A DNA stretch of 64,000 bases from Spirochaetaceae bacterium (GTDB taxonomy: Bacteria; Spirochaetota; Spirochaetia; Treponematales; Treponemataceae): assembly GCA_017936665.1 (NCBI GenBank), contig JAGBFB010000031.1, positions 62,001 to 126,000 on the forward strand, in the 5' to 3' direction. The notes under the pieces were generated by a model. The model saw only the letters and a list, made by a program, of their open reading frames with translations, made no database searches and was not told where the DNA came from. Within the stretch, counting starts at the first letter, position 1. Every line of letters starts with the position of its first letter. The translations under genes and the position numbers were made by a program. Shown here piece after piece: positions 1-64,000 of this stretch.

Positions 1-507
1 CAAACTTTAATTGACGATGTTGTTTTAAGATTAAATCGAAGTGCAGAAGAATCAGCAAAAGATGTTACAAATATCTTTGCTCAAGCAATCAAAGAAATGA
101 CTGTTACAGATGGAATTAAAATTGTAACAGGAAAAAACAATGCTGCAACTGAATATCTAAGAGAAAAAACTTACAATAAATTACTAGACTTGTATAAACC
201 AAAAGTTTCAGCAGCATTAAACAAACCACTTGTATTAAATGTATCTGCAAACAAAGCTTGGTCTACATTAACAACTTCTTATAACAAAGTTGGAGAAGTT
301 CCAAACAAGGTTGCAAAACTTGCTGGAAAAAATGAACCTTTCCCTGAAGTTGAAGTAGATTTAGCAACTTACTCAACAAAAAAAGCCTTGGATGGTCTTT
401 TTGTAAAAATTGCTGAAGAAGAAAAAAATATTAGAGCAAATCCTCTTGATTATGCTTCTAGTATGATTAAAAAAGTTTTTGGTGCTGTAAAAAGCGGAAA
501 TTATTAA
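1..507 (+). CDS. DUF4197 family protein (5' end outside window)
   Basis: The frame is open from base 1, so the gene starts upstream of the window; an internal ATG at 97 is not the real start. The visible 168 residues fit the DUF4197 family: a helical stretch with LNRSAEESAKD, then MTVTDGIKIVTG followed by NNAATEYLREKT, the usual core of the family. DUF4197 proteins are typically exported proteins of unknown function; the signal peptide would lie in the missing part. A terminator hairpin follows the stop. Family assignment is by recognition of these motifs; the function is unknown. Confidence 0.8.
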   Translation, partial: QTLIDDVVLRLNRSAEESAKDVTNIFAQAIKEMTVTDGIKIVTGKNNAATEYLREKTYNKLLDLYKPKVSAALNKPLVLNVSANKAWSTLTTSYNKVGEVPNKVAKLAGKNEPFPEVEVDLATYSTKKALDGLFVKIAEEEKNIRANPLDYASSMIKKVFGAVKSGNY

Positions 508-532
508 ACTGTAAATACTTTGTTAATTGATA

Positions 533-561
533 AAAAAGCGTGGTAAAGTACCACGCTTTTT
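533..561. terminator. Bidirectional terminator between convergent genes
   Basis: A 13-bp stem with arms AAAAAGCGTGGTA and TACCACGCTTTTT and a 3-base loop lies between the DUF4197 gene and the convergent ACT gene. The A/T ends make it work as an intrinsic terminator on either strand. Confidence 0.85.
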
Positions 562-580
562 GCTTTTTAAACTATGTAAA

Positions 581-850
581 TTAGATTCTATGCATTGCTG
601 TAAAAACTTTCTCGTTCATGATACTAATATTTACATTCATTTCAGAAGAAAGTTCATCCATCTTTGTACGAAGTTCATCAATAGAAATAGAAGAATCTTC
701 TAAATCTACCATCATCATCATTACAAAGTTTCCAGATAAAATTGTCTGGCTAATATCAGCAATGTTAATATTATTTGCTGCAAGAATTGCACTAACTCTT
801 GCAATAATTCCTTTTTGGTCAGAACCAACCACAGTAATAATTGCTTTCAT
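581..850 (-). CDS. ACT domain protein (UPF0237/GcvR-like)
   Basis: This 89-residue protein is a single ACT domain: MKAIITVVGSDQKGIIARV is the first strand and ligand-loop helix, followed by NNINIADISQTIL. Proteins of this size (UPF0237 group) are thought to be small-molecule-binding regulators, usually of amino-acid metabolism, but the ligand is not known. The ATG at 850 has no Shine-Dalgarno. Instead a -10 box ends 7 bases upstream of it, suggesting a leaderless message. It is convergent with the DUF4197 gene and shares its terminator. Confidence 0.85.
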   Translation of the reverse strand: MKAIITVVGSDQKGIIARVSAILAANNINIADISQTILSGNFVMMMMVDLEDSSISIDELRTKMDELSSEMNVNISIMNEKVFTAMHRI

Positions 851-856
851 AAAGTT

Positions 857-885
857 ATACTACACAAAACTTACAGCAAAATCAA
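857..885 (-). promoter_or_regulatory. Promoter of the ACT gene, leaderless type
   Basis: On the minus strand TTGATT (880-885), a 17-base spacer and TAGTAT (857-862) are followed by 6 bases and the ATG. Transcription would begin at or next to the start codon. Confidence 0.55.
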
Positions 886-905
886 CTAGATAAGACTTTT
901 AAGCC

Positions 906-2210
906 TTACATCTTATATTTAAATCCTAAAGATAATCCACCACCAAGGATATCCATCAAGATACTTGGATTAAGAGGAATAGACATATATGCATCTAAAG
1001 CACAGTTTTCGTTTATATCCCATACAAAACCTGTTCTGAGAGAAGAAGAAAATGCATCGTTCCATTTTGACTCTACAGTGGTTGTTTTTGAAGCAGGTGA
1101 CACTGTCTTTGTACTTGTAAAAGAAGGCAAAGTACTTTCTAACCCTAAATTCATTGCAAATTTAGGATTAAATCTATATTGCATACCAAAAGCAATTTTT
1201 GAGTCAATATCTGTATCACTTACTACATCTACTTCAGGTTTTTCTTCTGGGGCTTCATCTTGATATGTATATCCATCGCTATTTTTAGTAAATTCAATAT
1301 CAGCATTTACACGAGCACCGAGTTTTAAATTATCAGATGCTTGATATTCAAATCTATAGTATGAGTTAAATTCATTTGAAACATCTTTGTAATCTTCTCT
1401 AAAACCTACGTATGAAGTATCTGAAATTGTGGTTTTGCCAATTTCACCATTTGCACCAATAGCTGTTTCAAGTGTATAAGCTAATCCTGCTACAGAAAAG
1501 AAAGCATCTTTACTTCCCCATTCAATATCTGATGCTAATTTTATAGTTAAAGTATTAATATTATCTGCTTCATTTGTTGTCTCTAATATTTTAACTCCAT
1601 CTGCATTATAGTTACAACTATATTCAGTAGAATCTTTGATATCAAGTCCTAATGTTGCCATAGGTCTTAAATTTACGTTTTCTACAGAAATTGAAAGACC
1701 TCCCCAAGTAAGATCAAAGGAATAAGTTGAATCATTGTTTTTAGATTCTGACATTAAATCACCTTTTTCTGTCATTTCTTCACTATTGTTATCGATATCA
1801 AAATATGTATCAAGTTTTAAAGCCATTCCAGAAAATCCCAAAAGAACATCAAAATAGTGATAACCAGAAACAGTCTTTTTTACAGAATCAGTATCTATAT
1901 CAGCATCAGTATTGTCAGATTTATCTGTAGTAGAAGAAGACCATAAATCACCTTTATAGTATGCACCAAGATACAAAGCATCAAACTTTTTTGCAAAACC
2001 TAAATTTGCTTCGTCAAGTGAAATATTTGTCCAAGCAAAAAAGTTAGAAAAATCTACATCGTTATAATAACGAACATCCATAAAGTTGTCTGCATCATCT
2101 CTTAAAGTTTCTGCTGTAGCAGTAAAAGTATTTGAACTTTGAGCAAACACGAAAGTACTAGTAACTAGTACTAATAGTAGCAAAGCTACTATTTTAAAAG
2201 TTTTTTTCAT
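906..2210 (-). CDS. Exported, probably outer-membrane beta-barrel protein
   Basis: The 434-residue product has a clear signal peptide (MKKTFKIVALLLLVLVTSTF, cut after FAQ). The mature part is rich in Asn, Asp, Ser, Thr and aromatic residues in alternating strand-like segments such as YYRFEYQASDNLKLGARV and FGMQYRFNPKFAMNLGLE, and ends LGFKYKM. This pattern suggests an outer-membrane barrel. I do not recognise a named family; treponemes carry many lineage-specific barrels of this size. The start is supported by AGGAG eight bases upstream. A 9-bp inverted repeat lies between the SD and the likely -10 box. Confidence 0.7.
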   Translation of the reverse strand: MKKTFKIVALLLLVLVTSTFVFAQSSNTFTATAETLRDDADNFMDVRYYNDVDFSNFFAWTNISLDEANLGFAKKFDALYLGAYYKGDLWSSSTTDKSDNTDADIDTDSVKKTVSGYHYFDVLLGFSGMALKLDTYFDIDNNSEEMTEKGDLMSESKNNDSTYSFDLTWGGLSISVENVNLRPMATLGLDIKDSTEYSCNYNADGVKILETTNEADNINTLTIKLASDIEWGSKDAFFSVAGLAYTLETAIGANGEIGKTTISDTSYVGFREDYKDVSNEFNSYYRFEYQASDNLKLGARVNADIEFTKNSDGYTYQDEAPEEKPEVDVVSDTDIDSKIAFGMQYRFNPKFAMNLGLESTLPSFTSTKTVSPASKTTTVESKWNDAFSSSLRTGFVWDINENCALDAYMSIPLNPSILMDILGGGLSLGFKYKM

Positions 2211-2231
2211 TTAAAACTCCTATAAATTTAT

Positions 2232-2254
2232 TTATAACTTTAAATAAGTTATAA
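2232..2254. promoter_or_regulatory. 9-bp inverted repeat in the leader of the barrel-like gene
   Basis: TTATAACTT, loop TAAAT, AAGTTATAA: a perfect palindrome between a candidate -10 box (TACAAT on the minus strand, 2256-2261) and the SD of the exported protein. It would sit at the transcript start, where a repressor site or a 5' mRNA hairpin could lie. It is AT-rich, so chance is possible. Confidence 0.4.
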
Positions 2255-2412
2255 AATTGTAATATCATAAAAAAACATTATCGTCTACAAAAACATAGAA
2301 AAAATCCAAACAAAAAAAAGTAATTTTTTTTAAGATTAGCAATTTTGGAGAAAATTTAGTTTTTACATATTTTTAGAATTAGATTCAATAGGTAGAATTA
2401 AAACAAAAAAAC

Positions 2413-2421
2413 TGATACACT
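2413..2421 (+). promoter_or_regulatory. Extended -10 box of purD, leaderless type
   Basis: TGA-TACACT ends 7 bases before the purD ATG at 2429. No Shine-Dalgarno is present and no good -35 box is visible, as is common for extended -10 promoters. Confidence 0.45.
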
Positions 2422-2428
2422 TTTACAC

Positions 2429-3772
2429 ATGAAAATAGCAGTTATTGGTTCTGGCGGCCGAGAACACGCCATTAGTTGGGCTTTGGCAAAAAGCGATAAA
2501 GTTGAACAAGTTATCTGTATTCCAGGAAACGGTGGAACAGCAAAAGAAGCAAAATGTACAAATATCAATCCATCTGATTGTGATTATGCAGAAGGATTAA
2601 CAGGCATTGACGCAATGGTTCAAGTTTGTGCCTATGAAAAAGTTGATTTTGTTGTAGTTGGACCAGAAGATCCTCTTGCCTTGGGAATTTCTGAGCAATT
2701 ATGGAATTGTGGTATTCCTGTAGTGGGACCAAAGGCAAAAGGTGCTGAATTAGAAGCAAGTAAAGATGTTGCAAAAACTTTTATGCAAAAATATGGTGTT
2801 GCTTGTGCAGAAAGTAAAACTTTTACAAATGCAAAAGAAGCTCACGATTATGTTGCACAAAAAGGTGCTCCAATCGTAATTAAAGCCGATGGTCTTGCAG
2901 CAGGTAAAGGCGTAGTTGTAGCCTTAACAGAACAAGATGCTCAAGATGCTATCACTTCATTTATGGAAGATGGAAAATTAGGTGAAGCAGGAAAATCCCT
3001 CGTAATAGAAGAATATCTTTCTGGTGTAGAAATTTCTATTTTGGCAGCAGTTAGTGTTGCACCAAATGATAAATGTGGCCAATCTTATGGCGATAATGTA
3101 ACAATCGTTCCATTTGTAACAGCAAGAGACCACAAACGCCTTCTTGATGGAGCAAAAGGTCCAAACACTGGTGGAATGGGAGCAATCGCACCTGTTCAAG
3201 ATGTAACTTCAGAACAATTAGATTTATTCAACAAAAACATTTTACAACCAACTCTTAAAGGTATGATAGAAGAAAAAATGGATTATCGTGGATTCATCTT
3301 CTTTGGAATTATGCTTACAAAAGACGGTCCAAAACTTCTTGAATACAATGTTCGTCTTGGGGATCCTGAAACCCAGGCTGTTCTTCCTTTAATGGATTTT
3401 GATTTTGCTGATATGTGTAAAGCAATTATCAATGGAACATTGAAAGATTTCGATTTTAAATGGAAGGATGGATTTTCTTGTGCTCCAGTTGCAGTTTCAG
3501 GAGGATATCCAGAAGAATACAAAAAAGGATATGAAATTTCAATTAATTCAGAAACTGTAGAAAAAACTGGAACAAAGATTTTTATTGCTGGTGGAAAAAT
3601 TGAAAATGATAAACTTGTAACAAGTGGTGGAAGAGTTTTAGCAGCTAGCAGTTTTGGAAAAACTTTTGATGAAGCATGGCAAAATTCTTACAAAGCCTTA
3701 GAAGCAGTTTCTTTTACAGATATGTTTTACAGAAAAGATATTGGTCTCCCAGGAGCAGCTGAAAGTTTGTAA
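2429..3772 (+). CDS. purD: Phosphoribosylamine-glycine ligase
   Basis: PurD joins 5-phosphoribosylamine to glycine with ATP in step 2 of purine synthesis, in the cytosol. The N-terminus MKIAVIGSGGREHAI is the family signature; VVVGPEDPLALGI and the ATP-grasp segment APIVIKADGLAAGKGV follow, then the metal-binding end LLEYNVRLGDPETQ. At 447 residues it is slightly longer than the usual 420-430, mainly through an insert near residues 215-225. It is monocistronic here, with no other pur gene nearby. The start has no SD and sits 7 bases after an extended -10 box. Confidence 0.96.
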   Translation: MKIAVIGSGGREHAISWALAKSDKVEQVICIPGNGGTAKEAKCTNINPSDCDYAEGLTGIDAMVQVCAYEKVDFVVVGPEDPLALGISEQLWNCGIPVVGPKAKGAELEASKDVAKTFMQKYGVACAESKTFTNAKEAHDYVAQKGAPIVIKADGLAAGKGVVVALTEQDAQDAITSFMEDGKLGEAGKSLVIEEYLSGVEISILAAVSVAPNDKCGQSYGDNVTIVPFVTARDHKRLLDGAKGPNTGGMGAIAPVQDVTSEQLDLFNKNILQPTLKGMIEEKMDYRGFIFFGIMLTKDGPKLLEYNVRLGDPETQAVLPLMDFDFADMCKAIINGTLKDFDFKWKDGFSCAPVAVSGGYPEEYKKGYEISINSETVEKTGTKIFIAGGKIENDKLVTSGGRVLAASSFGKTFDEAWQNSYKALEAVSFTDMFYRKDIGLPGAAESL

Positions 3773-3800
3773 TATTTTTAGATAAAATTCAACATACAAC

Positions 3801-3936
3801 AAAAAGGCTGTCAAAAAATGTTTCGTCATGCTGAACTTGTTTCAGCATCTACAAAACATACATATAGAAAAGATTCCGAATCATCACATGCTACGCAAGT
3901 GGTTCGGAATGACTTTTCTTTTAAGACAGCCTTTTT
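3801..3936. repeat. Composite palindromic element / bidirectional terminator
   Basis: Perfect 12-bp outer arms, AAAAAGGCTGTC (3801-3812) and GACAGCCTTTTT (3925-3936), enclose about 112 bases. Inside is a second hairpin, ATGCTGAA-CTTGT-TTCAGCAT (3828-3848), and a third pairing, TTCCGAA with TTCGGAA. It lies between convergent purD and the acyl-CoA ligase gene, so the outer stem probably terminates both. A related element lies at 10604-10690. No ORF is inside it. Confidence 0.7.
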
Positions 3937-3949
3937 CATTTTTATTTGA

Positions 3950-5581
3950 TTATTTTTTGTTACGAATTTCAACTCTACGGATTTTTCCACTGTGAGTTTT
4001 TGGCAATTCATCAACAAATTCAATTAGCCGTGGAGTTTTGTAATTTGCAGTATTTTTTTTAGCAAAAAGTTTAATTTCTCTTGCTAAATCTCTGCATGGT
4101 TTAAAACCTTCTTTTACAACGATTGTTGCTTTTACAATTTGTCCTCGTCTATCATCTTTAATTCCAGTAACAGCACATTCAAAAACAGCAGGATGATTTA
4201 ACAAAACTGATTCAACTTCAAAAGGACTAATTCTAAAACCAGAACTTTTTATCATATCATCTGTGCGACCTTCAAACCAAAAATATCCATCTTGGTCTTT
4301 TCTACCTGAATCTCCTGTGTGATAAATTCCATCTGAAAAAGATTGTCGAGTTTTTTCTTCATCTTCGTAATAACCAGAAAACATTCCTAGAGGTTTTGAT
4401 TTATCAATGCGAATTACAATTTCGCCAACTTCATTAGGATTACAAGAAGTTCCGTCAGGACGAATTACATCCACATCGTAATTAGGAGAAGCAACTCCCA
4501 TTGAACCAACTCTAACTTCCACCCAAGGAAAATTTCCAGAGGTCAAAGTAAGTTCAGTTTGTCCATATCCTTCTCGTAAAGTAATTCCAGTTTGTTTCTT
4601 AAATGTATCAAAAATATCTTGCGTTAAAGCTTCCCCTGCTGTTGTACATTGAGTTAAACTAGAAAAATCATAATGTGAAAAATCTTCTCTTAATAAGTAC
4701 CGATAAGCAGTTGGAGGGGCACAAAACGAAGTAACTTTGTAATTTTGCAAATGTTCAAGAACTTTTTTTGGAATAAAAGTTTCCATATCGTAAGCAAAAA
4801 CTCCACAACCGCAAAGCCACTGTCCGTAAATTTTTCCCCAAAGAGCTTTTGCCCAACCAGTTTCTGCAAGGCTCAGATGCAAACCGTTTTCTTGAACATT
4901 TTGCCAGCATTTTGCAGTTACAATATGACCTAATGGATAAAAAAAGTTGTGAGTTACCATTTTTGGATATCCAGAAGTTCCCGATGTAAAATATAAAATA
5001 CTTGTATCAAAGTTTTCGGCACAGCGAACATCTGCAAAAGTTTCACTTGCTTTTTCAAATTGATTTTCAAAATCAATCCAACCTTCTTTGTTTCCATTCG
5101 CTAACAATAACTGTGGAATTTTTTCAAAGTTTTCTGGTTTTGTTGAAAATTCCTCAAGTGCATTTTCAATATGTTCAACAACTTGTTCATCATTTAATGC
5201 AACTATCATTTTGATATGTGCTTTTTCAATTCGATACACAATATCAGAAGTTAATAATTGAACTGTGGCAGGAACTGCAATGGCACCAATTTTATGTAAA
5301 GCTAAAAGCATGTACCAAAATTCATAACGGCGACGCAAAATTAACATTACAGAATCCCCTTTTTTAATTCCAAGGGATTTTAGAACATTTGCAGTTTTAT
5401 TTACATTCTTGGCCATTTGACCAAAAGTAAGAATTTTTTCGTTACCCTTGTCATCGCACCAAACCAAGGCTATTTTTTCTGAATCTTCAGTGGCAAATCT
5501 ATCAACAACATCAAAAGCAAAGTTAAAATGTTCTGGTGTTTTTATTTTATAATTTTCATCGATGTATTCATCTAAAAACAT
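3950..5581 (-). CDS. AMP-forming acyl-CoA synthetase (MACS/acetyl-CoA synthetase-like)
   Basis: This 543-residue ANL-superfamily enzyme activates a carboxylic acid to an acyl-AMP and then to the CoA thioester. Visible motifs in order: P-loop YFTSGTSGYPKMVTH near residue 205, GYGQTELT near 340, HTGDSG near 420, and the C-terminal catalytic Lys in KTHSGKIRR. The overall pattern resembles medium/branched-chain acyl-CoA ligases more than true acetyl-CoA synthetase; the substrate cannot be read from the sequence. GGAGG lies just upstream of the ATG. It lies directly after accA on the same strand, but 128 bases away, so it may have its own promoter. Confidence 0.88.
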   Translation of the reverse strand: MFLDEYIDENYKIKTPEHFNFAFDVVDRFATEDSEKIALVWCDDKGNEKILTFGQMAKNVNKTANVLKSLGIKKGDSVMLILRRRYEFWYMLLALHKIGAIAVPATVQLLTSDIVYRIEKAHIKMIVALNDEQVVEHIENALEEFSTKPENFEKIPQLLLANGNKEGWIDFENQFEKASETFADVRCAENFDTSILYFTSGTSGYPKMVTHNFFYPLGHIVTAKCWQNVQENGLHLSLAETGWAKALWGKIYGQWLCGCGVFAYDMETFIPKKVLEHLQNYKVTSFCAPPTAYRYLLREDFSHYDFSSLTQCTTAGEALTQDIFDTFKKQTGITLREGYGQTELTLTSGNFPWVEVRVGSMGVASPNYDVDVIRPDGTSCNPNEVGEIVIRIDKSKPLGMFSGYYEDEEKTRQSFSDGIYHTGDSGRKDQDGYFWFEGRTDDMIKSSGFRISPFEVESVLLNHPAVFECAVTGIKDDRRGQIVKATIVVKEGFKPCRDLAREIKLFAKKNTANYKTPRLIEFVDELPKTHSGKIRRVEIRNKK

Positions 5582-5709
5582 TTTTCCTCCGTAGCAAAAA
5601 GTTTTTTCAAACTTCTTCTATTTTGACCCAATGAAAGTTTAAAAAGTTGCAAAAGATTTTACATTTTTTCAAATTTTGTCATTATGTCAATAAAAAACTA
5701 AAAAAAATT

Positions 5710-6633
5710 TTATGTTTCGTTGAAATTTCCCATATTTTTAATTTTTTTATTTCGATACTTCACCAAAACTGAAGGATTTCTTTCCATCAAATCTTTTAAG
5801 TCTTTTAGAATTTTTTTTCTAATGGATTCAGCAGCTTCCTTTGGATTATTTTGTGCTCCACCTTCTGGTTCAGGAATCACTCCATTTATCACTTTTAGTC
5901 CTAAAACTTCTTTACTAGTTATCTTTAACATTGCAGCTGCATCTTTTGCACGGGTAGAATCTCGTAAAAGAATTGAAGCACAACCTTCAGGAGAAATTAC
6001 TGAATAAATTGCATTTTCCATCATGTAAATTTTGTCACCTACACCAATTCCTAAAGCACCACCAGAACCACCTTCACCAATGATGATACAGATAATCGGT
6101 GTTTTTAATTGGCTAAATTCTTTTAAATTTACAGCAATAGCTTCCCCAATTCCTCGTTCTTCTGCATCAAGTCCAGGATAAGCACCTTGTGTATCAATAA
6201 AAGTGATTATTGGACGATGAAATTTTTCTGCTTGCTTTGCAAGACGAAGAGCCTTTCTGTATCCTTCTGGATTTGCCATTCCTCCGTTTCTATCGATGGT
6301 TTCCCGAAGATTTCTTCCTTTCATATTTCCTATAACTGTTACAGGAATCCCTTCAATAAATCCGATTCCACCAACCATGGCAGGATCGTCACCGTAAAAT
6401 CTATCACCATGAAGTTCTACAAAATCATCTATAATCATTTCGATATAATCTAAAGTTCGTGGTCTATCACTGTGACGAGCAAGTTCCACATGTTTCCAAA
6501 CTTTTGCAGCAGCATCCTTACTTGATTGAAGTTTTTTTGTTATTTTTTCAATTTCTTCAGAAAAATCAAGCCCTGTTTTTTTAGCCATATCTTGAAGTTC
6601 TTCAATAAGTTTTTCTTGTTCCTTATCGCTCAT
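5710..6633 (-). CDS. accA: Acetyl-CoA carboxylase carboxyltransferase, alpha subunit
   Basis: With AccD this forms the carboxyltransferase that moves CO2 from biotin to acetyl-CoA, giving malonyl-CoA. The sequence has the standard AccA blocks: VWKHVELARHSDRPRTLDYI, ELHGDRFYGDDPAMVGGIG, and the oxyanion region GEGGSGGALGIGVGD. I place the start at 6633 (MSDKEQEKL), with GGGGAG 7 bases upstream; the longer frame back to 6672 would read through that site. The ATG overlaps the accD stop as TAATG, so the two are translationally coupled. Length 307 is normal. Confidence 0.95.
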   Translation of the reverse strand: MSDKEQEKLIEELQDMAKKTGLDFSEEIEKITKKLQSSKDAAAKVWKHVELARHSDRPRTLDYIEMIIDDFVELHGDRFYGDDPAMVGGIGFIEGIPVTVIGNMKGRNLRETIDRNGGMANPEGYRKALRLAKQAEKFHRPIITFIDTQGAYPGLDAEERGIGEAIAVNLKEFSQLKTPIICIIIGEGGSGGALGIGVGDKIYMMENAIYSVISPEGCASILLRDSTRAKDAAAMLKITSKEVLGLKVINGVIPEPEGGAQNNPKEAAESIRKKILKDLKDLMERNPSVLVKYRNKKIKNMGNFNET

Positions 6634-7412
6634 TAAAATCTCCCCATGTGTGCATCTATCATCTTTGTCCAAAAGGATTTTTGCTCATTTCGTGGTACGA
6701 TAACATCTACAAATCCTTTTTGTTGTTGAAATTCTGCTAGTTGAAATCCCTCTGGTAATTTCTGTCGAATTGTACCTTCAATTACCCTAGGACCAGCAAA
6801 GCCAATTAGAGCATTAGGTTCTGCACAAATTAAGTCTCCTAACATTGCAAAACTTGCAGTAACTCCACCTGTAGTTGGGTCGCAAAGCATAACAAAATAT
6901 GGAACCCCTGCATTATCCATAACAGCAGCGGCACTAGAAGTTTTTGCCATTTGCATAAGAGAATACAAACCTTCTTGCATACGAGCCCCTCCAGAAGTTG
7001 CGTAAATAATTACAGGAGTTTTTTCTTCTGCACCTTTGTACATAAGCCTAGAAATTTTTTCGCCCACAACAGAACCCATTGAACCACCCATAAAAGCAAA
7101 GGACATAACACCGAGTAAAGCTTTTCTATTATTGATAGTACAACTTCCTGTAAGAACAGCATCTTCTAAAGAAGTTTTTTCCTTTGCTGCCTGAAGTTTT
7201 TCTACATAGCCATCAATTTCAATTGGATTATTACTAGAAAGATTTTGATATAATTCCGTAAAACTATTTTTATCGGCAAGATAATTTATTCTTTCCCAAG
7301 CATCCATTCTAAGATGATAACCACAATTAGGACACACTTTTAAGTTATCGATATAAGTTTGTTCAGAATATCCAACTTTACAATGCGGACATTCTTTAAG
7401 TTCATTATTCAT
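6633..7412 (-). CDS. accD: Acetyl-CoA carboxylase carboxyltransferase, beta subunit
   Basis: AccD pairs with AccA in malonyl-CoA formation. The N-terminal zinc ribbon is visible as CPHC and CPNC around residues 8-31, followed by the crotonase-type core with FMGGSMGSVVGEKI and YATSGGARMQEGL. I choose the ATG at 7412 (MNNELKEC) because GGGAG lies 5 bases upstream; an in-frame ATG at 7424 has no SD and would turn that SD into codons. Length 259 is a little short but complete. The stop overlaps the accA start. Confidence 0.95.
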   Translation of the reverse strand: MNNELKECPHCKVGYSEQTYIDNLKVCPNCGYHLRMDAWERINYLADKNSFTELYQNLSSNNPIEIDGYVEKLQAAKEKTSLEDAVLTGSCTINNRKALLGVMSFAFMGGSMGSVVGEKISRLMYKGAEEKTPVIIYATSGGARMQEGLYSLMQMAKTSSAAAVMDNAGVPYFVMLCDPTTGGVTASFAMLGDLICAEPNALIGFAGPRVIEGTIRQKLPEGFQLAEFQQQKGFVDVIVPRNEQKSFWTKMIDAHMGRF

Positions 7413-7458
7413 ATAATCTCCCATAAGATATTTATGCCGAAGAATTCATATTGCTTTA

Positions 7459-8784
7459 TCATTTATTTTTTGTAGGGAAAAGTTCGGAATAAAGATTTGT
7501 TCCAAAATTTCCATCAATAAATTTCTTTGCTTTTAAGATTTCCTTTTGTTCTTCAATATTTGTTGAAATTCCTTCTATTTCAAGTTCCTCTAAAGCACAA
7601 AGCAATTTTTTTATTACCTTATTTCTATCAGTGTCGTAGGCAATTAACTTTGCAATCATAGAATCGTAATGAGGCAAAACAGAATATCCTTGATAAATAA
7701 AACTATCAAATCTTATTCCAGGTCCTCCAGGAATTTGCAATTTTGTAATTTGTCCTGGAGTTTTTGCGTTGATTCTAGCTTCCATTGCCCAACCACTTAA
7801 TTGAATTTTCTCAGAAGGAATTTCTAAAGCTTGATTATCGCAAACTCTAATTTGTTCACGGATAATATCAATTCCACTTACAAATTCTGAAACAGGATGT
7901 TCAACTTGAATTCTGGCATTTACTTCCATAAAGTAAAAATCATTTTCTGAAACCAAAAATTCGATTGTTCCTGCCCCTCGATAACTTAAAGATGAAAAAA
8001 GTTTTATTGCACCTTCTGTCATTCTTTGGCGCATTTCATTTGTTACCCCAGGAGAAGGACTTTCTTCTATTAATTTTTGATGATTTTTTTGAACAGAACA
8101 ATCTCTTTCACCTAAGACAGAAACATTACCTTTTCCGTCTGCAAGAATTTGTAATTCAACATGACGAGGATTAACCATATATTTTTCAATGTAAACTGTT
8201 CCGTCAGCAAAGTTTGCCAAAGCCTCAGTAGAAGCGATTTTTATATTTTCTGCTAAATCTTCTTTTTTCCAGACAATTCGCATTCCTTTTCCACCACCGC
8301 CACTGGCAGCTTTTATGATTACAGGAAATCCACATTTTTCTGCAACTGAAATTGCATCTTTTTCGTTGTCTATAGCCCCATCACTTCCTGGAGTAATTGG
8401 AAGTCCGGCCTTAAAAGCAGTTGCCCTAGCTTGAACTTTGTCACCAAGCATTTCAATTGTTTCAGGATTTGGTCCTATCCAGATTAAACCTGCTTTTTCA
8501 ATTTTTCTGGCAAAATCTGCATTTTCTGATAAAAATCCAACGCCTGGATGAACTGCCTGACATCCTGTTCTTAAAGCAGCAGTTATTATGGCATTAGAAT
8601 CCAAGTAACTTTTGCTAGAAGGAGCAGGTCCAATACAAATTGCTTTATCTGCCATTTTTACATGAAGATTTTCTTTATCTACCGTAGAATAAACAGCCAC
8701 AGTTTCAATGCCCAATTCTCTACAAGCTCTAATAATTCTTACAGCAATTTCTCCACGATTAGCAATTAACAAACGTTTAATCAT
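7459..8784 (-). CDS. accC: Acetyl-CoA carboxylase, biotin carboxylase subunit
   Basis: AccC carboxylates the biotin on AccB using ATP and bicarbonate. Signature segments are MIKRLLIANRGEIAVRIIRA at the N-terminus, the ATP-grasp glycine loop KAASGGGGKGMRIV near residue 160, and MEVNARIQVEHPVSE near residue 290. The length of 441 is typical. It lies 12 bases after accB and 46 bases before accD in the same direction. Confidence 0.96.
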   Translation of the reverse strand: MIKRLLIANRGEIAVRIIRACRELGIETVAVYSTVDKENLHVKMADKAICIGPAPSSKSYLDSNAIITAALRTGCQAVHPGVGFLSENADFARKIEKAGLIWIGPNPETIEMLGDKVQARATAFKAGLPITPGSDGAIDNEKDAISVAEKCGFPVIIKAASGGGGKGMRIVWKKEDLAENIKIASTEALANFADGTVYIEKYMVNPRHVELQILADGKGNVSVLGERDCSVQKNHQKLIEESPSPGVTNEMRQRMTEGAIKLFSSLSYRGAGTIEFLVSENDFYFMEVNARIQVEHPVSEFVSGIDIIREQIRVCDNQALEIPSEKIQLSGWAMEARINAKTPGQITKLQIPGGPGIRFDSFIYQGYSVLPHYDSMIAKLIAYDTDRNKVIKKLLCALEELEIEGISTNIEEQKEILKAKKFIDGNFGTNLYSELFPTKNK

Positions 8785-8796
8785 TTTTTTCCTGCT

Positions 8797-9318
8797 TTAA
8801 ACTTTTTTTACCTTAAAAATAGGTTGATTAAATTCTACCAATTCTCCATTGGCAACAAGAATTTCTTCAATTACACAATCAAATTCTGCTTCTAAAGTAT
8901 TCATCATTTTCATTGCCTCAAGAATACAGATTGGCTGACCTTTTTTGATTGATTTTCCAACTTCGCAATACACAGGAGCATCTGGAGAAGGTGCTCTGTA
9001 AAAAGTTCCAACGATTGGGCTTTTAATAATATTTTCAGTTAAACTAGATTCTTCTACAAAATTTTCATTTGAAATTTTTTCTGAAGTAACAGAAGAATCT
9101 TTTGCAGGAATCACATTGTTAGAAGATAATGTTGAAGTAGAAGAATTTTCAACTGGAATAACTTGAGTTACAATTGGTGAACTTACATTTGAATTTTTGC
9201 TGAAAAATGCTTCTTCTTTTTTCAAAGTGATAGAAGTTTCACCTTGTTTTAATTTCATGCTTACAGCACTACTTGAATCAAAAGCCTTTATCAAATCTAA
9301 AATAAATTTTTCTTCCAT
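8797..9318 (-). CDS. accB: Biotin carboxyl carrier protein of acetyl-CoA carboxylase
   Basis: The C-terminal biotinyl domain (about residues 95-173) carries the biotinylation motif EAMKMMN, with the Lys as attachment site, and the family's protruding-thumb region near FYRAPSPDAP. The N-terminal helix (MEEKFILDLIKAFDSSSAVS) is followed by a Ser/Val-rich flexible linker of about 50 residues, as in other AccB proteins. It lies 15 bases downstream of fabV and just upstream of accC, forming the carboxylase gene run. Confidence 0.95.
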   Translation of the reverse strand: MEEKFILDLIKAFDSSSAVSMKLKQGETSITLKKEEAFFSKNSNVSSPIVTQVIPVENSSTSTLSSNNVIPAKDSSVTSEKISNENFVEESSLTENIIKSPIVGTFYRAPSPDAPVYCEVGKSIKKGQPICILEAMKMMNTLEAEFDCVIEEILVANGELVEFNQPIFKVKKV

Positions 9319-9333
9319 AAAAAATTCCTTAAA

Positions 9334-10563
9334 TTAAATTGTGTCAAAAGTTTCAACTTCTGCTTCGTAGTCCACACCTTCAATATCAAAACCACTTGTT
9401 GCCAAGAAGTCATGTTTATATCCTTCTAGGTCAACTAAGTCTTTTGCATTTTCAGAAGTAACTTTTGGCATAAGTTCATCTACTTTCCGTTGAACTTCTT
9501 CAGAAAGTTCCCAATCGTCAATACGAATACGATTTTCACTGTCCACTGGAATAAGAGTTCTTCCTTCCTCATCCTTTTGGGCAATATAAAGTCTAGAATC
9601 AAAAAGTCGGTTAATTTGTTCGATACAGCCTTCATGATTTCCAAGTTCTTTCATCACTTTAAATAATGAAGCAAGATAAAGAGGAATTACTGGAATTACT
9701 GCACTGGATTTTGTTACTAATCCTTTATTTACAGAAACAAAGGCTCTTCCTTTGAAAGATGACATTTGTTTATCAAGAGTCAATGCAGTTGCTTCAAGAT
9801 GTTCTTTTGCTTTTCCGATTGTTCCATTTCTGTAAAGTGCTTGAGTTGCTTCAGGTCCGATATAAGAATAGGCTACTGTAATACAACCTTCTGCAAGAAC
9901 ATCATTTTGTGAAAGTTGATTTATCCAAAGTTGCCAATCTTCGCCACCCATAACTTTTACTGTGTTTGCAGCTTCTTCTTCTGTGGCAGGTTCTGCTGAA
10001 ATTTCTTTAAGTTCCCCAGTGAAGGGATCAATTGTTGTTCCAGAAAAAGTTTTTCCAAAAGGTTTTAGTACAGATTTATACATCACTCCTGTTTCTGGAT
10101 CAGTTCTAACAGGACTTGCAAGGCTGTAAACTACTAAATCAAATTTAATATCATTTTCTTTTGCAATTTTAATAACTTCTGATTTAATTTCATTGGAATA
10201 AGCATCACCATTTATTGTTTGGCTAAAAATTCCTTCATTTTGGGCACATTTATCAAAAGTTAAATTGTTGTACCATCCTGCTGTTCCACATTTTGTTGGA
10301 GTTCCCGGCTTTTCAAAAGAAACTCCAACTGTTTTTGCTCCATATCCAAATGTTGCTGAAATTCTACTGGCTAAACCATATCCATTTGAACAACCTAAAA
10401 CTAAAACATTCTTTGGACCAAGTTTTTTTGTTTCAGGATTTTTTTCTTCTCTCTCTCGACGACGAATTTTTGTATATTCTATTTGGTCTTCAACTGCTTT
10501 TTTACATCCAATAGGATGGGCGTTTAGACAAATATTACTTCTTATCATTGGTTTAATTTTCAT
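9334..10563 (-). CDS. fabV: Trans-2-enoyl-ACP/CoA reductase, FabV/Ter type
   Basis: This NADH-dependent reductase carries out the last step of each elongation cycle. The 409-residue sequence has the FabV/Ter nucleotide loop GCSNGYGLASRI (about 57-68), the segment CGTAGWYNN and the active-site pattern Tyr-x8-Lys at about Y244 and K253 (YRNGTIGKAK), longer than the Tyr-x6-Lys of FabI. T. denticola Ter belongs to this family, and FabV enzymes are generally poorly inhibited by triclosan. Its place between fabZ and accB points to a role as the enoyl-ACP reductase for lipid synthesis, though Ter homologues also act on crotonyl-CoA. The SD is AAGGAA. Confidence 0.95.
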   Translation of the reverse strand: MKIKPMIRSNICLNAHPIGCKKAVEDQIEYTKIRRREREEKNPETKKLGPKNVLVLGCSNGYGLASRISATFGYGAKTVGVSFEKPGTPTKCGTAGWYNNLTFDKCAQNEGIFSQTINGDAYSNEIKSEVIKIAKENDIKFDLVVYSLASPVRTDPETGVMYKSVLKPFGKTFSGTTIDPFTGELKEISAEPATEEEAANTVKVMGGEDWQLWINQLSQNDVLAEGCITVAYSYIGPEATQALYRNGTIGKAKEHLEATALTLDKQMSSFKGRAFVSVNKGLVTKSSAVIPVIPLYLASLFKVMKELGNHEGCIEQINRLFDSRLYIAQKDEEGRTLIPVDSENRIRIDDWELSEEVQRKVDELMPKVTSENAKDLVDLEGYKHDFLATSGFDIEGVDYEAEVETFDTI

Positions 10564-10603
10564 AATTTTATTCCTTATAATTTTATATCAAATATAATTT
10601 ACT

Positions 10604-10690
10604 GGGCTGTCCCCAAAGTTATATCATGCCGAATTTATTTCGGCATCTACACTATATTATAATACTAAGTTCCCGAAACAAGTTCGGGAT
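10604..10690. repeat. Palindromic intergenic element, second copy
   Basis: It begins GGGCTGTC and carries the hairpins ATGCCGAA-TTTAT-TTCGGCAT (10626-10646) and TCCCGAA-ACAAG-TTCGGGA (10671-10689), ending GGATGAC. Order and spacing match the element at 3801-3936 (GGCTGTC, ATGCTGAA hairpin, CATCTACA, CCGAA/TTCGG pair, ATGAC), so the two are diverged copies of one family. Confidence 0.65.
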
Positions 10691-10701
10691 GACAAATTGT
10701 T

Positions 10702-10829
10702 CCAGTCGCTTCGCTTATGGAGTGCTTAATAGGTAATGTCAAGCATTACGATTTACACATCCAGTCGTAACCTTCGGTTACTTATGGAGTGCTTAATAGG
10801 TAATGTCAAGCATTACCTATTAAGCACAT
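10702..10829. repeat. Imperfect tandem repeat overlapping the end of fabZ
   Basis: Two units of about 59 and 69 bases start CCAGTCG at 10702 and 10761 and share CTTATGGAGTGCTTAATAGG and the bases that follow. In the second unit GTGCTTAATAGGTAATG (10789-10805) pairs perfectly over 17 bp, loop TCAAG, with CATTACCTATTAAGCAC (10811-10827), which is the last coding stretch of fabZ. A small GTAACC-TTC-GGTTAC hairpin lies at 10766-10780. Confidence 0.7.
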
Positions 10830-11234
10830 CCAAGTTGCTTCTGCGCAAAGGGTTTCTCCTACGTAGGCTTTTCCGGATTGTTTTACCATCTTAGGTGAAA
10901 CTCTTAAATTTGTAATTTCCATTCTGACTTTATCATTTGGACGAACTTGATTTCTAAATTTTACTGAATCCACAGTTGCCAAAAAGAAAAGAGAGCCTTC
11001 TTCAAAAGTTTTTTGATAACTTAGAGCTGCTCCTCCTGCTTGTGCCATTGTTTCCACAAGGATTACTCCAGGCACAACTGGATATTCTGGAAAGTGTCCT
11101 TTGAAAAAGAATTCATCCTCTGTAAAAGTATGTTCACTAACACTTCCTTTTTCATCAGCACTGATAATTTCATCTACAAACAAAAAAGGTTTTCTGTGTG
11201 GCAATAATGATTCAATATCCTTTGTTAAACTCAT
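10806..11234 (-). CDS. fabZ: 3-hydroxyacyl-ACP dehydratase
   Basis: FabZ dehydrates 3-hydroxyacyl-ACP to trans-2-enoyl-ACP. The hot-dog fold signature is visible: LLPHRKPFLFVDEI, then FFKGHFPEYPVVPGVILVETMAQAGG with the catalytic His and Glu. I set the start at the ATG at 11234 (MSLTKDIES), with GAAGGA upstream; the frame could open at a TTG at 11249 but that overlaps the fabF stop. Length 142 is normal. Its last 17 coding bases form one arm of a perfect palindrome with the downstream repeat. Confidence 0.95.
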   Translation of the reverse strand: MSLTKDIESLLPHRKPFLFVDEIISADEKGSVSEHTFTEDEFFFKGHFPEYPVVPGVILVETMAQAGGAALSYQKTFEEGSLFFLATVDSVKFRNQVRPNDKVRMEITNLRVSPKMVKQSGKAYVGETLCAEATWMCLIGNA

Positions 11235-11238
11235 TTTT

Positions 11239-12486
11239 TTATCCTTCAATTTTTTTGAAAACTACAACACCGTTGTGTCCACCAAATCCTAAAGAACCAG
11301 AGGCTGCACAATTGATGTTTCCTTCAACACCTTTATTTGCAACATAATCTAAATCACATCCACCTTCCACATCTTGATTTTCTAAGTTTATTGTTGGTGG
11401 ATAAAATCCTTCTTGAATTGCTTTTACACAGAAAATTGCTTCTAAAGCACCTGCTGCTCCAAGACAATGCCCTGTCATACTTTTTGTTGATGAAACTTTC
11501 ATATTGTAAGCGTGTTCCCCAAAGGCTTTTTTTAGCATTGCTGTTTCTGCTGGGTCATTTATTGGAGTTGATGTTCCGTGAGCATTGTAGTAATCCACAT
11601 CTTCTGGATTTACATTTGCATCTTTCAAGGCACGAGTCATTGCCAAAGCACCACCATCACCTGATGGGTCAGGACTTGTTAAGTGATATGCGTCTGAAGA
11701 ACCACCGTAACCTGCAAACTCTGCATAAATTTTTGCCCCACGAGCTTTTGCATGTTCATATTCTTCAAGAATAAGAATTCCAGCCCCCTCTCCCATTACA
11801 AAGCCACTTCTATCTTTATCAAAAGGACGACTAGCTTTTTCAGGATTTTCATTATAGTTTGTTGGAAGTGTGTGCAAAATTTGAAAACTTGCAATTCCAA
11901 ATCCAGTGATTGTAGATTCTGAACCACCTGCAATACAAACATCACAACGACCACTACGGATTTGGTCAAGGGCAAGTCCTAAAGCATCAGTTCCAGAAGC
12001 ACATGCAGTTGCAAGTGTAAAAGATGTTCCGTGGATTCCGTACATCATGCTGATATTTCCAGCAGCTTCATTTGGAATTAACTTTGGAATAGTCATTGGA
12101 GGAACTCGGCTTGGTCCTACTGTTACATATTTTGTAAAAGATTCTTCCCAAGTTTCAAAACCACCAATTCCGTTTCCTAACATAATTGAAGTTCTTTCGC
12201 CGTCAATATTTTCTTTAGTAAAACCTGCATCGTCTAAGGCTTGTTTTGCAGCAGCAACAGCAAATTGAGTAAACCGAGCCATTTTTCTTGCTTCTTTTTT
12301 GTCCATCCAATTTCCTGCATCAAAATTTTTTACTTCAGCTGCTACTTTACAATCATATTTTTCTGTATCAAATAAAGTGATATTTCCAAGACCACTTTTT
12401 CCTTCCTTAATTCCTTGCCATGTTTCATCTAGGGTATTTCCTAAAGCACTAATGGCACCCATTCCTGTAACAACAACTCTTTTCAT
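11239..12486 (-). CDS. fabF: Beta-ketoacyl-ACP synthase II
   Basis: FabF condenses malonyl-ACP with a growing acyl-ACP. It starts MKRVVVTGMGAISALGN and carries the Cys nucleophile in TLATACASGTDAL near residue 163, the first His in YNAHGTSTPIND near 300 and the second in STKSMTGHCLGAAGA near 340: the full Cys-His-His triad. The 415 residues are standard. It lies between fabG and fabZ with gaps of about 20 bases and 4 bases. No fabH is in the window, so initiation must be encoded elsewhere. Confidence 0.96.
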   Translation of the reverse strand: MKRVVVTGMGAISALGNTLDETWQGIKEGKSGLGNITLFDTEKYDCKVAAEVKNFDAGNWMDKKEARKMARFTQFAVAAAKQALDDAGFTKENIDGERTSIMLGNGIGGFETWEESFTKYVTVGPSRVPPMTIPKLIPNEAAGNISMMYGIHGTSFTLATACASGTDALGLALDQIRSGRCDVCIAGGSESTITGFGIASFQILHTLPTNYNENPEKASRPFDKDRSGFVMGEGAGILILEEYEHAKARGAKIYAEFAGYGGSSDAYHLTSPDPSGDGGALAMTRALKDANVNPEDVDYYNAHGTSTPINDPAETAMLKKAFGEHAYNMKVSSTKSMTGHCLGAAGALEAIFCVKAIQEGFYPPTINLENQDVEGGCDLDYVANKGVEGNINCAASGSLGFGGHNGVVVFKKIEG

Positions 12487-12506
12487 ATTAATTTCCTTCC
12501 TTTATT

Positions 12507-13247
12507 TTATGCACCCATTCCGCCGTCAACACCAATTACTTGTGCTGTAACATAAGATGACATATCACTTGCTAAAAATAATGCTGTATTTGCAACATCT
12601 CTTGTAGAACCTGCTTTTTTCATTGGAATTGTTTCTAACCAAGCGTTTCTTGCTTCTTCATTTACTGCTTGTGTCATTTCTGTATCGATAAAACCTGGAG
12701 CAATTGCATTTACTCTAACTCCACGACCAGCAACTTCCTTGGCTAAACTTTTTGTAAAACCAATAAGACCTGCTTTACTTGCAGCGTAATTTACTTGGCC
12801 ACCTTGTCCATGAAGACCTACAATGCTAGACATATTAATGATAGAACCTTTTCTTTTTCTAATCATATCACTAGAAATTATTTGGCTAATTAAAAATGCA
12901 CTTGTAAGATTTATTCTTAAAACATCATTCCAATCTTCCAACTTCATTCTGAAAGAAAGTCCGTCTCTTGTAATTCCTGCATTATTGATTAAAATGTCAA
13001 ATCCACCTGAAATTGATAGAGTTTCTTTTACAACAGAAGTTAATTCCACTGAATTTCCACAATCTGCGCAAATTTCAGTAAATTTTGTATTGTATTCACA
13101 AGCATATTGTGTAAGTTCTTCTTTACTTGCTGAAGGTTTAGAACATAATCCGTAAACTTCACAGCCATTTTCTAAAAAAACTTTTACAATTTCTTTCCCG
13201 ATTCCTCTAGAAGAACCAGTTATTAATGCTTTTTTTCCTTTCAACAT
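12507..13247 (-). CDS. fabG: 3-oxoacyl-ACP reductase
   Basis: This short-chain dehydrogenase reduces 3-oxoacyl-ACP with NADPH. The cofactor loop is TGSSRGIGKEI near residue 11, NNAG lies near residue 89, and the catalytic Ser and Tyr-x3-Lys are in SSIVGLHGQGGQVNYAASKAG near 140-156. The C-terminal IGVDGGMGA is typical. The 246 residues match the family, and the gene is flanked by fabD and fabF. SDR enzymes are broad, but this neighbourhood supports FabG. Confidence 0.95.
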   Translation of the reverse strand: MLKGKKALITGSSRGIGKEIVKVFLENGCEVYGLCSKPSASKEELTQYACEYNTKFTEICADCGNSVELTSVVKETLSISGGFDILINNAGITRDGLSFRMKLEDWNDVLRINLTSAFLISQIISSDMIRKRKGSIINMSSIVGLHGQGGQVNYAASKAGLIGFTKSLAKEVAGRGVRVNAIAPGFIDTEMTQAVNEEARNAWLETIPMKKAGSTRDVANTALFLASDMSSYVTAQVIGVDGGMGA

Positions 13248-13303
13248 ATTTTTTCCTTAAAAATTAAATTTATTTGTAAAAAGTTATATTTGCAACGCAA
13301 TTT

Positions 13304-14257
13304 TTATAACTCACTAATTTGTTCAAATTTTCCACAAGGAATACAAGGTAAATTTTCTCCATAACCTGAATCCCGCCATAAACCAGATAAAACTGTTCCT
13401 GGTCCTACTTCGTAAAGTGAATTTTTTCCTTCTGATTTTTCAAAAAGTTCAGAAATAACTTTTTCTTCTTCTGTCCAGCAAACAGGACAAGTTAAATGTT
13501 TTACAGCAAGTTTTTTTGCTTCTTCGCCAGTTGTAATAATTTTTCCTGTAACATTAGAAAGCAAAATTTTTTGTGGATTATTAAAATTCACTGATTCTAA
13601 AACTTTTTCAAATTCAATAGCTGCATCTTTCATTAAAGGTGAATGGAAAGGGCCTGCAACTTTTAATCGCACAACTCGTCTAGCACCAGAATCCTTAAAG
13701 ATTTTTTCACATTCTTCTAAACCTTCATAAGTTCCAGAAACAACAGTTTGTTTTGGGCTATTTATATTTGCCACAAAGGCAATTCCTTTTTTTGACAAAG
13801 GTTCAAGTAAAGATTCAATTTGTTCTAAAGGCAATCCTAAAATTGCCATCATCCCCGGAAGATTTCCTTCTGATTTTTTTGAAAGATTATCACACACTTT
13901 TTGCATGATATTTCCACGCTCTGTTACAAGTTTTATCGTATCTTCAAAGGAAAGAACCCCAGAATCGTACAAGGCAGAAAATTCACCTAAACTAAAACCT
14001 GCACAAATATCACTTTCAATTCCTCTATTTTTTAAAGCATTGATTATAACTATTGATGCAACTGTAATTGCAAGTTGACTATTATCACTTCTTGATAATT
14101 CAGATAATTCAGTTTCCCAAAGAATTTTAGTAACTGAACGATTACTTATTTTTTCTGCTTCTTTTATGATTTGCAAAAGACTTTCATTTTCTGAACAAAA
14201 ATCTTGAACCATACCTTTGAACTGAGCACCTTGCCCCGGAAAGATAAAAGCATTCAT
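13304..14257 (-). CDS. fabD: Malonyl-CoA-ACP transacylase
   Basis: FabD loads malonyl groups onto acyl carrier protein. The N-terminal FPGQGAQFKGM, the nucleophile elbow GFSLGEFSAL near residue 92 and the catalytic His in GPFHSPLM near 200 are all present. It is the first gene of the fab-acc run, preceded by AAGGAG and a consensus-like promoter at 14297-14324. Length 317 is normal. Confidence 0.95.
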   Translation of the reverse strand: MNAFIFPGQGAQFKGMVQDFCSENESLLQIIKEAEKISNRSVTKILWETELSELSRSDNSQLAITVASIVIINALKNRGIESDICAGFSLGEFSALYDSGVLSFEDTIKLVTERGNIMQKVCDNLSKKSEGNLPGMMAILGLPLEQIESLLEPLSKKGIAFVANINSPKQTVVSGTYEGLEECEKIFKDSGARRVVRLKVAGPFHSPLMKDAAIEFEKVLESVNFNNPQKILLSNVTGKIITTGEEAKKLAVKHLTCPVCWTEEEKVISELFEKSEGKNSLYEVGPGTVLSGLWRDSGYGENLPCIPCGKFEQISEL

Positions 14258-14296
14258 ATTTTCTAAACTCCTTCTTTTTATTTTTATAATAAATAC

Positions 14297-14324
14297 ATTA
14301 TGACACTTTTTGTTACTTTGTCAA
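14297..14324 (-). promoter_or_regulatory. Promoter of the fab-acc operon
   Basis: On the minus strand a perfect TTGACA (14319-14324), a 16-base spacer and CATAAT (14297-14302) precede fabD, with a leader of about 30 bases and an SD. The -35 region also reads as GTTA-N12-TAAC, which might be an operator; that part is a guess. Confidence 0.65.
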
Positions 14325-14368
14325 GTATAACATATATTATTAGACATCGTGAAATAAAAAAAAGTTGC

Positions 14369-14410
14369 AAAAAAAAACGGTACAAATCAAAAAAAATGAT
14401 TCATACCGTT
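14369..14410 (-). terminator. Rho-independent terminator of ftsH
   Basis: On the minus strand AACGGTA and TACCGTT pair around a second inner stem (GAATCA with TGATTT), followed by a run of Ts. It lies 27 bases after the ftsH stop. Confidence 0.8.
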
Positions 14411-14436
14411 CTATAAAATTTCTTGTTTAGAAAAAA

Positions 14437-16464
14437 TTATGTTTCACTTTCAACTGTATCTGAATCACCTGTGGAAGTTTCTTCAGATTTATTGAGAGGA
14501 AGTTCTGATAATCTTGCTTCGGCTGTTACAATATCGTTAAATTCAGCAGCTTCGATAGTTTCTTTTTCTAACAATCGTTGAGCAATATATTCTAAAACTT
14601 GTTTTTTAGATTTCAATAAATCTAAAACTCGATTGTATCGTTCATCAATTACACGAGCAATTTCTTCATCAATAAACTGTTGTGTAGTTTCAGCATATTC
14701 TCTTACTAAAGAAGGTTCAGAAGAATTGTATCCGCCTCCTTGTTTACCTAAGGTCATATTTTTAAATTTCTTACTCATTCCGTATTCAGTAATCATTCTA
14801 CGGATAATTCCAGTTGCTCTCATAATATCATTGGCAGCTCCAGTAGAAATCTCGCCAAAAGTAACTTCTTCTGCACCTCGTCCACCTAAAAGACAGTCAA
14901 CTTCTGCGAGCATTTCTTTTTCAGTGGAAAGGAAACTTTCATCTTCGGCACGATGCAATGTGTAACCGAGAGCAGAAACTCCACGAGGAATAATAGAAAT
15001 TTTGTGTACAGGATCTGAACCTTCTGTAAAGGCGGCAACCAAAGCATGACCTGTTTCGTGATAAGCAACAATTTTGCGTTCGTTTTCTTTTATTACACGG
15101 CTCTTTTTTTGTAGTCCCACCATAGTTTTTTCGATGGCTTCATCAAAATCTTGCATTGTAACTTTTTTGCGTCCTAAACGAACAGCAAGCAAAGCAGCTT
15201 CATTTACGATATTTGCTAAATCAGCTCCAGCAAATCCAGCGGTTGCTCTTGCCAAAGACTGAAAATCCACATCCTTATCAATTTTTACATTCTTAGAATG
15301 AATTTTTAAGATTGCTTCACGACCCTTAACATCAGGACGATCAACTACAACTTGTCTATCAAAACGCCCCGGACGAAGCAAAGCTGGGTCAAGAACATCT
15401 GGACGGTTTGTGGCAGCAAGCAAAATCAAACCTTTTTGGTTATCAAATCCATCCATTTCAACAAGAAGTTGATTCAAGGTTTGTTCACGCTCATCATTTC
15501 CACTAAGATTGTTTACACGACTTTTTCCGATAGCATCCAACTCATCAATAAAGATGATACAAGGTGCTTTTTCGCGAGCCTGTTTAAACAAATCTCTAAC
15601 TCGGCTAGCTCCAACACCAACAAACATTTCTACAAAGTCAGAACCAGAAATTTTGAAGAAAGGAACACCAGCCTCTCCTGCTACAGCACGAGCAAGTAAA
15701 GTTTTACCAGTTCCAGGAGGTCCTACCAACAAAACACCTTTTGGAATTTTTCCACCGATTTCGGTATATTTTTTTGGAGATTTTAAGAAATCCACAACTT
15801 CAACAAGTTCTTCTTTTGCTTCATCAACACCAGCAACATCGGCAAAACGAGTTTTAATCTGTCCTTCTTCCACAGAAGTTGCACGACTACTTCCTGCGGA
15901 GAATATACTTCCCATTCCACCACCCATTCCTCCTCCAATTTTCTTGAACAAGAAATGCCACATTAAGAAAATAAATCCAAAAGGCAAAATCCAATTCAAA
16001 ACAAAATCTAAGAGAAAGTTATTTTGCTTAACTTGAGCTTTGTAAGCAACACCATTTTCATCTAGAAACGTAATAAAATCTTCTGTAAAAATTGAAGCAG
16101 TTTTATAAGTTACACGATTTCCTTTTTTTCCACCTAAAATTGAATCAAGACTTCTACTTGAATCCACAGAAGTTTCTGGTCCATAACCTACAAAATATAC
16201 ATTTCCTAAATCAACTTCTACAATCTGACCGTCTTTTATGTATTGCTTGAAAGTAGAAAAATCTATGGCAGAATTATCATCCATCATAGAAAAAATATTT
16301 AGGGCAACAATAACAACCATTGCAATAGCAAGAATCAACCAAACTGGAATCTTCTTTTTGTTATTTTTATCATTTTTTGATGGTTCTGTTGATAATTTAA
16401 AAAAATCAAAAGGGTCATTCTGATTTTTATCGTCTTTATCATTTTTGTCGTCAAAATTTGACAC
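14437..16464 (-). CDS. ftsH: ATP-dependent zinc metalloprotease FtsH
   Basis: FtsH is a membrane-anchored AAA+ protease that degrades misfolded membrane and regulatory proteins. Seen in order: a charged Asp/Lys/Asn-rich N-terminus, TM1 (about 40-60), a periplasmic loop, TM2 (about 155-175), Walker A GPPGTGKT, Walker [13 protein letters not shown], the SRH, and the zinc motif HETGH near residue 470. I start at the GTG at 16464 (VSNFDDKND read as Met), with GGAGG 5 bases upstream; a TTG at 16476 would lie inside the SD. It has its own promoter and terminator. Confidence 0.96.
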
Positions 16465-16507
16465 TTTTTCCTCCAAGGTATAATTTCGGAATATATCTAT
16501 ACTATAG

Positions 16508-16537
16508 AATATACGCTAAAATGTGGTACTTGGGCAA
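16508..16537 (-). promoter_or_regulatory. Promoter of ftsH
   Basis: TTGCCC (16532-16537), 18 bases, TATATT (16508-16513) on the minus strand. The predicted leader of about 35 bases ends in GGAGG before the GTG start. It lies back to back with the flagellar promoter of fliS. Confidence 0.5.
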
Positions 16538-16553
16538 GTAAAAGATAAAAAAT

Positions 16554-16580
16554 TAAAGTAAAGTTATTAAATTCCGATAA
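16554..16580 (+). promoter_or_regulatory. Sigma-28 (FliA)-type promoter of fliS
   Basis: TAAAGTAA, exactly 11 bases, then TCCGATAA. This matches the flagellar sigma-28 consensus TAAAGTTT-N11-GCCGATAA closely in both boxes and exactly in spacing. It lies 76 bases before the fliS start codon. Confidence 0.75.
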
Positions 16581-16656
16581 ATAAGTGAGTTTTAAACAAA
16601 ACTATAAAATTGTTGTTTCTCACTTTCTTGCGAAACAACGTAAATGGGAGGAAAAT

Positions 16657-17094
16657 ATGGCTTACAATAATCCTTATTCAGCTTACACACAAACTGGTGT
16701 AAAAACTGCAACCCAAGGAAAACTTGTTGTAATGCTTTACAACGAAGCAGTAAAACAACTTAACAGTGCAATCAATTGGTTTAATTCAGAAGGCAAAGTA
16801 GACCCTTGTCACATTGAAAAATTGAATTCGAATATTTTGAAGGCACAAGAAATTATAACAGAACTTATGGTTTCATTAGATATGTCATCTGGAGAAGAAA
16901 TTGCACAAAATCTTCTTTCTCTCTATGTATTTTTCAATAAAGAACTTATGAACGCAAACATGACTCTCAACAAAGAAAAAATTAAATCAGTTTGTCAAAT
17001 GATGAGTGATTTAAGAGATAGTTGGGTACAGGCAGAATCTACAACTACAACTAGCGTTTCAAGTTTAAGCCCAGCAATTAGTATTACAGGTTAA
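16657..17094 (+). CDS. fliS: Flagellar export chaperone FliS
   Basis: FliS binds the C-terminus of flagellin and keeps it unpolymerised before export. The product begins MAYNNPYSAYTQTGVKTATQ, followed by KLVVMLYNEAVKQLNSAI, the family's conserved first helices. Length 145 is slightly long, with a Thr/Ser tail. The ATG at 16657 has GGGAGG upstream; the frame extends further back, but without a usable start. It is followed 32 bases later by a coiled-coil gene, and preceded by a sigma-28-type promoter, consistent with late flagellar expression. Confidence 0.92.
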   Translation: MAYNNPYSAYTQTGVKTATQGKLVVMLYNEAVKQLNSAINWFNSEGKVDPCHIEKLNSNILKAQEIITELMVSLDMSSGEEIAQNLLSLYVFFNKELMNANMTLNKEKIKSVCQMMSDLRDSWVQAESTTTTSVSSLSPAISITG

Positions 17095-17126
17095 TAAAAT
17101 TTTAATATTTTTGTTCGGAGGCAAAA

Positions 17127-17654
17127 GTGGCAACCTTACTTAATAATTATAACCAAAATAATGGTACAAAAGATTCAGAAAATTTAACTCAAGAAGAAAT
17201 TAATGAAAGAATTGCAATATTAAAAAGGTTTCGCCACTTGCTAGAACAACAAAGAAATAAATTCAAAGAATATCTTACAGTTCTAGAAAAGCAAGAAAAA
17301 GGAATTGCCTCCGAAGATGACACTGTAATTGTAGCACAGGCAGAATTGGAACAACAAATCGTTTCAAATATTACAAATTTGCAAAAAGTTATCGTTCCTA
17401 TGGAAGCACTTTACAAAGAAAAAGGAATTAAATTAACTTCTGAAATTCCACAAATACAAAAAGAACTTTCTGAACTTCAAGAAGCAGTTTTGGTTCAAAA
17501 TGAAAAAAACAGAACTTTATTAAAAGAACACATAACTCAAATACGCAACAGAATATCACAATTTTCAGACCCACGACACAATCCTTATGCAAAAAACACA
17601 AGTATCTACTCGCAAAAAGTTTCTACACCTAGTATAATAGATATAGAAATTTAG
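17127..17654 (+). CDS. FlgN-like coiled-coil flagellar protein (putative)
   Basis: The 175-residue product is almost entirely helical with heptad-like repeats (ILKRFRHLLEQQRNKFKEYL and similar) and a short disordered tail with NPYAKNTS. It starts at GTG 17127 behind GGAGG, 32 bases after fliS. Size, helicity and position beside fliS resemble FlgN-type chaperones for hook-associated proteins, but I see no decisive motif, so the assignment rests mainly on context. Confidence 0.6.
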   Translation: MATLLNNYNQNNGTKDSENLTQEEINERIAILKRFRHLLEQQRNKFKEYLTVLEKQEKGIASEDDTVIVAQAELEQQIVSNITNLQKVIVPMEALYKEKGIKLTSEIPQIQKELSELQEAVLVQNEKNRTLLKEHITQIRNRISQFSDPRHNPYAKNTSIYSQKVSTPSIIDIEI

Positions 17655-17694
17655 TAAAAAGGGAAGACTTTTATAATTAGGATATTCGCAAACA

Positions 17695-18777
17695 ATGAAA
17701 AATAACACAATTTATATTTTAGACTCATACGGATTAATTTACCGTTCTTATTATGCTTTTATTTCAAGACCATTAGTAAATGAAAAAGGCGAAAATGTTT
17801 CTGCTATCTACGGATTTTTTTCTAATTTTCTTTCTTTGCTCCAAAAAAATGAAGTGAATTATGTTGTTGCTGCCTTTGATTCAAGAACGCCAACTTTTAG
17901 ACATGAAATGTATCCAGAATACAAAGCAACCAGACAAAAAACTCCCGAAGATTTACATGGGCAAGTTCCAATCATAGAAGAAATACTTACTGCTTTAGGC
18001 GTTACAACAATTAGACAAGATGGATTTGAAGCAGATGATTTAATTGCCACAGTTGCACGACAATGTAAAGAAGCAAAACGAGAATGTAGAATTCTTTCAG
18101 GTGATAAAGATTTAATGCAACTTGTAGATGACACAACCTTCATGATGAAATCTGATAAATCTGGTGGATGGGAAACTATCGATGCACAAGGAGTAATTTC
18201 TGAATGGGGCGTTCCACCAGAACTAATGCTTGATATGTTGAGCCTTGTGGGGGACAAAGCAGATAATGTTCCAGGAATTAGTGGTGTTGGCGAAAAAACT
18301 GCAAAAAAACTTCTTGATGAATACGGAACTTTAGATAAAATCTTAGAAAATGCTTCTAATATTTCAGGTTCTATCGGTAAAAAAATACAAAACGGAATTG
18401 AAGAAGCAAAATTTTCTAGAGAATTGATAAAACTACGCAATGACATAAATTTAGGTACCTCCTTAGATTCTTACTCCTTCGAAGTTCCAGATTTTGTTTC
18501 TGCAACAAGGTTACTTTATCGCTACGGAGTTCCTGCTATTGCAAAGCGATACATGACAACTGCTAAAAAATACGGAATTGATATTTCTGAAATTCAAATC
18601 TTAGATACAAGTTCATCTTCTTTAGATTCATCAAAAACAAAATCAGAACCTTCACAAAAAAGCACAGAAAAACCATCTGTATTTTATCCAGAAGAAAGTT
18701 TACCAGAAAATGTTCAACTTAAAAAAAATGACGGAAAATATTCTGCAATTACATCTGAAAAAGATTTAGTAATTTAA
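17695..18777 (+). CDS. polA: DNA polymerase I, N-terminal part (5' nuclease), cut by frameshift
   Basis: Residues 1-290 form the 5'-3' nuclease used to remove RNA primers: ILDSYGLIYRSYYAF at the start, the acidic cluster DGFEADDLIATVAR and SGDKDLMQLV, and the helix-hairpin-helix GISGVGEKTAKKLL. A Ser/Lys-rich linker follows, and the frame stops at 18775-18777 after SEKDLVI. The rest of polA continues in the -1 frame from 18771 onward, so one base appears to be missing between about 18759 and 18776. All nuclease motifs are intact. Whether the gene is truly broken or the sequence has an error cannot be told here. Confidence 0.92.
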   Translation: MKNNTIYILDSYGLIYRSYYAFISRPLVNEKGENVSAIYGFFSNFLSLLQKNEVNYVVAAFDSRTPTFRHEMYPEYKATRQKTPEDLHGQVPIIEEILTALGVTTIRQDGFEADDLIATVARQCKEAKRECRILSGDKDLMQLVDDTTFMMKSDKSGGWETIDAQGVISEWGVPPELMLDMLSLVGDKADNVPGISGVGEKTAKKLLDEYGTLDKILENASNISGSIGKKIQNGIEEAKFSRELIKLRNDINLGTSLDSYSFEVPDFVSATRLLYRYGVPAIAKRYMTTAKKYGIDISEIQILDTSSSSLDSSKTKSEPSQKSTEKPSVFYPEESLPENVQLKKNDGKYSAITSEKDLVI

Positions 18778-18857
18778 TAAATGATATTTTACAAAACAAA
18801 TCTCCTGACGGAAAAAGCTATGTAGCCTTTGATTGCGAAACTGACGGATTAAATACA

Positions 18858-20567
18858 ATGACTGCAAAACTTGCAGGATTTTCACTTTGTTATCAAAAAG
18901 GAATTTCTTATTACATTCCTTTGATTACATCAGAAAGTAGCAATTCTGAAAATCTATTTGAAGAAGCTCCGGCTTACATTAGCAAAAATAAAGCAATTTT
19001 TTTATTAGAAAAACTTTTCTTTAATCCTGATGTCATTGTAATTATGCATAATGGAAAATTTGATTATGAAGTTTTAATTTCAAATGGATTAAAAGAAAAT
19101 CCTACATGCACAATTTATGACACAATGATTGCTTCTTGGCTTTTACATCCAGACAGAAGTTCATTTTCGCTAGAAAAACTTACAGAAGCAAAACTTTTTA
19201 TCGAAACAATTTCTTTTGATTCAATAGTTCCAAAAGGAAAAAATTTTACAGATGTTCCATTGGAAACTGCCGTTAAATATGGTTCAGAAGATGCAGATTT
19301 TACTTGGCAACTTTGGCAAATTTTTGAAGAAGAATTAAAGAAAAATAATTTATTTTCCCTTTTTACAGATTTAGAAATGCCGATTTTACCAATTCTTGCA
19401 CAAATGGAAATGACAGGAATTCACATTGAAAAATCTGAACTTGCTGAATATTCAAAGGATTTATCTAGTCAAATTGAAAAACTACAATCTGAAATTTATG
19501 ATTTGGTAGGACACGAATTTAATATCGCATCTCCAAAACAATTACAAGAAGTTCTCTTTATTGAAAGAGGTTTAGAAACAGGAAAGAAAACTAAAACAGG
19601 ATATTCTACGGATACAGCAGTTTTAGAAGAATTGGCAGAAAAAGACCCAGTTCCTGCAAAAATCCTTGAGTTTAGAAAACTTAGCAAACTTCTTTCAACT
19701 TATGTTGACGCACTTCCTTCCTTAACAGACAAAAACGGAAGAATTCATACAAATTTCATACAAACTGGAACTGCAACAGGAAGACTTTCAAGCCGGGATC
19801 CAAATTTACAAAATATTCCAGTTAGAGATGAAAACGGAAGAAAAATCCGAAAAGCCTTTGACGCTGAAAAAAATAAATTGTTAATTTCTGCCGATTATTC
19901 ACAAATTGAACTTGTGATTTTGGCTCATCTTTCAAAAGACAAAAATTTATGTAACGCCTTTTTATCAGGAAACGATGTTCACAAAGCAACTGCCGCTATG
20001 ATTTTTGGAGTTTCACCAGAAGAAGTTCAACCAGAAATGCGCCGAACTGCCAAAACAATCAATTTTGGTGTTATCTACGGAATGAGTGCTTTTAGACTTG
20101 CAAGACAACTTGGAATTTCTAGAACAATGGCAAAATCTTTCATAGATTCATACTTTGCAACTTATTCTGGAGTTCAAGATTTTATCAATTCCACAATTGA
20201 GCAAGCAGAAAAAGAAGGTTTTGTAGAAACCATCAACGGAAGACGACGATACATTAAAGCAATCAACAGTGCAAACAAAAGCGAAAAAGCAGCAGCAGAA
20301 AGAATTGCAATAAATACGCCAATTCAAGGTTCAGCCGCAGACATTGTAAAAAAAGCAATGATAAAAGTACACGCTGAATTATCGGAAAAGTTCCCAGAAG
20401 CAAAATTATTACTCCAAGTTCATGATGAATTAATTGTAGAATGCCCAGAAAATCAAGCCGAAGAAGTTGCTAAAATCATGAAGACTTCAATGGAATCTGT
20501 AACTCAATTAAGTGTTCCATTAAAAGTTTCTGTGGAAATTGGAAAGCGTTGGGGAGAATTTCATTGA
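18858..20567 (+). CDS. polA: DNA polymerase I, exonuclease and polymerase part, after frameshift
   Basis: This frame is open from 18759 and continues polA. Before its first ATG (18858) it already encodes exonuclease motif I, FDCETDGLN, with the catalytic Asp and Glu. Motif II (MHNGKFDYEVL) and III (YGSEDADFTWQL) follow, then polymerase motifs A (ISADYSQIELVIL), B (RRTAKTINFGVIYGM) and C (LLQVHDELIVE). All active-site residues are present. Translation from ATG 18858 alone would lose exo motif I. The 3' end overlaps coaE. Confidence 0.92.
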   Translation: MTAKLAGFSLCYQKGISYYIPLITSESSNSENLFEEAPAYISKNKAIFLLEKLFFNPDVIVIMHNGKFDYEVLISNGLKENPTCTIYDTMIASWLLHPDRSSFSLEKLTEAKLFIETISFDSIVPKGKNFTDVPLETAVKYGSEDADFTWQLWQIFEEELKKNNLFSLFTDLEMPILPILAQMEMTGIHIEKSELAEYSKDLSSQIEKLQSEIYDLVGHEFNIASPKQLQEVLFIERGLETGKKTKTGYSTDTAVLEELAEKDPVPAKILEFRKLSKLLSTYVDALPSLTDKNGRIHTNFIQTGTATGRLSSRDPNLQNIPVRDENGRKIRKAFDAEKNKLLISADYSQIELVILAHLSKDKNLCNAFLSGNDVHKATAAMIFGVSPEEVQPEMRRTAKTINFGVIYGMSAFRLARQLGISRTMAKSFIDSYFATYSGVQDFINSTIEQAEKEGFVETINGRRRYIKAINSANKSEKAAAERIAINTPIQGSAADIVKKAMIKVHAELSEKFPEAKLLLQVHDELIVECPENQAEEVAKIMKTSMESVTQLSVPLKVSVEIGKRWGEFH

Positions 20568-21166
20568 TAATTGGTTTAACAGGTCCAATGGCTTCTGGAA
20601 AAAATCTTGCAGCAAAAATTTTAGAAAAAACAGGTTGTATTTCAGTAGATGCGGATATTCTTGCTCATGAAGCAATAGAAAAAGCAAAAGATAAAATTCT
20701 ACTCGCTTTTGAAAAAGATGCAAAAGAAAAAAATATCAGGATTTTAAATGATGATGGTTCAATCAACCGAAGGGAACTTGCAAAAATCGTTTTTTCATCT
20801 AAAGAAAATCTTAAAAAGCAAGAATCTATAGTTCATCCTGTTGTAAATGAAATGATGGAAGATTTTATCAAAAAAAATTCTGATAAAACGGTGATTTTGA
20901 ACGCCACAGTTTTGTACAAAACTCCCATCATAAAAAAATGCGATGCAATAATTTTTATCACAAGTCCTTGGATTTTACGATTTTTTAGAGCAAAAAAGCG
21001 AGATAAAATGAAAAATATGCAAATTTTTAAAAGATTTTTTGCACAATTTAACATCTTTGCTAAATATAAAAATTTAGATGCCGATATTTACAAAGTAAGG
21101 AACTTTGTTTCTGAACAAAAACTTGAGCAAAAATTGCTTCATGTTTTGAAAAAAATCTATTCTTAA
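20564..21166 (+). CDS. coaE: Dephospho-CoA kinase
   Basis: CoaE phosphorylates dephospho-CoA in the last step of CoA synthesis. The P-loop is GLTGPMASGKNLAA at the N-terminus, followed by VDADILAHEA and IVHPVVNEMM, both family features. I choose the TTG at 20564, which overlaps the polA stop as TTGA and has GGGGAG 8 bases upstream; a TTG at 20549 would place the SD inside the gene. The C-terminal half diverges from well-known CoaE proteins, with a Lys/Phe-rich stretch RFFRAKKRDKMKN in the lid region. The polA-coaE pairing is a common arrangement. Confidence 0.85.
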   Translation: MIIGLTGPMASGKNLAAKILEKTGCISVDADILAHEAIEKAKDKILLAFEKDAKEKNIRILNDDGSINRRELAKIVFSSKENLKKQESIVHPVVNEMMEDFIKKNSDKTVILNATVLYKTPIIKKCDAIIFITSPWILRFFRAKKRDKMKNMQIFKRFFAQFNIFAKYKNLDADIYKVRNFVSEQKLEQKLLHVLKKIYS

Positions 21167-21194
21167 ATAAGGAATATTTTTATAGAGGCATTTT

Positions 21195-22133
21195 ATGGAA
21201 CAAAAAAGAATTTTATGGATTGTAGCATCAGTTGGATTATTTTTATTAGTTGTTGTAGGATTTGCATTGATTTTATATTCTCCAACTCAACGACAAGACC
21301 CTGTAATAACTAACAATCAATCAACAAATGATATTTGGGCATCTACACAAAATGTAACTCCAATAAATCCTAACTATCAAGCATCTATGTTACAAGGAAC
21401 GCCTTTAGAAAACACCGTTAATTTAGATGGTACACAAGTTCAACAAGGATTGAATCCTACACAAAGTGTTATGGGACAACAAACTCCTCAATTTCAAGGA
21501 ATGCCAAATCAACCATATTCAGTACCAAATGGAAATAATGTACTTCCAAGCGATTCTATGACACTTGTGGGACAACAACAGGTAAAAGATGTTACTGTAA
21601 TTTCAGAAAACACAAAAGTTATCACAAGTGGTGGCACAACCATTGATTTAACAGGGCTTACTGTAAATTCCACAACACAACCTGTAGTTACACAAAATAC
21701 AAATACAACTTCTCAAACAGAAAAAACTGTAGTGGCAACTTCAAATAAACAAAGTTCACCAACTGCTAAAGTTGAATCTGCAAAAACAACATCAACAAAA
21801 AATACAACTACAGCAAAAGCAAGTTCAACAACAAAAACTGCTTCTGCAAAAACTACAACACCTGCACCTATAACACACAAATTTTGGATTCAAGCAGGAT
21901 CATACAGTAGCAAAAAAAATGCAGAAGAAGCAAGAAATGCCTTATCAGCTGAAAAAATTGCTTCAGAGATTTTTACATACACAGATTCCAATGGAACATT
22001 ATTTTATCGCGTAAGAGTTGGACCATACACAACTAAAAGCGAAGCAGAGTATTGGCAATCAAGAATTGCGTTAATTGATAAGTTTAGTTCTTCAAAAACT
22101 TACATAACAGATTCTTCTGCAAAAAAACAATAA
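21195..22133 (+). CDS. SPOR-domain membrane protein
   Basis: The protein has one N-terminal TM segment (about residues 5-27), a long low-complexity periplasmic region rich in Gln, Asn, Thr and Ser, and a C-terminal SPOR domain (about 228-305) with KFWIQAGSYSSKKNAEEA and FYRVRVGPYTTKSEAEYW. SPOR domains bind denuded glycan strands and bring proteins to the division site, so a role in cell-wall work at the septum is likely. It lies 28 bases after coaE with a GAGG site. There is no enzymatic domain. Confidence 0.85.
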   Translation: MEQKRILWIVASVGLFLLVVVGFALILYSPTQRQDPVITNNQSTNDIWASTQNVTPINPNYQASMLQGTPLENTVNLDGTQVQQGLNPTQSVMGQQTPQFQGMPNQPYSVPNGNNVLPSDSMTLVGQQQVKDVTVISENTKVITSGGTTIDLTGLTVNSTTQPVVTQNTNTTSQTEKTVVATSNKQSSPTAKVESAKTTSTKNTTTAKASSTTKTASAKTTTPAPITHKFWIQAGSYSSKKNAEEARNALSAEKIASEIFTYTDSNGTLFYRVRVGPYTTKSEAEYWQSRIALIDKFSSSKTYITDSSAKKQ

Positions 22134-22205
22134 TTTTGTAAAATTTTTAAAAAATTTTTTAAGTTTACATCATTTTTATTAAAATTTTGTCTATAAGGAT
22201 AGTAT

Positions 22206-23639
22206 ATGAAAAATATGCTATCCTTTTTATTTTTTAGTTTTGTTTTTTTGATTTGCAATAATCTTTTTGCAAATTCGGATTTTTCTGTTGTTCATAATTT
22301 TGAAAATAAAGAACAATCTAAAAATCACGATTTAGGATTATCCATAAGGAATCAAAATATTTCTTCAAATATTTTTGTTCAAGCCTATCCAGAACCTCAA
22401 ATTAAAAATTGGGGAATAAAACAAAATACTAGTTACTTCAACTTTTCAGTTGGAAATATTAGTCTTTCTGGAATTAAAAGCAGACTGAACAATCCCTTAT
22501 GGACAAAAATTAATCCTTTAAGAATCTTTAGTGTTCCAAAACTTTTTTTAACAACTCAACTTCCAAATACAATTTCAAATTCACAAAACTACAGTCTTTT
22601 CGCCAAATTTAACCCAAAGTTTGAAAATAGAATTTTTGGAATAATTGAAAATATAGATTTTTGTACAACTTGGACGCCAGAAGAAAATGGAGGACTGGTT
22701 TTAACTTCATTGATAATTCCATTTCAATTTGAAAAAACAAAAATAAACTTATCCTCATCCTTTGCATCAAATTTTATACAAAACAATGATACTTCTTGGT
22801 ATTTAGAATCACAATATTTTGATAATCAGAGAATAAATAAATTTTTACAAGAAATTAATTTTCTTACAAAAAATGTTTGCTTATATTCTGCCTGGGAATT
22901 TTCATCTGACCCTTTTGAAAAAATTAAATTTTACACAAGAAATGATTTAACTTTAAATTTTAATATCACAAAAAAATTAAAATATGAAACCGAAGCTAGA
23001 TTTTTTTATTCTCAAAATGATTTTATTACTTTATCAGGTAAGATTTTAAAACAACCACTTAGTTTTGCAATTTTACCAAAATTCACTTTTAATACTGGCA
23101 CAAGTAATTTGATTTTTGCATTTGGTTACGATTATGCACTTTCATATTCAAAAGGAAAAGAACAAGTAAAATCCATTGAAGATTGTTATCAATTTGCCTT
23201 CAAAATAGAATTTTTATACTGGAATTTTACTTCAAAAGCAAGTTTTATTCCAACTGAACAGAATTTTGAATTTTACAATTCCGCATTTTTTCATTTTTTT
23301 GCAACAAATAAATTTTCACTATCAGATTCCCTTTGGATAAAATTTGTTTCATCAAAACTTGCAGAAGAAACAGAACTTTCTCTTGGAACAAAGTTAAGTA
23401 CAAACATAAACACTGATTTTGGTGTGATAAATAATGAATTGTCATCAAAGATTTTAACAGACTTAAAAAATGATAAGATGAATTTATCTTGCAAGATAAA
23501 ATTATTTTGGAACACTTTATGGATAAGTGGGAATTTTACAGATATTGAAATTAATTTTAGCAACCAAAACACAAAAAAAAGTGACTCCCCTAAGGGAATC
23601 ACTTTTGAAATATCATCTGGATTTACAGTAAAATTTTAA
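22206..23639 (+). CDS. Exported, probably outer-membrane beta-barrel protein
   Basis: The 477-residue product has a signal peptide (MKNMLSFLFFSFVFLICNNL, cut after FAN). The mature part is Asn/Phe/Ser-rich with many alternating aromatic strands, for example KLKYETEARFFYSQND and FKIEFLYWNFTSKASF, and ends in FTVKF with a terminal Phe, as outer-membrane barrels often do. No named family is recognised. AAGGA precedes the ATG. The 3' end of the gene contains the terminator of the convergent nagB. Confidence 0.65.
   Translation: MKNMLSFLFFSFVFLICNNLFANSDFSVVHNFENKEQSKNHDLGLSIRNQNISSNIFVQAYPEPQIKNWGIKQNTSYFNFSVGNISLSGIKSRLNNPLWTKINPLRIFSVPKLFLTTQLPNTISNSQNYSLFAKFNPKFENRIFGIIENIDFCTTWTPEENGGLVLTSLIIPFQFEKTKINLSSSFASNFIQNNDTSWYLESQYFDNQRINKFLQEINFLTKNVCLYSAWEFSSDPFEKIKFYTRNDLTLNFNITKKLKYETEARFFYSQNDFITLSGKILKQPLSFAILPKFTFNTGTSNLIFAFGYDYALSYSKGKEQVKSIEDCYQFAFKIEFLYWNFTSKASFIPTEQNFEFYNSAFFHFFATNKFSLSDSLWIKFVSSKLAEETELSLGTKLSTNINTDFGVINNELSSKILTDLKNDKMNLSCKIKLFWNTLWISGNFTDIEINFSNQNTKKSDSPKGITFEISSGFTVKF
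23573..23606 (-). terminator. nagB terminator embedded in the convergent gene
   Basis: On the minus strand AAAAGTGATTCCC, loop TTAG and GGGAGTCACTTTT form a 13-bp stem with one G-U pair, followed by more Ts. It lies 36 bases after the nagB stop but inside the last codons of the plus-strand gene. Confidence 0.8.
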
Positions 23640-23641
23640 GA

Positions 23642-24445
23642 TTAAAATGAATTATCCAAATTATCACTTTCAATTTCAAGAAAGTATTTTACAGTTTTCA
23701 TTTTTAATTCATCAGTAGCTGGCTCATCACAAACAATCACTGCTTTTTTGTGCATTTGTAAAGCACTAACTGTCCACATTTGAGAAATTCCTTCTTCAAT
23801 TGCGTGTTGTAAAGCCTGAGCTTTGTTATGTCCAGTAATTAGGATAACAACTTCTTCAGAATCTGTGATTGTTCCAACTCCAACTGTTAAAGCTGTATTT
23901 GGTACTTGAGTAACATCATCGTCAAAGAATCTTGAGTTAACCTGAATTGTTTCTTGTGTTAAAGTTTTTACTCTTGTACGAGAAACTAAAGATGAACCTG
24001 GTTCATTGAAAGCAATATGACCATCCACACCTACTCCACCTAAGAAAAGTTTTATTCCTCCATAGGAAGCGATTGCTTTTTCGTAGGCTGCACACTCGGC
24101 TTCAAGATCTTGGGCCATTCCGTTCAAAATATGAACATTATCTTTTTTTATGTTAATCTTACTAAAGAAATTATCCCACATAAATCTGTGATAACTTTGA
24201 GGATGATCTTCTGGCAAACCAACATATTCATCCATGTTGAAAGTTACAACATGTTCAAAAGAAACTTTCCCTTCTTCGTAAAGTTTGATAAGTTCATTAT
24301 AAGTTCCTAAAGGAGTACTTCCTGTAGGCAAGCCTAAAACAAAAGGCTTTTTTGCTGTAGGATTAAAATCATTTATCCGTTTAGCAATATGATTTGCAGC
24401 CCAAACACTACATTTATCATAATCTTCTTGAATTATTACTCTCAT
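23642..24445 (-). CDS. nagB: Glucosamine-6-phosphate deaminase
   Basis: NagB converts glucosamine-6-phosphate to fructose-6-phosphate and ammonia, feeding amino sugars into glycolysis. Seen are [13 protein letters not shown] near residue 38, [17 protein letters not shown] near 70 with the catalytic Asp, and [19 protein letters not shown] near 135 with the catalytic His. Length 267 is standard. The start has AGGTGG upstream. There is no nagA beside it; the next gene upstream is a uracil permease. Confidence 0.96.
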
Positions 24446-24474
24446 AAATCCACCTAAATCAATATATATTAAGT

Positions 24475-25779
24475 TTAATCTATCTTTTTAGTATTTGGTA
24501 TAATTAAGTTAAGAAGAATTCCAACTAATGTTGCAAGAGCAACCCCACCAAGAGAGAATGTAAAATTTTCTCCAATGGTAAACTGTAACATACCACCACC
24601 AAGTCCAATCACAAGGATAACAGAAGAAATTGTTAAATTTCGTTTATCTTTATAATCAACACCACTTTCTACGATTGTTCTTAGTCCACTAGAAGCAATC
24701 AATCCATAAAGGAGCATTGAAATTCCACCCATTACAGGTCCTGGAATTGTTTGAATAATTGCACCGAATTTTTGAACAAATGATAAAAGAACAGCAATTA
24801 CAGCAGCACCACCAATAACCCAAACGCTGTAAACTTTTGTGATTGCCATAACACCTACATTTTCACCATAAGTTGTATTTGGAGGTCCTCCCCAAAGAGC
24901 AGCCCAAGCAGTTGCAATACCATCACCTAAAAGAGTTCTGTGCAAACCTGGATCTTTGTAAAAATCTTTTCCAACAACTTTTGAAGTAACTAATGTATCT
25001 CCAAGGTGTTCACAAATTGTAGCTAAAGAAACAATGATAAATGTTAAAATTGGAACAAGGGCAAATTTTGGTGCTAGCCAAAAATATGAACCATCTGCAT
25101 TTTGTTGCAAGAAAGGAAGTCCAAACCAAGAGGCTTCTTTAACAGCTGTAAAATCGATAAGTTTGTAAGCAGGAAAGAAAAATCCCATTATAAGAGTGAA
25201 AAAATATCCACCTAACAAACCAATAAGAATTGAAATTGTATTGAAAAAACCTTTTAAGAAAATTGTTGCCACAATTGCGATTGCCAAAGTTACAATAGCG
25301 ATAGAAAAGTAAACAAGGGAATATTCACCATTGTTTAACATTGCAGAATTCATTGCTGTTGGTGCTAAATTCAAACCAATTACAATGATTACAGAACCAA
25401 TTACAACTGGAGGAAGAGCTTTATCAAGCCAATTTTTTCCAGCAACTTTAATAATTCCAGCAACAATCGCATAGAAAAGTCCCGCACACATTGCACCACC
25501 AAGAGCGTAAGCCATTCCATATTGCTCTGAAATTCCAATTAAAGCAGGAATAAAAGCAAAAGAAGAACCAAGGAATGCAGGAACCTTAGCAGCAGTAATC
25601 AAAATGTAAATCAAAGTACCTGTTCCAGCAGTAAAAAGTGCTGTGGATGGACTTAATCCAGTTAATAAAGGAACAAGAATTGTTGCTCCAAACATCGCAA
25701 AAACGTGCTGAAAACTCAAAGGAATCCAGCGTGCCAAGTTGGGTCTATCATGAGGCCCTAAAATTTCTGAATCTTTCAT
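24475..25779 (-). CDS. uraA: Uracil/nucleobase permease (NCS2 family)
   Basis: This 434-residue polytopic inner-membrane protein has about 12-14 hydrophobic segments. The N-terminal block [20 protein letters not shown] and the [10 protein letters not shown] and [19 protein letters not shown] segments are the UraA-type signature, so H+-coupled uracil uptake is the likely role. The start at 25779 has no SD and sits 6 bases after TGC-TATAAC. It lies 29 bases before nagB, so the two could be co-transcribed. Confidence 0.92.
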
Positions 25780-25785
25780 AAATCC

Positions 25786-25794
25786 GTTATAGCA
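25786..25794 (-). promoter_or_regulatory. Extended -10 box of uraA, leaderless type
   Basis: TGC-TATAAC on the minus strand ends 6 bases before the ATG; no SD is present. The -35 match (TTTAAA, 17 bases upstream) is weak. Confidence 0.35.
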
Positions 25795-25809
25795 CTATTA
25801 TTATTTTTT

Positions 25810-26559
25810 TTAAAGTACTGAATAAGAATTTTCTACAATTTTTCCGTCTAAAATTCTTATAACATGATTTGCTAAATTCATAATTTTAGAGTCGTGAGTT
25901 GAAAAAATAAAAGTTGTTTTCATATCTTTGTTGATATCTTGTAAAAGCTTTAAAATTTGGTCACCAGTTTTGGAATCTAAGTTTGCAGTAGGTTCATCAG
26001 CTAAAATCAAAGGAGCCTTTGTTACAAGCGAACGAGCAATAGCAACTCTTTGGCGCTGTCCTCCAGAAAGTTCAAAAGGTTTATGAGTTATCCAATTTGT
26101 TAGACCAACTTTTTCAATTAGATACATTATCCAATCTTTTTTTTCTGATTTTGTCATTGTTTTTGCAAGATTTCCACCAAGATGAAGGGGATAATCGATA
26201 TTTTCGTAAACATTCAAAACTGGCAAAAGATTAAAACTCTGAAAAATAAATCCTATCGTGTCTTTTCTAATTTTACAAACTTTTCCATCTGCCATTCGAG
26301 ATAATTTTCCTGTTTTTACATAATATTGATGGTCTTTTTCTGAAAAAACTCTTTCATCATTGATAAAAATTGCTCCAGAATTTGGCATATCTATCAATCC
26401 GAGAATATTTAAAATTGTAGATTTTCCTGAGCCAGAAGGACCTGCAATAGAAACAAATTCACCTTTTTCAATTTTAAGTGAAACACCATCTAATGCCTTA
26501 ACTTCTTGAGACCCTAATTTGTATATTTTAGTAATATTTTTTAATTCAATTAACGACAT
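25810..26559 (-). CDS. ABC transporter ATP-binding protein (LolD/MacB type)
   Basis: The 249-residue ATPase has Walker A GPSGSGKST near residue 41, the Q-loop FIFQSFNLLPVL, the signature LSGGQRQRVAIARSL and Walker B ILADEPTANLDS. The sequence style is that of the LolD/MacB/FtsE group, which works with FtsX-like permeases to move lipoproteins or extract substrates from the membrane. No permease gene lies next to it, so its partner must be elsewhere. The ATG has no SD and follows a promoter by 7 bases. An insert of about 20 residues (YVKTGKLSRMADGKVCK) after the first strands is unusual. Confidence 0.85.
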   Translation of the reverse strand: MSLIELKNITKIYKLGSQEVKALDGVSLKIEKGEFVSIAGPSGSGKSTILNILGLIDMPNSGAIFINDERVFSEKDHQYYVKTGKLSRMADGKVCKIRKDTIGFIFQSFNLLPVLNVYENIDYPLHLGGNLAKTMTKSEKKDWIMYLIEKVGLTNWITHKPFELSGGQRQRVAIARSLVTKAPLILADEPTANLDSKTGDQILKLLQDINKDMKTTFIFSTHDSKIMNLANHVIRILDGKIVENSYSVL

Positions 26560-26566
26560 CTAGATA

Positions 26567-26596
26567 ATGGTAAGAGAAAGTTAAGATTTTTGTCAA
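26567..26596 (-). promoter_or_regulatory. Promoter of the ABC ATPase gene, leaderless type
   Basis: TTGACA (26591-26596), 18 bases, TACCAT (26567-26572) on the minus strand, then 7 bases to the ATG at 26559. Confidence 0.5.
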
Positions 26597-26622
26597 GTAT
26601 AAAATTTTGTTTATTTTTTCAG

Positions 26623-26651
26623 TTGCAAGCAGAAAATTCTCATGTTAAAAT
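26623..26651 (+). promoter_or_regulatory. Promoter of the GGDEF/EAL gene
   Basis: TTGCAA (26623-26628), 17 bases, TGT-TAAAAT (26646-26651), then 9 bases to the ATG at 26661. The message would have a leader of only a few bases. Confidence 0.5.
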
Positions 26652-26660
26652 ATTTACATT

Positions 26661-29069
26661 ATGGAAAAGAATAGAATGAACAAATTTTCTAAACGACGCT
26701 TTTTTCTCATTCCTGGAATTTGTACTCTAATTCTATTTTGTACAGCAATTTTTCTTATGAATCATTATTCAAAAAAAATGATAGAATCTCATGTGAAAGA
26801 AAACAACGACTACTTGTCTGAAATAAATAAACAAATTGCCACTACAATTGATAATCGAATTTACACAAATCAAGTTCTAATAAATTCAATTTCAACAATG
26901 ATAGGAATTACAAAAGATTTTGAAAGTAAAGAAATTTCAGAAAGTTTAAAAACAGAAAGAATTAAACACAATTTAATTCGGATTGCAATTATTAAACCTA
27001 ATGGAAACTATACAGAAAATGGAAAAACTATAAATGTAAGTTCACGAACATATTTTCAAGAAGCATTAAAAGGTAATTCTTCTGTTTCAGATATTTTGAT
27101 TTCAAGATTAACAGGCGAAAATATCATCGTTTATTCTACACCAATAAAAAATGGCAATGAAATTACTGGAGTTTTACTAGGAGTTCAAAGTGTAAAATCA
27201 TTACGAGAGAATTTAGCAGTTCATGCTTTTAATAATAATGGTTTTACAAGAATTATTGATAAAAATGGTAATTATGTTATTTCAACAGATAGCGAAGATT
27301 TCACAGAAAAAAATATTTACGATGAAATCAACAAAAACTGGGATGATGTAGAATTTGCAAAATCTCGTATGGAAAATATTATCAAAGAACGTAAGTCTGG
27401 TGTTTTTAGATATAAGAACAATTTTACATCAATTTATACACCAATTAAATATAATGATTGGGTATTATTTTCTATGCTACCTTCAAATGTGATGGAAAAT
27501 GTTGGACATACACATTTATATTTGATTCTTTGCTTATTAATAGGAATAATTTTATTAATTTTCATTGTAGGATTATCTTTATTTCAAATCAGAAATCATA
27601 AAATATTACAAACTATTGCTTTTACAGATCCTCTTACAGGAGAAGGAAATCAAAACTGGTTCACAAGAAAAACAGAAGAACTTATTAATGCAAATCCTTC
27701 CATAAATTATGCTATTGTAACTGTGGATGTTTATCAATTTAAAATCATAAACGATAAATTTGGTAGGGATAAGGGAGACAGTACCCTAAAACACATCTAT
27801 CATACTATAGAAGATTCATTGCATGAAAACGAAATTATCGCTCGAACAAGTTCTGATAATTTCAAAGTATTGATAAAGTATGATAACGACCAATTATGTG
27901 TTGAACGATTAAAAGAATGGTCTATAAATATCAATAAATTTAATGCAAACTTTGATGATGATAGTAAATTTTTTATTTGTATAGTTTGTGGTATTTGCCC
28001 TATTGAAAATAGCGTGGATAAAACTACCCAAAACGCAAAAAAATATGACTTACTTGCTTGTTACGATAGATGTGCCATCGCCCTTTCAACAGCAAAACCA
28101 ATTAAAGATTCTTATCTTCGCTGTGGATTTTTTGATGAATGGGATTTAACTGTAATGATTCATCATAAAATCATAGAAAATAGAATGAAATCTGCCCTAA
28201 AAAATGAAGAATTTCAGATTTATTTACAACCTAAATATGATATTGTACAAAACAAAATTGCAGGAGCTGAAGCCCTTGTTCGCTGGGCTGATCCAACAAG
28301 GGGTTTAATTCCACCAAATGATTTTATTCCACTTTTTGAAAGTAATGGATTTATCTTAGATTTAGACCTTTATGTTTTTGACAGAACTTGCCATTTATTA
28401 CGACAATGGATTGATAAAGGAATACAACCTGTAGTACTTTCAGTTAATCTTTCAAGAGCATATCTAAATGATTTCAACTTCCTAGGTAAATTTGAAGAAA
28501 TTCGTAGAAAATATGGAGTTCCAGCCGAATACATTGAATTAGAACTTACAGAAACTGTAGTTTTTGAAAATATGGGATTGTTGACCGACATAATCAATTT
28601 AATTCACGATTTAGGATACAGTTGTTCTATTGACGATTTTGGCTCAGGTTATTCATCACTAAATATCTTAAAAAACATTCCTGTTGATACAATTAAAATT
28701 GACAGAGGATTTTTCATTGGCGAAAATTCAGATTCTATCAAAAGCGATACAATTGTTCGTAGTGTAATTGACTTAGCAAGAAAATTAAAGATGAAAACCG
28801 TATCAGAAGGAATCGAATATAAAGATCAAGTTGAATTTTTAAAAGATGCAAAATGCGATATGATTCAAGGTTATTATTTTTCAAAACCAATTCCAATTAC
28901 CGAATTTGAAAAACTTGCTTTCGGTTTAGTAATTTCTGAAAAAAGAACTTTACCTTCAGAAAGTATTGGAGAGGTTATTGGTCCAGAAGAATATCTTGAA
29001 TCAACACAGTCATTTACAGAAAACAACTTTCCTGCTTCAATAATTTTACGAAAGGAAGAAAGCGAATAA
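26661..29069 (+). CDS. Cache-GGDEF-EAL protein, probable c-di-GMP phosphodiesterase
   Basis: Domains: TM1 (about 14-34), a periplasmic Cache-type sensor (about 40-285) with RTYFQEALKG, TM2 (about 288-313), GGDEF (about 320-485) and EAL (about 515-760). The GGDEF site is degenerate, reading RTSSDNF where RYGGDEF is expected, so cyclase activity is unlikely. The EAL side is complete: EALVRW, SVNLS, ELTET, DDFGSGYSS, IKIDRGFF, SEGIE and QGYYFSKP. The likely role is to break down c-di-GMP in response to an extracellular ligand, which in spirochaetes often affects motility. Confidence 0.9.
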   Translation: MEKNRMNKFSKRRFFLIPGICTLILFCTAIFLMNHYSKKMIESHVKENNDYLSEINKQIATTIDNRIYTNQVLINSISTMIGITKDFESKEISESLKTERIKHNLIRIAIIKPNGNYTENGKTINVSSRTYFQEALKGNSSVSDILISRLTGENIIVYSTPIKNGNEITGVLLGVQSVKSLRENLAVHAFNNNGFTRIIDKNGNYVISTDSEDFTEKNIYDEINKNWDDVEFAKSRMENIIKERKSGVFRYKNNFTSIYTPIKYNDWVLFSMLPSNVMENVGHTHLYLILCLLIGIILLIFIVGLSLFQIRNHKILQTIAFTDPLTGEGNQNWFTRKTEELINANPSINYAIVTVDVYQFKIINDKFGRDKGDSTLKHIYHTIEDSLHENEIIARTSSDNFKVLIKYDNDQLCVERLKEWSININKFNANFDDDSKFFICIVCGICPIENSVDKTTQNAKKYDLLACYDRCAIALSTAKPIKDSYLRCGFFDEWDLTVMIHHKIIENRMKSALKNEEFQIYLQPKYDIVQNKIAGAEALVRWADPTRGLIPPNDFIPLFESNGFILDLDLYVFDRTCHLLRQWIDKGIQPVVLSVNLSRAYLNDFNFLGKFEEIRRKYGVPAEYIELELTETVVFENMGLLTDIINLIHDLGYSCSIDDFGSGYSSLNILKNIPVDTIKIDRGFFIGENSDSIKSDTIVRSVIDLARKLKMKTVSEGIEYKDQVEFLKDAKCDMIQGYYFSKPIPITEFEKLAFGLVISEKRTLPSESIGEVIGPEEYLESTQSFTENNFPASIILRKEESE

Positions 29070-29097
29070 CAATAATTCAAAAAATCAACTTATAATT

Positions 29098-29787
29098 TTA
29101 CAAATTGATTGGATAAAAACTAAATCTTCCAAATAATTCACTACGAATCCCAAAAAATGAAACATCGTAGCGTTCTCTCATTCCTGGAAAACTTACAAAG
29201 GCAAAACTTGCAGGATTTCCACCTCTTGGACGAGAACAACTTCCTGGATTTAAATAAAGAGTTCCTGAATCTTCGTATCTAAACGGACGATGTGTATGTC
29301 CAAAAAAAACTAAATCTGCATCTAAATTCTGTGCAGCTAAAGAAAGATTTTCTAAACCATAATCAACAGAAAAACGATGACCATGAACAGCAAAAATATT
29401 TCGACCTGCGACTGTAAAAGAAATACTGTTAGGAGCAGTAATAATTTTTCGACTTGCAGGAAGCTCATTTGTTTTTGGTTTTATAATTTGATTTTTTTCA
29501 GAATCACCATTACCTTTAGCAATAGCAACAACTGGTGGTAAATGTTCTTGTAAAGATTCATCCACATAGGAATCTTGTATGTAGGAACAAATATCGCAAA
29601 CACCATCGCCACAAAAAACAAGTGCATCTGAAATATGACCAAATTCTTCAATTATATCGCATAAAACATCATAATCACCATGAGTATCTGAAATTACAAG
29701 AATATTTGCAGAGGATTTTTCTTCTAAAGCTAAAATATCTTCTTGGGAACCAATTAAATTAGATGCAAGCTGAGTTAAACTATTCAT
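29098..29787 (-). CDS. YfcE/MJ0936-type metallophosphoesterase
   Basis: The calcineurin-like metal site is fully present: ISDTHGDYDVL near residue 34, VFCGDGVCD near 58, AKGNGDSE near 90, AVHGHRF near 133 and FFGHTHRPFRY near 160, then NPGSCSRPRGG. Enzymes of this group hydrolyse phosphodiesters; the substrate is unknown. An N-terminal extension of about 25 residues precedes the domain. It lies 8 bases after a lipoprotein gene and is probably co-transcribed with it. Confidence 0.88.
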   Translation of the reverse strand: MNSLTQLASNLIGSQEDILALEEKSSANILVISDTHGDYDVLCDIIEEFGHISDALVFCGDGVCDICSYIQDSYVDESLQEHLPPVVAIAKGNGDSEKNQIIKPKTNELPASRKIITAPNSISFTVAGRNIFAVHGHRFSVDYGLENLSLAAQNLDADLVFFGHTHRPFRYEDSGTLYLNPGSCSRPRGGNPASFAFVSFPGMRERYDVSFFGIRSELFGRFSFYPINL

Positions 29788-29795
29788 ATCATTTC

Positions 29796-30638
29796 CTATT
29801 TTATGCCAAGCCTTTCAAAAAAACTTTTTGCTTTTGCTTTTTCATCTTCAGGTTCTTCAACGACAACTGGCTCAACATAATTTAACACAAAATGATTTTT
29901 TGCTCTCAATCCAGTATCAGTGTCAAGGAAAGATGAAACTTCCCAGTTTTTTCCAAATATTCCAGTTGCGACTTGTAAAATCTCTTTATTTTTTATTTCC
30001 AAAGGATTTTTTAAACTCTCAACAACTTTTGAAACCAAAAAATTCATTTTATCAAGATGTTTTAATTCAGTATCATTTGTCAATGATGTTATTGCTTCTT
30101 CCTCAAATTCAGTTATAGATTCATCTTCAGTTTCATCAGACAAAACAAGTTCATCTTCTGCAAAATCAAAAACTAAAAAAGAACCAGCTTCTGTTCCTAA
30201 AATATCATCTTGAGAAAATAAGGAAATTACTGTGCAATTTAAATTCTCATCTTGAATTTTTGCTAAAGCTCTGTGTGTATATTCAGGAGCCCCTAAAGTA
30301 ATAAGAGCTCTACAATTTTTATCTTTTACAATGGAAGATAAATTTGAAATTCTAGCTATAGAACCTGTTACCAAAAAATCATCTGGATAAATTAATGGAA
30401 GAATTAAACCATTTTCTTTTTCAAGTCCGTATTCTTCTGCTAACTTAGAACAAATTGAATCCACAAAAGCTTTATCGTTGTATCCATAACCAAAAAGAAG
30501 AGCAATATGCTTTTCAACAGGTGTCCATTTTTGAACAGGAATTTCTTCTACAACTTCTTTTTTTGTACAAGAATTAAAACTAACAAAAGAAATGAATAAA
30601 ACAAAAAATATAATTTGTCTAAAAAAACTATTTTTCAC
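29796..30638 (-). CDS. Lipoprotein, unknown function
   Basis: The N-terminus has a lipoprotein signal with lipobox ending FNSC near residue 24. The mature 255 residues include alternating hydrophobic strands (HIALLFGYGYNDKAFVDSI, CRALITLGAPEYTH, LNCTVISLFSQDDI) that look like a periplasmic-binding Rossmann-like fold, then an acidic insert. I do not recognise the family. The start is a GTG at 30638 with no SD, 7 bases after TGG-TAGAAT. It may bind a ligand for the co-transcribed phosphoesterase, but this is only a guess. Confidence 0.65.
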   Translation of the reverse strand: MKNSFFRQIIFFVLFISFVSFNSCTKKEVVEEIPVQKWTPVEKHIALLFGYGYNDKAFVDSICSKLAEEYGLEKENGLILPLIYPDDFLVTGSIARISNLSSIVKDKNCRALITLGAPEYTHRALAKIQDENLNCTVISLFSQDDILGTEAGSFLVFDFAEDELVLSDETEDESITEFEEEAITSLTNDTELKHLDKMNFLVSKVVESLKNPLEIKNKEILQVATGIFGKNWEVSSFLDTDTGLRAKNHFVLNYVEPVVVEEPEDEKAKAKSFFERLGIK

Positions 30639-30645
30639 GTCGTTA

Positions 30646-30654
30646 ATTCTACCA
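30646..30654 (-). promoter_or_regulatory. Extended -10 box of the lipoprotein gene, leaderless GTG type
   Basis: TGG-TAGAAT on the minus strand ends 7 bases before the GTG start. No clear -35 box. Confidence 0.4.
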
Positions 30655-30677
30655 TAACCTCTAGATTTATTCTAGTA

Positions 30678-30706
30678 TTGATATTTTAGAACTTTTACTG
30701 TATCTT
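30678..30706 (+). promoter_or_regulatory. Promoter of the Na/Pi transporter gene, leaderless type
   Basis: TTGATA (30678-30683), exactly 17 bases, TATCTT (30701-30706), 6 bases, then ATG at 30713. It also argues against the in-frame TTG at 30707 as a start, which would lie upstream of the transcript. Confidence 0.55.
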
Positions 30707-30712
30707 TTGGGA

Positions 30713-32371
30713 ATGGATATAGTTTCAATGATTTTACAACTTTTAGGAAGCCTTGGACTTCTTCTGTATGGAATGCAGTTGATGAGTGATGGTATCCAAA
30801 AAAGTGCTGGTCAAAGTTTACATCGAATACTTGGACTTATGACAAGTAATCGAGTATTTGCTGTACTAACAGGAATGTTAGTAACTATGATTATTCAATC
30901 CTCTGGTGCAACTACTGTTATGGTTGTATCTTTTGTAAACGCTGGGTTGATGACTTTGCCCCAATCCATTGGAGTTATTTTTGGAGCAAACATTGGAACT
31001 ACTATTACCGCTTGGATTGTTGCCCTTTTTGGTTTTAATTTTAATATTTCTGCTTTAGCCATTCCAGTTTTTGGAATTGGGTTCTTCATTACTTTCTTCA
31101 AAAAATTAAAAAAACAAAGTTTAGGCGAAGCCTTTATGGGCTTTGGTATGTTATTCCTAGGGCTTGATTTTCTTTCAAGTGTAATTCCAACAGTTGATCC
31201 AGAAAGCATGGGATTTTTATCAAACCTCACTGGAAATGGATATTTAAGCATTTTTTTAGGTGTTTTAGCGGGAATTATTGTAACCGTCTTGTTACATTCA
31301 TCTAGTGCTTCAACTGCAATCATTATCACTATGAGTTACAACGGAATTTTACCTTGGGAATTTGCAGCCGCAATGGTTTTAGGAAGTAATATTGGTTCAA
31401 CCATTGATGCAATTCTGGCAGCTATCGGTACAAAGGTCAACGCAAGAAGAGCCGCTTTAGTTCACGTATTATTTAACGTAATCGGAACTTGTTTGGCTAT
31501 CATATTCTTTAAGCCTTTGCTAAGTCTTGTAGATTTTATTATTCCAGGACCAGTAATTGATTCAATTACAACTCATATAGCAATGCTACACACAGTTTTC
31601 AATTTGGTTAACACTTTAATTTTCTTGCCATTTGTAAATCAACTTGCTAAATTTACAGAAAAAGTTATAAAACCTCATAAAGATGAAACTCCTGATGTTT
31701 ACAAATTTGAATTTACATCTGTAGGAATTAGAGAAAATTCTGAAGCAAGTGTAATCAGAGCAGAAAAAGAAATTTCTGATATGACAGATATCGTAATTGA
31801 TATGTTTACCAGAATCCAAAAAGGATTTGCACAGCGAACCCAAGATTTTATCGCCGAAAACATTGATAAACTTTCTGCCTCTGAAGATTATGCAGACCAG
31901 ATGCAAGAAGAACTTTCTAAATTCTTAGTTCAATGTCAAACACTTCCTTTAAGTGATAAACTTAGAAATAACGTCTCTATGATGCTACGAATTGTAGATG
32001 ACCTAGAAAGTCTAACAGATGATTGTTACAGCATAGCAGTTTTACTTAAGCGTAGCGTAGAAAAGAAAATGGAATTTGCAACAGAAGATATGGAAAGACT
32101 GGATCCTTATATGGAACTTGTTCAACATTTCCTTGAGTTTATTAAAGAAAATATCAATAAGCCACTTGATGCTGAAAAATTACGCTTAGCAGAAGTTATG
32201 GAAGATCAAATTGATATGTTTAGAAAAAATCTTAAAAAGATTGCAAGAAAACGCCTTGAAGAAGGTGCAAATGTTAAAGCAGAACTTCTTTATTTGGATG
32301 TTATCAGACATATCGAAAAAATGGGAGACCATGCTTTTAGTATTTCAGAATCATTGAGCCAAACAAAATAA
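30713..32371 (+). CDS. Na+/phosphate symporter family protein with PhoU-like tail
   Basis: The N-terminal 320 residues are a PNaS-type transporter with two inverted repeats, each carrying the QSS-type motif: IIQSSGATTVMVVSF near residue 65 and LLHSSSASTAIIITM near 195. The C-terminal 200 residues form a PhoU-like helical bundle (EEYAD- and AEVMEDQID-type helices). It probably takes up phosphate with sodium, in the inner membrane. The ATG at 30713 fits a leaderless promoter. The gene is monocistronic. Confidence 0.9.
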   Translation: MDIVSMILQLLGSLGLLLYGMQLMSDGIQKSAGQSLHRILGLMTSNRVFAVLTGMLVTMIIQSSGATTVMVVSFVNAGLMTLPQSIGVIFGANIGTTITAWIVALFGFNFNISALAIPVFGIGFFITFFKKLKKQSLGEAFMGFGMLFLGLDFLSSVIPTVDPESMGFLSNLTGNGYLSIFLGVLAGIIVTVLLHSSSASTAIIITMSYNGILPWEFAAAMVLGSNIGSTIDAILAAIGTKVNARRAALVHVLFNVIGTCLAIIFFKPLLSLVDFIIPGPVIDSITTHIAMLHTVFNLVNTLIFLPFVNQLAKFTEKVIKPHKDETPDVYKFEFTSVGIRENSEASVIRAEKEISDMTDIVIDMFTRIQKGFAQRTQDFIAENIDKLSASEDYADQMQEELSKFLVQCQTLPLSDKLRNNVSMMLRIVDDLESLTDDCYSIAVLLKRSVEKKMEFATEDMERLDPYMELVQHFLEFIKENINKPLDAEKLRLAEVMEDQIDMFRKNLKKIARKRLEEGANVKAELLYLDVIRHIEKMGDHAFSISESLSQTK

Positions 32372-33034
32372 TTAGTAAAATGATAAATCAGATAATGTAA
32401 AGCCGTATTTTCCATGACCTGGAAAAACCTTTACATCATCTGGTAGTGATAAAAGTTTTTTTAGACTTTCTACCATCTTAAGCCCATCGCCACCATACAA
32501 ATCAGTTCTTCCGTAGGAATTCCAAAACAAAGTATCTCCTGAAAATAAAATTTTTTCTTTTTCGTTGTACAGACAACTAGAACCTAAAGTATGACCTGGA
32601 GTTTCTAAAATTTTCCAACCTTCAAAAAGAACTTCACCATCTGAAAAAAAGTTATCTGCATCTGGTAAATCATTTTCATCAGGTAGCATATTTTCTACAT
32701 AAAAGCCCATGCCAGAACGAGCAAAATCTTCATATTGAAAGTTATAGGAATTTTTACCCAGACATAATTTATCTTTAGAATTGATAAAGACTTTTGCATT
32801 AGGAAAGAATTTTTTCAAACCTTCTACAGCACCAACATGATCCAAGTGACCATGAGTTAATACTATAGAAATCTCATTATCAGAAAAATTGTTTTTTTGC
32901 AGTAAATAATCTACTTTTTGTTTTATTATATCTGCCTTATCCCCTGGATCCAAAATGCAAAGTCCATTCTTATGTGCAAACAAATAAGTATTTACACCAA
33001 AATCTCCAAGGGTAAGACAGATAATATCAAGCAT
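32372..33034 (-). CDS. MBL-fold metallo-hydrolase (glyoxalase II-like)
   Basis: The beta-lactamase-fold metal motif is LTHGHLDHVGAV near residue 60, with further ligands in ETPGHTLGSSCLY near 143 and the Asp in LFSGDTLF near 168, and His in FPGHGKYG near 208. Short stand-alone proteins of this group are often annotated as hydroxyacylglutathione hydrolase-like, but the true substrate is unknown. It starts 2 bases after the stop of the DbpA-domain gene and is likely translated with it. Confidence 0.88.
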   Translation of the reverse strand: MLDIICLTLGDFGVNTYLFAHKNGLCILDPGDKADIIKQKVDYLLQKNNFSDNEISIVLTHGHLDHVGAVEGLKKFFPNAKVFINSKDKLCLGKNSYNFQYEDFARSGMGFYVENMLPDENDLPDADNFFSDGEVLFEGWKILETPGHTLGSSCLYNEKEKILFSGDTLFWNSYGRTDLYGGDGLKMVESLKKLLSLPDDVKVFPGHGKYGFTLSDLSFY

Positions 33035-33036
33035 TG

Positions 33037-33723
33037 TTATACCAAAAATTCGTCTGAAGCTGGTTCAGAAGTAGATGAAAAATCATTTGTATCATAATTT
33101 TCCATTGAGTCAGATTCTGAAGAATAATCTGCATTATCTAAACGCTCTCCTTCTTCTTCATCACGCTTTCTTGAAAAACTAACTACAAGTTTTCTTCCAC
33201 GGTAGTCAAATCCATTTAAAGTATTTATAACCTTATCAGCATCTTCTTTATAAAGTTGAACAAAAGAATAATTATCCAAAACCTTGATTGTTCCAATACG
33301 TTCTCTTTCAATTTGTACGACTTGTGCAATCAATCCAACCAAATCTCTTGGAAAAACATGACGATTTCTACCAATTCCAATAAAGATTGTTGTGGCATCT
33401 GCTTCATCAATTACAAGTCTTGGAGTTTTTTGTCTAGTAACATTTTCTTCATCTCCAGAATTTCTTGCATAATCATCATGATGTCTTCTATCTTTTCCTA
33501 CAAATCTATCCCTTCTAGGTCTGTATCTAAAACCACCACAAGAATTTTTAGCAAGATAGGCTGCTACATAACTGCGTAGAGTTAAAGGAACTACTTTTTT
33601 GAAAATCTTTTTATACTCTGTTAAAACAACAGGATCTTCTTCAGTTTTTACTTTTGCTACAGCATCTTCTAATAATGCAATAAACTGTTCTTCATTAATT
33701 TGAAAATCATTCTTTGTTGACAT
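33037..33723 (-). CDS. DbpA-type RNA-binding domain protein
   Basis: About residues 105-180 form a DbpA-like RNA-binding domain: ATTIFIGIGRNRHVFPRDLV, RIGTIKVLDNYSFVQLY and GRKLVVSFSRKRD. In DEAD-box helicases this domain binds 23S rRNA, but no helicase core is present here. The N-terminal half has a helix and a basic Arg/Gly/Asp stretch (RYRPRRDRFVGKDRRHHDDY) that could contact RNA, and the tail is acidic. A role in ribosome assembly or RNA stability is inferred. GGAG precedes the ATG. Confidence 0.82.
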   Translation of the reverse strand: MSTKNDFQINEEQFIALLEDAVAKVKTEEDPVVLTEYKKIFKKVVPLTLRSYVAAYLAKNSCGGFRYRPRRDRFVGKDRRHHDDYARNSGDEENVTRQKTPRLVIDEADATTIFIGIGRNRHVFPRDLVGLIAQVVQIERERIGTIKVLDNYSFVQLYKEDADKVINTLNGFDYRGRKLVVSFSRKRDEEEGERLDNADYSSESDSMENYDTNDFSSTSEPASDEFLV

Positions 33724-33786
33724 AAAAAAAATCTCCTATAAAATGTCATAAAAAATTCTTTGCAAACAAAAAAATAATAGCAAAGA

Positions 33787-34707
33787 TTAAGAAAAATTAA
33801 TTAAATCTGCAACATAACAAGTTCCACTTTGATAAAATCCATTTTGCTCTAAAACGGAAATGAATGGTTGTGGTAAAATTGTACTTGCAATTAAAACATG
33901 TCGAATTGATTTTTTTCGTAAGATATTAAGACATCTTTCCATCAATTCCTTTGATAAACCAAAACCTCTAAATTTTTTTTCCACAAACAAAAAAGGTATT
34001 TGTACAATTTCCTTATTTTGCCCCGGACAAGATACCATTGAAATAGCACCAGCAAAATCACCAGTTTCAGTTTCTGCAAACAATAGAAAGGCATTGGAAT
34101 CATCAAAAGATGAAAAATTGATTTTAATTAAATGAGAAAAGGCTTTTTCTAAGCCATTCATATCTAAATCATCAACTTCTGCAATAAATTTATTTTTAAC
34201 TTCTTCAAAAAGCTCAATAAAGTTATTTGCCAAACCTTCCTTAAAAACAAAACCATCATGAACAAGTTCAGGATAGTCTTCAATTTCTTCACTCAGTTTT
34301 TCTAAACCCCAAGATTCTCTCAAAGTATCGTACCATTCTGAAATAAGATTTTTCATCCTCAATTCTTTGAAAGAAAACCATTTTTTTTCTAACTCTGGGT
34401 AAGAGTGAAGAACTTTTTTAAAATTTTTGAACACACTTTTCCCTGAAAAAAGTACATTCTTTAATTCTTCTCTGGCAATTGGATTATGAAGTTCTGAAAC
34501 AAACTGTTCCATTATTCTAAATCCTTTTGCAGAATTCCACTGAGGAATTTCATAATATCTATTTTTGTCGATGTTTTTTTCAGTTTTCGTTAATTCCGAA
34601 AGTGAACAACATTTTTCTTCTTGAGAATCAAATAGAAAATCTGAAGTCTGATTCTCCATCGCAAAAATTATATCATGTACTAATTCTTCAGATAAGGAAA
34701 ATTCCAT
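33787..34707 (-). CDS. GNAT family acetyltransferase
   Basis: The C-terminal 100 residues are a GNAT fold: IPFLFVEKKFRGFGLSKELM holds the acetyl-CoA pyrophosphate loop (R/Q-x-x-G-x-G/A), then VLIASTILPQPFISVLEQNG. The N-terminal 200 residues are helical and not recognised. I use the ATG at 34707 (MEFSLSEELV); a TTG at 34713 would be just after the -10 box. A TATAAT ends 6 bases before the ATG, so the message would be leaderless. The substrate is unknown. Confidence 0.8.
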   Translation of the reverse strand: MEFSLSEELVHDIIFAMENQTSDFLFDSQEEKCCSLSELTKTEKNIDKNRYYEIPQWNSAKGFRIMEQFVSELHNPIAREELKNVLFSGKSVFKNFKKVLHSYPELEKKWFSFKELRMKNLISEWYDTLRESWGLEKLSEEIEDYPELVHDGFVFKEGLANNFIELFEEVKNKFIAEVDDLDMNGLEKAFSHLIKINFSSFDDSNAFLLFAETETGDFAGAISMVSCPGQNKEIVQIPFLFVEKKFRGFGLSKELMERCLNILRKKSIRHVLIASTILPQPFISVLEQNGFYQSGTCYVADLINFS

Positions 34708-34713
34708 ACTCAA

Positions 34714-34722
34714 ATTATATCA
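34714..34722 (-). promoter_or_regulatory. Extended -10 box of the GNAT gene, leaderless type
   Basis: TGA-TATAAT (perfect) on the minus strand ends 6 bases before the ATG at 34707. A partial -35 (CTGACT, 34737-34742) overlaps the last codons of clpP. Confidence 0.55.
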
Positions 34723-34734
34723 TATTCAGAATTT

Positions 34735-35364
34735 TCAGTCAGTAGTAATTTCTGAACGATTTGTAATAATTTTTCCTACTAGGCCATAATCAACTGCCTC
34801 TTGTGCATCAAGCCAATAATCTCGTTCTGTATCTTGATTAACTTTGTCTAAATCAACTCCAGTTTCTTCAGAGATAATTTTATTGATTTTTGCACGAGTT
34901 TTTTCCATCTCTTTAGCAAAGATTTCTACATCAGTTGCAACACCTTTGTAAACGCCACTAATTAATGGTTGATGGATTAAAAAACTACTATTTGGCAATG
35001 ATAATCGTCGTTCTTTTGGACTTGCAAGAAAAATTAATGCTCCTGCGCTTGCAACATCACCTGCTCCAATTGTGTAAACAGGGGCATTGATAAATCTGAT
35101 TGTATCAAAAATTGCAAAACCAGATGAAACATCACCACCAGGAGAATTGATAAATAAATAGATTGGTTTATCTGAATCAGCTTCTAAAATTAACAACTGA
35201 CGAATTACTTTTTCAGCAGATTCTTTATCAATCCCACCAGAAAGTAAAACTTGACGTGTTTTTAAAAACTTTTCTGATAAAGCATCTGAGCCTTTAGAAT
35301 CATTACATTTTTTTTCTTCTGATTCATCTGATTCAAACACAGAATGAAACTCTTTCATACTCAT
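34735..35364 (-). CDS. clpP: ATP-dependent Clp protease proteolytic subunit
   Basis: ClpP is the barrel-shaped serine peptidase of Clp complexes. The catalytic Ser is in GAGDVASAGALIFLA, the His in SSFLIHQPLISG and the Asp in DTERDYWLDAQEA; FINSPGGDVSSG is the family's substrate-loop region. I set the start at 35364 (MSMKEFHS), with GGAG upstream; the longer frame to 35403 has no SD. The 209 residues include a 25-residue charged N-terminal extension. No clpX is next to it. The sequence is diverged from housekeeping ClpP, so this may be a second copy. Confidence 0.9.
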   Translation of the reverse strand: MSMKEFHSVFESDESEEKKCNDSKGSDALSEKFLKTRQVLLSGGIDKESAEKVIRQLLILEADSDKPIYLFINSPGGDVSSGFAIFDTIRFINAPVYTIGAGDVASAGALIFLASPKERRLSLPNSSFLIHQPLISGVYKGVATDVEIFAKEMEKTRAKINKIISEETGVDLDKVNQDTERDYWLDAQEAVDYGLVGKIITNRSEITTD

Positions 35365-35468
35365 TACTACTCCAAAATATTGTTTTAACAAAAAACAACA
35401 CAAATATACATTATAAATATATGAAAAATTTTGATGATAGTCTATAGTTTTTTTAACATATAAAATTC

Positions 35469-36317
35469 TTAAAAACCTAATTTTTTGCTTTCATCCCAAA
35501 ATTTATCCATTATCTCAAGATTTTCTGGATTCATTTGTTCACCAGAAAGTTCCATTTTTTCTTCCACATAGGCAAAGCGTTTCATAAATTTTTGGTTGGT
35601 AGAAGCTAAAGCTAAATTTGGATCAACATCAAGATGACGAGCTAAATTTACTACAGAAAAAAGCACATCCCCAAGTTCTTTTTCAATTTCATCTTTTGTT
35701 TTTGTCAAACTTGCTTCTTTTAATTCAGCAATTTCTTCTTGAATTTTTGACCAAGGGCCTTCTGCATCTTTCCAGTCAAAACCTTTTTTTGCAGCCTTTT
35801 TTTGAATTTTATAGGCTCTTAAAAGCGAAGGCAATCCGTAAGAAACTTCATCCAAAGAAGATTTCTTTTTTCTTCCTTCTACTTTTTGTTTAATTTGTTC
35901 CCATTGTTCTAAAACCTTGTCTGCATTATTTTGTGAACCTTCAACCAAGGTAGAACTACCTTCTGAATTTTTCCAAACATGAGGATGACGACGAATAATT
36001 TTATCACAAACATCGTTCATAACTTGAACAATCGTAAAATCATCATTTTCTTCATGAATACTTGCAATCATAGAAGCATTCAAAAACACATCCCCAAGCT
36101 CTTCCTTTGTGTGATTGGCATCGCCAGCAGAAATTGCATCTACGGCTTCAAAAGTTTCTTCAATAAGAGGTTGACGCATTGTAAGTGGAGTTTGTTTTCT
36201 ATCCCAAGGACAACCTTCTGGACTTCTAAGTTTTTGTACGATTTTGTATAGTCGCTCAAAAGCCAAAGCAGGAGTTGTAAAATCATTTGCACTTGTTAAA
36301 TCTAATTCATTATTCAT
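35469..36317 (-). CDS. mazG: Nucleoside triphosphate pyrophosphohydrolase MazG
   Basis: MazG hydrolyses NTPs to NMPs and PPi, cleaning damaged nucleotides. Two tandem MazG domains are visible: LRSPEGCPWDRKQTPLTMRQ with EETFEAVDAI and EELGDVFLN, then FDWKDAEGPWSKIQEEIAEL with EKELGDVLFSVVNLAR. Length 282 fits the two-domain type. The start has no SD and lies 6 bases after a perfect extended -10 box. It is divergent from uppP. Confidence 0.93.
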   Translation of the reverse strand: MNNELDLTSANDFTTPALAFERLYKIVQKLRSPEGCPWDRKQTPLTMRQPLIEETFEAVDAISAGDANHTKEELGDVFLNASMIASIHEENDDFTIVQVMNDVCDKIIRRHPHVWKNSEGSSTLVEGSQNNADKVLEQWEQIKQKVEGRKKKSSLDEVSYGLPSLLRAYKIQKKAAKKGFDWKDAEGPWSKIQEEIAELKEASLTKTKDEIEKELGDVLFSVVNLARHLDVDPNLALASTNQKFMKRFAYVEEKMELSGEQMNPENLEIMDKFWDESKKLGF

Positions 36318-36323
36318 AAAACA

Positions 36324-36332
36324 ATTATATCA
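36324..36332 (-). promoter_or_regulatory. Extended -10 box of mazG, leaderless type
   Basis: TGA-TATAAT on the minus strand ends 6 bases before the ATG at 36317. The position of its -35 box (36347-36352) coincides with the -35 box of divergent uppP. Confidence 0.55.
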
Positions 36333-36346
36333 ATTTATTAAACATC

Positions 36347-36375
36347 TTGCTAGTTTAAATACATTCTGTTATCCT
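36347..36375 (+). promoter_or_regulatory. Promoter of uppP, leaderless type
   Basis: TTGCTA (36347-36352), exactly 17 bases, TGT-TATCCT (-10 at 36370-36375), 7 bases, then the ATG at 36383. No SD. Confidence 0.55.
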
Positions 36376-36382
36376 TTTAATC

Positions 36383-37198
36383 ATGAGTATTTTTCAAGCA
36401 TTAGTTTTAGGTATTTTACAAGGAATTGCAGAATTCCTTCCAATTTCAAGTTCTGGACATCTTGCAGTTGTGCAAAATCTTTTTGGGCTAGAACTTCCTT
36501 TAGTTTTTGATGTTTGCTTACACTTAGCAACTTTACTAGCAGTAATTTTAGTTTTTAGAAAACGAATTTGGTCTTTACTTTGCGTTTTTGGCAGATGGAT
36601 TACAAGAAAAACTAAACCAGAAGATTCAATAGAACTTTCTATGATAGTTGCAATCTTAGTTGGAACATTTGTAACAGGTATCATGGGAATTGTAGCAAGT
36701 AAATTTTTACCTGACTTTCCTATAAAATTAATTTTTGTTGGCTTTATTATCACAGCATTTTTGTTGATTTTTTCAAGTAAAGTAAGCGAAAAAGAACAAA
36801 AAGACGAAAATTCCACAGAGTTAAGCAAAATATCTGTAAAACAAGGTCTTTTTGTAGGATTTGCCCAAGGAATTGGAACTTTGCCAGGAATTTCTAGAAG
36901 TGGAATTACAATTTCTGCTTCTCTTTTTGCAAAAATCAATAGAGAAACTGCTGGAGAATTTTCTTTCTTGCTTTCTATTCCTGCAATTTTGGGAGCCTTC
37001 ATCCTAGAAGCAAAAGATTTAGGAACTTTAACTCAAACAATTTCTGTACTTCCTTTAGCATTAGGATGTCTTGCAGCCTTTACATCTGGAGTAGTATCCC
37101 TTACAATGTTAATGAAGCTTATCAAAAAAGGTAAGTTACAGTGGTTTGCATACTATCTCATTCCACTTGGAATTTTAGGATTAATTTTTATTAAATAA
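36383..37198 (+). CDS. uppP: Undecaprenyl-diphosphate phosphatase
   Basis: UppP recycles the lipid carrier for cell-wall synthesis and gives bacitracin tolerance. The N-terminal ALVLGILQGIAEFLPISSSG with GHLAVVQ, and LPGISRSGITISASL near residue 170, are the two active-site blocks. About eight TM segments are visible in 271 residues. Its stop overlaps the next start as TAATG, so it is coupled to a small ATPase gene, an unexpected partner. Confidence 0.95.
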   Translation: MSIFQALVLGILQGIAEFLPISSSGHLAVVQNLFGLELPLVFDVCLHLATLLAVILVFRKRIWSLLCVFGRWITRKTKPEDSIELSMIVAILVGTFVTGIMGIVASKFLPDFPIKLIFVGFIITAFLLIFSSKVSEKEQKDENSTELSKISVKQGLFVGFAQGIGTLPGISRSGITISASLFAKINRETAGEFSFLLSIPAILGAFILEAKDLGTLTQTISVLPLALGCLAAFTSGVVSLTMLMKLIKKGKLQWFAYYLIPLGILGLIFIK

Positions 37199-37638
37199 TG
37201 AAAGAAGAACGTAACGAAACAATAATTGAATTTGACTCAGAGCCTTTTAATTTTGAAAAAGCAGGATTTGCTTCTACAGAAATAAAAAAACATCTGAAGT
37301 CTTTAAAAATTGATTCTTCAATAATAAGACGAATTGGAATTGCAAGTTACGAATTAGAAATAAATCAAGTTATTCATTCCCTTGGTGGAAAAATGATTTA
37401 TCATATTGATGACGAAAAAGTTATAATTGAAGCAGTAGACATTGGGCCAGGAATTCCTGACATACAAAAAGCCTTAACCGAAGGATTTTCTACTGCTTCA
37501 GAAAAAGTACGCTCCATGGGTTTTGGAGCAGGAATGGGGATTCCAAACACAAAAAGAGTTTCAGACGAATTTACCCTTGAATCTTCTACCACTGGAACTA
37601 GAGCAGTTGCTACTATATATTTCAATGGAGAAAAATAA
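37198..37638 (+). CDS. HATPase-type ATP-binding protein (anti-sigma factor-like)
   Basis: The 146-residue protein is a GHKL ATPase like RsbW/SpoIIAB: ASYELEINQVIHSLGG is the N-box, EAVDIGPGIPDI the G1 box and GFGAGMGIPNTKRVSD the G2 box. Such proteins act as anti-sigma kinases or as small regulatory ATPases. It overlaps uppP and the following DRTGG-like gene by one base each. In other anaerobes this protein, the DRTGG protein and the PHP protein are often found beside the NuoE/NuoF/HydA hydrogenase genes, which here lie 14 kb away. Confidence 0.82.
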   Translation: MKEERNETIIEFDSEPFNFEKAGFASTEIKKHLKSLKIDSSIIRRIGIASYELEINQVIHSLGGKMIYHIDDEKVIIEAVDIGPGIPDIQKALTEGFSTASEKVRSMGFGAGMGIPNTKRVSDEFTLESSTTGTRAVATIYFNGEK

Positions 37639-37973
37639 TGACAATCAAACAAATGCAAGAAAAACTAAACTTAGAAGGAGTTTCTTTAGATTCTGAAAAT
37701 TCTGAAATTACAGAAGTTTACACCTCAGACCTTCTTAGCGACATTATGGGAAATGCTCCTGAAAATTCTGTTTTAGTTACAATACAAGCCCATAAAAACA
37801 CAGTTGCAGTTGCAACCTTAAAAGAAAGTAAAGCAATCATCATTTGTAATAATCGACCCATCCCAGAAGATATGATTGAAGCTGCAAAATCTGAAGAAAT
37901 TTCAATTTTTAGAACTGAAATGAATCAATATCAAATTTCTGGAAAATTGTACAGCCTTATAGAATCCATTTAA
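37638..37973 (+). CDS. DRTGG-domain-like small protein
   Basis: This 111-residue protein has strand/helix alternation (EITEVYTSDLLSDIMGNA, SVLVTIQAHKNTVAVATL, KAIIICNNRPIPEDMI) resembling stand-alone DRTGG domains, a ligand-binding module also found in phosphotransacetylase-type proteins. The exact role is unknown. It is coupled to the upstream ATPase (TAATG) and followed by a PHP gene. Confidence 0.65.
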   Translation: MTIKQMQEKLNLEGVSLDSENSEITEVYTSDLLSDIMGNAPENSVLVTIQAHKNTVAVATLKESKAIIICNNRPIPEDMIEAAKSEEISIFRTEMNQYQISGKLYSLIESI

Positions 37974-37991
37974 AAGCTAAGGTAGAATTTT

Positions 37992-38744
37992 ATGGGAAGA
38001 ATTATAAAAGCAGATTTTCATATACATTCTTGCCTTTCTCCCTGTGGCGATTTATCAATGTCTCCAAGTGTAATCGTTGATTACTTAAAACAAAGAAATG
38101 TAAAGTTAGCTGCCTTAACAGACCATAATTCATCGCTAAATTGTAAAGCCTTTGCAGAATGTTGTGTAAAAAATGATATAATCCCTCTTTTTGGAATGGA
38201 ACTTCAAACTCAAGAAGAAATTCATCTTTTATGTCTTTTTGATAATCTTGAAATTTCAGAAAAGTTTAGCAATGAAATTTATGATTTACTTCCACCAATT
38301 CCAAATAATCCTGAAAAAATGGGGGATCAAGTTTATGTTGATTCTGAAGAAAACATCCTTGGGGAAGTAGAAAAATACCTTGTAACTTCGGCAGACCTTT
38401 CTATCGATGACGCAGTTGAATTTGTACATAAACTTGGAGGAATTGCAATTCCTGCCCACGCCGATAGAAGTGCTTTTTCATTAACAAGCCAGTTTGGAAT
38501 GATTACAGACGGAAACTGGGATGCTGTAGAATTAGTAAATTTACAAAATGCTCCAGAACACATAAAATCCACTTATCCCTTAACATCATCATCAGACGCC
38601 CATTACATCGAACATATTGCAAGAAGAACTTTTAATTTGGAAATTCAAGAAGATTCTCTTGTAAAAACAGATAAATTTGCAAACATCAACGAAGTAAAAA
38701 AGGCTCTTGAAAAATTAATTGTAAAAAATTTAAACTTACAGTAA
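37992..38744 (+). CDS. PHP-domain metal-dependent phosphoesterase
   Basis: The N-terminal ADFHIHSCLSPCGDLSMSP carries the first metal motif HxH; AALTDHNS, then GMELQTQEEIHLLCLF, PAHADRSAFS and SSDAHY supply the other His and Asp ligands. Stand-alone PHP proteins of about 250 residues hydrolyse phosphate esters or nucleotides. AAGGTAG precedes the start. It is the last gene of the uppP-ATPase-DRTGG set. Confidence 0.88.
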   Translation: MGRIIKADFHIHSCLSPCGDLSMSPSVIVDYLKQRNVKLAALTDHNSSLNCKAFAECCVKNDIIPLFGMELQTQEEIHLLCLFDNLEISEKFSNEIYDLLPPIPNNPEKMGDQVYVDSEENILGEVEKYLVTSADLSIDDAVEFVHKLGGIAIPAHADRSAFSLTSQFGMITDGNWDAVELVNLQNAPEHIKSTYPLTSSSDAHYIEHIARRTFNLEIQEDSLVKTDKFANINEVKKALEKLIVKNLNLQ

Positions 38745-38932
38745 CAAAAAATTTTATATAAAGTGTTTGTTTTAAAGAAAATTACAAAATATATGTATTT
38801 AAATGTAAAATCTAAGTAATTCTTCACACAAGATTCGGGTGTAATTTAATATTTTAAACATACAATTCATAGACAATTATCAAGTTCTATGTAATAATTT
38901 TACTTGAGAATATTGTTCAAGAGGAGGTTTCA

Positions 38933-39331
38933 ATGAAAACAGCAAAAATCAAATTTTTATCAATTCTCGTTTTGCTCTGCATTAGTTTGCCAATTTTTGC
39001 ACAAGAATATGTTTATGTTTCTGTAGAAAAAGCAGAAATAAAAGAAGGAATAGGACTCTTTGCAAATAAAGTTGCACAAGTTAAATATGGAACAAAACTT
39101 ATCGTTTTAGAAAATTCTATAAAAGACGAATGGATAAAAGTTTGTCATACAAAAGATGAAAGCATTTCAGGTTGGATACTTTCTTCAAATGTAACAAAAA
39201 AACGAATTGTAAGATTTTTGAATAACAAAAGTTCTGCTGAAAAAGAACAAGCCTTAGCTGGGAAAGGTTCTTCAATAGAAAAATCAAATTCTGACAATAA
39301 CAATTTTAATTCATTAAAAAAAATTAATTAA
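38933..39331 (+). CDS. Periplasmic bacterial SH3 domain protein (copy 1)
   Basis: The 132-residue product has a signal peptide (about residues 1-24, ending IFAQ) and one bacterial SH3 domain (about 25-90) with YVYVSVEKAEIKEG, VKYGTKLIVLE, KDEWIKV and SGWILSSNV. These domains bind cell-wall peptides or proteins. The tail is Ser/Asn-rich. It is about two-thirds identical in sequence to the next gene over the SH3 part, from a tandem duplication. GGAGG lies upstream. First gene of a set leading to M48 and a cyclase. Confidence 0.82.
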   Translation: MKTAKIKFLSILVLLCISLPIFAQEYVYVSVEKAEIKEGIGLFANKVAQVKYGTKLIVLENSIKDEWIKVCHTKDESISGWILSSNVTKKRIVRFLNNKSSAEKEQALAGKGSSIEKSNSDNNNFNSLKKIN

Positions 39332-39355
39332 TTTATTTTTGAGGAATAAAAGCAA

Positions 39356-39817
39356 ATGAAAACAGCAAAAATTTATTTTTTTACAATTATCTTTTTATTA
39401 TGCATGAACTTTCCGATTTTTGCTCAAGGATATGTTTATGTTTCTGTAGAAAAAGCAGAAATTAAAGATGGAACAGGCTTTTTTGCAAGTAAAGTTGCAC
39501 AAGTAGAATATGGAACAAAACTTATTGTTTTAGAAAATTCGATAAAAGACAAATGGATAAAGGTAGCAGAAGACTACAATAATGAAAATTGTGGTTGGAT
39601 TTTATCATCCAATGTAACAAAGAAAAGAGTGATAAATGATTATAATAACAATTCCAATTCGAGCAAAGAAATTGCTTTAGCAGGAAAAGGCTTTTCAGAA
39701 GGAGATATTTCTTTAGAAGTAAAAAACTTTGATGCCGTTGATGTAATTGAAAAAAATACATTATCAAATGAGGAATTAAAACAATTCATTACCGAAGGAA
39801 AATTAAATGTTGAATAA
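39356..39817 (+). CDS. Periplasmic bacterial SH3 domain protein (copy 2)
   Basis: This 153-residue paralogue has the same signal peptide type and SH3 domain (YVYVSVEKAEIKDGTGFFAS, VEYGTKLIVLE, DKWIKV, CGWILSSNV) and a longer acidic tail. It differs from copy 1 mainly in that tail, so it may have taken on a different partner. Its 3' end overlaps the M48 gene start by 11 bases, so the two are translationally coupled. Confidence 0.82.
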   Translation: MKTAKIYFFTIIFLLCMNFPIFAQGYVYVSVEKAEIKDGTGFFASKVAQVEYGTKLIVLENSIKDKWIKVAEDYNNENCGWILSSNVTKKRVINDYNNNSNSSKEIALAGKGFSEGDISLEVKNFDAVDVIEKNTLSNEELKQFITEGKLNVE

Positions 39818-40691
39818 TATGATAAAACGAATTTTATTTTTTACTTTTACATTGGTATTTTTATCAATTTCATTTTCTTGCGTTTCATTGAGAGAACTTA
39901 TTTTTGCAGATAAAAATGAAATAATTCAGAAAGCTGTAGTTGCAACCTTCGAAGGTGGTAAAAATGTTGCAGAAGCATATAACTTTACTCCAGAAGAAAC
40001 TTATAATTTAGGAAGAGCTGTTGCAGCCAGTGCAATAGGAAATAACAATCTATATACAAATGAAGAACTTTACAAATACTTAAATTCAATTTGTCAAACT
40101 ATAGTAATAAATTCTGATGGAGTAAATCCATATAAGGGATATTATATTGGTGTAATTGATTCTAATGTAATCAATGCCTTTGCAACGCCAGGTGGACATA
40201 TTTTAATTACAAAAGGTATGTTGAATAGTGTAAAATCAGAAGATGAACTTGCAGCAGTAATTGCTCACGAAATAAGTCATATTCAACTTGAACACAATAT
40301 GAAAGCAATTCAATCCAATGCATGGACAACAGGAATTTCAAATATTATCGCATCTCCTTTTGAAGACGAATTTTTATCTAACGCATTTACTTCCATGACT
40401 ACAACTCTTTTAGATTCTGGATATTCTCAAAATACAGAATTTGAAGCAGATGAAAATGCTATAAAACTTATGAATAAAACTGGATATAATCCAAATGCTA
40501 TGTTAGCAATGTTAGAAAATTTGCAAAAAAACACAAGCAGTAATTACTCTCTAGGTTTTGGGAAAACTCACCCTTCTCCACAACAAAGAATCAATGAAGC
40601 AAACAAAGTTCTAAGAAAAATAAAACAAATGGATAACTATAACGAAGAAAGTAGAATTTCTCGATTTGAACAAGCCAAACAATATTTTTAA
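39807..40691 (+). CDS. M48-family metalloprotease lipoprotein
   Basis: The zinc motif HEISHIQLEH near residue 152 and the third ligand in EFEADENAIKLM near 213 identify an M48 peptidase of the BepA/LoiP type. The N-terminal signal ends SISFSC, a lipobox, so the enzyme is probably anchored to a membrane facing the periplasm. The ATG at 39807 has AAGGA upstream. M48 lipoproteins clear misfolded envelope proteins; here the linkage to SH3 proteins and a cyclase suggests a sensing role. Confidence 0.88.
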   Translation: MLNNMIKRILFFTFTLVFLSISFSCVSLRELIFADKNEIIQKAVVATFEGGKNVAEAYNFTPEETYNLGRAVAASAIGNNNLYTNEELYKYLNSICQTIVINSDGVNPYKGYYIGVIDSNVINAFATPGGHILITKGMLNSVKSEDELAAVIAHEISHIQLEHNMKAIQSNAWTTGISNIIASPFEDEFLSNAFTSMTTTLLDSGYSQNTEFEADENAIKLMNKTGYNPNAMLAMLENLQKNTSSNYSLGFGKTHPSPQQRINEANKVLRKIKQMDNYNEESRISRFEQAKQYF

Positions 40692-40706
40692 TTTTTTAGA
40701 GGCAAA

Positions 40707-42764
40707 ATGAAAATTAAAAGAATTTTGTTAATTACAATAATTACTAGTGCATTTATTTTTTGTGTAAATTTATTAGGTGGTTTTACTTTTTTAGAAAATA
40801 AAACTTATGATTTTAGAACAAAAATTACTGCAAGCAATTCAACATCAGAAGAATTATTTGTAATTTTAATTGACCAAAACAGTCTTGATTGGGCTAGCGA
40901 ACAAATGAATTGGAGTTGGCCATGGCCAAGAAGTGCTTATGGTGATATCGTAAATTTTTTTAATTTGGCTAATTCTAAAGCTGTAACTTTTGATGTAATT
41001 TTTTCTGAAGATTCTATTTACGGAAAAGAAGATGACGAAAACTTTGCAAAGGCCTGTAAAGATTTTGGCAAAGTTGTACAAATTCAATTTTATGATAGTG
41101 CTTCAAACAATCCAGAAATTCCCGTTACTTCAATTTCAAAAATCGATTCAAATTCAGCCCTGCAAGGAAACATAAATAGCATTCCAGATTCAGACTCAAT
41201 CATAAGAAGATGCAGATTATTTTACAACCGAAACAATGAAGAATTTCCAACACTTGCATCAAGTACTTTCATTGTAGGAAGCGAAAATTTTTCAAAAGAT
41301 AATTTTAAATCAACCGAAGAATATAAACATCTAAAAAAAATTAAAACAGATAAAGATAACAGCGTCTTGTTAAAATATAAAAAAGGTTTAGAATCTTACA
41401 TTCCTTATAGTGCAAGTGATATTTTGCAAAGTTATTACGCAATACAAAAAGGCGAAGAACCAATTTTATATCCAGAAGATTTTACCGATTCATATATTTT
41501 CTTTGGTTATTACGCACCAGGTCTATTTGATATTTGTTCTACACCTCTTTCTTCAACTTATCCTGGAGTGGGAGTTCACATTACACTTCTTGATAATATT
41601 TTACAAAATGAATTTATTCATAAAAGTCATATAATATTAAATTTATTTTTAATTTTATTTACAGCTTTCATAACAACTTTCTTAATTCAATTTTTTGAAA
41701 GAAAATTTGGAATCAAGCGAACAATTTTATTTAGTAGTTTATTCATTATTATTTTAATTTTATCATATTTAACAATTTGTTTTTATGCTTTTAGATTAGG
41801 ATTATGGTTACCATTTGTAAGTATTTTATTTTCAATCATACTTTCTTATACAATCACTTTTTTTGTAAGTTACAACACAGAAGGAAAACAAAAACGATAC
41901 ATAAAAGAAGCATTTAAACAATATTTAAGTCCAGTAGTAATTGAACAATTAATTTTAAATCCAGATAAATTGAAATTAGGGGGAGAACGTAGAGAAATCA
42001 GTATTTTCTTTTCTGATATTCAAGGATTCACTTCTATTTCAGAAAAATTAAGTCCCGAAAAACTTACTGAATTTTTAAATGTCTATCTTTCAAAAATCAC
42101 TGATATAATTTTAGAATCTGGTGGAACAATTGACAAATATGAAGGTGATGCCATTATTGCATTTTGGAATGCACCAACGGAAATATCAAATCACGCACAA
42201 CGAGCAATAGAAACAGCAATTAAATGCCAAAAAGAAATTCAAAAAAATAAAAATGAATTACAAAAAATTTGTAACACAGAAATCAAAACACGAATTGGAA
42301 TAAACACAGGATTTGCAGTTGTGGGCAACATGGGTTCTTCAAAAAGATTTGACTACACAATGCTTGGAGACTCTGTAAACTTAGCATCTCGTTTAGAAGG
42401 AATTAATAAACAATTTGGACTTTACACATTATGTTCTGAAGAAACAAAATTACAAGCAGAAAAATTTGGTAGTAAATTAATTTTTGTTGAAATTGCAAAA
42501 GTTCAAGTTGTTGGTAAGAGCATTGCAGTAAAAATTTTTAATCCAATGCAAAAAGAAGATTACACAGCAAACAAATTACTTTGGAATAAATTTGAAGAAG
42601 GAAGAAATTTCTTTTATCAAGGTGAAATTGAAAAAGCTAAATTATGTTTTAAATCCATTGCTCAAGAATTACCAGTTGCTCAAAAATATTTTGAAAAATG
42701 TAATTCTACAAAACTTCCTGTTGAAGAAAATTTAAAAGGAATTTGGATTGCAACTGAAAAATAA
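40707..42764 (+). CDS. CHASE2-domain class III adenylate cyclase
   Basis: The 685-residue membrane protein has TM1 (about 5-25), a periplasmic CHASE2 domain (about 30-305), three TM segments (about 308-395) and a cytosolic class III cyclase domain (about 425-620). Metal-binding Asp residues are in FFSDIQGFT and YEGDAIIAFW. The base-selecting pair is Lys (in IDKYEGD) and Asp (in RFDYTMLGD), as in adenylate cyclases, and the Asn/Arg pair is in VNLASRLE. It would make cAMP in response to an envelope signal. It is the last gene of the SH3-SH3-M48 set, 15 bases after M48. Confidence 0.92.
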   Translation: MKIKRILLITIITSAFIFCVNLLGGFTFLENKTYDFRTKITASNSTSEELFVILIDQNSLDWASEQMNWSWPWPRSAYGDIVNFFNLANSKAVTFDVIFSEDSIYGKEDDENFAKACKDFGKVVQIQFYDSASNNPEIPVTSISKIDSNSALQGNINSIPDSDSIIRRCRLFYNRNNEEFPTLASSTFIVGSENFSKDNFKSTEEYKHLKKIKTDKDNSVLLKYKKGLESYIPYSASDILQSYYAIQKGEEPILYPEDFTDSYIFFGYYAPGLFDICSTPLSSTYPGVGVHITLLDNILQNEFIHKSHIILNLFLILFTAFITTFLIQFFERKFGIKRTILFSSLFIIILILSYLTICFYAFRLGLWLPFVSILFSIILSYTITFFVSYNTEGKQKRYIKEAFKQYLSPVVIEQLILNPDKLKLGGERREISIFFSDIQGFTSISEKLSPEKLTEFLNVYLSKITDIILESGGTIDKYEGDAIIAFWNAPTEISNHAQRAIETAIKCQKEIQKNKNELQKICNTEIKTRIGINTGFAVVGNMGSSKRFDYTMLGDSVNLASRLEGINKQFGLYTLCSEETKLQAEKFGSKLIFVEIAKVQVVGKSIAVKIFNPMQKEDYTANKLLWNKFEEGRNFFYQGEIEKAKLCFKSIAQELPVAQKYFEKCNSTKLPVEENLKGIWIATEK

Positions 42765-42775
42765 TTTTGTATAAA

Positions 42776-44899
42776 CTAATATTCCATAAATTTTTGTACA
42801 GTGTGATATGAGTCTTCGCCATAATAAAGTAACTCATAAATAAACGTGCTTGATAAAATTTTTTTTCCGTATTCTCGGCTTTCTTCGTAAGGCAACATTT
42901 CCATCCAAATATCCATTGGAACATTTGGATATTTTTTTACCCAACTTCTAATTCTTGCTCTACCTGTGTTATAAGAAATTACAGAAAGCATTGTTGAACC
43001 TTCAAACAAACGAATCATATCACTTAAATAAAATGATCCAAAAGTAATATTTGTTTTTGCATCAAGTAAATCGTAATCTTTAATTCGTAATTTTCTAGCA
43101 ACATCAGAAGCGGTGGGAGACATCAATTGAGTTAATCCTGCTGCTCCTGCACTAGAAAAAACATCTTCATCAAAATAACTTTCGCTACGAATCAAACCAA
43201 ACAATAAACTTTCTGAAAGATTAAATTCTTTGCAAGATAATTTTACTAAATCATAAAAATAACAAGGATAAAATAATTTTAAAAGTTCTTCATCCTTACC
43301 GCTCCCATCACTAGAAAAAGCAGAACTTGCCACACGTAAAATTGTTGGATACAAATTTATATCAGAAATAAAATCTTGATTTAGTTTTTTTGCGTAAAAA
43401 CTTAAAACATCAGAACTAAGATATTTTTTATATTGCTGAATGATTTTATACATAGATTGAATTTTTTTATATTTTATACAAGCGTCTAACAAATTACAAA
43501 TTACAGTTGTTTTATTTTCATCCAATGAAAAAAAATCTGAAACTTGACACATATTTTGTAAAATATTTTTTGGCTCAAGACCAAGTTGCCATGCAGACAT
43601 TATCTGATAATAAATTGATGAGTGTGTATTTTCAAAAATTTTTCTAAAAATTTCACTTGGAAGATAAGAAGCAAAATTTTGTGAAGAAACAAATTCTTCT
43701 TTTATCAAACGAGCAGTTAAGTAAGCCCAACTTGATTTTATTTGTTCATCTGCAACTTGCTCAATGGTTGGATAAAATTTACAAAAAGCAGTCCACTGAC
43801 GAGTTGACAATAAATGCAATTTTAAATCTTTTAATAAATCTGAATAATAAAATTTATCTTTCCAGAAATTTCCATATTTTTTTATTCCATTCATAAGAGA
43901 TGAATAAGATTCTTTTTTTGATTGATTTAAATAATACCAAATTGCATTATCATAATTTTCATTTGTAATTGCATTTTCAGAAGCAAGCAAAAAACATTCT
44001 TTTGCATTGTTGTAAAATTGTGCTCCTGTTTTATCAAAAAGTCTTCCTGCATAAAAATATAAATAAAATAATTTTTCTTTTTGAACTTTACTATTATTTT
44101 CAAGATTCAAATTATCTGCAATTACTTTTATTTTTTGTGCAAATTCATTTTTTGTTTCAATATTAAAATTAGTTTTTATGATTTCAAAATTTCCGTATAA
44201 AAAGGATTTTCCAAAATCAGAAATCATCTGTGGCGAAAATTTAGAAATATCATCTAAAGATTCAAATATTTCAGATAGTTTTTCTAAAGCAAAATTATAA
44301 TTTTTGTTGAATAATTCAATTCTAAATTGCAAAATTAAATTTGTTCTTTTTCCAATTTCTGTATCATAAAAAAATCTTTCAGATGCAAATTCTTCAAAAA
44401 ATTTAATTTGATATTTTGAAAATTTTTCTTCTGTAAGCCAATTTAAAATTATGGAATTTTCTAAAGTGTTTTCTTTTTTTGCAAGTGAAAATACATAACA
44501 ATATTTTGCCCAATCAACATTTATTTCTTTTTTTTCTAAAAGTAATTTAGATGCAAGTTCTATCACCTGATTAAATTTTTGATTATCAACTAGAGATTGT
44601 AAATAATAATTATAAGTTTCTGCTTCTGGATTTTTTTTTGAATTTACTGCAAGTTTTGATAACTTTAACATTTTAGATTTAGGAATATTTAATTTTTCTA
44701 ATTCTTTTAAACTTAATAACACCTCAATACTCGAACCATTTTTTATTGCCTTTTCAAAATTTTTAGTAGCTTTCTCTTTTTGTTGAGATTCTAAATTTAC
44801 TAAACCTTGAACATAAAACTCGGACGAATTAGTACATCCTGCAAAACAGAATGTACTAATTAAAATTAATGAGAATATTTTTTTTACAGATATTATCAT
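42776..44899 (-). CDS. Lytic transglycosylase lipoprotein (SLT family)
   Basis: The 707-residue product has a lipoprotein signal (lipobox FAGC near residue 21), a long superhelical region of helix pairs (about 30-550) and a C-terminal SLT domain. The catalytic Glu is in LLFGLIRSESYFDED, followed by SSAGAAGLTQLMSPTASDVA and ISYNTGRARIRSWVK, the standard Slt70 motifs. It cleaves peptidoglycan to anhydro-muropeptides. It begins 4 bases after the LysM gene, without its own SD, so the two proteins are probably made together. Confidence 0.93.
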   Translation of the reverse strand: MIISVKKIFSLILISTFCFAGCTNSSEFYVQGLVNLESQQKEKATKNFEKAIKNGSSIEVLLSLKELEKLNIPKSKMLKLSKLAVNSKKNPEAETYNYYLQSLVDNQKFNQVIELASKLLLEKKEINVDWAKYCYVFSLAKKENTLENSIILNWLTEEKFSKYQIKFFEEFASERFFYDTEIGKRTNLILQFRIELFNKNYNFALEKLSEIFESLDDISKFSPQMISDFGKSFLYGNFEIIKTNFNIETKNEFAQKIKVIADNLNLENNSKVQKEKLFYLYFYAGRLFDKTGAQFYNNAKECFLLASENAITNENYDNAIWYYLNQSKKESYSSLMNGIKKYGNFWKDKFYYSDLLKDLKLHLLSTRQWTAFCKFYPTIEQVADEQIKSSWAYLTARLIKEEFVSSQNFASYLPSEIFRKIFENTHSSIYYQIMSAWQLGLEPKNILQNMCQVSDFFSLDENKTTVICNLLDACIKYKKIQSMYKIIQQYKKYLSSDVLSFYAKKLNQDFISDINLYPTILRVASSAFSSDGSGKDEELLKLFYPCYFYDLVKLSCKEFNLSESLLFGLIRSESYFDEDVFSSAGAAGLTQLMSPTASDVARKLRIKDYDLLDAKTNITFGSFYLSDMIRLFEGSTMLSVISYNTGRARIRSWVKKYPNVPMDIWMEMLPYEESREYGKKILSSTFIYELLYYGEDSYHTVQKFMEY

Positions 44900-44903
44900 A
44901 AAA

Positions 44904-46853
44904 TTATCTTGGTGGAATTGTAATTATTGTTCCAGAAATAATATAATCTGGATTTTCTAATTTATTATACTCTGCAATTACAGGATATAACCAAGGATTT
45001 TTGTAATATGTTCCAGCAATATCCCATAATGTATCACCCCATTTAACCTTGTATTCTACACCTTTAACTTCTTCTTTTATAGGTTCTGGTTCTACAGGGG
45101 TAACAGTCGGAGCTTCAACAATAACAATTTCATCTTCTTTTGCTTGTTCTTCTACAAATTCATCAATTTCTTGGTTTGATTCCTCAACTTCAGTTTCTAC
45201 TGGAACAGGAACTACATTTTCTACAGAAGTTTCTTCCTTTTCCCAAATAGAGTTTTCTTCAGAAACGTTTTTATCCTTCAGCTTTGATGGAGTCAAGAAC
45301 AAAATCAATAAAAGAGCAATTACACAAATTACAGCACAAATACTACAAATCAACACAGGAATTGAACAGCGTTTTTTCTCTGGACAGTCATTGTCCTCTT
45401 CTGTATCAACATATAAATCAGAGAATGATAAATCTGGACTAGGTATAGATTCATCTAAATCACCTGATGTATCTAAATTTGCTGCAAAGACATCATCAGA
45501 TTCATCAAGATTAATTTCTTCATCTATACTTCCAAAATCGTTTCCAATTCCAAAAAATCCATCGTCATTATCATCATCAATCTGATTTTCTTCTGGTTCT
45601 GATGTTGCAATATCACCAAAGTCAGGGAATTCCTCTTCATCTAGTGAAGATTCTTCTGAGTTAAAATCATTATCAAGAATAGAATCTTGCATAATATCGC
45701 TTTGAAATCCATTAGATTCATCAATATCATCTGTTACAGGAATATCTAATTCTGGCATATCATCTATTTCTTCTGAAGTTTCTACTGTTTCATCTGCAAA
45801 ATCTGGCATATCGTCTAATTCTGGCATTTCTTCCACTTCTTCTGAAGTTTCCGCTGTGTCGTCTGCAAAATCTGGCATATCGTCTAATGCTGGCATTGCT
45901 TCAATTTCTTCTGAAGTTTCTTCTGTGTCGTCTGCAAAATCTGGCATGTCGTCTAAAACTGGCATTTCATCTACTTCTTCTGAAGTTTCTTCTGTGTCCT
46001 CTGCAAAATCTGGCATGTCGTCTAATGCTGGCATTTCATCTACTTCTTCTGAAGTTTCTACTGTGTCCTCTGCAAAATCTGGCATGTCGTCTAATGCTGG
46101 CATATCTTCAATTTCTTCTGAAGATTCTACTTCTGTATCCTCTGCAAAATCTGGCATGTCGTCTAATGCTGGCATTTCTTCCACTTCTTCTGAAGATTCT
46201 ACTGAAACTTCTTCTGTGTCCTCTGCAAAATCTGGCATATCGTCTAATGCTGGCATTCCATCAATTTCTTCTGAAACTTCTGATTCCTCGATAAAATTAT
46301 TTACATTTTCAGAATTATCTTCTGTAATAAGTTCATCCATATCATCAAAATCATCAAGATTAAGTTCATCATCTTTAGAAAGTTCGTTATCCACAACTTC
46401 CTCCTGAGTAGCAATTGTATTATCAGCGAACTCATCAAGAAGAGCATCACCATTTATATTATCGGAATCTTCTGTTTCAATCATAGAAAAATCTGGAACA
46501 ATGGTTCTCTCTGAAGAATCCAAAGTTACTAGAGAAACTTTTGTCTCACTATGTTCTCCTGATTCGCAATCTTCGATAGAAGCTGATAAAACATTCTCTG
46601 AATCAATTTCGATTTTTAAATTCAAAGTAGGCGTTTCTTTTGGTCGTGGAAGTAAATTTTCAACTAATAAAGTATCAACATATTCTGCATCTTCCATATT
46701 ATCTGAAGAAGAACGATACAAATCTAACTGGACTGTTGTTTGATCATCTCGGACTGTTGTGAGTTCTATTGTTTGTACCTGAGGTTTCCCCTCTTCTAAG
46801 ATAGGATAAAAAGAACCATCTGCTAATTTTATCCCAATTTTATAATTTTCCAT
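44904..46853 (-). CDS. Membrane protein with Hsp70-SBD-like, acidic-repeat and LysM regions
   Basis: Residues about 1-115 resemble the Hsp70 substrate-binding beta-sandwich (IELTTVRDDQTTVQLDLYRS, then LLPRPKETPTLNLKIEID and NVLSASIEDCESGE) without any Hsp70 ATPase. About 195-380 hold eight acidic repeats of 22-27 residues built on E-E-x-x-x-MPALDDMPDFAEDT. One TM segment follows a KKR cluster (about 505-530), placing the N-terminus in the cytosol; a LysM domain (VKWGDTLWDIAGTYYKNPWL) ends the protein in the periplasm. I use the ATG at 46853 with AAGGTGA upstream. Function unknown; it may link the cytosol to peptidoglycan. Confidence 0.8.
   Translation of the reverse strand: MENYKIGIKLADGSFYPILEEGKPQVQTIELTTVRDDQTTVQLDLYRSSSDNMEDAEYVDTLLVENLLPRPKETPTLNLKIEIDSENVLSASIEDCESGEHSETKVSLVTLDSSERTIVPDFSMIETEDSDNINGDALLDEFADNTIATQEEVVDNELSKDDELNLDDFDDMDELITEDNSENVNNFIEESEVSEEIDGMPALDDMPDFAEDTEEVSVESSEEVEEMPALDDMPDFAEDTEVESSEEIEDMPALDDMPDFAEDTVETSEEVDEMPALDDMPDFAEDTEETSEEVDEMPVLDDMPDFADDTEETSEEIEAMPALDDMPDFADDTAETSEEVEEMPELDDMPDFADETVETSEEIDDMPELDIPVTDDIDESNGFQSDIMQDSILDNDFNSEESSLDEEEFPDFGDIATSEPEENQIDDDNDDGFFGIGNDFGSIDEEINLDESDDVFAANLDTSGDLDESIPSPDLSFSDLYVDTEEDNDCPEKKRCSIPVLICSICAVICVIALLLILFLTPSKLKDKNVSEENSIWEKEETSVENVVPVPVETEVEESNQEIDEFVEEQAKEDEIVIVEAPTVTPVEPEPIKEEVKGVEYKVKWGDTLWDIAGTYYKNPWLYPVIAEYNKLENPDYIISGTIITIPPR
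45741..46284 (-). repeat. Tandem coding repeat, eight units
   Basis: Units of about 66-81 bases, seven full and one partial, encode the acidic repeat of the LysM protein. The DNA copies are very similar, so unit number could change by recombination. The reverse strand gives long serine-rich open frames that are only shadows. Confidence 0.9.
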
Positions 46854-46911
46854 ACTATTCACCTTAGTTTAATGGTATTATGCTTATCAAATCTTGTCAA
46901 CGCTTTTTTTC

Positions 46912-46940
46912 TTGACACTAATCAAAAGGATTGACATAAT
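46912..46940 (+). promoter_or_regulatory. Promoter of the TPR gene, leaderless type
   Basis: A perfect TTGACA (46912-46917), 17 bases, TGA-CATAAT (-10 at 46935-46940), then 7 bases to the ATG at 46948. Confidence 0.65.
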
Positions 46941-46947
46941 AAAGAAT

Positions 46948-48303
46948 ATGGAAGCATTGTTCCCTATTTTAATTGCGATAATAGTAGTTGCAGTTTTTGG
47001 TATTCTTCTTTCTCTTATATTTGGTTCAAAAAATAAAGTCAAAAAATCTGGAGGAAGAAGTAAAGAACGACAAAGCATCGTTAGAGATGCAACTAAAAAA
47101 TTAACATCTGATCCTCACAACGTTCCAGCATTAACTGAGTTAAGTAATTTGTATTACAAGGAACATAATTGGCAAGGAGCCTATCCTTTGTATGCAACCC
47201 TTGTAAATCTTTCTTCTACACGAGTAGGGATTAACTTAGCAGAAGTAAAATTAAGATACGGAGTTTGTGCTGCAAATCTTTCTAAACATCAAGAAGCATT
47301 AAAAGCCCTTTTAGAAGCAAGAAAATTAAATTCTGATGTATTTGATGTAAACTTTTACTTAGGAAAAGTTCTTGTTGAACAAAAAGAATATGAAAAAGCA
47401 ATTCCTTTATTAAAAAAAGCAATCACTATAAACAATGATGTTCCAGAATGTTATGGCTTAATAGGAAAAGCATATTATCTTTCTAAAAGATATAAAGAAT
47501 CTCTTCCTTACTTGCGAAGAGCATTAGATAGTAATCCTGAAGATAAAGATTTACTTTTTTCTATGGCAGACGCTTTAAATGAATCTGGAACACCAGATAG
47601 AGCAATTAAAGTTTTTATGCACCTACGCCCAGATCCAGTTTATGGAGCACAAAGTTGCCTTGCAGCAGGAATTTATCATACAAGATGTAATCAAAATGAA
47701 GCAGCTATAAAAGACTACGAAATTGGAATTAAGCATGAAAATGCACCTCAAGATTTATTATTGAATATAAAATATAGACTTTCACAGTGTTATATTAAGG
47801 CAAATAATATGCCAGCAAGCCTTTCCCTATTAAAAAGTATTCAATTAATTTCTCCAAATTACAAGGATGTTCCTGCCTTAATTACAAAATATCAGGAATT
47901 AAATCAAAATTCAAATTTGCGTACTTATATGATTGGAACTTCAAATGAATTTGTTGCCCTTTGTAGAAAAATTGCATCTACTTTTTTCAAGAAATCTAGG
48001 ACAAAGGTTATTGATATAAATGTTTCATCAGATTATGCAGAACTTTTAACAGAAATCAATACTGATAAATGGCAAGATGTTATCACTTTTAGATTTTACA
48101 GATCTACAGGCTCTACTGGAGAACTTTATGTAAGAGATTTCCACGCAAAAATCAGAGATGAAAAAGCTGGACGAGGAATTTGTTTTACTGCTGGAGTATT
48201 TTCAGATGAAGCAAGAAAATATATTGAAGGTCGTCCAATCGACTTAATTGAAAAAACACAACTTGCAAAAATTTTATCTTCACTTGAAATGAATTCACTG
48301 TAA
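46948..48303 (+). CDS. TPR-repeat membrane protein
   Basis: I start at the ATG at 46948 (MEALFPILI); a TTG at 46894 lies upstream of the promoter. TM1 spans about residues 3-24, followed by a basic stretch and TPR repeats (about 45-320), for example VNFYLGKVLVEQKEYEKAIP and ECYGLIGKAYYLSKRYKESL. The last 120 residues (FVALCRKIASTFFKK to the end) form a separate domain that I do not recognise. TPR domains bind other proteins. It is divergent from the LysM/transglycosylase pair. Confidence 0.82.
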   Translation: MEALFPILIAIIVVAVFGILLSLIFGSKNKVKKSGGRSKERQSIVRDATKKLTSDPHNVPALTELSNLYYKEHNWQGAYPLYATLVNLSSTRVGINLAEVKLRYGVCAANLSKHQEALKALLEARKLNSDVFDVNFYLGKVLVEQKEYEKAIPLLKKAITINNDVPECYGLIGKAYYLSKRYKESLPYLRRALDSNPEDKDLLFSMADALNESGTPDRAIKVFMHLRPDPVYGAQSCLAAGIYHTRCNQNEAAIKDYEIGIKHENAPQDLLLNIKYRLSQCYIKANNMPASLSLLKSIQLISPNYKDVPALITKYQELNQNSNLRTYMIGTSNEFVALCRKIASTFFKKSRTKVIDINVSSDYAELLTEINTDKWQDVITFRFYRSTGSTGELYVRDFHAKIRDEKAGRGICFTAGVFSDEARKYIEGRPIDLIEKTQLAKILSSLEMNSL

Positions 48304-48304
48304 A

Positions 48305-48964
48305 TTAGGGTTTTGGAATTACAACTAAATTTCTTTCGTTTTCTGGTAAAAAAGGAACTTTTAACGGAAGAACATCCCATTTGGGAGCCCACTGAGCAAT
48401 GCCTTCCATTTCAGCTTGAATTTTTTCCATTTTTGCTTTGTATGCTGCTAATTTTCCGTTAGGTTTTAAAATTCGTAGTAAAACACGAATCATCTTTTTT
48501 TCTAAGGGTCTGAAAGCTCTAAAAACCACAAGGTCAAAACTATTTTGAGGAACTCGTTCTGCTTCTAGTGTTTTTACAGTAACATTTTTTAATTGTAAAA
48601 CTGCACAACAATTTTCAAGAAAAGAACATCGTTTTGTCATTCTTTCGATTAAGTTAAAATGAACATCATCAAAAACAATCGCCAAAGGAATTCCTGGCAA
48701 ACCGCCACCTGAACCCACATCTGCAATTTCAATAATTTCTGAAGTTGACTCCTTGGCTTGTTCTATCAGTTCTTTTATTTGATGATATGGAGCTAAACTA
48801 TCAAGGATATGCCGAACGATAATATCTTGATGGGAATCGGCTCCCACCAAGTCATAAGCGGAGTTAAATAATTCTAATTCATTTACATAAGAATTGAGTT
48901 TTGGCAAAACTCTTTCAATAAGTTCTGCCGAAAACCCTAATTCTTCTAAACCTTGTTGTAACAT
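48305..48964 (-). CDS. rsmG: 16S rRNA (guanine(527)-N7)-methyltransferase
   Basis: RsmG methylates G527 of 16S rRNA. The SAM motif IADVGSGGGLPGIPLAI is near residue 90, after the N-terminal helices with YDLVGADSHQDIIVRHILDS. Loss of this gene is known elsewhere to give low-level streptomycin resistance. Length 219 is typical. It lies 15 bases after a fadD-like gene, on the same strand. Confidence 0.94.
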   Translation of the reverse strand: MLQQGLEELGFSAELIERVLPKLNSYVNELELFNSAYDLVGADSHQDIIVRHILDSLAPYHQIKELIEQAKESTSEIIEIADVGSGGGLPGIPLAIVFDDVHFNLIERMTKRCSFLENCCAVLQLKNVTVKTLEAERVPQNSFDLVVFRAFRPLEKKMIRVLLRILKPNGKLAAYKAKMEKIQAEMEGIAQWAPKWDVLPLKVPFLPENERNLVVIPKP

Positions 48965-48979
48965 CTAATTTTACTAAAA

Positions 48980-50707
48980 CTATTTATTGTAATTTCGTTT
49001 TACTTTTTTGGTTGTAGTCATTTCAAGAGCTTCTTCCAAAATTGTAATTTTAGAAATTTTTGCATAAGAAGCTTGATTTTTGTTTACTTTTTCAACGATT
49101 TCAGAAATTGCTGACTGAACTGGATCTACAGATTCAGGTGTGTTTCGCATTACATTTAATCGTTTGAATAAATCATCTGATGGATAAATTAAAGCTTCAA
49201 TTCCTTCAGATTTTGTTGCTTCATCCATAATGTAACCTTGAACTGTAATTTGGTCAATATCAGTAAACAATTGGAAAGCATTTTCAATTTCTTCTGGGAA
49301 TACGTTTTTTCCACCTTCTGTAACAATCATATTTTTTGCTCTACCTGCAAGATACAAGTAGTTTTCATCATCAAGTTTTCCAAGGTCTCCAGTTTTGAAC
49401 CAGCCATCTTCTGTAAATACTTCAGCTGTTTCTTCTGGCATGTTGTAGTAACCTTTCATTACCATTGGACCTTTTACTTGAACTTCACCTACACCATTTT
49501 CATCTGGATCTGCAATTCTCATATCCATATATGGAGCAAAGAATTTTCCAACACTTTCAATTTTAAAGTGTTCAACAGGATTCAAAGCAATAATAGGAGA
49601 AGTTTCTGTTAATCCGTAACCTTGAATAAAATCAATACCTAATTCCTGATAAACACGGAATACACTTGGAGCAAGAGGTCCACCTCCACAAATTGCTACA
49701 CGAAGTGTACTAATACTTGCTTTTTCAAGAACTGCTTTGAAAATCTTCTTACCAGGATTAACTTTAAATACTTTCTTGCAGAAAAATGAAACTCCCATTA
49801 AAAATTTCATTAATCCGTTTACGATAGGACCTTTTTCTTTAATTCCTTTGAGAATACCTGCCAAAAGTTTATTGAATAACAATGGAACACCAAGAAGCAT
49901 TGTGATTTTACCTTCTTTAAGTTCACGGAGCATTCTTGAAACAGCCATTGATTTTCCGAATACAACTTCTGCACCAGTAGACATTGACTCAATAAATACA
50001 GCTTGCATTGTGTATGAGTGATGAATTGGTAAAAGTGCATAGAAAACATCAGTTGGATAAACTGTAAGATTTGTTTGTGCAATATAACAGTCAGAAACTA
50101 AGTTTTTGTGTGTCAACATAACACCTTTTGGATTTCCTGTAGTTCCTGATGTAAAAAGAATTGCAGCAACATCATCTTCTGTAGGAAGTTCTGCTGTAAA
50201 TTGTTTTTCTTCTAATAAATTGTAAGCATAAAATTCTGGACATTTTTTGCTTAAAGAGAAAATTTTTATACCTTGTGGATTTGCTGAAAAATATCCATAT
50301 TTTTCTTCATCAACAAAGAATAAAACAGGTTTTGATGCGTTTAACAAGTTACAAATTTCTTTATCATGTAGACCGTAATCGATAGGAACTACAATTCCAC
50401 CTGCAAACAAAGTTGCAAGATAAACAGTTGCCCATTCTGGAGAGTTTTTACCTGAAACTGCAACTCTATCACCTTTTTTTACACCTTGTGATAACATCCA
50501 GTTTGCTAATTTTTGTACATTTGCTAAAACTTGGGAATAACTAAGAGTTATTTTTTCTGGTTCAAAATCTGTAAAACAAGAATTGTTTGGATATCTTGAA
50601 ACTGTAATTGAAAACATTTCTGGAAGTGTTGGCCACTCTCCAGTAAAAGACTTTCCTCTAAATTCATCTAAAAATGCCCAAGGAAGAGGTTTTTGTTTTT
50701 TTGCCAT
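48980..50707 (-). CDS. fadD: Long-chain acyl-CoA synthetase (AMP-binding)
   Basis: The 575-residue enzyme activates fatty acids to acyl-CoA via an acyl-AMP. It has the P-loop ILFTSGTTGNPKGVMLTH near residue 188, GYGLTETSPIIAL near 365, WFKTGDLGKLDDENYLYLAGR near 440 and the C-terminal Lys in TTTKKVKRNYNK. The style is closest to FadD/acyl-ACP-synthetase-like proteins used to incorporate external fatty acids. AAGGAA precedes the ATG. It differs clearly from the ligase at 3950-5581. Confidence 0.88.
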   Translation of the reverse strand: MAKKQKPLPWAFLDEFRGKSFTGEWPTLPEMFSITVSRYPNNSCFTDFEPEKITLSYSQVLANVQKLANWMLSQGVKKGDRVAVSGKNSPEWATVYLATLFAGGIVVPIDYGLHDKEICNLLNASKPVLFFVDEEKYGYFSANPQGIKIFSLSKKCPEFYAYNLLEEKQFTAELPTEDDVAAILFTSGTTGNPKGVMLTHKNLVSDCYIAQTNLTVYPTDVFYALLPIHHSYTMQAVFIESMSTGAEVVFGKSMAVSRMLRELKEGKITMLLGVPLLFNKLLAGILKGIKEKGPIVNGLMKFLMGVSFFCKKVFKVNPGKKIFKAVLEKASISTLRVAICGGGPLAPSVFRVYQELGIDFIQGYGLTETSPIIALNPVEHFKIESVGKFFAPYMDMRIADPDENGVGEVQVKGPMVMKGYYNMPEETAEVFTEDGWFKTGDLGKLDDENYLYLAGRAKNMIVTEGGKNVFPEEIENAFQLFTDIDQITVQGYIMDEATKSEGIEALIYPSDDLFKRLNVMRNTPESVDPVQSAISEIVEKVNKNQASYAKISKITILEEALEMTTTKKVKRNYNK

Positions 50708-50843
50708 AATTTATTCCTTTATATATAATATACCTTATGTTTAGACACCTTTAATATAAATAAGGTTGCATATAGATTATACTTTTTTTTCATAAAAAAT
50801 GCAAAAACTTGTAAAAATGATAGAAAAAAACACAATTCTAGGA

Positions 50844-50849
50844 TATACT
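50844..50849 (+). promoter_or_regulatory. -10 box of the NlpC/P60 gene, leaderless type
   Basis: TATACT ends 7 bases before the ATG at 50857; no SD and no convincing -35. Confidence 0.4.
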
Positions 50850-50856
50850 ACCAAAG

Positions 50857-51909
50857 ATGAAAATAAAAACTTTGTTTTTGATACTTTGTATCACTTTTGT
50901 AACTTATTTTTGTTTTGCTCAAGATGTTATTCCAATAGAAGCTAAAAGAAATGCAATCGTTGAAGAATGCAAAAAATATATAGGAACTCCATATTTATAC
51001 GGAGGCTTAACAAAAGACGGGATTGACTGTTCAGGTTTTGTATTTACAACAATACGAGATTCCACAGGAATTCAACTTCCTAGAACAGTAAAAGCTCTAT
51101 ATTCTTTTGTAAGAATTATCCCTGAAGATAAAAAACAAAAAGGCGACTTAGTTTTTTTCAAAACAGTAGAATCCAGAATTTCACATGTGGGAGTTTACAT
51201 CGGAAATAATCAATTTATTCACTCTGTAAGTGATGGACCAAACACAGGAGTTATAGTTTCTTCACTAAAAGAAAATTATTGGAAAACTAAATACGCAGGA
51301 GCTGGAACATATTTTCCTGTGGAACTTAATACTTCTGAATCTTACATCGCATCTGATAAGAAATCTGAAAATACAGAAAATATAGAAAACACAGTTTCAT
51401 ACACAGAAAGTAAAAAAAAAACAAACACATTTAATTTAGATGCTTCAATTTTTATGAATTGGAACCTTTTTACTACCGACCAATTTCTTTTCAATATTAG
51501 AGGTGTAACTTTACAAGTTCACGGTGTTTATAATAAGTGGAAATTACATCCCGGATTTGGAATTGACTTTAAATATGAACCTAAAATGAATATATTCCAA
51601 ATTCCTATGTACTTTTCTCTTTCTCCAAAAGATTTTTTGCGAATTTACGCAGGAACAGTTTTTACTTTTGGAAAGCCAGTGTTGATTGGATCTGAACAAG
51701 AAATTAGAAGTTCAATCTTCCCTGGAATTTTGGGAGTTTCTTGGCAAACACCAGCCATCAAAATTGGAAAAACTGGACTTAGATTTGTGCAAGATATTAG
51801 TTACACAATTTTCAATAAAGAAAACAATTCTGCTTTGAATTTTGTAGATTCCATTGTGGCTGGTTTAGTTTTTCAATCAGGATTAAGACTTGATATTTAT
51901 TTTAATTAA
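50857..51909 (+). CDS. NlpC/P60 peptidase with barrel-like C-terminal half
   Basis: After a signal peptide (ending CFAQ), residues about 30-150 are an NlpC/P60 domain: YGGLTKDGIDCSGFV with the Cys nucleophile near 56, SHVGVYIGNNQFIHSVSDG with the His. Such enzymes cut peptide bonds in peptidoglycan stem peptides. A Ser/Glu linker leads to about 155 residues of alternating aromatic strands ending FQSGLRLDIYFN, which look like an outer-membrane barrel. A P60-barrel fusion is uncommon. The start fits a leaderless promoter. Confidence 0.82.
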   Translation: MKIKTLFLILCITFVTYFCFAQDVIPIEAKRNAIVEECKKYIGTPYLYGGLTKDGIDCSGFVFTTIRDSTGIQLPRTVKALYSFVRIIPEDKKQKGDLVFFKTVESRISHVGVYIGNNQFIHSVSDGPNTGVIVSSLKENYWKTKYAGAGTYFPVELNTSESYIASDKKSENTENIENTVSYTESKKKTNTFNLDASIFMNWNLFTTDQFLFNIRGVTLQVHGVYNKWKLHPGFGIDFKYEPKMNIFQIPMYFSLSPKDFLRIYAGTVFTFGKPVLIGSEQEIRSSIFPGILGVSWQTPAIKIGKTGLRFVQDISYTIFNKENNSALNFVDSIVAGLVFQSGLRLDIYFN

Positions 51910-51927
51910 TTTTTTGTAAAGGATAGT

Positions 51928-52629
51928 TTGATGAAAAAAAATATTTTTATTTTTGTAACAATTTCTTTAATTTTTACACTTTTGTCTTGTTCTCCAGAAC
52001 TTTCTATTAAAATGAAAAATGATAATACTTCAGACTTTTATTTAAATTTAACAAATACAGAAAGTTTTTTTGCAAATTTCTCTGCCTTTATGGATTTTAA
52101 TGAAGAAAAATTTTACGACGAAAAATCTTTAATTGAAAGTTTAACAAACCTTGGTTTTTCTAAAATCAATCTTACTACAGGAAAAAATGCAGATTTATCA
52201 ATTTCTGCTGAAATACTTAACAATACCTTAGTAAACTCAGAAAGTCCTTTACCTACATTATTTTCTATAACTGACAAAGATTTTGCATTAGAAATTCATC
52301 CTTCAAAATTAATTGAAATACTTTCTTCTGTACCAGAAATTTCTGATTATTTAGATTTGTTAATGGCACCAATTTATACAGGAGAACAAATTTCTGAATC
52401 TGAATATCTTGAATTATTTGCTTCAGTTTATGGAGAATCTTTTGCACAAGATTTTGAAAAAACAAATATTTCTATCAATATAAATACATTAAACAAAATA
52501 AAAGATATTCAAAGTTCAGAAAATGGTTTTGCAACAACAACTTTTACAGACAAAAAGGCTAATATCAAAATCCCGTTTTACAAATTACTTTGTAAACAAG
52601 ATGTAATTTTTTTTAAAATCACTTTTTAA
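51928..52629 (+). CDS. Lipoprotein, unknown function
   Basis: The 233-residue product has a lipoprotein signal with lipobox TLLSC near residue 21. The rest is Ser/Asn/Glu-rich with alternating strands and helices, and no recognised domain. It starts 18 bases after the NlpC/P60 gene and probably shares its transcript. It ends 150 bases before the hydrogenase operon. Confidence 0.7.
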   Translation: MMKKNIFIFVTISLIFTLLSCSPELSIKMKNDNTSDFYLNLTNTESFFANFSAFMDFNEEKFYDEKSLIESLTNLGFSKINLTTGKNADLSISAEILNNTLVNSESPLPTLFSITDKDFALEIHPSKLIEILSSVPEISDYLDLLMAPIYTGEQISESEYLELFASVYGESFAQDFEKTNISININTLNKIKDIQSSENGFATTTFTDKKANIKIPFYKLLCKQDVIFFKITF

Positions 52630-52712
52630 AAAAAATTCATACCATTTCATTGAATACAGTAGAATACACTGCTATTTACTAACATTTCATATTTTTCTCA
52701 TAAAATTATTTG

Positions 52713-52741
52713 TTGCACTTTTGACATTTTGCCCTTAAAAT
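52713..52741 (+). promoter_or_regulatory. Promoter of the hydrogenase operon
   Basis: TTGCAC (52713-52718), exactly 17 bases, TAAAAT (52736-52741), about 32 bases before the stop-free leader and a GGGGG SD of the first gene. Confidence 0.5.
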
Positions 52742-52779
52742 AGACTTACGAGGAAAAAAGAAAATAAACGGGGGTCTAA

Positions 52780-53262
52780 ATGGCTGAAATGGCAAATGCT
52801 GGTTTTTCAAAAGAACTAGATGCATTTATTGATGAATGGAAAAACAAACCAGGAAATCTCATCATGATTTTGCACAAAGTTCAAGAAGAACAAGGCTATA
52901 TCTCAAAAGAAGCAGCTTGCGAAGTTGCAAAGCGCACAAATTCACACCTTGCAAGAGTTTATGGTGTTATGTCTTTTTATCACTTTTTCAAAACACAACG
53001 TCCTGGAAAAAATACTATCAGTGTTTGCTTAGGAACTGCATGTTATCTTAAAGGTGGACAAGATATTATCGATGAAGCAAAAAGTATCCTAGGGCTAGGT
53101 GATGATAAAATCTCTACCGATGATGGATTATTCTCTGTTGAACCAGTTAGATGTATTGGATGTTGTGGTCTTGCACCTGTTATGTCTGTAAACGGTGATG
53201 TTTACGGAAAATTAACAAAAAATCAGATTGCAGGAATTATCGATAAATATAGAGATGCTTAA
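52780..53262 (+). CDS. hydC: NuoE-like [2Fe-2S] subunit of the hydrogenase
   Basis: This 160-residue thioredoxin-fold protein has the [2Fe-2S] Cys pattern CLGTACYLKGG near residue 87 and CIGCCGLAPV near 127, as in NuoE/HydC. In bifurcating hydrogenases it passes electrons between the FMN subunit and the rest. The start is ATG 52780 with a G-rich SD. First gene of a five-gene operon ending with hydA. Confidence 0.93.
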   Translation: MAEMANAGFSKELDAFIDEWKNKPGNLIMILHKVQEEQGYISKEAACEVAKRTNSHLARVYGVMSFYHFFKTQRPGKNTISVCLGTACYLKGGQDIIDEAKSILGLGDDKISTDDGLFSVEPVRCIGCCGLAPVMSVNGDVYGKLTKNQIAGIIDKYRDA

Positions 53263-53268
53263 AAACAA

Positions 53269-53817
53269 ATGCATTACACCTTGTCCGATTTAATTGCAGA
53301 TATTGTACAAAATTCAGTTGAAGCAGATTCAAGTCAAATCACTTTGGAACTTGATGAAACTCAGACAGGGCTTACAGTTTACATCCGAGATAACGGCAAA
53401 GGGATGTCAGAAGAAACTTTGAAAAAAGTTCAAAATCCATTTTACACAGATGGAATAAAACATCCAAACAGAAAAATTGGAATGGGAATTCCCTTTTTAA
53501 TTCAAACCGTTACCCAAACAGAAGGGGATTACAAAATCACTTCGGAACTTGGAATTGGAACTACAGTTTATGCATTTTTTAATCTGGCAAATATTGATAC
53601 TCCTCCCTTGGGAGACGTTTCAAATTTATTTCGTCAGGTTTTAACTTTTACAGGCAATTTTGAAATGACGATTATCCGAAAGAAAAACACAGATGAAATT
53701 CAGCTTGACTATAAACTAAAAAAATCGGAAATCGTAGAAGCCCTTGGTGGACTAGAAACAGTTGCAGATCTTTCATTACTAGGCGATTTTCTAAAAAGCC
53801 AAGAAGAATATGAATAA
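53269..53817 (+). CDS. GHKL ATPase-domain protein in the hydrogenase operon
   Basis: The N-terminal 100 residues are a histidine-kinase-like ATPase: LIADIVQNSVEADSS is the N-box, RDNGKGMSEETL G1 and KIGMGIPFLIQTV G2. There is no dimerisation or phospho-acceptor His, so it is not a classic kinase. Proteins like this sit between the NuoE and ferredoxin genes of trimeric [FeFe] hydrogenase operons in many anaerobes; the role, perhaps regulatory or in assembly, is not known. It starts 6 bases after the NuoE-like gene. Confidence 0.82.
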   Translation: MHYTLSDLIADIVQNSVEADSSQITLELDETQTGLTVYIRDNGKGMSEETLKKVQNPFYTDGIKHPNRKIGMGIPFLIQTVTQTEGDYKITSELGIGTTVYAFFNLANIDTPPLGDVSNLFRQVLTFTGNFEMTIIRKKNTDEIQLDYKLKKSEIVEALGGLETVADLSLLGDFLKSQEEYE

Positions 53818-53822
53818 CTAAA

Positions 53823-53858
53823 GGAGGAGCAGAGGCGTTTACCTTTGCTAAAAATTAT
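53823..53858 (+). promoter_or_regulatory. SD-hairpin-ATG arrangement before the ferredoxin gene
   Basis: A strong GGAGG (53823-53827) is 31 bases before the ATG, too far to act directly. Between them AGCAGAGG (53828-53835) pairs with CCTTTGCT (53842-53849) around a 6-base loop. When folded, only 9 bases remain between SD and ATG, a normal spacing. Confidence 0.55.
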
Positions 53859-54251
53859 ATGGCAAAAATGACACTAGAAGAATTACGAGCATTACGCAAT
53901 TCTGTAAAATCTGATCTTGTAAAAAGAGATTCAGACGGAAAAAGTATCCAGATAATTGTAGGTATGGGAACTTGTGGTATTGCAGCTGGTGCAAAAGTTA
54001 CATTAGACAAATTTATTGCACTTTTAGATGAAAAAGGAATTGCAGAAAACGCAATTATTAGACAAACAGGTTGTATGGGACTTTGTGCTAACGAACCAAC
54101 AGTTGAAGTGATTGTTCCAGAAATGCCAGCCGTAATTTATGGAAATGTGGATGAAAAAGCAGTTGCAAAAATTGTTGAAGATCACATCATCAATAAAAAA
54201 CTTGTAGATAATTTAATTTTAGATCGTCCAGCTGGCGACATCGTAAAATAG
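53859..54251 (+). CDS. Thioredoxin-like [2Fe-2S] ferredoxin
   Basis: A 130-residue (2Fe-2S) ferredoxin of the thioredoxin-fold type: GMGTCGIAAGAKV near residue 38 and RQTGCMGLCANEPTVEV near 70 hold the cluster Cys. It is common between the NuoE-like and NuoF-like genes of hydrogenase operons and probably shuttles electrons. The only in-frame start near the SD is ATG 53859; the SD is bridged to it by a hairpin. Confidence 0.9.
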   Translation: MAKMTLEELRALRNSVKSDLVKRDSDGKSIQIIVGMGTCGIAAGAKVTLDKFIALLDEKGIAENAIIRQTGCMGLCANEPTVEVIVPEMPAVIYGNVDEKAVAKIVEDHIINKKLVDNLILDRPAGDIVK

Positions 54252-54262
54252 GAGAAAAATAG

Positions 54263-56044
54263 ATGGCATATACACATTATATTCTTGTCTGTGGTGGAAC
54301 AGGTTGTGAATCAAGTAATGCAGATCTTATTTACAAAAACCTTCAAGCAGAAGCAAAAAACTTTGGTGTAGAAGACAAGGTTCAAATTGTAAAAACTGGT
54401 TGTTTCGGATTTTGTGAAAAAGGACCTATCGTAAAAGTTCTACCAGAAGATTCTTTCTATGTAGAAGTAAAACCAGAAGATGCAAAAGATATTATTGCAG
54501 AACAAATCGTAAAAGGTCGCGAAGTTCAACGCCTTCTTTACAATAAAGAAAAGAAAAGTATCGAAGAAGTTCAAGAAATTCAATTCTATCAAAAACAACT
54601 TCGTATTGTTTTAAGAAACTGTGGTGTTATCAACCCAGAAAATATTGAAGAATACATCGCTCGTGACGGTTATCTTGCTTTGGAAAAAGCACTTTTTGAA
54701 ATGACTCCAGAACAAATCGTTGACGAAATCAAAAAATCTGGTCTTAGAGGTCGTGGAGGAGCTGGATTCCCAACTGGATTAAAATGGGAAGCAGGTATGA
54801 AAGCTCCAGGAGATGTGAAATACGTTGTATGTAACGCTGATGAGGGAGACCCAGGTGCTTACATGGATCGTTCAACCATCGAAGGAGACCCACACTCAAT
54901 CCTTGAAGCAATGACAATTTGTGGTAAAGCAATCGGAGCAAATAAAGGATTTGTTTACATCCGTGCTGAATATCCACTTGCAATCGAAAGATTAAAGGTT
55001 GCTATGGCTCAAGCAAGAGAAAACGGTCTTTTAGGAAAAGATATTTTAGGTTCAGGATTTGATTTTGATATTGAAATTCGTCTAGGTGCTGGTGCCTTCG
55101 TTTGTGGTGAAGAAACAGCCCTTCTTCGTTCTATCGAAGGTCAACGAGGTATGCCTACTCCAAAACCACCATTCCCAGCACAATGTGGACTTTGGGGCAA
55201 ACCTACAGTTATCAACAATGTTGAAACTTGGGCAAACATCCCAGTAATCCTTACAAAAGGTGCAGATTGGTTCAATAAAATCGGAACAGAGGATTCTAAA
55301 GGAACAAAAATTTTTGCTCTAACAGGTAAAATCAACAACTCTGGACTTGTAGAAGTTCCAATGGGAACAACTTTACGAGAAATCATCTTTGAAATTGGTG
55401 GTGGAATCAAAGGTGGAAAGAAATTCAAAGGTGTTCAAACTGGTGGACCATCAGGTGGAATTATCACAGAAGAACACTTAGACACACCTATCGACTTTGG
55501 TGCTTTAACACGACTTGGCTCAATGATGGGTTCAGGTGGTATGATTGTTATGGACGAAGACGACTGTGTTGTAGATGTAGCAAAATTCTACATGGAATTC
55601 TGTGTAGATGAATCTTGTGGAAAATGTTCTCCTTGTAGAATCGGAACAAGACAAATGCACACTATCCTTGATAAAATTTCACGAGGAAATGGTGAGTTAG
55701 AAGATTTACAAAAACTTAAAGACATTGGACAAGCAATGAAATCTGCTTCTCTTTGTGCTTTAGGACAATCTGCTCCTAACCCAACTCTTTCTACAATAAA
55801 TAAATTTGAACAAGAATACATTGATCACATTGTAAACAAAAAATGTGTTGCTGGAAAATGTAAGAAACTTATTTCTTACGAAATTACAGAAAAATGTATT
55901 GGTTGTGGAATGTGTGCTAGAAACTGTCCTGCAAACTGTATCGTAGGTGAAAAGAAATCTAGACATGTAATTGACCAGAATAAATGTCTAAAATGTGGTC
56001 AATGTGAAAAGACTTGTAAATTTGGTGCAATCATCAAAAAATAA
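54263..56044 (+). CDS. hydB: NuoF-like NAD/FMN subunit of the hydrogenase
   Basis: The 593-residue subunit has an N-terminal thioredoxin-like [2Fe-2S] domain (VCGGTGCESSNADL, KTGCFGFCEKGP), the NAD/FMN-binding core (LRGRGGAGFPTGLKWEAG, CNADEGDPGAYMDRS), a [4Fe-4S] site (ESCGKCSPCRIGTRQMH) and a C-terminal pair of ferredoxin clusters (CIGCGMCARNCPANC, CLKCGQCEKTCKFGA). In HydABC it oxidises NADH or reduces NAD with the iron-sulphur chain. AGGAG precedes the start. Confidence 0.95.
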   Translation: MAYTHYILVCGGTGCESSNADLIYKNLQAEAKNFGVEDKVQIVKTGCFGFCEKGPIVKVLPEDSFYVEVKPEDAKDIIAEQIVKGREVQRLLYNKEKKSIEEVQEIQFYQKQLRIVLRNCGVINPENIEEYIARDGYLALEKALFEMTPEQIVDEIKKSGLRGRGGAGFPTGLKWEAGMKAPGDVKYVVCNADEGDPGAYMDRSTIEGDPHSILEAMTICGKAIGANKGFVYIRAEYPLAIERLKVAMAQARENGLLGKDILGSGFDFDIEIRLGAGAFVCGEETALLRSIEGQRGMPTPKPPFPAQCGLWGKPTVINNVETWANIPVILTKGADWFNKIGTEDSKGTKIFALTGKINNSGLVEVPMGTTLREIIFEIGGGIKGGKKFKGVQTGGPSGGIITEEHLDTPIDFGALTRLGSMMGSGGMIVMDEDDCVVDVAKFYMEFCVDESCGKCSPCRIGTRQMHTILDKISRGNGELEDLQKLKDIGQAMKSASLCALGQSAPNPTLSTINKFEQEYIDHIVNKKCVAGKCKKLISYEITEKCIGCGMCARNCPANCIVGEKKSRHVIDQNKCLKCGQCEKTCKFGAIIKK

Positions 56045-56061
56045 GGAATTGGAGGAATTAG

Positions 56062-57804
56062 ATGGTTAATGTTAATATAAACGGAATTGATATAGAAGTT
56101 CCAGAAGGAACAACAATTCTCCAAGCTGCAAAGATGTTGAATATTAAAATTCCAACACTTTGTTACAATGATGATTTACCAGCTTGGGCTTCTTGTGGAA
56201 TTTGTATTGTACGCTTAGCTGGAACACCAAAAATGCTACGTGCTTGTACAACAAAAGTTGCTCCTGGAATGAAACTTATCACTCATGATCCAGAAATCAA
56301 CAAGGCTCGTCGTACAGTTCTTGAATTGGTTTTGTCAAATCACCCACAGGATTGTTTACAATGTAACAGAAGTGGTCAGTGTGAATTACAAGACTTAGCA
56401 ATGGATTTTGGATTACGCTCAGCTCCAAGATTTACTCAAATACTAAAAAATCAACCAACAGATGATTCTTACGAAGAAATTGTTTTAGATAGAAACAAAT
56501 GTATCAACTGTGGTCGTTGTGTAGAAGCTTGCCAACTTATGCAAAATGTCTGGGCAATGGAATACACAGGTCGTGGAGATAAAACTGTTATCGGACCTGT
56601 TGCAGGTAGCGATTTAGCTCATAGCCCATGTATTCGTTGTGGTCAATGTGCAGCTCACTGTCCTACTGGAGCAATCACAACTCATAACAAACTTGAAGAA
56701 GTATTTGACAAAGTTGCAGACCCAGAAATTACATCAGTAGTTTCAATTGCACCTTCAGTTAGAGCCGCAATCGGAGAAGAATTTGGACTTCCAGCAGGAA
56801 CCTTATGTACAGGTAAACTTTACACTGCACTACGCATGTTAGGATTCAAATATATCTTTGATACAAACTTTGCAGCAGACCTTACAATCATGGAAGAAGG
56901 AACTGAATTAGTAACTCGCCTTACAAAAGGTGGTGCATTGCCAATGTTTACAAGTTGTTGTCCAGGTTGGGTTGATTACGCAGAAAAAAATTATCATGAC
57001 CTTTTGCCAAATCTTTCAAGCGCAAAATCTCCACAGCAAATGCAGGGAGCAATCACAAAAACTTACTGGGCAGAAAAAGCTGGAATTGACGCAAGTAAAA
57101 TTTTCCATCTTTCAGTAATGCCATGTACAGCAAAAGCATACGAAGCACGCCGTGACGACAATATGAAATCTTCAGGTTATCAAGATATTGATAAAGTTTT
57201 AACTACAAGAGAACTTGCCTCTGTAATTCGTCAAGCAGGAATTGATTTTGTAAATCTTCCAGAAAGCGAAGCAGACAGTCCAATCGGACCATACACAGGA
57301 GCAGCAACTATTTTTGGTGCAACTGGTGGAGTTATGGAAGCAGCAGTTAGAACAGCATACAAACTTGTTACAGGTAACGAATTAGGAGACGTAAATTATA
57401 CTCCAGTTCGTGGACTTGAAGGTGTAAAGAAAGCAGAAGTTGATTTAAACGGAACAAAAGTAAAACTTGCAGTTATTCACCAAATGGGAAATGTTGATGC
57501 AGTTGTACAAGAAATCCGAAAAGCTGCCGAAGAAGGAAAAGAAAGACCTTTCGACTTTATCGAAGTTATGGCTTGTAAAGGTGGTTGTGTAACTGGAGGT
57601 GGACAACCTTACGGACACAATGACGACCTTCGTATCAAACGAGCCGCAGCACTTTATCAAGATGATGAAACTCACGAAATTCGTTGTTCACACCAAAATC
57701 CTCTCATCACAAAAATTTATGATGAATATTTTGGTCAACCAAACAGCGAAAAATCACATCACTTGTTACATACAACTTACACAAAACGTGACTTGTATAA
57801 CTAA
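56062..57804 (+). CDS. hydA: [FeFe] hydrogenase catalytic subunit
   Basis: HydA makes or uses H2 at the H-cluster. In order: N-terminal [2Fe-2S] domain (CYNDDLPAWASCGICIV), the His-Cys3 [4Fe-4S] site (HPQDCLQCNRSGQCELQ), two ferredoxin clusters (CINCGRCVEAC, CIRCGQCAAHC), then H-cluster motifs FTSCCPGWVDYAE, VMPCTAKAYEARRDD and VMACKGGCVTGGGQP. Motif 3 has Lys where Pro is most common. With the NuoE/F-type subunits it forms an NADH-dependent, probably electron-bifurcating enzyme of the trimeric type; bifurcation itself cannot be seen in sequence. Maturases HydEFG are not in the window. Confidence 0.95.
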   Translation: MVNVNINGIDIEVPEGTTILQAAKMLNIKIPTLCYNDDLPAWASCGICIVRLAGTPKMLRACTTKVAPGMKLITHDPEINKARRTVLELVLSNHPQDCLQCNRSGQCELQDLAMDFGLRSAPRFTQILKNQPTDDSYEEIVLDRNKCINCGRCVEACQLMQNVWAMEYTGRGDKTVIGPVAGSDLAHSPCIRCGQCAAHCPTGAITTHNKLEEVFDKVADPEITSVVSIAPSVRAAIGEEFGLPAGTLCTGKLYTALRMLGFKYIFDTNFAADLTIMEEGTELVTRLTKGGALPMFTSCCPGWVDYAEKNYHDLLPNLSSAKSPQQMQGAITKTYWAEKAGIDASKIFHLSVMPCTAKAYEARRDDNMKSSGYQDIDKVLTTRELASVIRQAGIDFVNLPESEADSPIGPYTGAATIFGATGGVMEAAVRTAYKLVTGNELGDVNYTPVRGLEGVKKAEVDLNGTKVKLAVIHQMGNVDAVVQEIRKAAEEGKERPFDFIEVMACKGGCVTGGGQPYGHNDDLRIKRAAALYQDDETHEIRCSHQNPLITKIYDEYFGQPNSEKSHHLLHTTYTKRDLYN

Positions 57805-57821
57805 AGTTGTTTAGTTTTTAT

Positions 57822-57865
57822 AAATTGCCCAGAGAAAAAAAATTCTTTGGGCAATTTTCTTTTTT
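57822..57865 (+). terminator. Terminator of the hydrogenase operon
   Basis: AATTGCCCAGAGAA pairs with TTCTTTGGGCAATT around an A-rich loop, followed by a T run. It lies about 18 bases after the hydA stop. Confidence 0.88.
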
Positions 57866-57874
57866 AAAATAAAA

Positions 57875-57883
57875 TGCTATTAT
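57875..57883 (+). promoter_or_regulatory. Extended -10 box of slyX, leaderless type
   Basis: TGC-TATTAT ends 6 bases before the ATG at 57890. No SD. Confidence 0.45.
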
Positions 57884-57889
57884 CAATTT

Positions 57890-58093
57890 ATGAATGAAGA
57901 ACGAATAACTTATATAGAAACAAAACTTGCTTATCTTGAAGACTTTTTGAATCAATTACAAGAAGTAACCGTTGAACATGGAAAAATTATCGATAAACTT
58001 GTATCAGAAAATAAAGCTATGTCTATCAAAATCAAAGAATTATCCGACAATCAAGAAGGCGAAATTCCTAACGTAAGACCACCTCACTATTAA
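57890..58093 (+). CDS. slyX: SlyX family protein
   Basis: The 67-residue coiled-coil protein (ERITYIETKLAYLEDFLNQL) ends RPPHY, the SlyX family tail. SlyX is widespread, but its function is not known. It sits between the hydrogenase terminator and the convergent mechanosensitive channel gene. Confidence 0.82.
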   Translation: MNEERITYIETKLAYLEDFLNQLQEVTVEHGKIIDKLVSENKAMSIKIKELSDNQEGEIPNVRPPHY

Positions 58094-58095
58094 AC

Positions 58096-58902
58096 CTACT
58101 GATTTACTTTTACGCAAAGTTGCGCAAATGGAATTTGTATATTGGCTTGGTCAAAGGCTTTTTTTATCTCAATATAAACTTGATTTTTTGCAGTTATTAA
58201 ATCCGAGTTGTTTAGGAAAACAGAAAGAACAAGATTTATTCCAGAATTTCCAAAACCATCATAATACGCAAAAGATTCACTATCTTTTATTAAACAAGGA
58301 CATTTGTCTGGTACTTTAGAAAGAACTTCTAGGGCTTTTTCCATGTCATCATCATAAGAAATTGAAACATTCACATTTAATCGCCTTGTAGGATAAAACG
58401 AAGTATTTTGTAAGTTTTCTTTTATAATCGTTTCATTTGGGACTCGTACCATTTGATTATCAGGAGTTTTAATTTTTACCGAAAGCATATCTATAGAATC
58501 AACCGTTCCAGAAACATCTTTTATGGTAATATAATCTCCGATTTTAAGAGATTTTTCTGACAGAATAAAAAATCCACTTATGATGTTACTAAATGAAGTT
58601 TGAGCCGCAAACCCGATAGCAACACCAGCAATTCCTGCCGCCCCTAAAAGAGCAGTAATTTTTATATTAAATATTCCCAAAACATAAATTACAGCTAAGA
58701 CAAAAAAAGAATATTTTAGTATTTTTGCAATTAATTTAAAGGTTTGTGCTTTTAATTTTTCTTTTGCAAACTTTTTATAAATCATTGATATTAACAAATA
58801 CAATAGAATAAAAATTACTAAACCAACCACAACAGAAATAATATTAGAAATTAATTTTGGTGTAAAAGTTTCTTTTATCAATTTAATTAAAGAATTTTCC
58901 AT
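58096..58902 (-). CDS. mscS: Small-conductance mechanosensitive channel
   Basis: The 268-residue protein has three TM segments (about 18-40, 58-80, 83-105). The pore-lining third one is AALLGAAGIAGVAIGFAAQT, followed by SFSNIISGFFIL, the MscS signature. The cytosolic beta domain (GDYITIKDVSGTVDSIDMLS) and C-terminal vestibule follow. It opens on membrane stretch to release osmolytes. Two bases separate its stop from that of slyX. Confidence 0.93.
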   Translation of the reverse strand: MENSLIKLIKETFTPKLISNIISVVVGLVIFILLYLLISMIYKKFAKEKLKAQTFKLIAKILKYSFFVLAVIYVLGIFNIKITALLGAAGIAGVAIGFAAQTSFSNIISGFFILSEKSLKIGDYITIKDVSGTVDSIDMLSVKIKTPDNQMVRVPNETIIKENLQNTSFYPTRRLNVNVSISYDDDMEKALEVLSKVPDKCPCLIKDSESFAYYDGFGNSGINLVLSVFLNNSDLITAKNQVYIEIKKAFDQANIQIPFAQLCVKVNQ

Positions 58903-58947
58903 AAAAAATACCTGCCAATTCGTAATAAAACTTATATTTTAAGTATA

Positions 58948-59616
58948 TTACAAATTTTGCTGACAAATATCGTTTATAGGACAATCCTCACATTTTGGAT
59001 TTCTTGCGGTACAAATATATCTCCCATGCAAAATTAGCCAATGATGAGCATGTTCCATATATTCATCAGGAATGATTTTTAATAAATCTTGCTCAATAGT
59101 TTCTGGATTTGTTCCAAAAGAAAGCCCTATCCTTGGAGAAATTCTTAATAAATGAGTATCCACTGGCATAGTTTTTTCGCCATAAACTACATTCAAAATT
59201 ACATTTGCAGTCTTTCTTCCTACCCCTGGCAAACTCATTAAATCTTCTCTGGTACGAGGAAGAGAACTAGCAAAATTTTCTACAAGCAATTTACTTAGAG
59301 CAATTACATTTTTTGCTTTTGCACGATAAAGCCCAATTGATTTGATATATTCAATAAGACCTTCTTCACCAAGTTCAAGCATTTTTTCTGGAGTATCAAC
59401 TTTTTTATATAAACTTTCTGTAGCTTTATTCACGCTTTTATCAGTTGCCTGAGCAGATAAAACTACAGAAACTAGTAAGGTATAGTTATTTGGAGCAATA
59501 AGTTCTGTTGTAGGCTTAGGATTCTTCTCTTTAAATCGTTCAAAAAGAAGAATCACTTTATCCTTTGATAAAACTTTTAAATCATCAGTTTTATTTGATG
59601 GCGTTTTTAAGTTCAT
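58948..59616 (-). CDS. nth: Endonuclease III
   Basis: Nth is a DNA glycosylase/AP lyase that removes oxidised pyrimidines. The helix-hairpin-helix [17 protein letters not shown] holds the catalytic Lys, the catalytic Asp is in [11 protein letters not shown], and the [4Fe-4S] loop is [17 protein letters not shown] near the C-terminus. The start overlaps the metK end by 26 bases, so translation is probably coupled; no later start fits. Length 222 is normal. Confidence 0.95.
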
Positions 59617-60760
59617 CTACTTTATCTGTTTTTTCCCAAGTAAATTCGCTTCTACCAAAATGACCATAAGAAGCAGTTTTTGAATAAACAGGTTTTAATA
59701 AATCTAAAGTTTTAACAATTCCAGCAGGAGAACAATCAAAAACTTCTTTTACAGCTTCAGAAATAGCAAAATCACTAACTTTTCCTGTGCCAAAAGTATC
59801 AACCATGATAGAAACAGGAAAAGGAACACCGATTGCATAGGCAAGTTGAACTTCACATCTTTCTGCAAGACCACTTGCAACAACATTCTTTGCAATATAA
59901 CGAGCCATGTAAGCAGCAGAGCGGTCTACTTTAGATGGGTCTTTACCTGAGAAAGCTCCACCACCATGACGTCCCATTCCACCGTAAGTATCAACAATGA
60001 TTTTTCTTCCAGTTAAACCTGTATCACCAAATGGACCACCAATTACAAAGCGACCAGTAGGATTTATAAAATATTTTGTTTTGTCATCAAGTAAACCAGT
60101 AGGAGATAATACCGGCTTAATAATTTGCTCGATAATTCCTTCTTTGATATCTTTGTCTGAAACATCAGGATCGTGCTGATGAGAAATAACTACAGCATCA
60201 ATTCTAACAGGTTTATGACCTTCGTATTCTATTGTAACTTGACTTTTTGCGTCAGGACGGAGCCATGACAAAGTTTTATTCTTTCTAAGTTCAGTTGCTT
60301 TTCTAAGCAAATTATGAGAATACATAATTGGAGCTGGCATAAGTTCTGGAGTTTCGGAACAAGCAAATCCAAACATCATTCCTTGGTCTCCAGCACCTTG
60401 TTGACCTTCGTATTCTTTTAACCCCTTACCTACAACACCTTGGTTAATATCAGGAGATTGTGAGTGAATCATGTTCATTACAGCCATTGATTTATAATCA
60501 AGACCATAATCTGAATCAGTATAACCAATTTCACGAGCAACATTTCTTGCAATTTCATCTATTGGAATATAATCATTCGTTGTGATTTCGCCACCAACTA
60601 AAACCATACCAGCAGAAGCAAAAGTTTCACAAGCAACATGACTTGAAGAATCATTTGTCAAACATGCATCTAAAACTGCATCTGAGATTTGATCACATAA
60701 TTTATCTGGATGTCCTTCTCCAACAGATTCTGAAGTAAAAAGGTATCGATTATCTTTCAT
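59591..60760 (-). CDS. metK: S-adenosylmethionine synthase
   Basis: MetK makes SAM from methionine and ATP. I start at 60760 ([20 protein letters not shown]), with GGAGG 7 bases upstream; the longer frame has no SD and no family match. ATP motifs [12 protein letters not shown] and [19 protein letters not shown] are present. Length 390 is standard. I looked for a SAM riboswitch upstream and see none. Confidence 0.96.
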
Positions 60761-60808
60761 AAAACCTCCAAAAATCGGTAATTTATACAATAAAATACAA
60801 AAAATATA

Positions 60809-60845
60809 TTTATAGTATACACAAAATTCTGTTTTTATAGTATAC
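60809..60845. repeat. Direct repeat TTTATAGTATAC in the metK/CBM48 divergent region
   Basis: Two identical 12-base copies (60809-60820 and 60834-60845), 25 bases apart. Each contains the palindrome GTATAC. They supply -10-like TATACT in both directions, so they may be just promoter parts or a shared operator for the two divergent genes. Confidence 0.4.
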
Positions 60846-60895
60846 TTTACACGAGAGATATTCAAGTACTATAAAACACAAACCTAGGAGGGTAC

Positions 60896-61204
60896 ATGGC
60901 ACTTTACAAATCATATAACAAAACACAAAAAACTTGTGTTGTAACGTTTGAGCTTTCAGCAGAAGCTGCCAAAGGTGCAAGCAAAGTCTGGTTAGCAGGT
61001 GATTTTAACAGTTGGAGTTCCATCGACACTCCAATGAAAAAACACAAAGATGGAAGTTTTTCTGTAAAATTGACACTAGAAACAGGCAAGGAATATCAAT
61101 TTAGATATCTTTTAGACGGTAAACATTGGGAAAACGACTGGGCAGCAGATAAATATGTTCCAGCACCATTTTCTTTTACAGACAACTCAGTTGTAATTGT
61201 ATAA
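60896..61204 (+). CDS. Stand-alone CBM48/AMPK-type glycogen-binding domain protein
   Basis: The 102 residues are one early-set immunoglobulin-like domain: SKVWLAGDFNSWSS, MKKHKDGSFSVKLTLETGKE and YQFRYLLDGKHWENDWAADK match CBM48/AMPK-beta glycogen-binding modules with their conserved Trp residues. No catalytic domain is attached. It may bind glycogen or act with a separate enzyme. GGAGG precedes the ATG; a terminator follows. Confidence 0.88.
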   Translation: MALYKSYNKTQKTCVVTFELSAEAAKGASKVWLAGDFNSWSSIDTPMKKHKDGSFSVKLTLETGKEYQFRYLLDGKHWENDWAADKYVPAPFSFTDNSVVIV

Positions 61205-61230
61205 ATTACTAACTTCTGGTTATTAAAGCA

Positions 61231-61272
61231 AACTCGTGGAGAATCCAAAATGATTTTTCACGAGTTTTTTTT
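61231..61272 (+). terminator. Terminator of the CBM48 gene
   Basis: AACTCGTG and CACGAGTT pair around a loop of about 20 bases, with an inner GAGAA/TTTTT pairing, followed by eight Ts. Confidence 0.85.
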
Positions 61273-61322
61273 ATAGAGAAGGATTTTATTCGACAATACT
61301 AAAACTGCAAAAAATAAACACT

Positions 61323-62852
61323 CTACTTCAACCCAACTTCAATACCATGCAAAACTTTTCGTAAAGATTTATCACCTGTAATGGCAACTAAAGTTTCAAG
61401 CAAATCTTCATTTGTTGACCAATAATCTGGAGTAAAACCGATTCCTTCAATATTTATTACTTTATTGTTTAAAATAAAATCATACTTGATATTTGACAAT
61501 CTAACAGCTAAACTTCCATTAGGTAATTGATAAGTATACACACCTCCGTATGCATGACAACCATTAGAATTTTCTCCAACTAAATAACAATTATTACCAA
61601 ACAAAGCTTTTGCACATATAATAGTACTTTCTGCAGCAGACATTGTATTTCTATCTGCAATAATAATTATTTTGCCATTATATTTTTTTTCACCAATAAA
61701 AATCTTTTCAGTTTTTTCTTTTAATAAATATCTAATAGGATTTTTTGACATATCATTAATTGCATTTATATATTCATTTAAAAATTCATCTTTAGGATTT
61801 AAATTTTTAAGATAAACATATTTAGCTTTCACAACACCAACAGAGTCTAAATAATATCTACTTTCAAAATGATCCCTGATTCTATCGTATTGATACTCAA
61901 GATTTTCATTATAAAGCCCAGTATACATTTTATAAAATAATTCAAGTGAATAATTTGCAAAACCACCATTATTTGAACGCAAGTCGATAATTACATAATC
62001 CTTAGAAATAAAATTTTTTGCAACATCAATATATTTTTTAGTTGCTTTATCAAAGTAGGATTTATATGCACTCATCTTAGGTGGCTCTGTAAATGATGAT
62101 GAAGAAACATATACTGATTTTTTTGTTTCCTGTTCTCCAAAGTACCAACCATTTTTTATTTCTATTGCATCATAATCTTTCACTTTTACATCAAATTCGT
62201 AATTATCAAAATTTATTTTTATTATCTCTTCTATATTTTTTTGCTTTGAATTTTCTACAGTTTTAACATACCCAATTCTATAAATATTTTTTCCTTTTGC
62301 AGGATATAAAAACAAATTTTCTTTACTTCCTGTAAATTCACTTTTCTTTTTGATTTCTGGAATATCGGATTCTACAACAAAATATTTTCCGTTTTTTTCT
62401 CTTACATAAATATTTGAATACAAAACCCTATTTACATTACTTAGTATACATTCTGTTGATGCACCATAAATTGAAAAATGATTATCTGTTACATAATTTT
62501 TTAGTTCATTATAAACAACATCACAAATTTTATCTGTACTAATTGAATTTTTATCATAAATAGAATTTGAAAATTCAGATAAAATATTTTGTTCAAACTT
62601 TTCTAAATCAAGACCACGAGCTAAGGCATCTTCATATCCGGCATAACAAGTTTTCAATAGGTATTTTAAATTATCAATATCTTCTACAATCTGTTGATAT
62701 GAAACAACAGAAGTTGGACTATGATAATAAACAGAATTAACATCACGATATTCAATTTTCTGTTCCGAAATAATTTCATATTGTTCTTGTTGCGAAAAAG
62801 TATAAAACAAACAAAATGATAAAAGTAAAAATAAAATAATTAGTTTTTTCAT
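61323..62852 (-). CDS. S41-family peptidase, exported
   Basis: The 509-residue product has a signal peptide (ending TFSQ). The S41 core is in the C-terminal half: YVIIDLRSNNGGFANYS near residue 287, and IIIADRNTMSAAESTII near 400 with the candidate Ser nucleophile, then IEGIGFTPDYW near the end. The Lys of the CtpA-type Ser-Lys dyad is not where expected (GENSNGCHAYGG), which fits tricorn-core (S41B-like) members better. The N-terminal half is unrecognised apart from TDNHFSIYG. The substrate is unknown. Confidence 0.85.
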   Translation of the reverse strand: MKKLIILFLLLSFCLFYTFSQQEQYEIISEQKIEYRDVNSVYYHSPTSVVSYQQIVEDIDNLKYLLKTCYAGYEDALARGLDLEKFEQNILSEFSNSIYDKNSISTDKICDVVYNELKNYVTDNHFSIYGASTECILSNVNRVLYSNIYVREKNGKYFVVESDIPEIKKKSEFTGSKENLFLYPAKGKNIYRIGYVKTVENSKQKNIEEIIKINFDNYEFDVKVKDYDAIEIKNGWYFGEQETKKSVYVSSSSFTEPPKMSAYKSYFDKATKKYIDVAKNFISKDYVIIDLRSNNGGFANYSLELFYKMYTGLYNENLEYQYDRIRDHFESRYYLDSVGVVKAKYVYLKNLNPKDEFLNEYINAINDMSKNPIRYLLKEKTEKIFIGEKKYNGKIIIIADRNTMSAAESTIICAKALFGNNCYLVGENSNGCHAYGGVYTYQLPNGSLAVRLSNIKYDFILNNKVINIEGIGFTPDYWSTNEDLLETLVAITGDKSLRKVLHGIEVGLK

Positions 62853-62913
62853 AAAATTTTCTCTAATAAGAAAGGTACAAGAAAATCAAAAAAATCTTCT
62901 TGTACCAATTAAC

Positions 62914-63384
62914 TTATTTTACAGGAATCCCAAGAATGTATAAATTGTAATTATCACAAGCTTCATTATATTTCTGCAAAGAAATTGTTCCTGACAATAG
63001 TTGTAAAAACAAAGAAGTCAAAGAAATTCTCATACTACATTCTTTTATAACTTCTGAGTTATTCCATTCTGGAAAAACTGTATACAGGGTATAAATAATT
63101 CCACTGGTTAAGGCAAGCCCCATAAAAACTCCGTCTGCAATCATCCAACCTTGAGCCTGTTTTACAATAGTTTCATTGTCTGGACATTCTAATAATTTTT
63201 GGTTTAATACTTTGTAACTTAAAATGTTTCCGCTATAATCACAAAAAGAATGAGACAATCCTGTATCTTTATACAAAATTAAATTATAAAAATTCGGTTC
63301 TTCAATTTTAATTTCATTTTCTTGTGCAATAATAAAATTTGATAACGCAAAAATACAAAGCAATGTTGTAATTAGTTTTTTCAT
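62914..63384 (-). CDS. Exported protein, unknown
   Basis: The 156-residue product has a signal peptide (MKKLITTLLCIFALSNFIIA) and two hydrophobic stretches (about 86-106 and 120-135) in the mature part, with four or five Cys. I recognise no family. It lies 61 bases upstream of the S41 gene on the same strand and may be in one transcript with it. Confidence 0.65.
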   Translation of the reverse strand: MKKLITTLLCIFALSNFIIAQENEIKIEEPNFYNLILYKDTGLSHSFCDYSGNILSYKVLNQKLLECPDNETIVKQAQGWMIADGVFMGLALTSGIIYTLYTVFPEWNNSEVIKECSMRISLTSLFLQLLSGTISLQKYNEACDNYNLYILGIPVK

Positions 63385-63453
63385 AAAAACTCCAATTCTG
63401 TCTAAAATATATCTACTAGTAATAAATCTAGAAAAATATTTTAGACAGCAAAA

Positions 63454-64000
63454 TTAATATTTTTTTGATTTTAAACTACTTAAAACCTTAGACTCTGGAA
63501 TTACATATACATTTGTACCAGTTCTATATCCTTCTGCTGACGAAGCTGCACTACATATAACAGCACCAAGAGAAACCATTATAGGGAAAGCAGGTGGATT
63601 TGCGGTAACAATGCCGTACAATAAAGGATCCATAACTATTAAAGTAGCAGTTGCAGTTGCTCCAAATAATGCACCTAATGCATCGGAAGCAATACAAGCT
63701 TTTATTTTTTTCCCTAAACTTACTCTTGGAGAAACATCACCTACATTACCATTCCAAAATTCACAAGAAGCTTTAGCAACTTCTGCATAACACATAAAAG
63801 GTTGTAATTCATCATCTGAAAGATTAGCAATTGCTTCAACTTCAATTGAAGTTACTTCTCTTATAAAATTTTCTGTTGATATTGATTCTGAATCTAGCAA
63901 TGAATCAATTCTATTGACATATACAATAGCATTCTCAATATTAACATCAGACTGAGTATTAGACCTTGAAGAAAAACCTGCAAAGTCTGATATCTTTACA
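63454..64000 (-). CDS. Unknown protein, 5' end outside window
   Basis: The frame is open to base 64000, so the start lies beyond the window; an internal TTG at 63900 is not a likely start. About 182 residues are visible. The N-terminal part is polar (SRSNTQSDVNIENAIVYVNR), the middle has Ala/Gly-rich hydrophobic stretches (ALGALFGATATATLIVMD, PIMVSLGAVICSAASSAEG), and the end is basic. I recognise no family. Confidence 0.65.
   Translation of the reverse strand, partial: VKISDFAGFSSRSNTQSDVNIENAIVYVNRIDSLLDSESISTENFIREVTSIEVEAIANLSDDELQPFMCYAEVAKASCEFWNGNVGDVSPRVSLGKKIKACIASDALGALFGATATATLIVMDPLLYGIVTANPPAFPIMVSLGAVICSAASSAEGYRTGTNVYVIPESKVLSSLKSKKY

Follow-up and report, generated by a model that had tools for sequence, protein, structure and literature searches.

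A conserved SH3-M48-CHASE2-cyclase gene module of spirochaetes and its possible role in envelope signalling

Do the SH3 proteins, the M48 metallopeptidase and the CHASE2-bearing nucleotide cyclase that are encoded side by side in a spirochaete form one signalling system, and if so, what does the cyclase read? This question is raised by a locus lying in a 64,000-nucleotide stretch of a Spirochaetaceae bacterium genome (contig JAGBFB010000031.1, positions 62,001 to 126,000; hereafter the window). A sequence-only reading had described four genes separated by a 24-nt gap, an 11-nt overlap and a 15-nt gap, and every coordinate proved right, all four open reading frames being confirmed with that spacing (Table 1).

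Table 1. Features of the four-gene locus (positions are those of the window)
Feature	Position	Strand	Description
SH3a	38933..39331	+	signal peptide and bacterial SH3 domain; copy of SH3b whose tail stops after LAGKG
SH3b	39356..39817	+	signal peptide, bacterial SH3 domain and conserved C-terminal tail
SH3b conserved tail	39662..39814	+	KEIALAGKGFS...FDAVDVIE...ELKQFITEGKL; without Pfam family; helical by prediction in a relative
M48 metallopeptidase	39807..40691	+	probable lipoprotein
HEISH zinc-binding/catalytic motif (H154-H158)	40266..40280	+	third ligand Glu211 at 40437-40439
CHASE2-class III nucleotide (adenylate) cyclase	40707..42764	+	685 aa
CHASE2 sensor domain, residues 15-319	40749..41663	+	Pfam; flanked by hydrophobic segments (hydropathy)
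Cyclase catalytic domain	41991..42410	+	K477 at 42135-42137, D555 at 42369-42371
Possible promoter TAGACA-17-AATAAT, extended TG	38870..38898	+	consensus scan; first start codon about 35 nt downstream

Each start codon is preceded by a Shine-Dalgarno-like stretch, i.e. GAGGAGGT at 38921 (SH3a), TGAGGA at 39340 (SH3b), GAAGGA at 39794 (M48) and TAGAGG at 40697 (cyclase). The unit is preceded by a gap of 188 nt and a convergent gene lies 11 nt beyond its end. Scanning of the region for promoters and intrinsic terminators gave none above shuffled sequences, and the promoter candidate of Table 1 is therefore weak, as the count of such sites does not exceed that of the shuffles. Directly upstream (37198-38744), genes encoding a small HATPase protein, a DRTGG/HPr-kinase-N-like protein and a PHP-domain protein stand in a row.

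The last gene of the unit encodes a receptor-type cyclase. Its CHASE2 domain (PF05226; E 8.8e-45, 153.7 bits for a cut-off of 26.3) lies between membrane segments, hydropathy placing hydrophobic stretches near residues 6-24, 309-327, 340-358 and 370-388, i.e. one before the domain and about three after it. Pfam searches returned no sensor domain besides CHASE2, which bears out the earlier proposal that this domain is the only sensor of the protein. The catalytic domain matches Guanylate_cyc (E 7.8e-21), and the residue set of class III enzymes is complete in the window protein, as had been claimed: the metal-binding aspartates (D437 and D481), the adenine-selecting pair (K477 and D555) and the transition-state residues (N558 and R562). 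In an alignment of 145 cyclases, D437, D481 and K477 never vary, N558 and R562 occur in 144, and position 555 is Asp in 116 and Asn in 28. The window protein thus has the residues of a class III adenylate cyclase and is predicted to produce cAMP from ATP. Possible readers of this cAMP are the cyclic nucleotide-binding proteins of the genome. Two of them carry paired cNMP-binding domains, with nothing else recognized by Pfam (L260:1153-2334 and L261:1150-2394), and another one combines such binding with a BrkB-type domain.

To assess the conservation of the locus, relatives of its genes were searched and 90 stretches around the matches were collected, in which loci were annotated with local profiles for the SH3-tail protein, M48, CHASE2 and the catalytic domain. 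In addition, a genome scan was performed with the SH3 alignment over 84,980 species, yielding 335 relatives, the best 80 of which were used; all but one of these 80 are labelled spirochaetes. The order SH3-M48-CHASE2-cyclase was found at 54 of the 60 loci around relatives of the window genes and at 65 of the 80 scan loci (best 80 of 335), these counts including SH3-M48 fusions and doubled SH3-M48 units, and the two sets sharing some genomes. Contig ends and local rearrangements account for several of the exceptions; at one locus (L061) the cyclase gene lies 5 kb away on the opposite strand. In most loci the SH3 gene runs 4 or 1 nt into the M48 gene, and the flanking genes vary from one trio locus to another. 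A different order, cyclase-SH3-M48, occurs at six loci of more distant spirochaetes (L235, L236, L237, L247, L248 and L256). The adjacency of the three genes is far beyond chance, and the objection that the neighbours might not be conserved in related genomes fails completely. The conserved unit consists of three genes, SH3-M48-CHASE2-cyclase, and is distributed over several spirochaete families. One contig labelled Desulfobacterales also contains the full trio (L188:5001-8600), its nearest relatives among the collected loci being spirochaetes, which reflects either gene transfer or misbinning.

A single SH3 gene is present in nearly all relatives. In the window, SH3a and SH3b share 86 % nucleotide identity across their first 210 nt (dN 0.11 and dS 0.42 over the first 70 codons), and a profile of the C-terminal tail gives 9.3 bits with SH3a vs 60 bits with SH3b. 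The two genes are a recent, lineage-specific tandem duplication in which the SH3a copy lost the C-terminal tail. The proposal of two SH3 proteins in the system thus holds insofar as both genes exist, but the conserved unit has one, the second being a local duplicate. Likewise, the claim that SH3 proteins, M48 protease and CHASE2-cyclase belong to one system is borne out for the conserved, co-occurring trio but not for the second SH3 gene, which falls outside the unit. We rejected a conserved plan with two SH3 genes. Doubled units are found elsewhere (L082/L199, L161, L124 and L231) but differ in composition; at these same five loci, either the SH3-M48 pair or M48 alone is doubled inside the unit.

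With Pfam, the two window proteins score 25.5 and 25.1 bits against SH3_3 (PF08239; E 1.5e-5 and 2e-5), just under the cut-off of 27. Their SH3 fold is supported by the AlphaFold2 model of a relative in which SH3 and M48 are fused (L196), rather than by a model of the window proteins themselves: pLDDT exceeds 90 over this domain, and Foldseek aligned 62-65 columns of it at 1.2-1.9 A with 3npf and 3pvq (dipeptidyl-peptidase VI).

The C-terminal tail is a conserved stretch of about 50 residues (pattern ELALAGKGF…VD..E…F..G.L) that matched no Pfam family and appears to be an undescribed domain; it occurs once in the genome of the window. It is tied to the M48 gene, since all 164 SH3 copies adjoining an M48 gene possess it and it is gone from three (L090, L251 and L254) of the four family members that lack M48, these counts being small and their cases not independent. 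The fourth (L195) keeps its tail without an M48 gene and counts against the model developed below. The possibility that the tail is a copy of the M48 N-terminal helix was considered, as MAFFT aligned both, but was rejected on a profile-profile probability of 0.4 %. In three genomes (L172, L196 and L239), SH3 and M48 form a single polypeptide. The L196 model (pTM 0.70) comprises the SH3 barrel, the tail, predicted as four short helices with pLDDT mostly about 62-89, and the M48 domain; it was built from alignment A10, the M48-rich alignment A4 having failed on the SH3 half and A9 having misplaced the end of the tail. Because of these fusions and of the link between tail and M48 gene, the SH3-tail protein and M48 are best regarded as a pair. 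The trio is a real, previously undescribed module in which they act as such.

How this pair relates to the cyclase is best explained, in our opinion, by a three-part signalling module, a reading to which we give a probability of about 0.55. The SH3 protein would be exported and its C-terminal tail would engage the M48 protease, the two making up one periplasmic unit, in which M48 probably carries a lipid anchor. The state of this unit (free or bound, cut or uncut) would vary with some envelope condition; the periplasmic CHASE2 domain would read that state and switch the cytoplasmic cyclase, thereby altering cAMP. We infer physical contact, a signal that runs from SH3-M48 to CHASE2, and a cue that lies in the state of the envelope or wall. 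The SH3 protein may sense wall fragments, and M48 might cut the SH3 protein, as the earlier reading proposed, or else CHASE2 or a third protein.

The M48 protein of the window belongs to its peptidase family (PF01435; E 1.7e-29, 103 bits for a cut-off of 20.3), is the sole M48 gene product found in the 2.58-Mb genome and possesses H154, E155 and H158 (HEISH) together with the downstream E211. The earlier assignment as an M48 protease lipoprotein is thus upheld by the profile and the active-site residues, but lipoprotein status is likely rather than certain, the lipobox (FSC) being loose. HExxH is retained in 160 of 163 M48 relatives, which argues that the active site is under selection nearly everywhere. 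The three exceptions form one clade (f50: L249, L258 and L259), in which Met or Arg replaces the first His while the place in the operon is kept; these proteins, encoded between the SH3 and CHASE2-cyclase genes (L249:5131-5874, L258:3714-4457 and L259:5343-6086), are likely pseudoproteases. Such a degenerate active site counts against the signalling module as proposed. Proteolysis is probably dispensable in this clade, where binding seems enough, and is probably not needed in every version of the system.

Alternatively, M48 and the SH3 protein could carry no signal and be devoted to the maturation or quality control of the cyclase or of its CHASE2 domain. The closest named models to the window M48 are BepA and LoiP of Escherichia coli, which share with it a periplasmic M48 metalloprotease domain, and BepA is an assembly and quality-control protease; Foldseek likewise matched the M48 domain of L196 to BepA, as well as to 3c37. 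The tightness of the operon would fit a maturation role, and a clade with a degenerate active site would suit a chaperone-like function. However, the window M48 lacks the C-terminal (TPR) half of BepA and scores far under both NCBIfam cut-offs (NF052400, BepA: 95.4 bits for a cut-off of 570, over model positions 42-262 of 483 only; NF052399, LoiP: 69.9 bits for 365), and we know of no SH3-cyclase operon around either protein. Besides, the second CHASE2 cyclase of the genome has neither SH3 nor M48 neighbours, some SH3-M48 pairs have no cyclase nearby (L230, L232, L246, L252 and L253), and an SH3 domain with a conserved tail exceeds what a protease would need for maturation. We consider this explanation unlikely, while noting that pairs without a nearby cyclase count against the signalling module as well.

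The pair could also act downstream: M48 would remodel the envelope with SH3 as its partner, and co-transcription with the cyclase would serve shared regulation. The surroundings of the window locus are indeed wall-related: the convergent gene encodes a BB0259-type flagellar lytic transglycosylase (482 bits) and is followed by a LysM gene (together 42776-46862). The same two genes also follow the cyclase in several other genera (L061, L064, L070, L073, L074, L076 and L083), and the LysM protein of the window (44904-46862) contains an acidic unit like EEVDEMPALDDMPDFAEDT repeated many times in tandem. Against this role in output stands one locus (L255:1984-6203) in which the SH3-M48 pair is followed by a CHASE2-PAS-histidine kinase, so that the pair stays beside CHASE2 while the cyclase is replaced; the SH3 tail there has AG.KGF-like motif repeats. 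Moreover, all three genes are found together in the reordered loci. This swap of output suggests that the pair goes with CHASE2 as sensor and not with cAMP, albeit from one distant, incomplete genome in which the M48 frame is broken at a short tandem repeat. Since the second cyclase stands without the pair and the histidine kinase stands with it, we regard the pair as tied to CHASE2, which probably reads its state, and a downstream role as improbable.

Co-occurrence was further assessed over 145 family genomes, in which orthologues of both the SH3 protein and the cyclase are found in 66, neither in 77 and only one of them in two (one each way), the cyclase of one discordant genome beginning at a contig end. 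Many genomes without the trio carry another, longer cyclase, matching from the CHASE2 end onward. Across 114 loci, the three proteins show correlated pairwise distances (r 0.79-0.83), as co-inheritance predicts, a correlation that vertical descent alone also explains. It is very unlikely that SH3-M48 is one functional pair whose linkage to the cyclase is inherited and not functional, since, even though SH3 and M48 are tighter than M48 and cyclase and the pair is apart from the cyclase in several genomes (L061, L250, L252 and L253), co-occurrence with the cyclase orthologue is near-perfect and the linkage survives altered gene order and flanks.

Returning to the signalling module, a wider form of it may be tentatively put forward, in which SH3 and M48 (or a pseudoprotease) would constitute a proteolysis-gated ligand switch for CHASE2, widespread in spirochaetes, with the tail as coupling element and with cAMP and phosphorelay as interchangeable outputs; we hold this generalization to be possible rather than probable.

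Full-text literature searches, which covered a minority of subscription papers, returned no description of an SH3-M48-CHASE2-cyclase set, in agreement with the initial reading, which knew of no such system. The parts belong to known families and the overall plan recalls YfiBNR of Pseudomonas aeruginosa, which shows that one sensor can be built from a membrane cyclase together with a lipoprotein and a small periplasmic protein (PMC2837407). Like the trio, YfiBNR is an operon of three genes, which encode a membrane nucleotide cyclase bearing a periplasmic sensor, a small regulator in the periplasm and a lipoprotein, the last of which may signal the condition of the envelope. In contrast, YfiN is a GGDEF protein making c-di-GMP, its partners are YfiR and an OmpA/Pal-like lipoprotein, and the system has no protease, SH3 or CHASE2. 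Conversely, neither GGDEF, YfiR nor an OmpA-like lipoprotein is found among the four window proteins, and the likeness is one of plan only. In Sinorhizobium meliloti, the CHASE2 cyclases CyaD1, CyaD2 and CyaK answer a protein cue by way of NsrA, their cAMP production needing, as might that of the trio, an additional envelope protein; this partner is an outer-membrane beta-barrel, and the available part of that source mentions no M48 or SH3 partner (PMC13001267). In magnetotactic bacteria, a conserved gene for a CHASE2 cyclase comes next after mtxA, whose product has a signal peptide. MtxA is unrelated to the trio proteins, TPR and Ig-like folds being discussed for it, with no protease mentioned in the available part of the paper (PMC4439547).

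Most bacterial adenylate cyclases that have extracytoplasmic sensors, especially CHASE2, respond to inputs as yet unknown. The module described here gives a CHASE2 receptor two dedicated periplasmic partners, the protease and the SH3 protein with its tail, and does so in a phylum in which cAMP signalling and envelope sensing have been little studied. The question of CHASE2 input thereby becomes testable with three genes, and the tail is a new conserved domain to study. Such a test is feasible because the trio is present in named, sequenced species (Treponema putidum, T. parvum and Breznakiella homolactica). As a whole, the trio looks like a previously undescribed reporter of envelope state to the cell interior.
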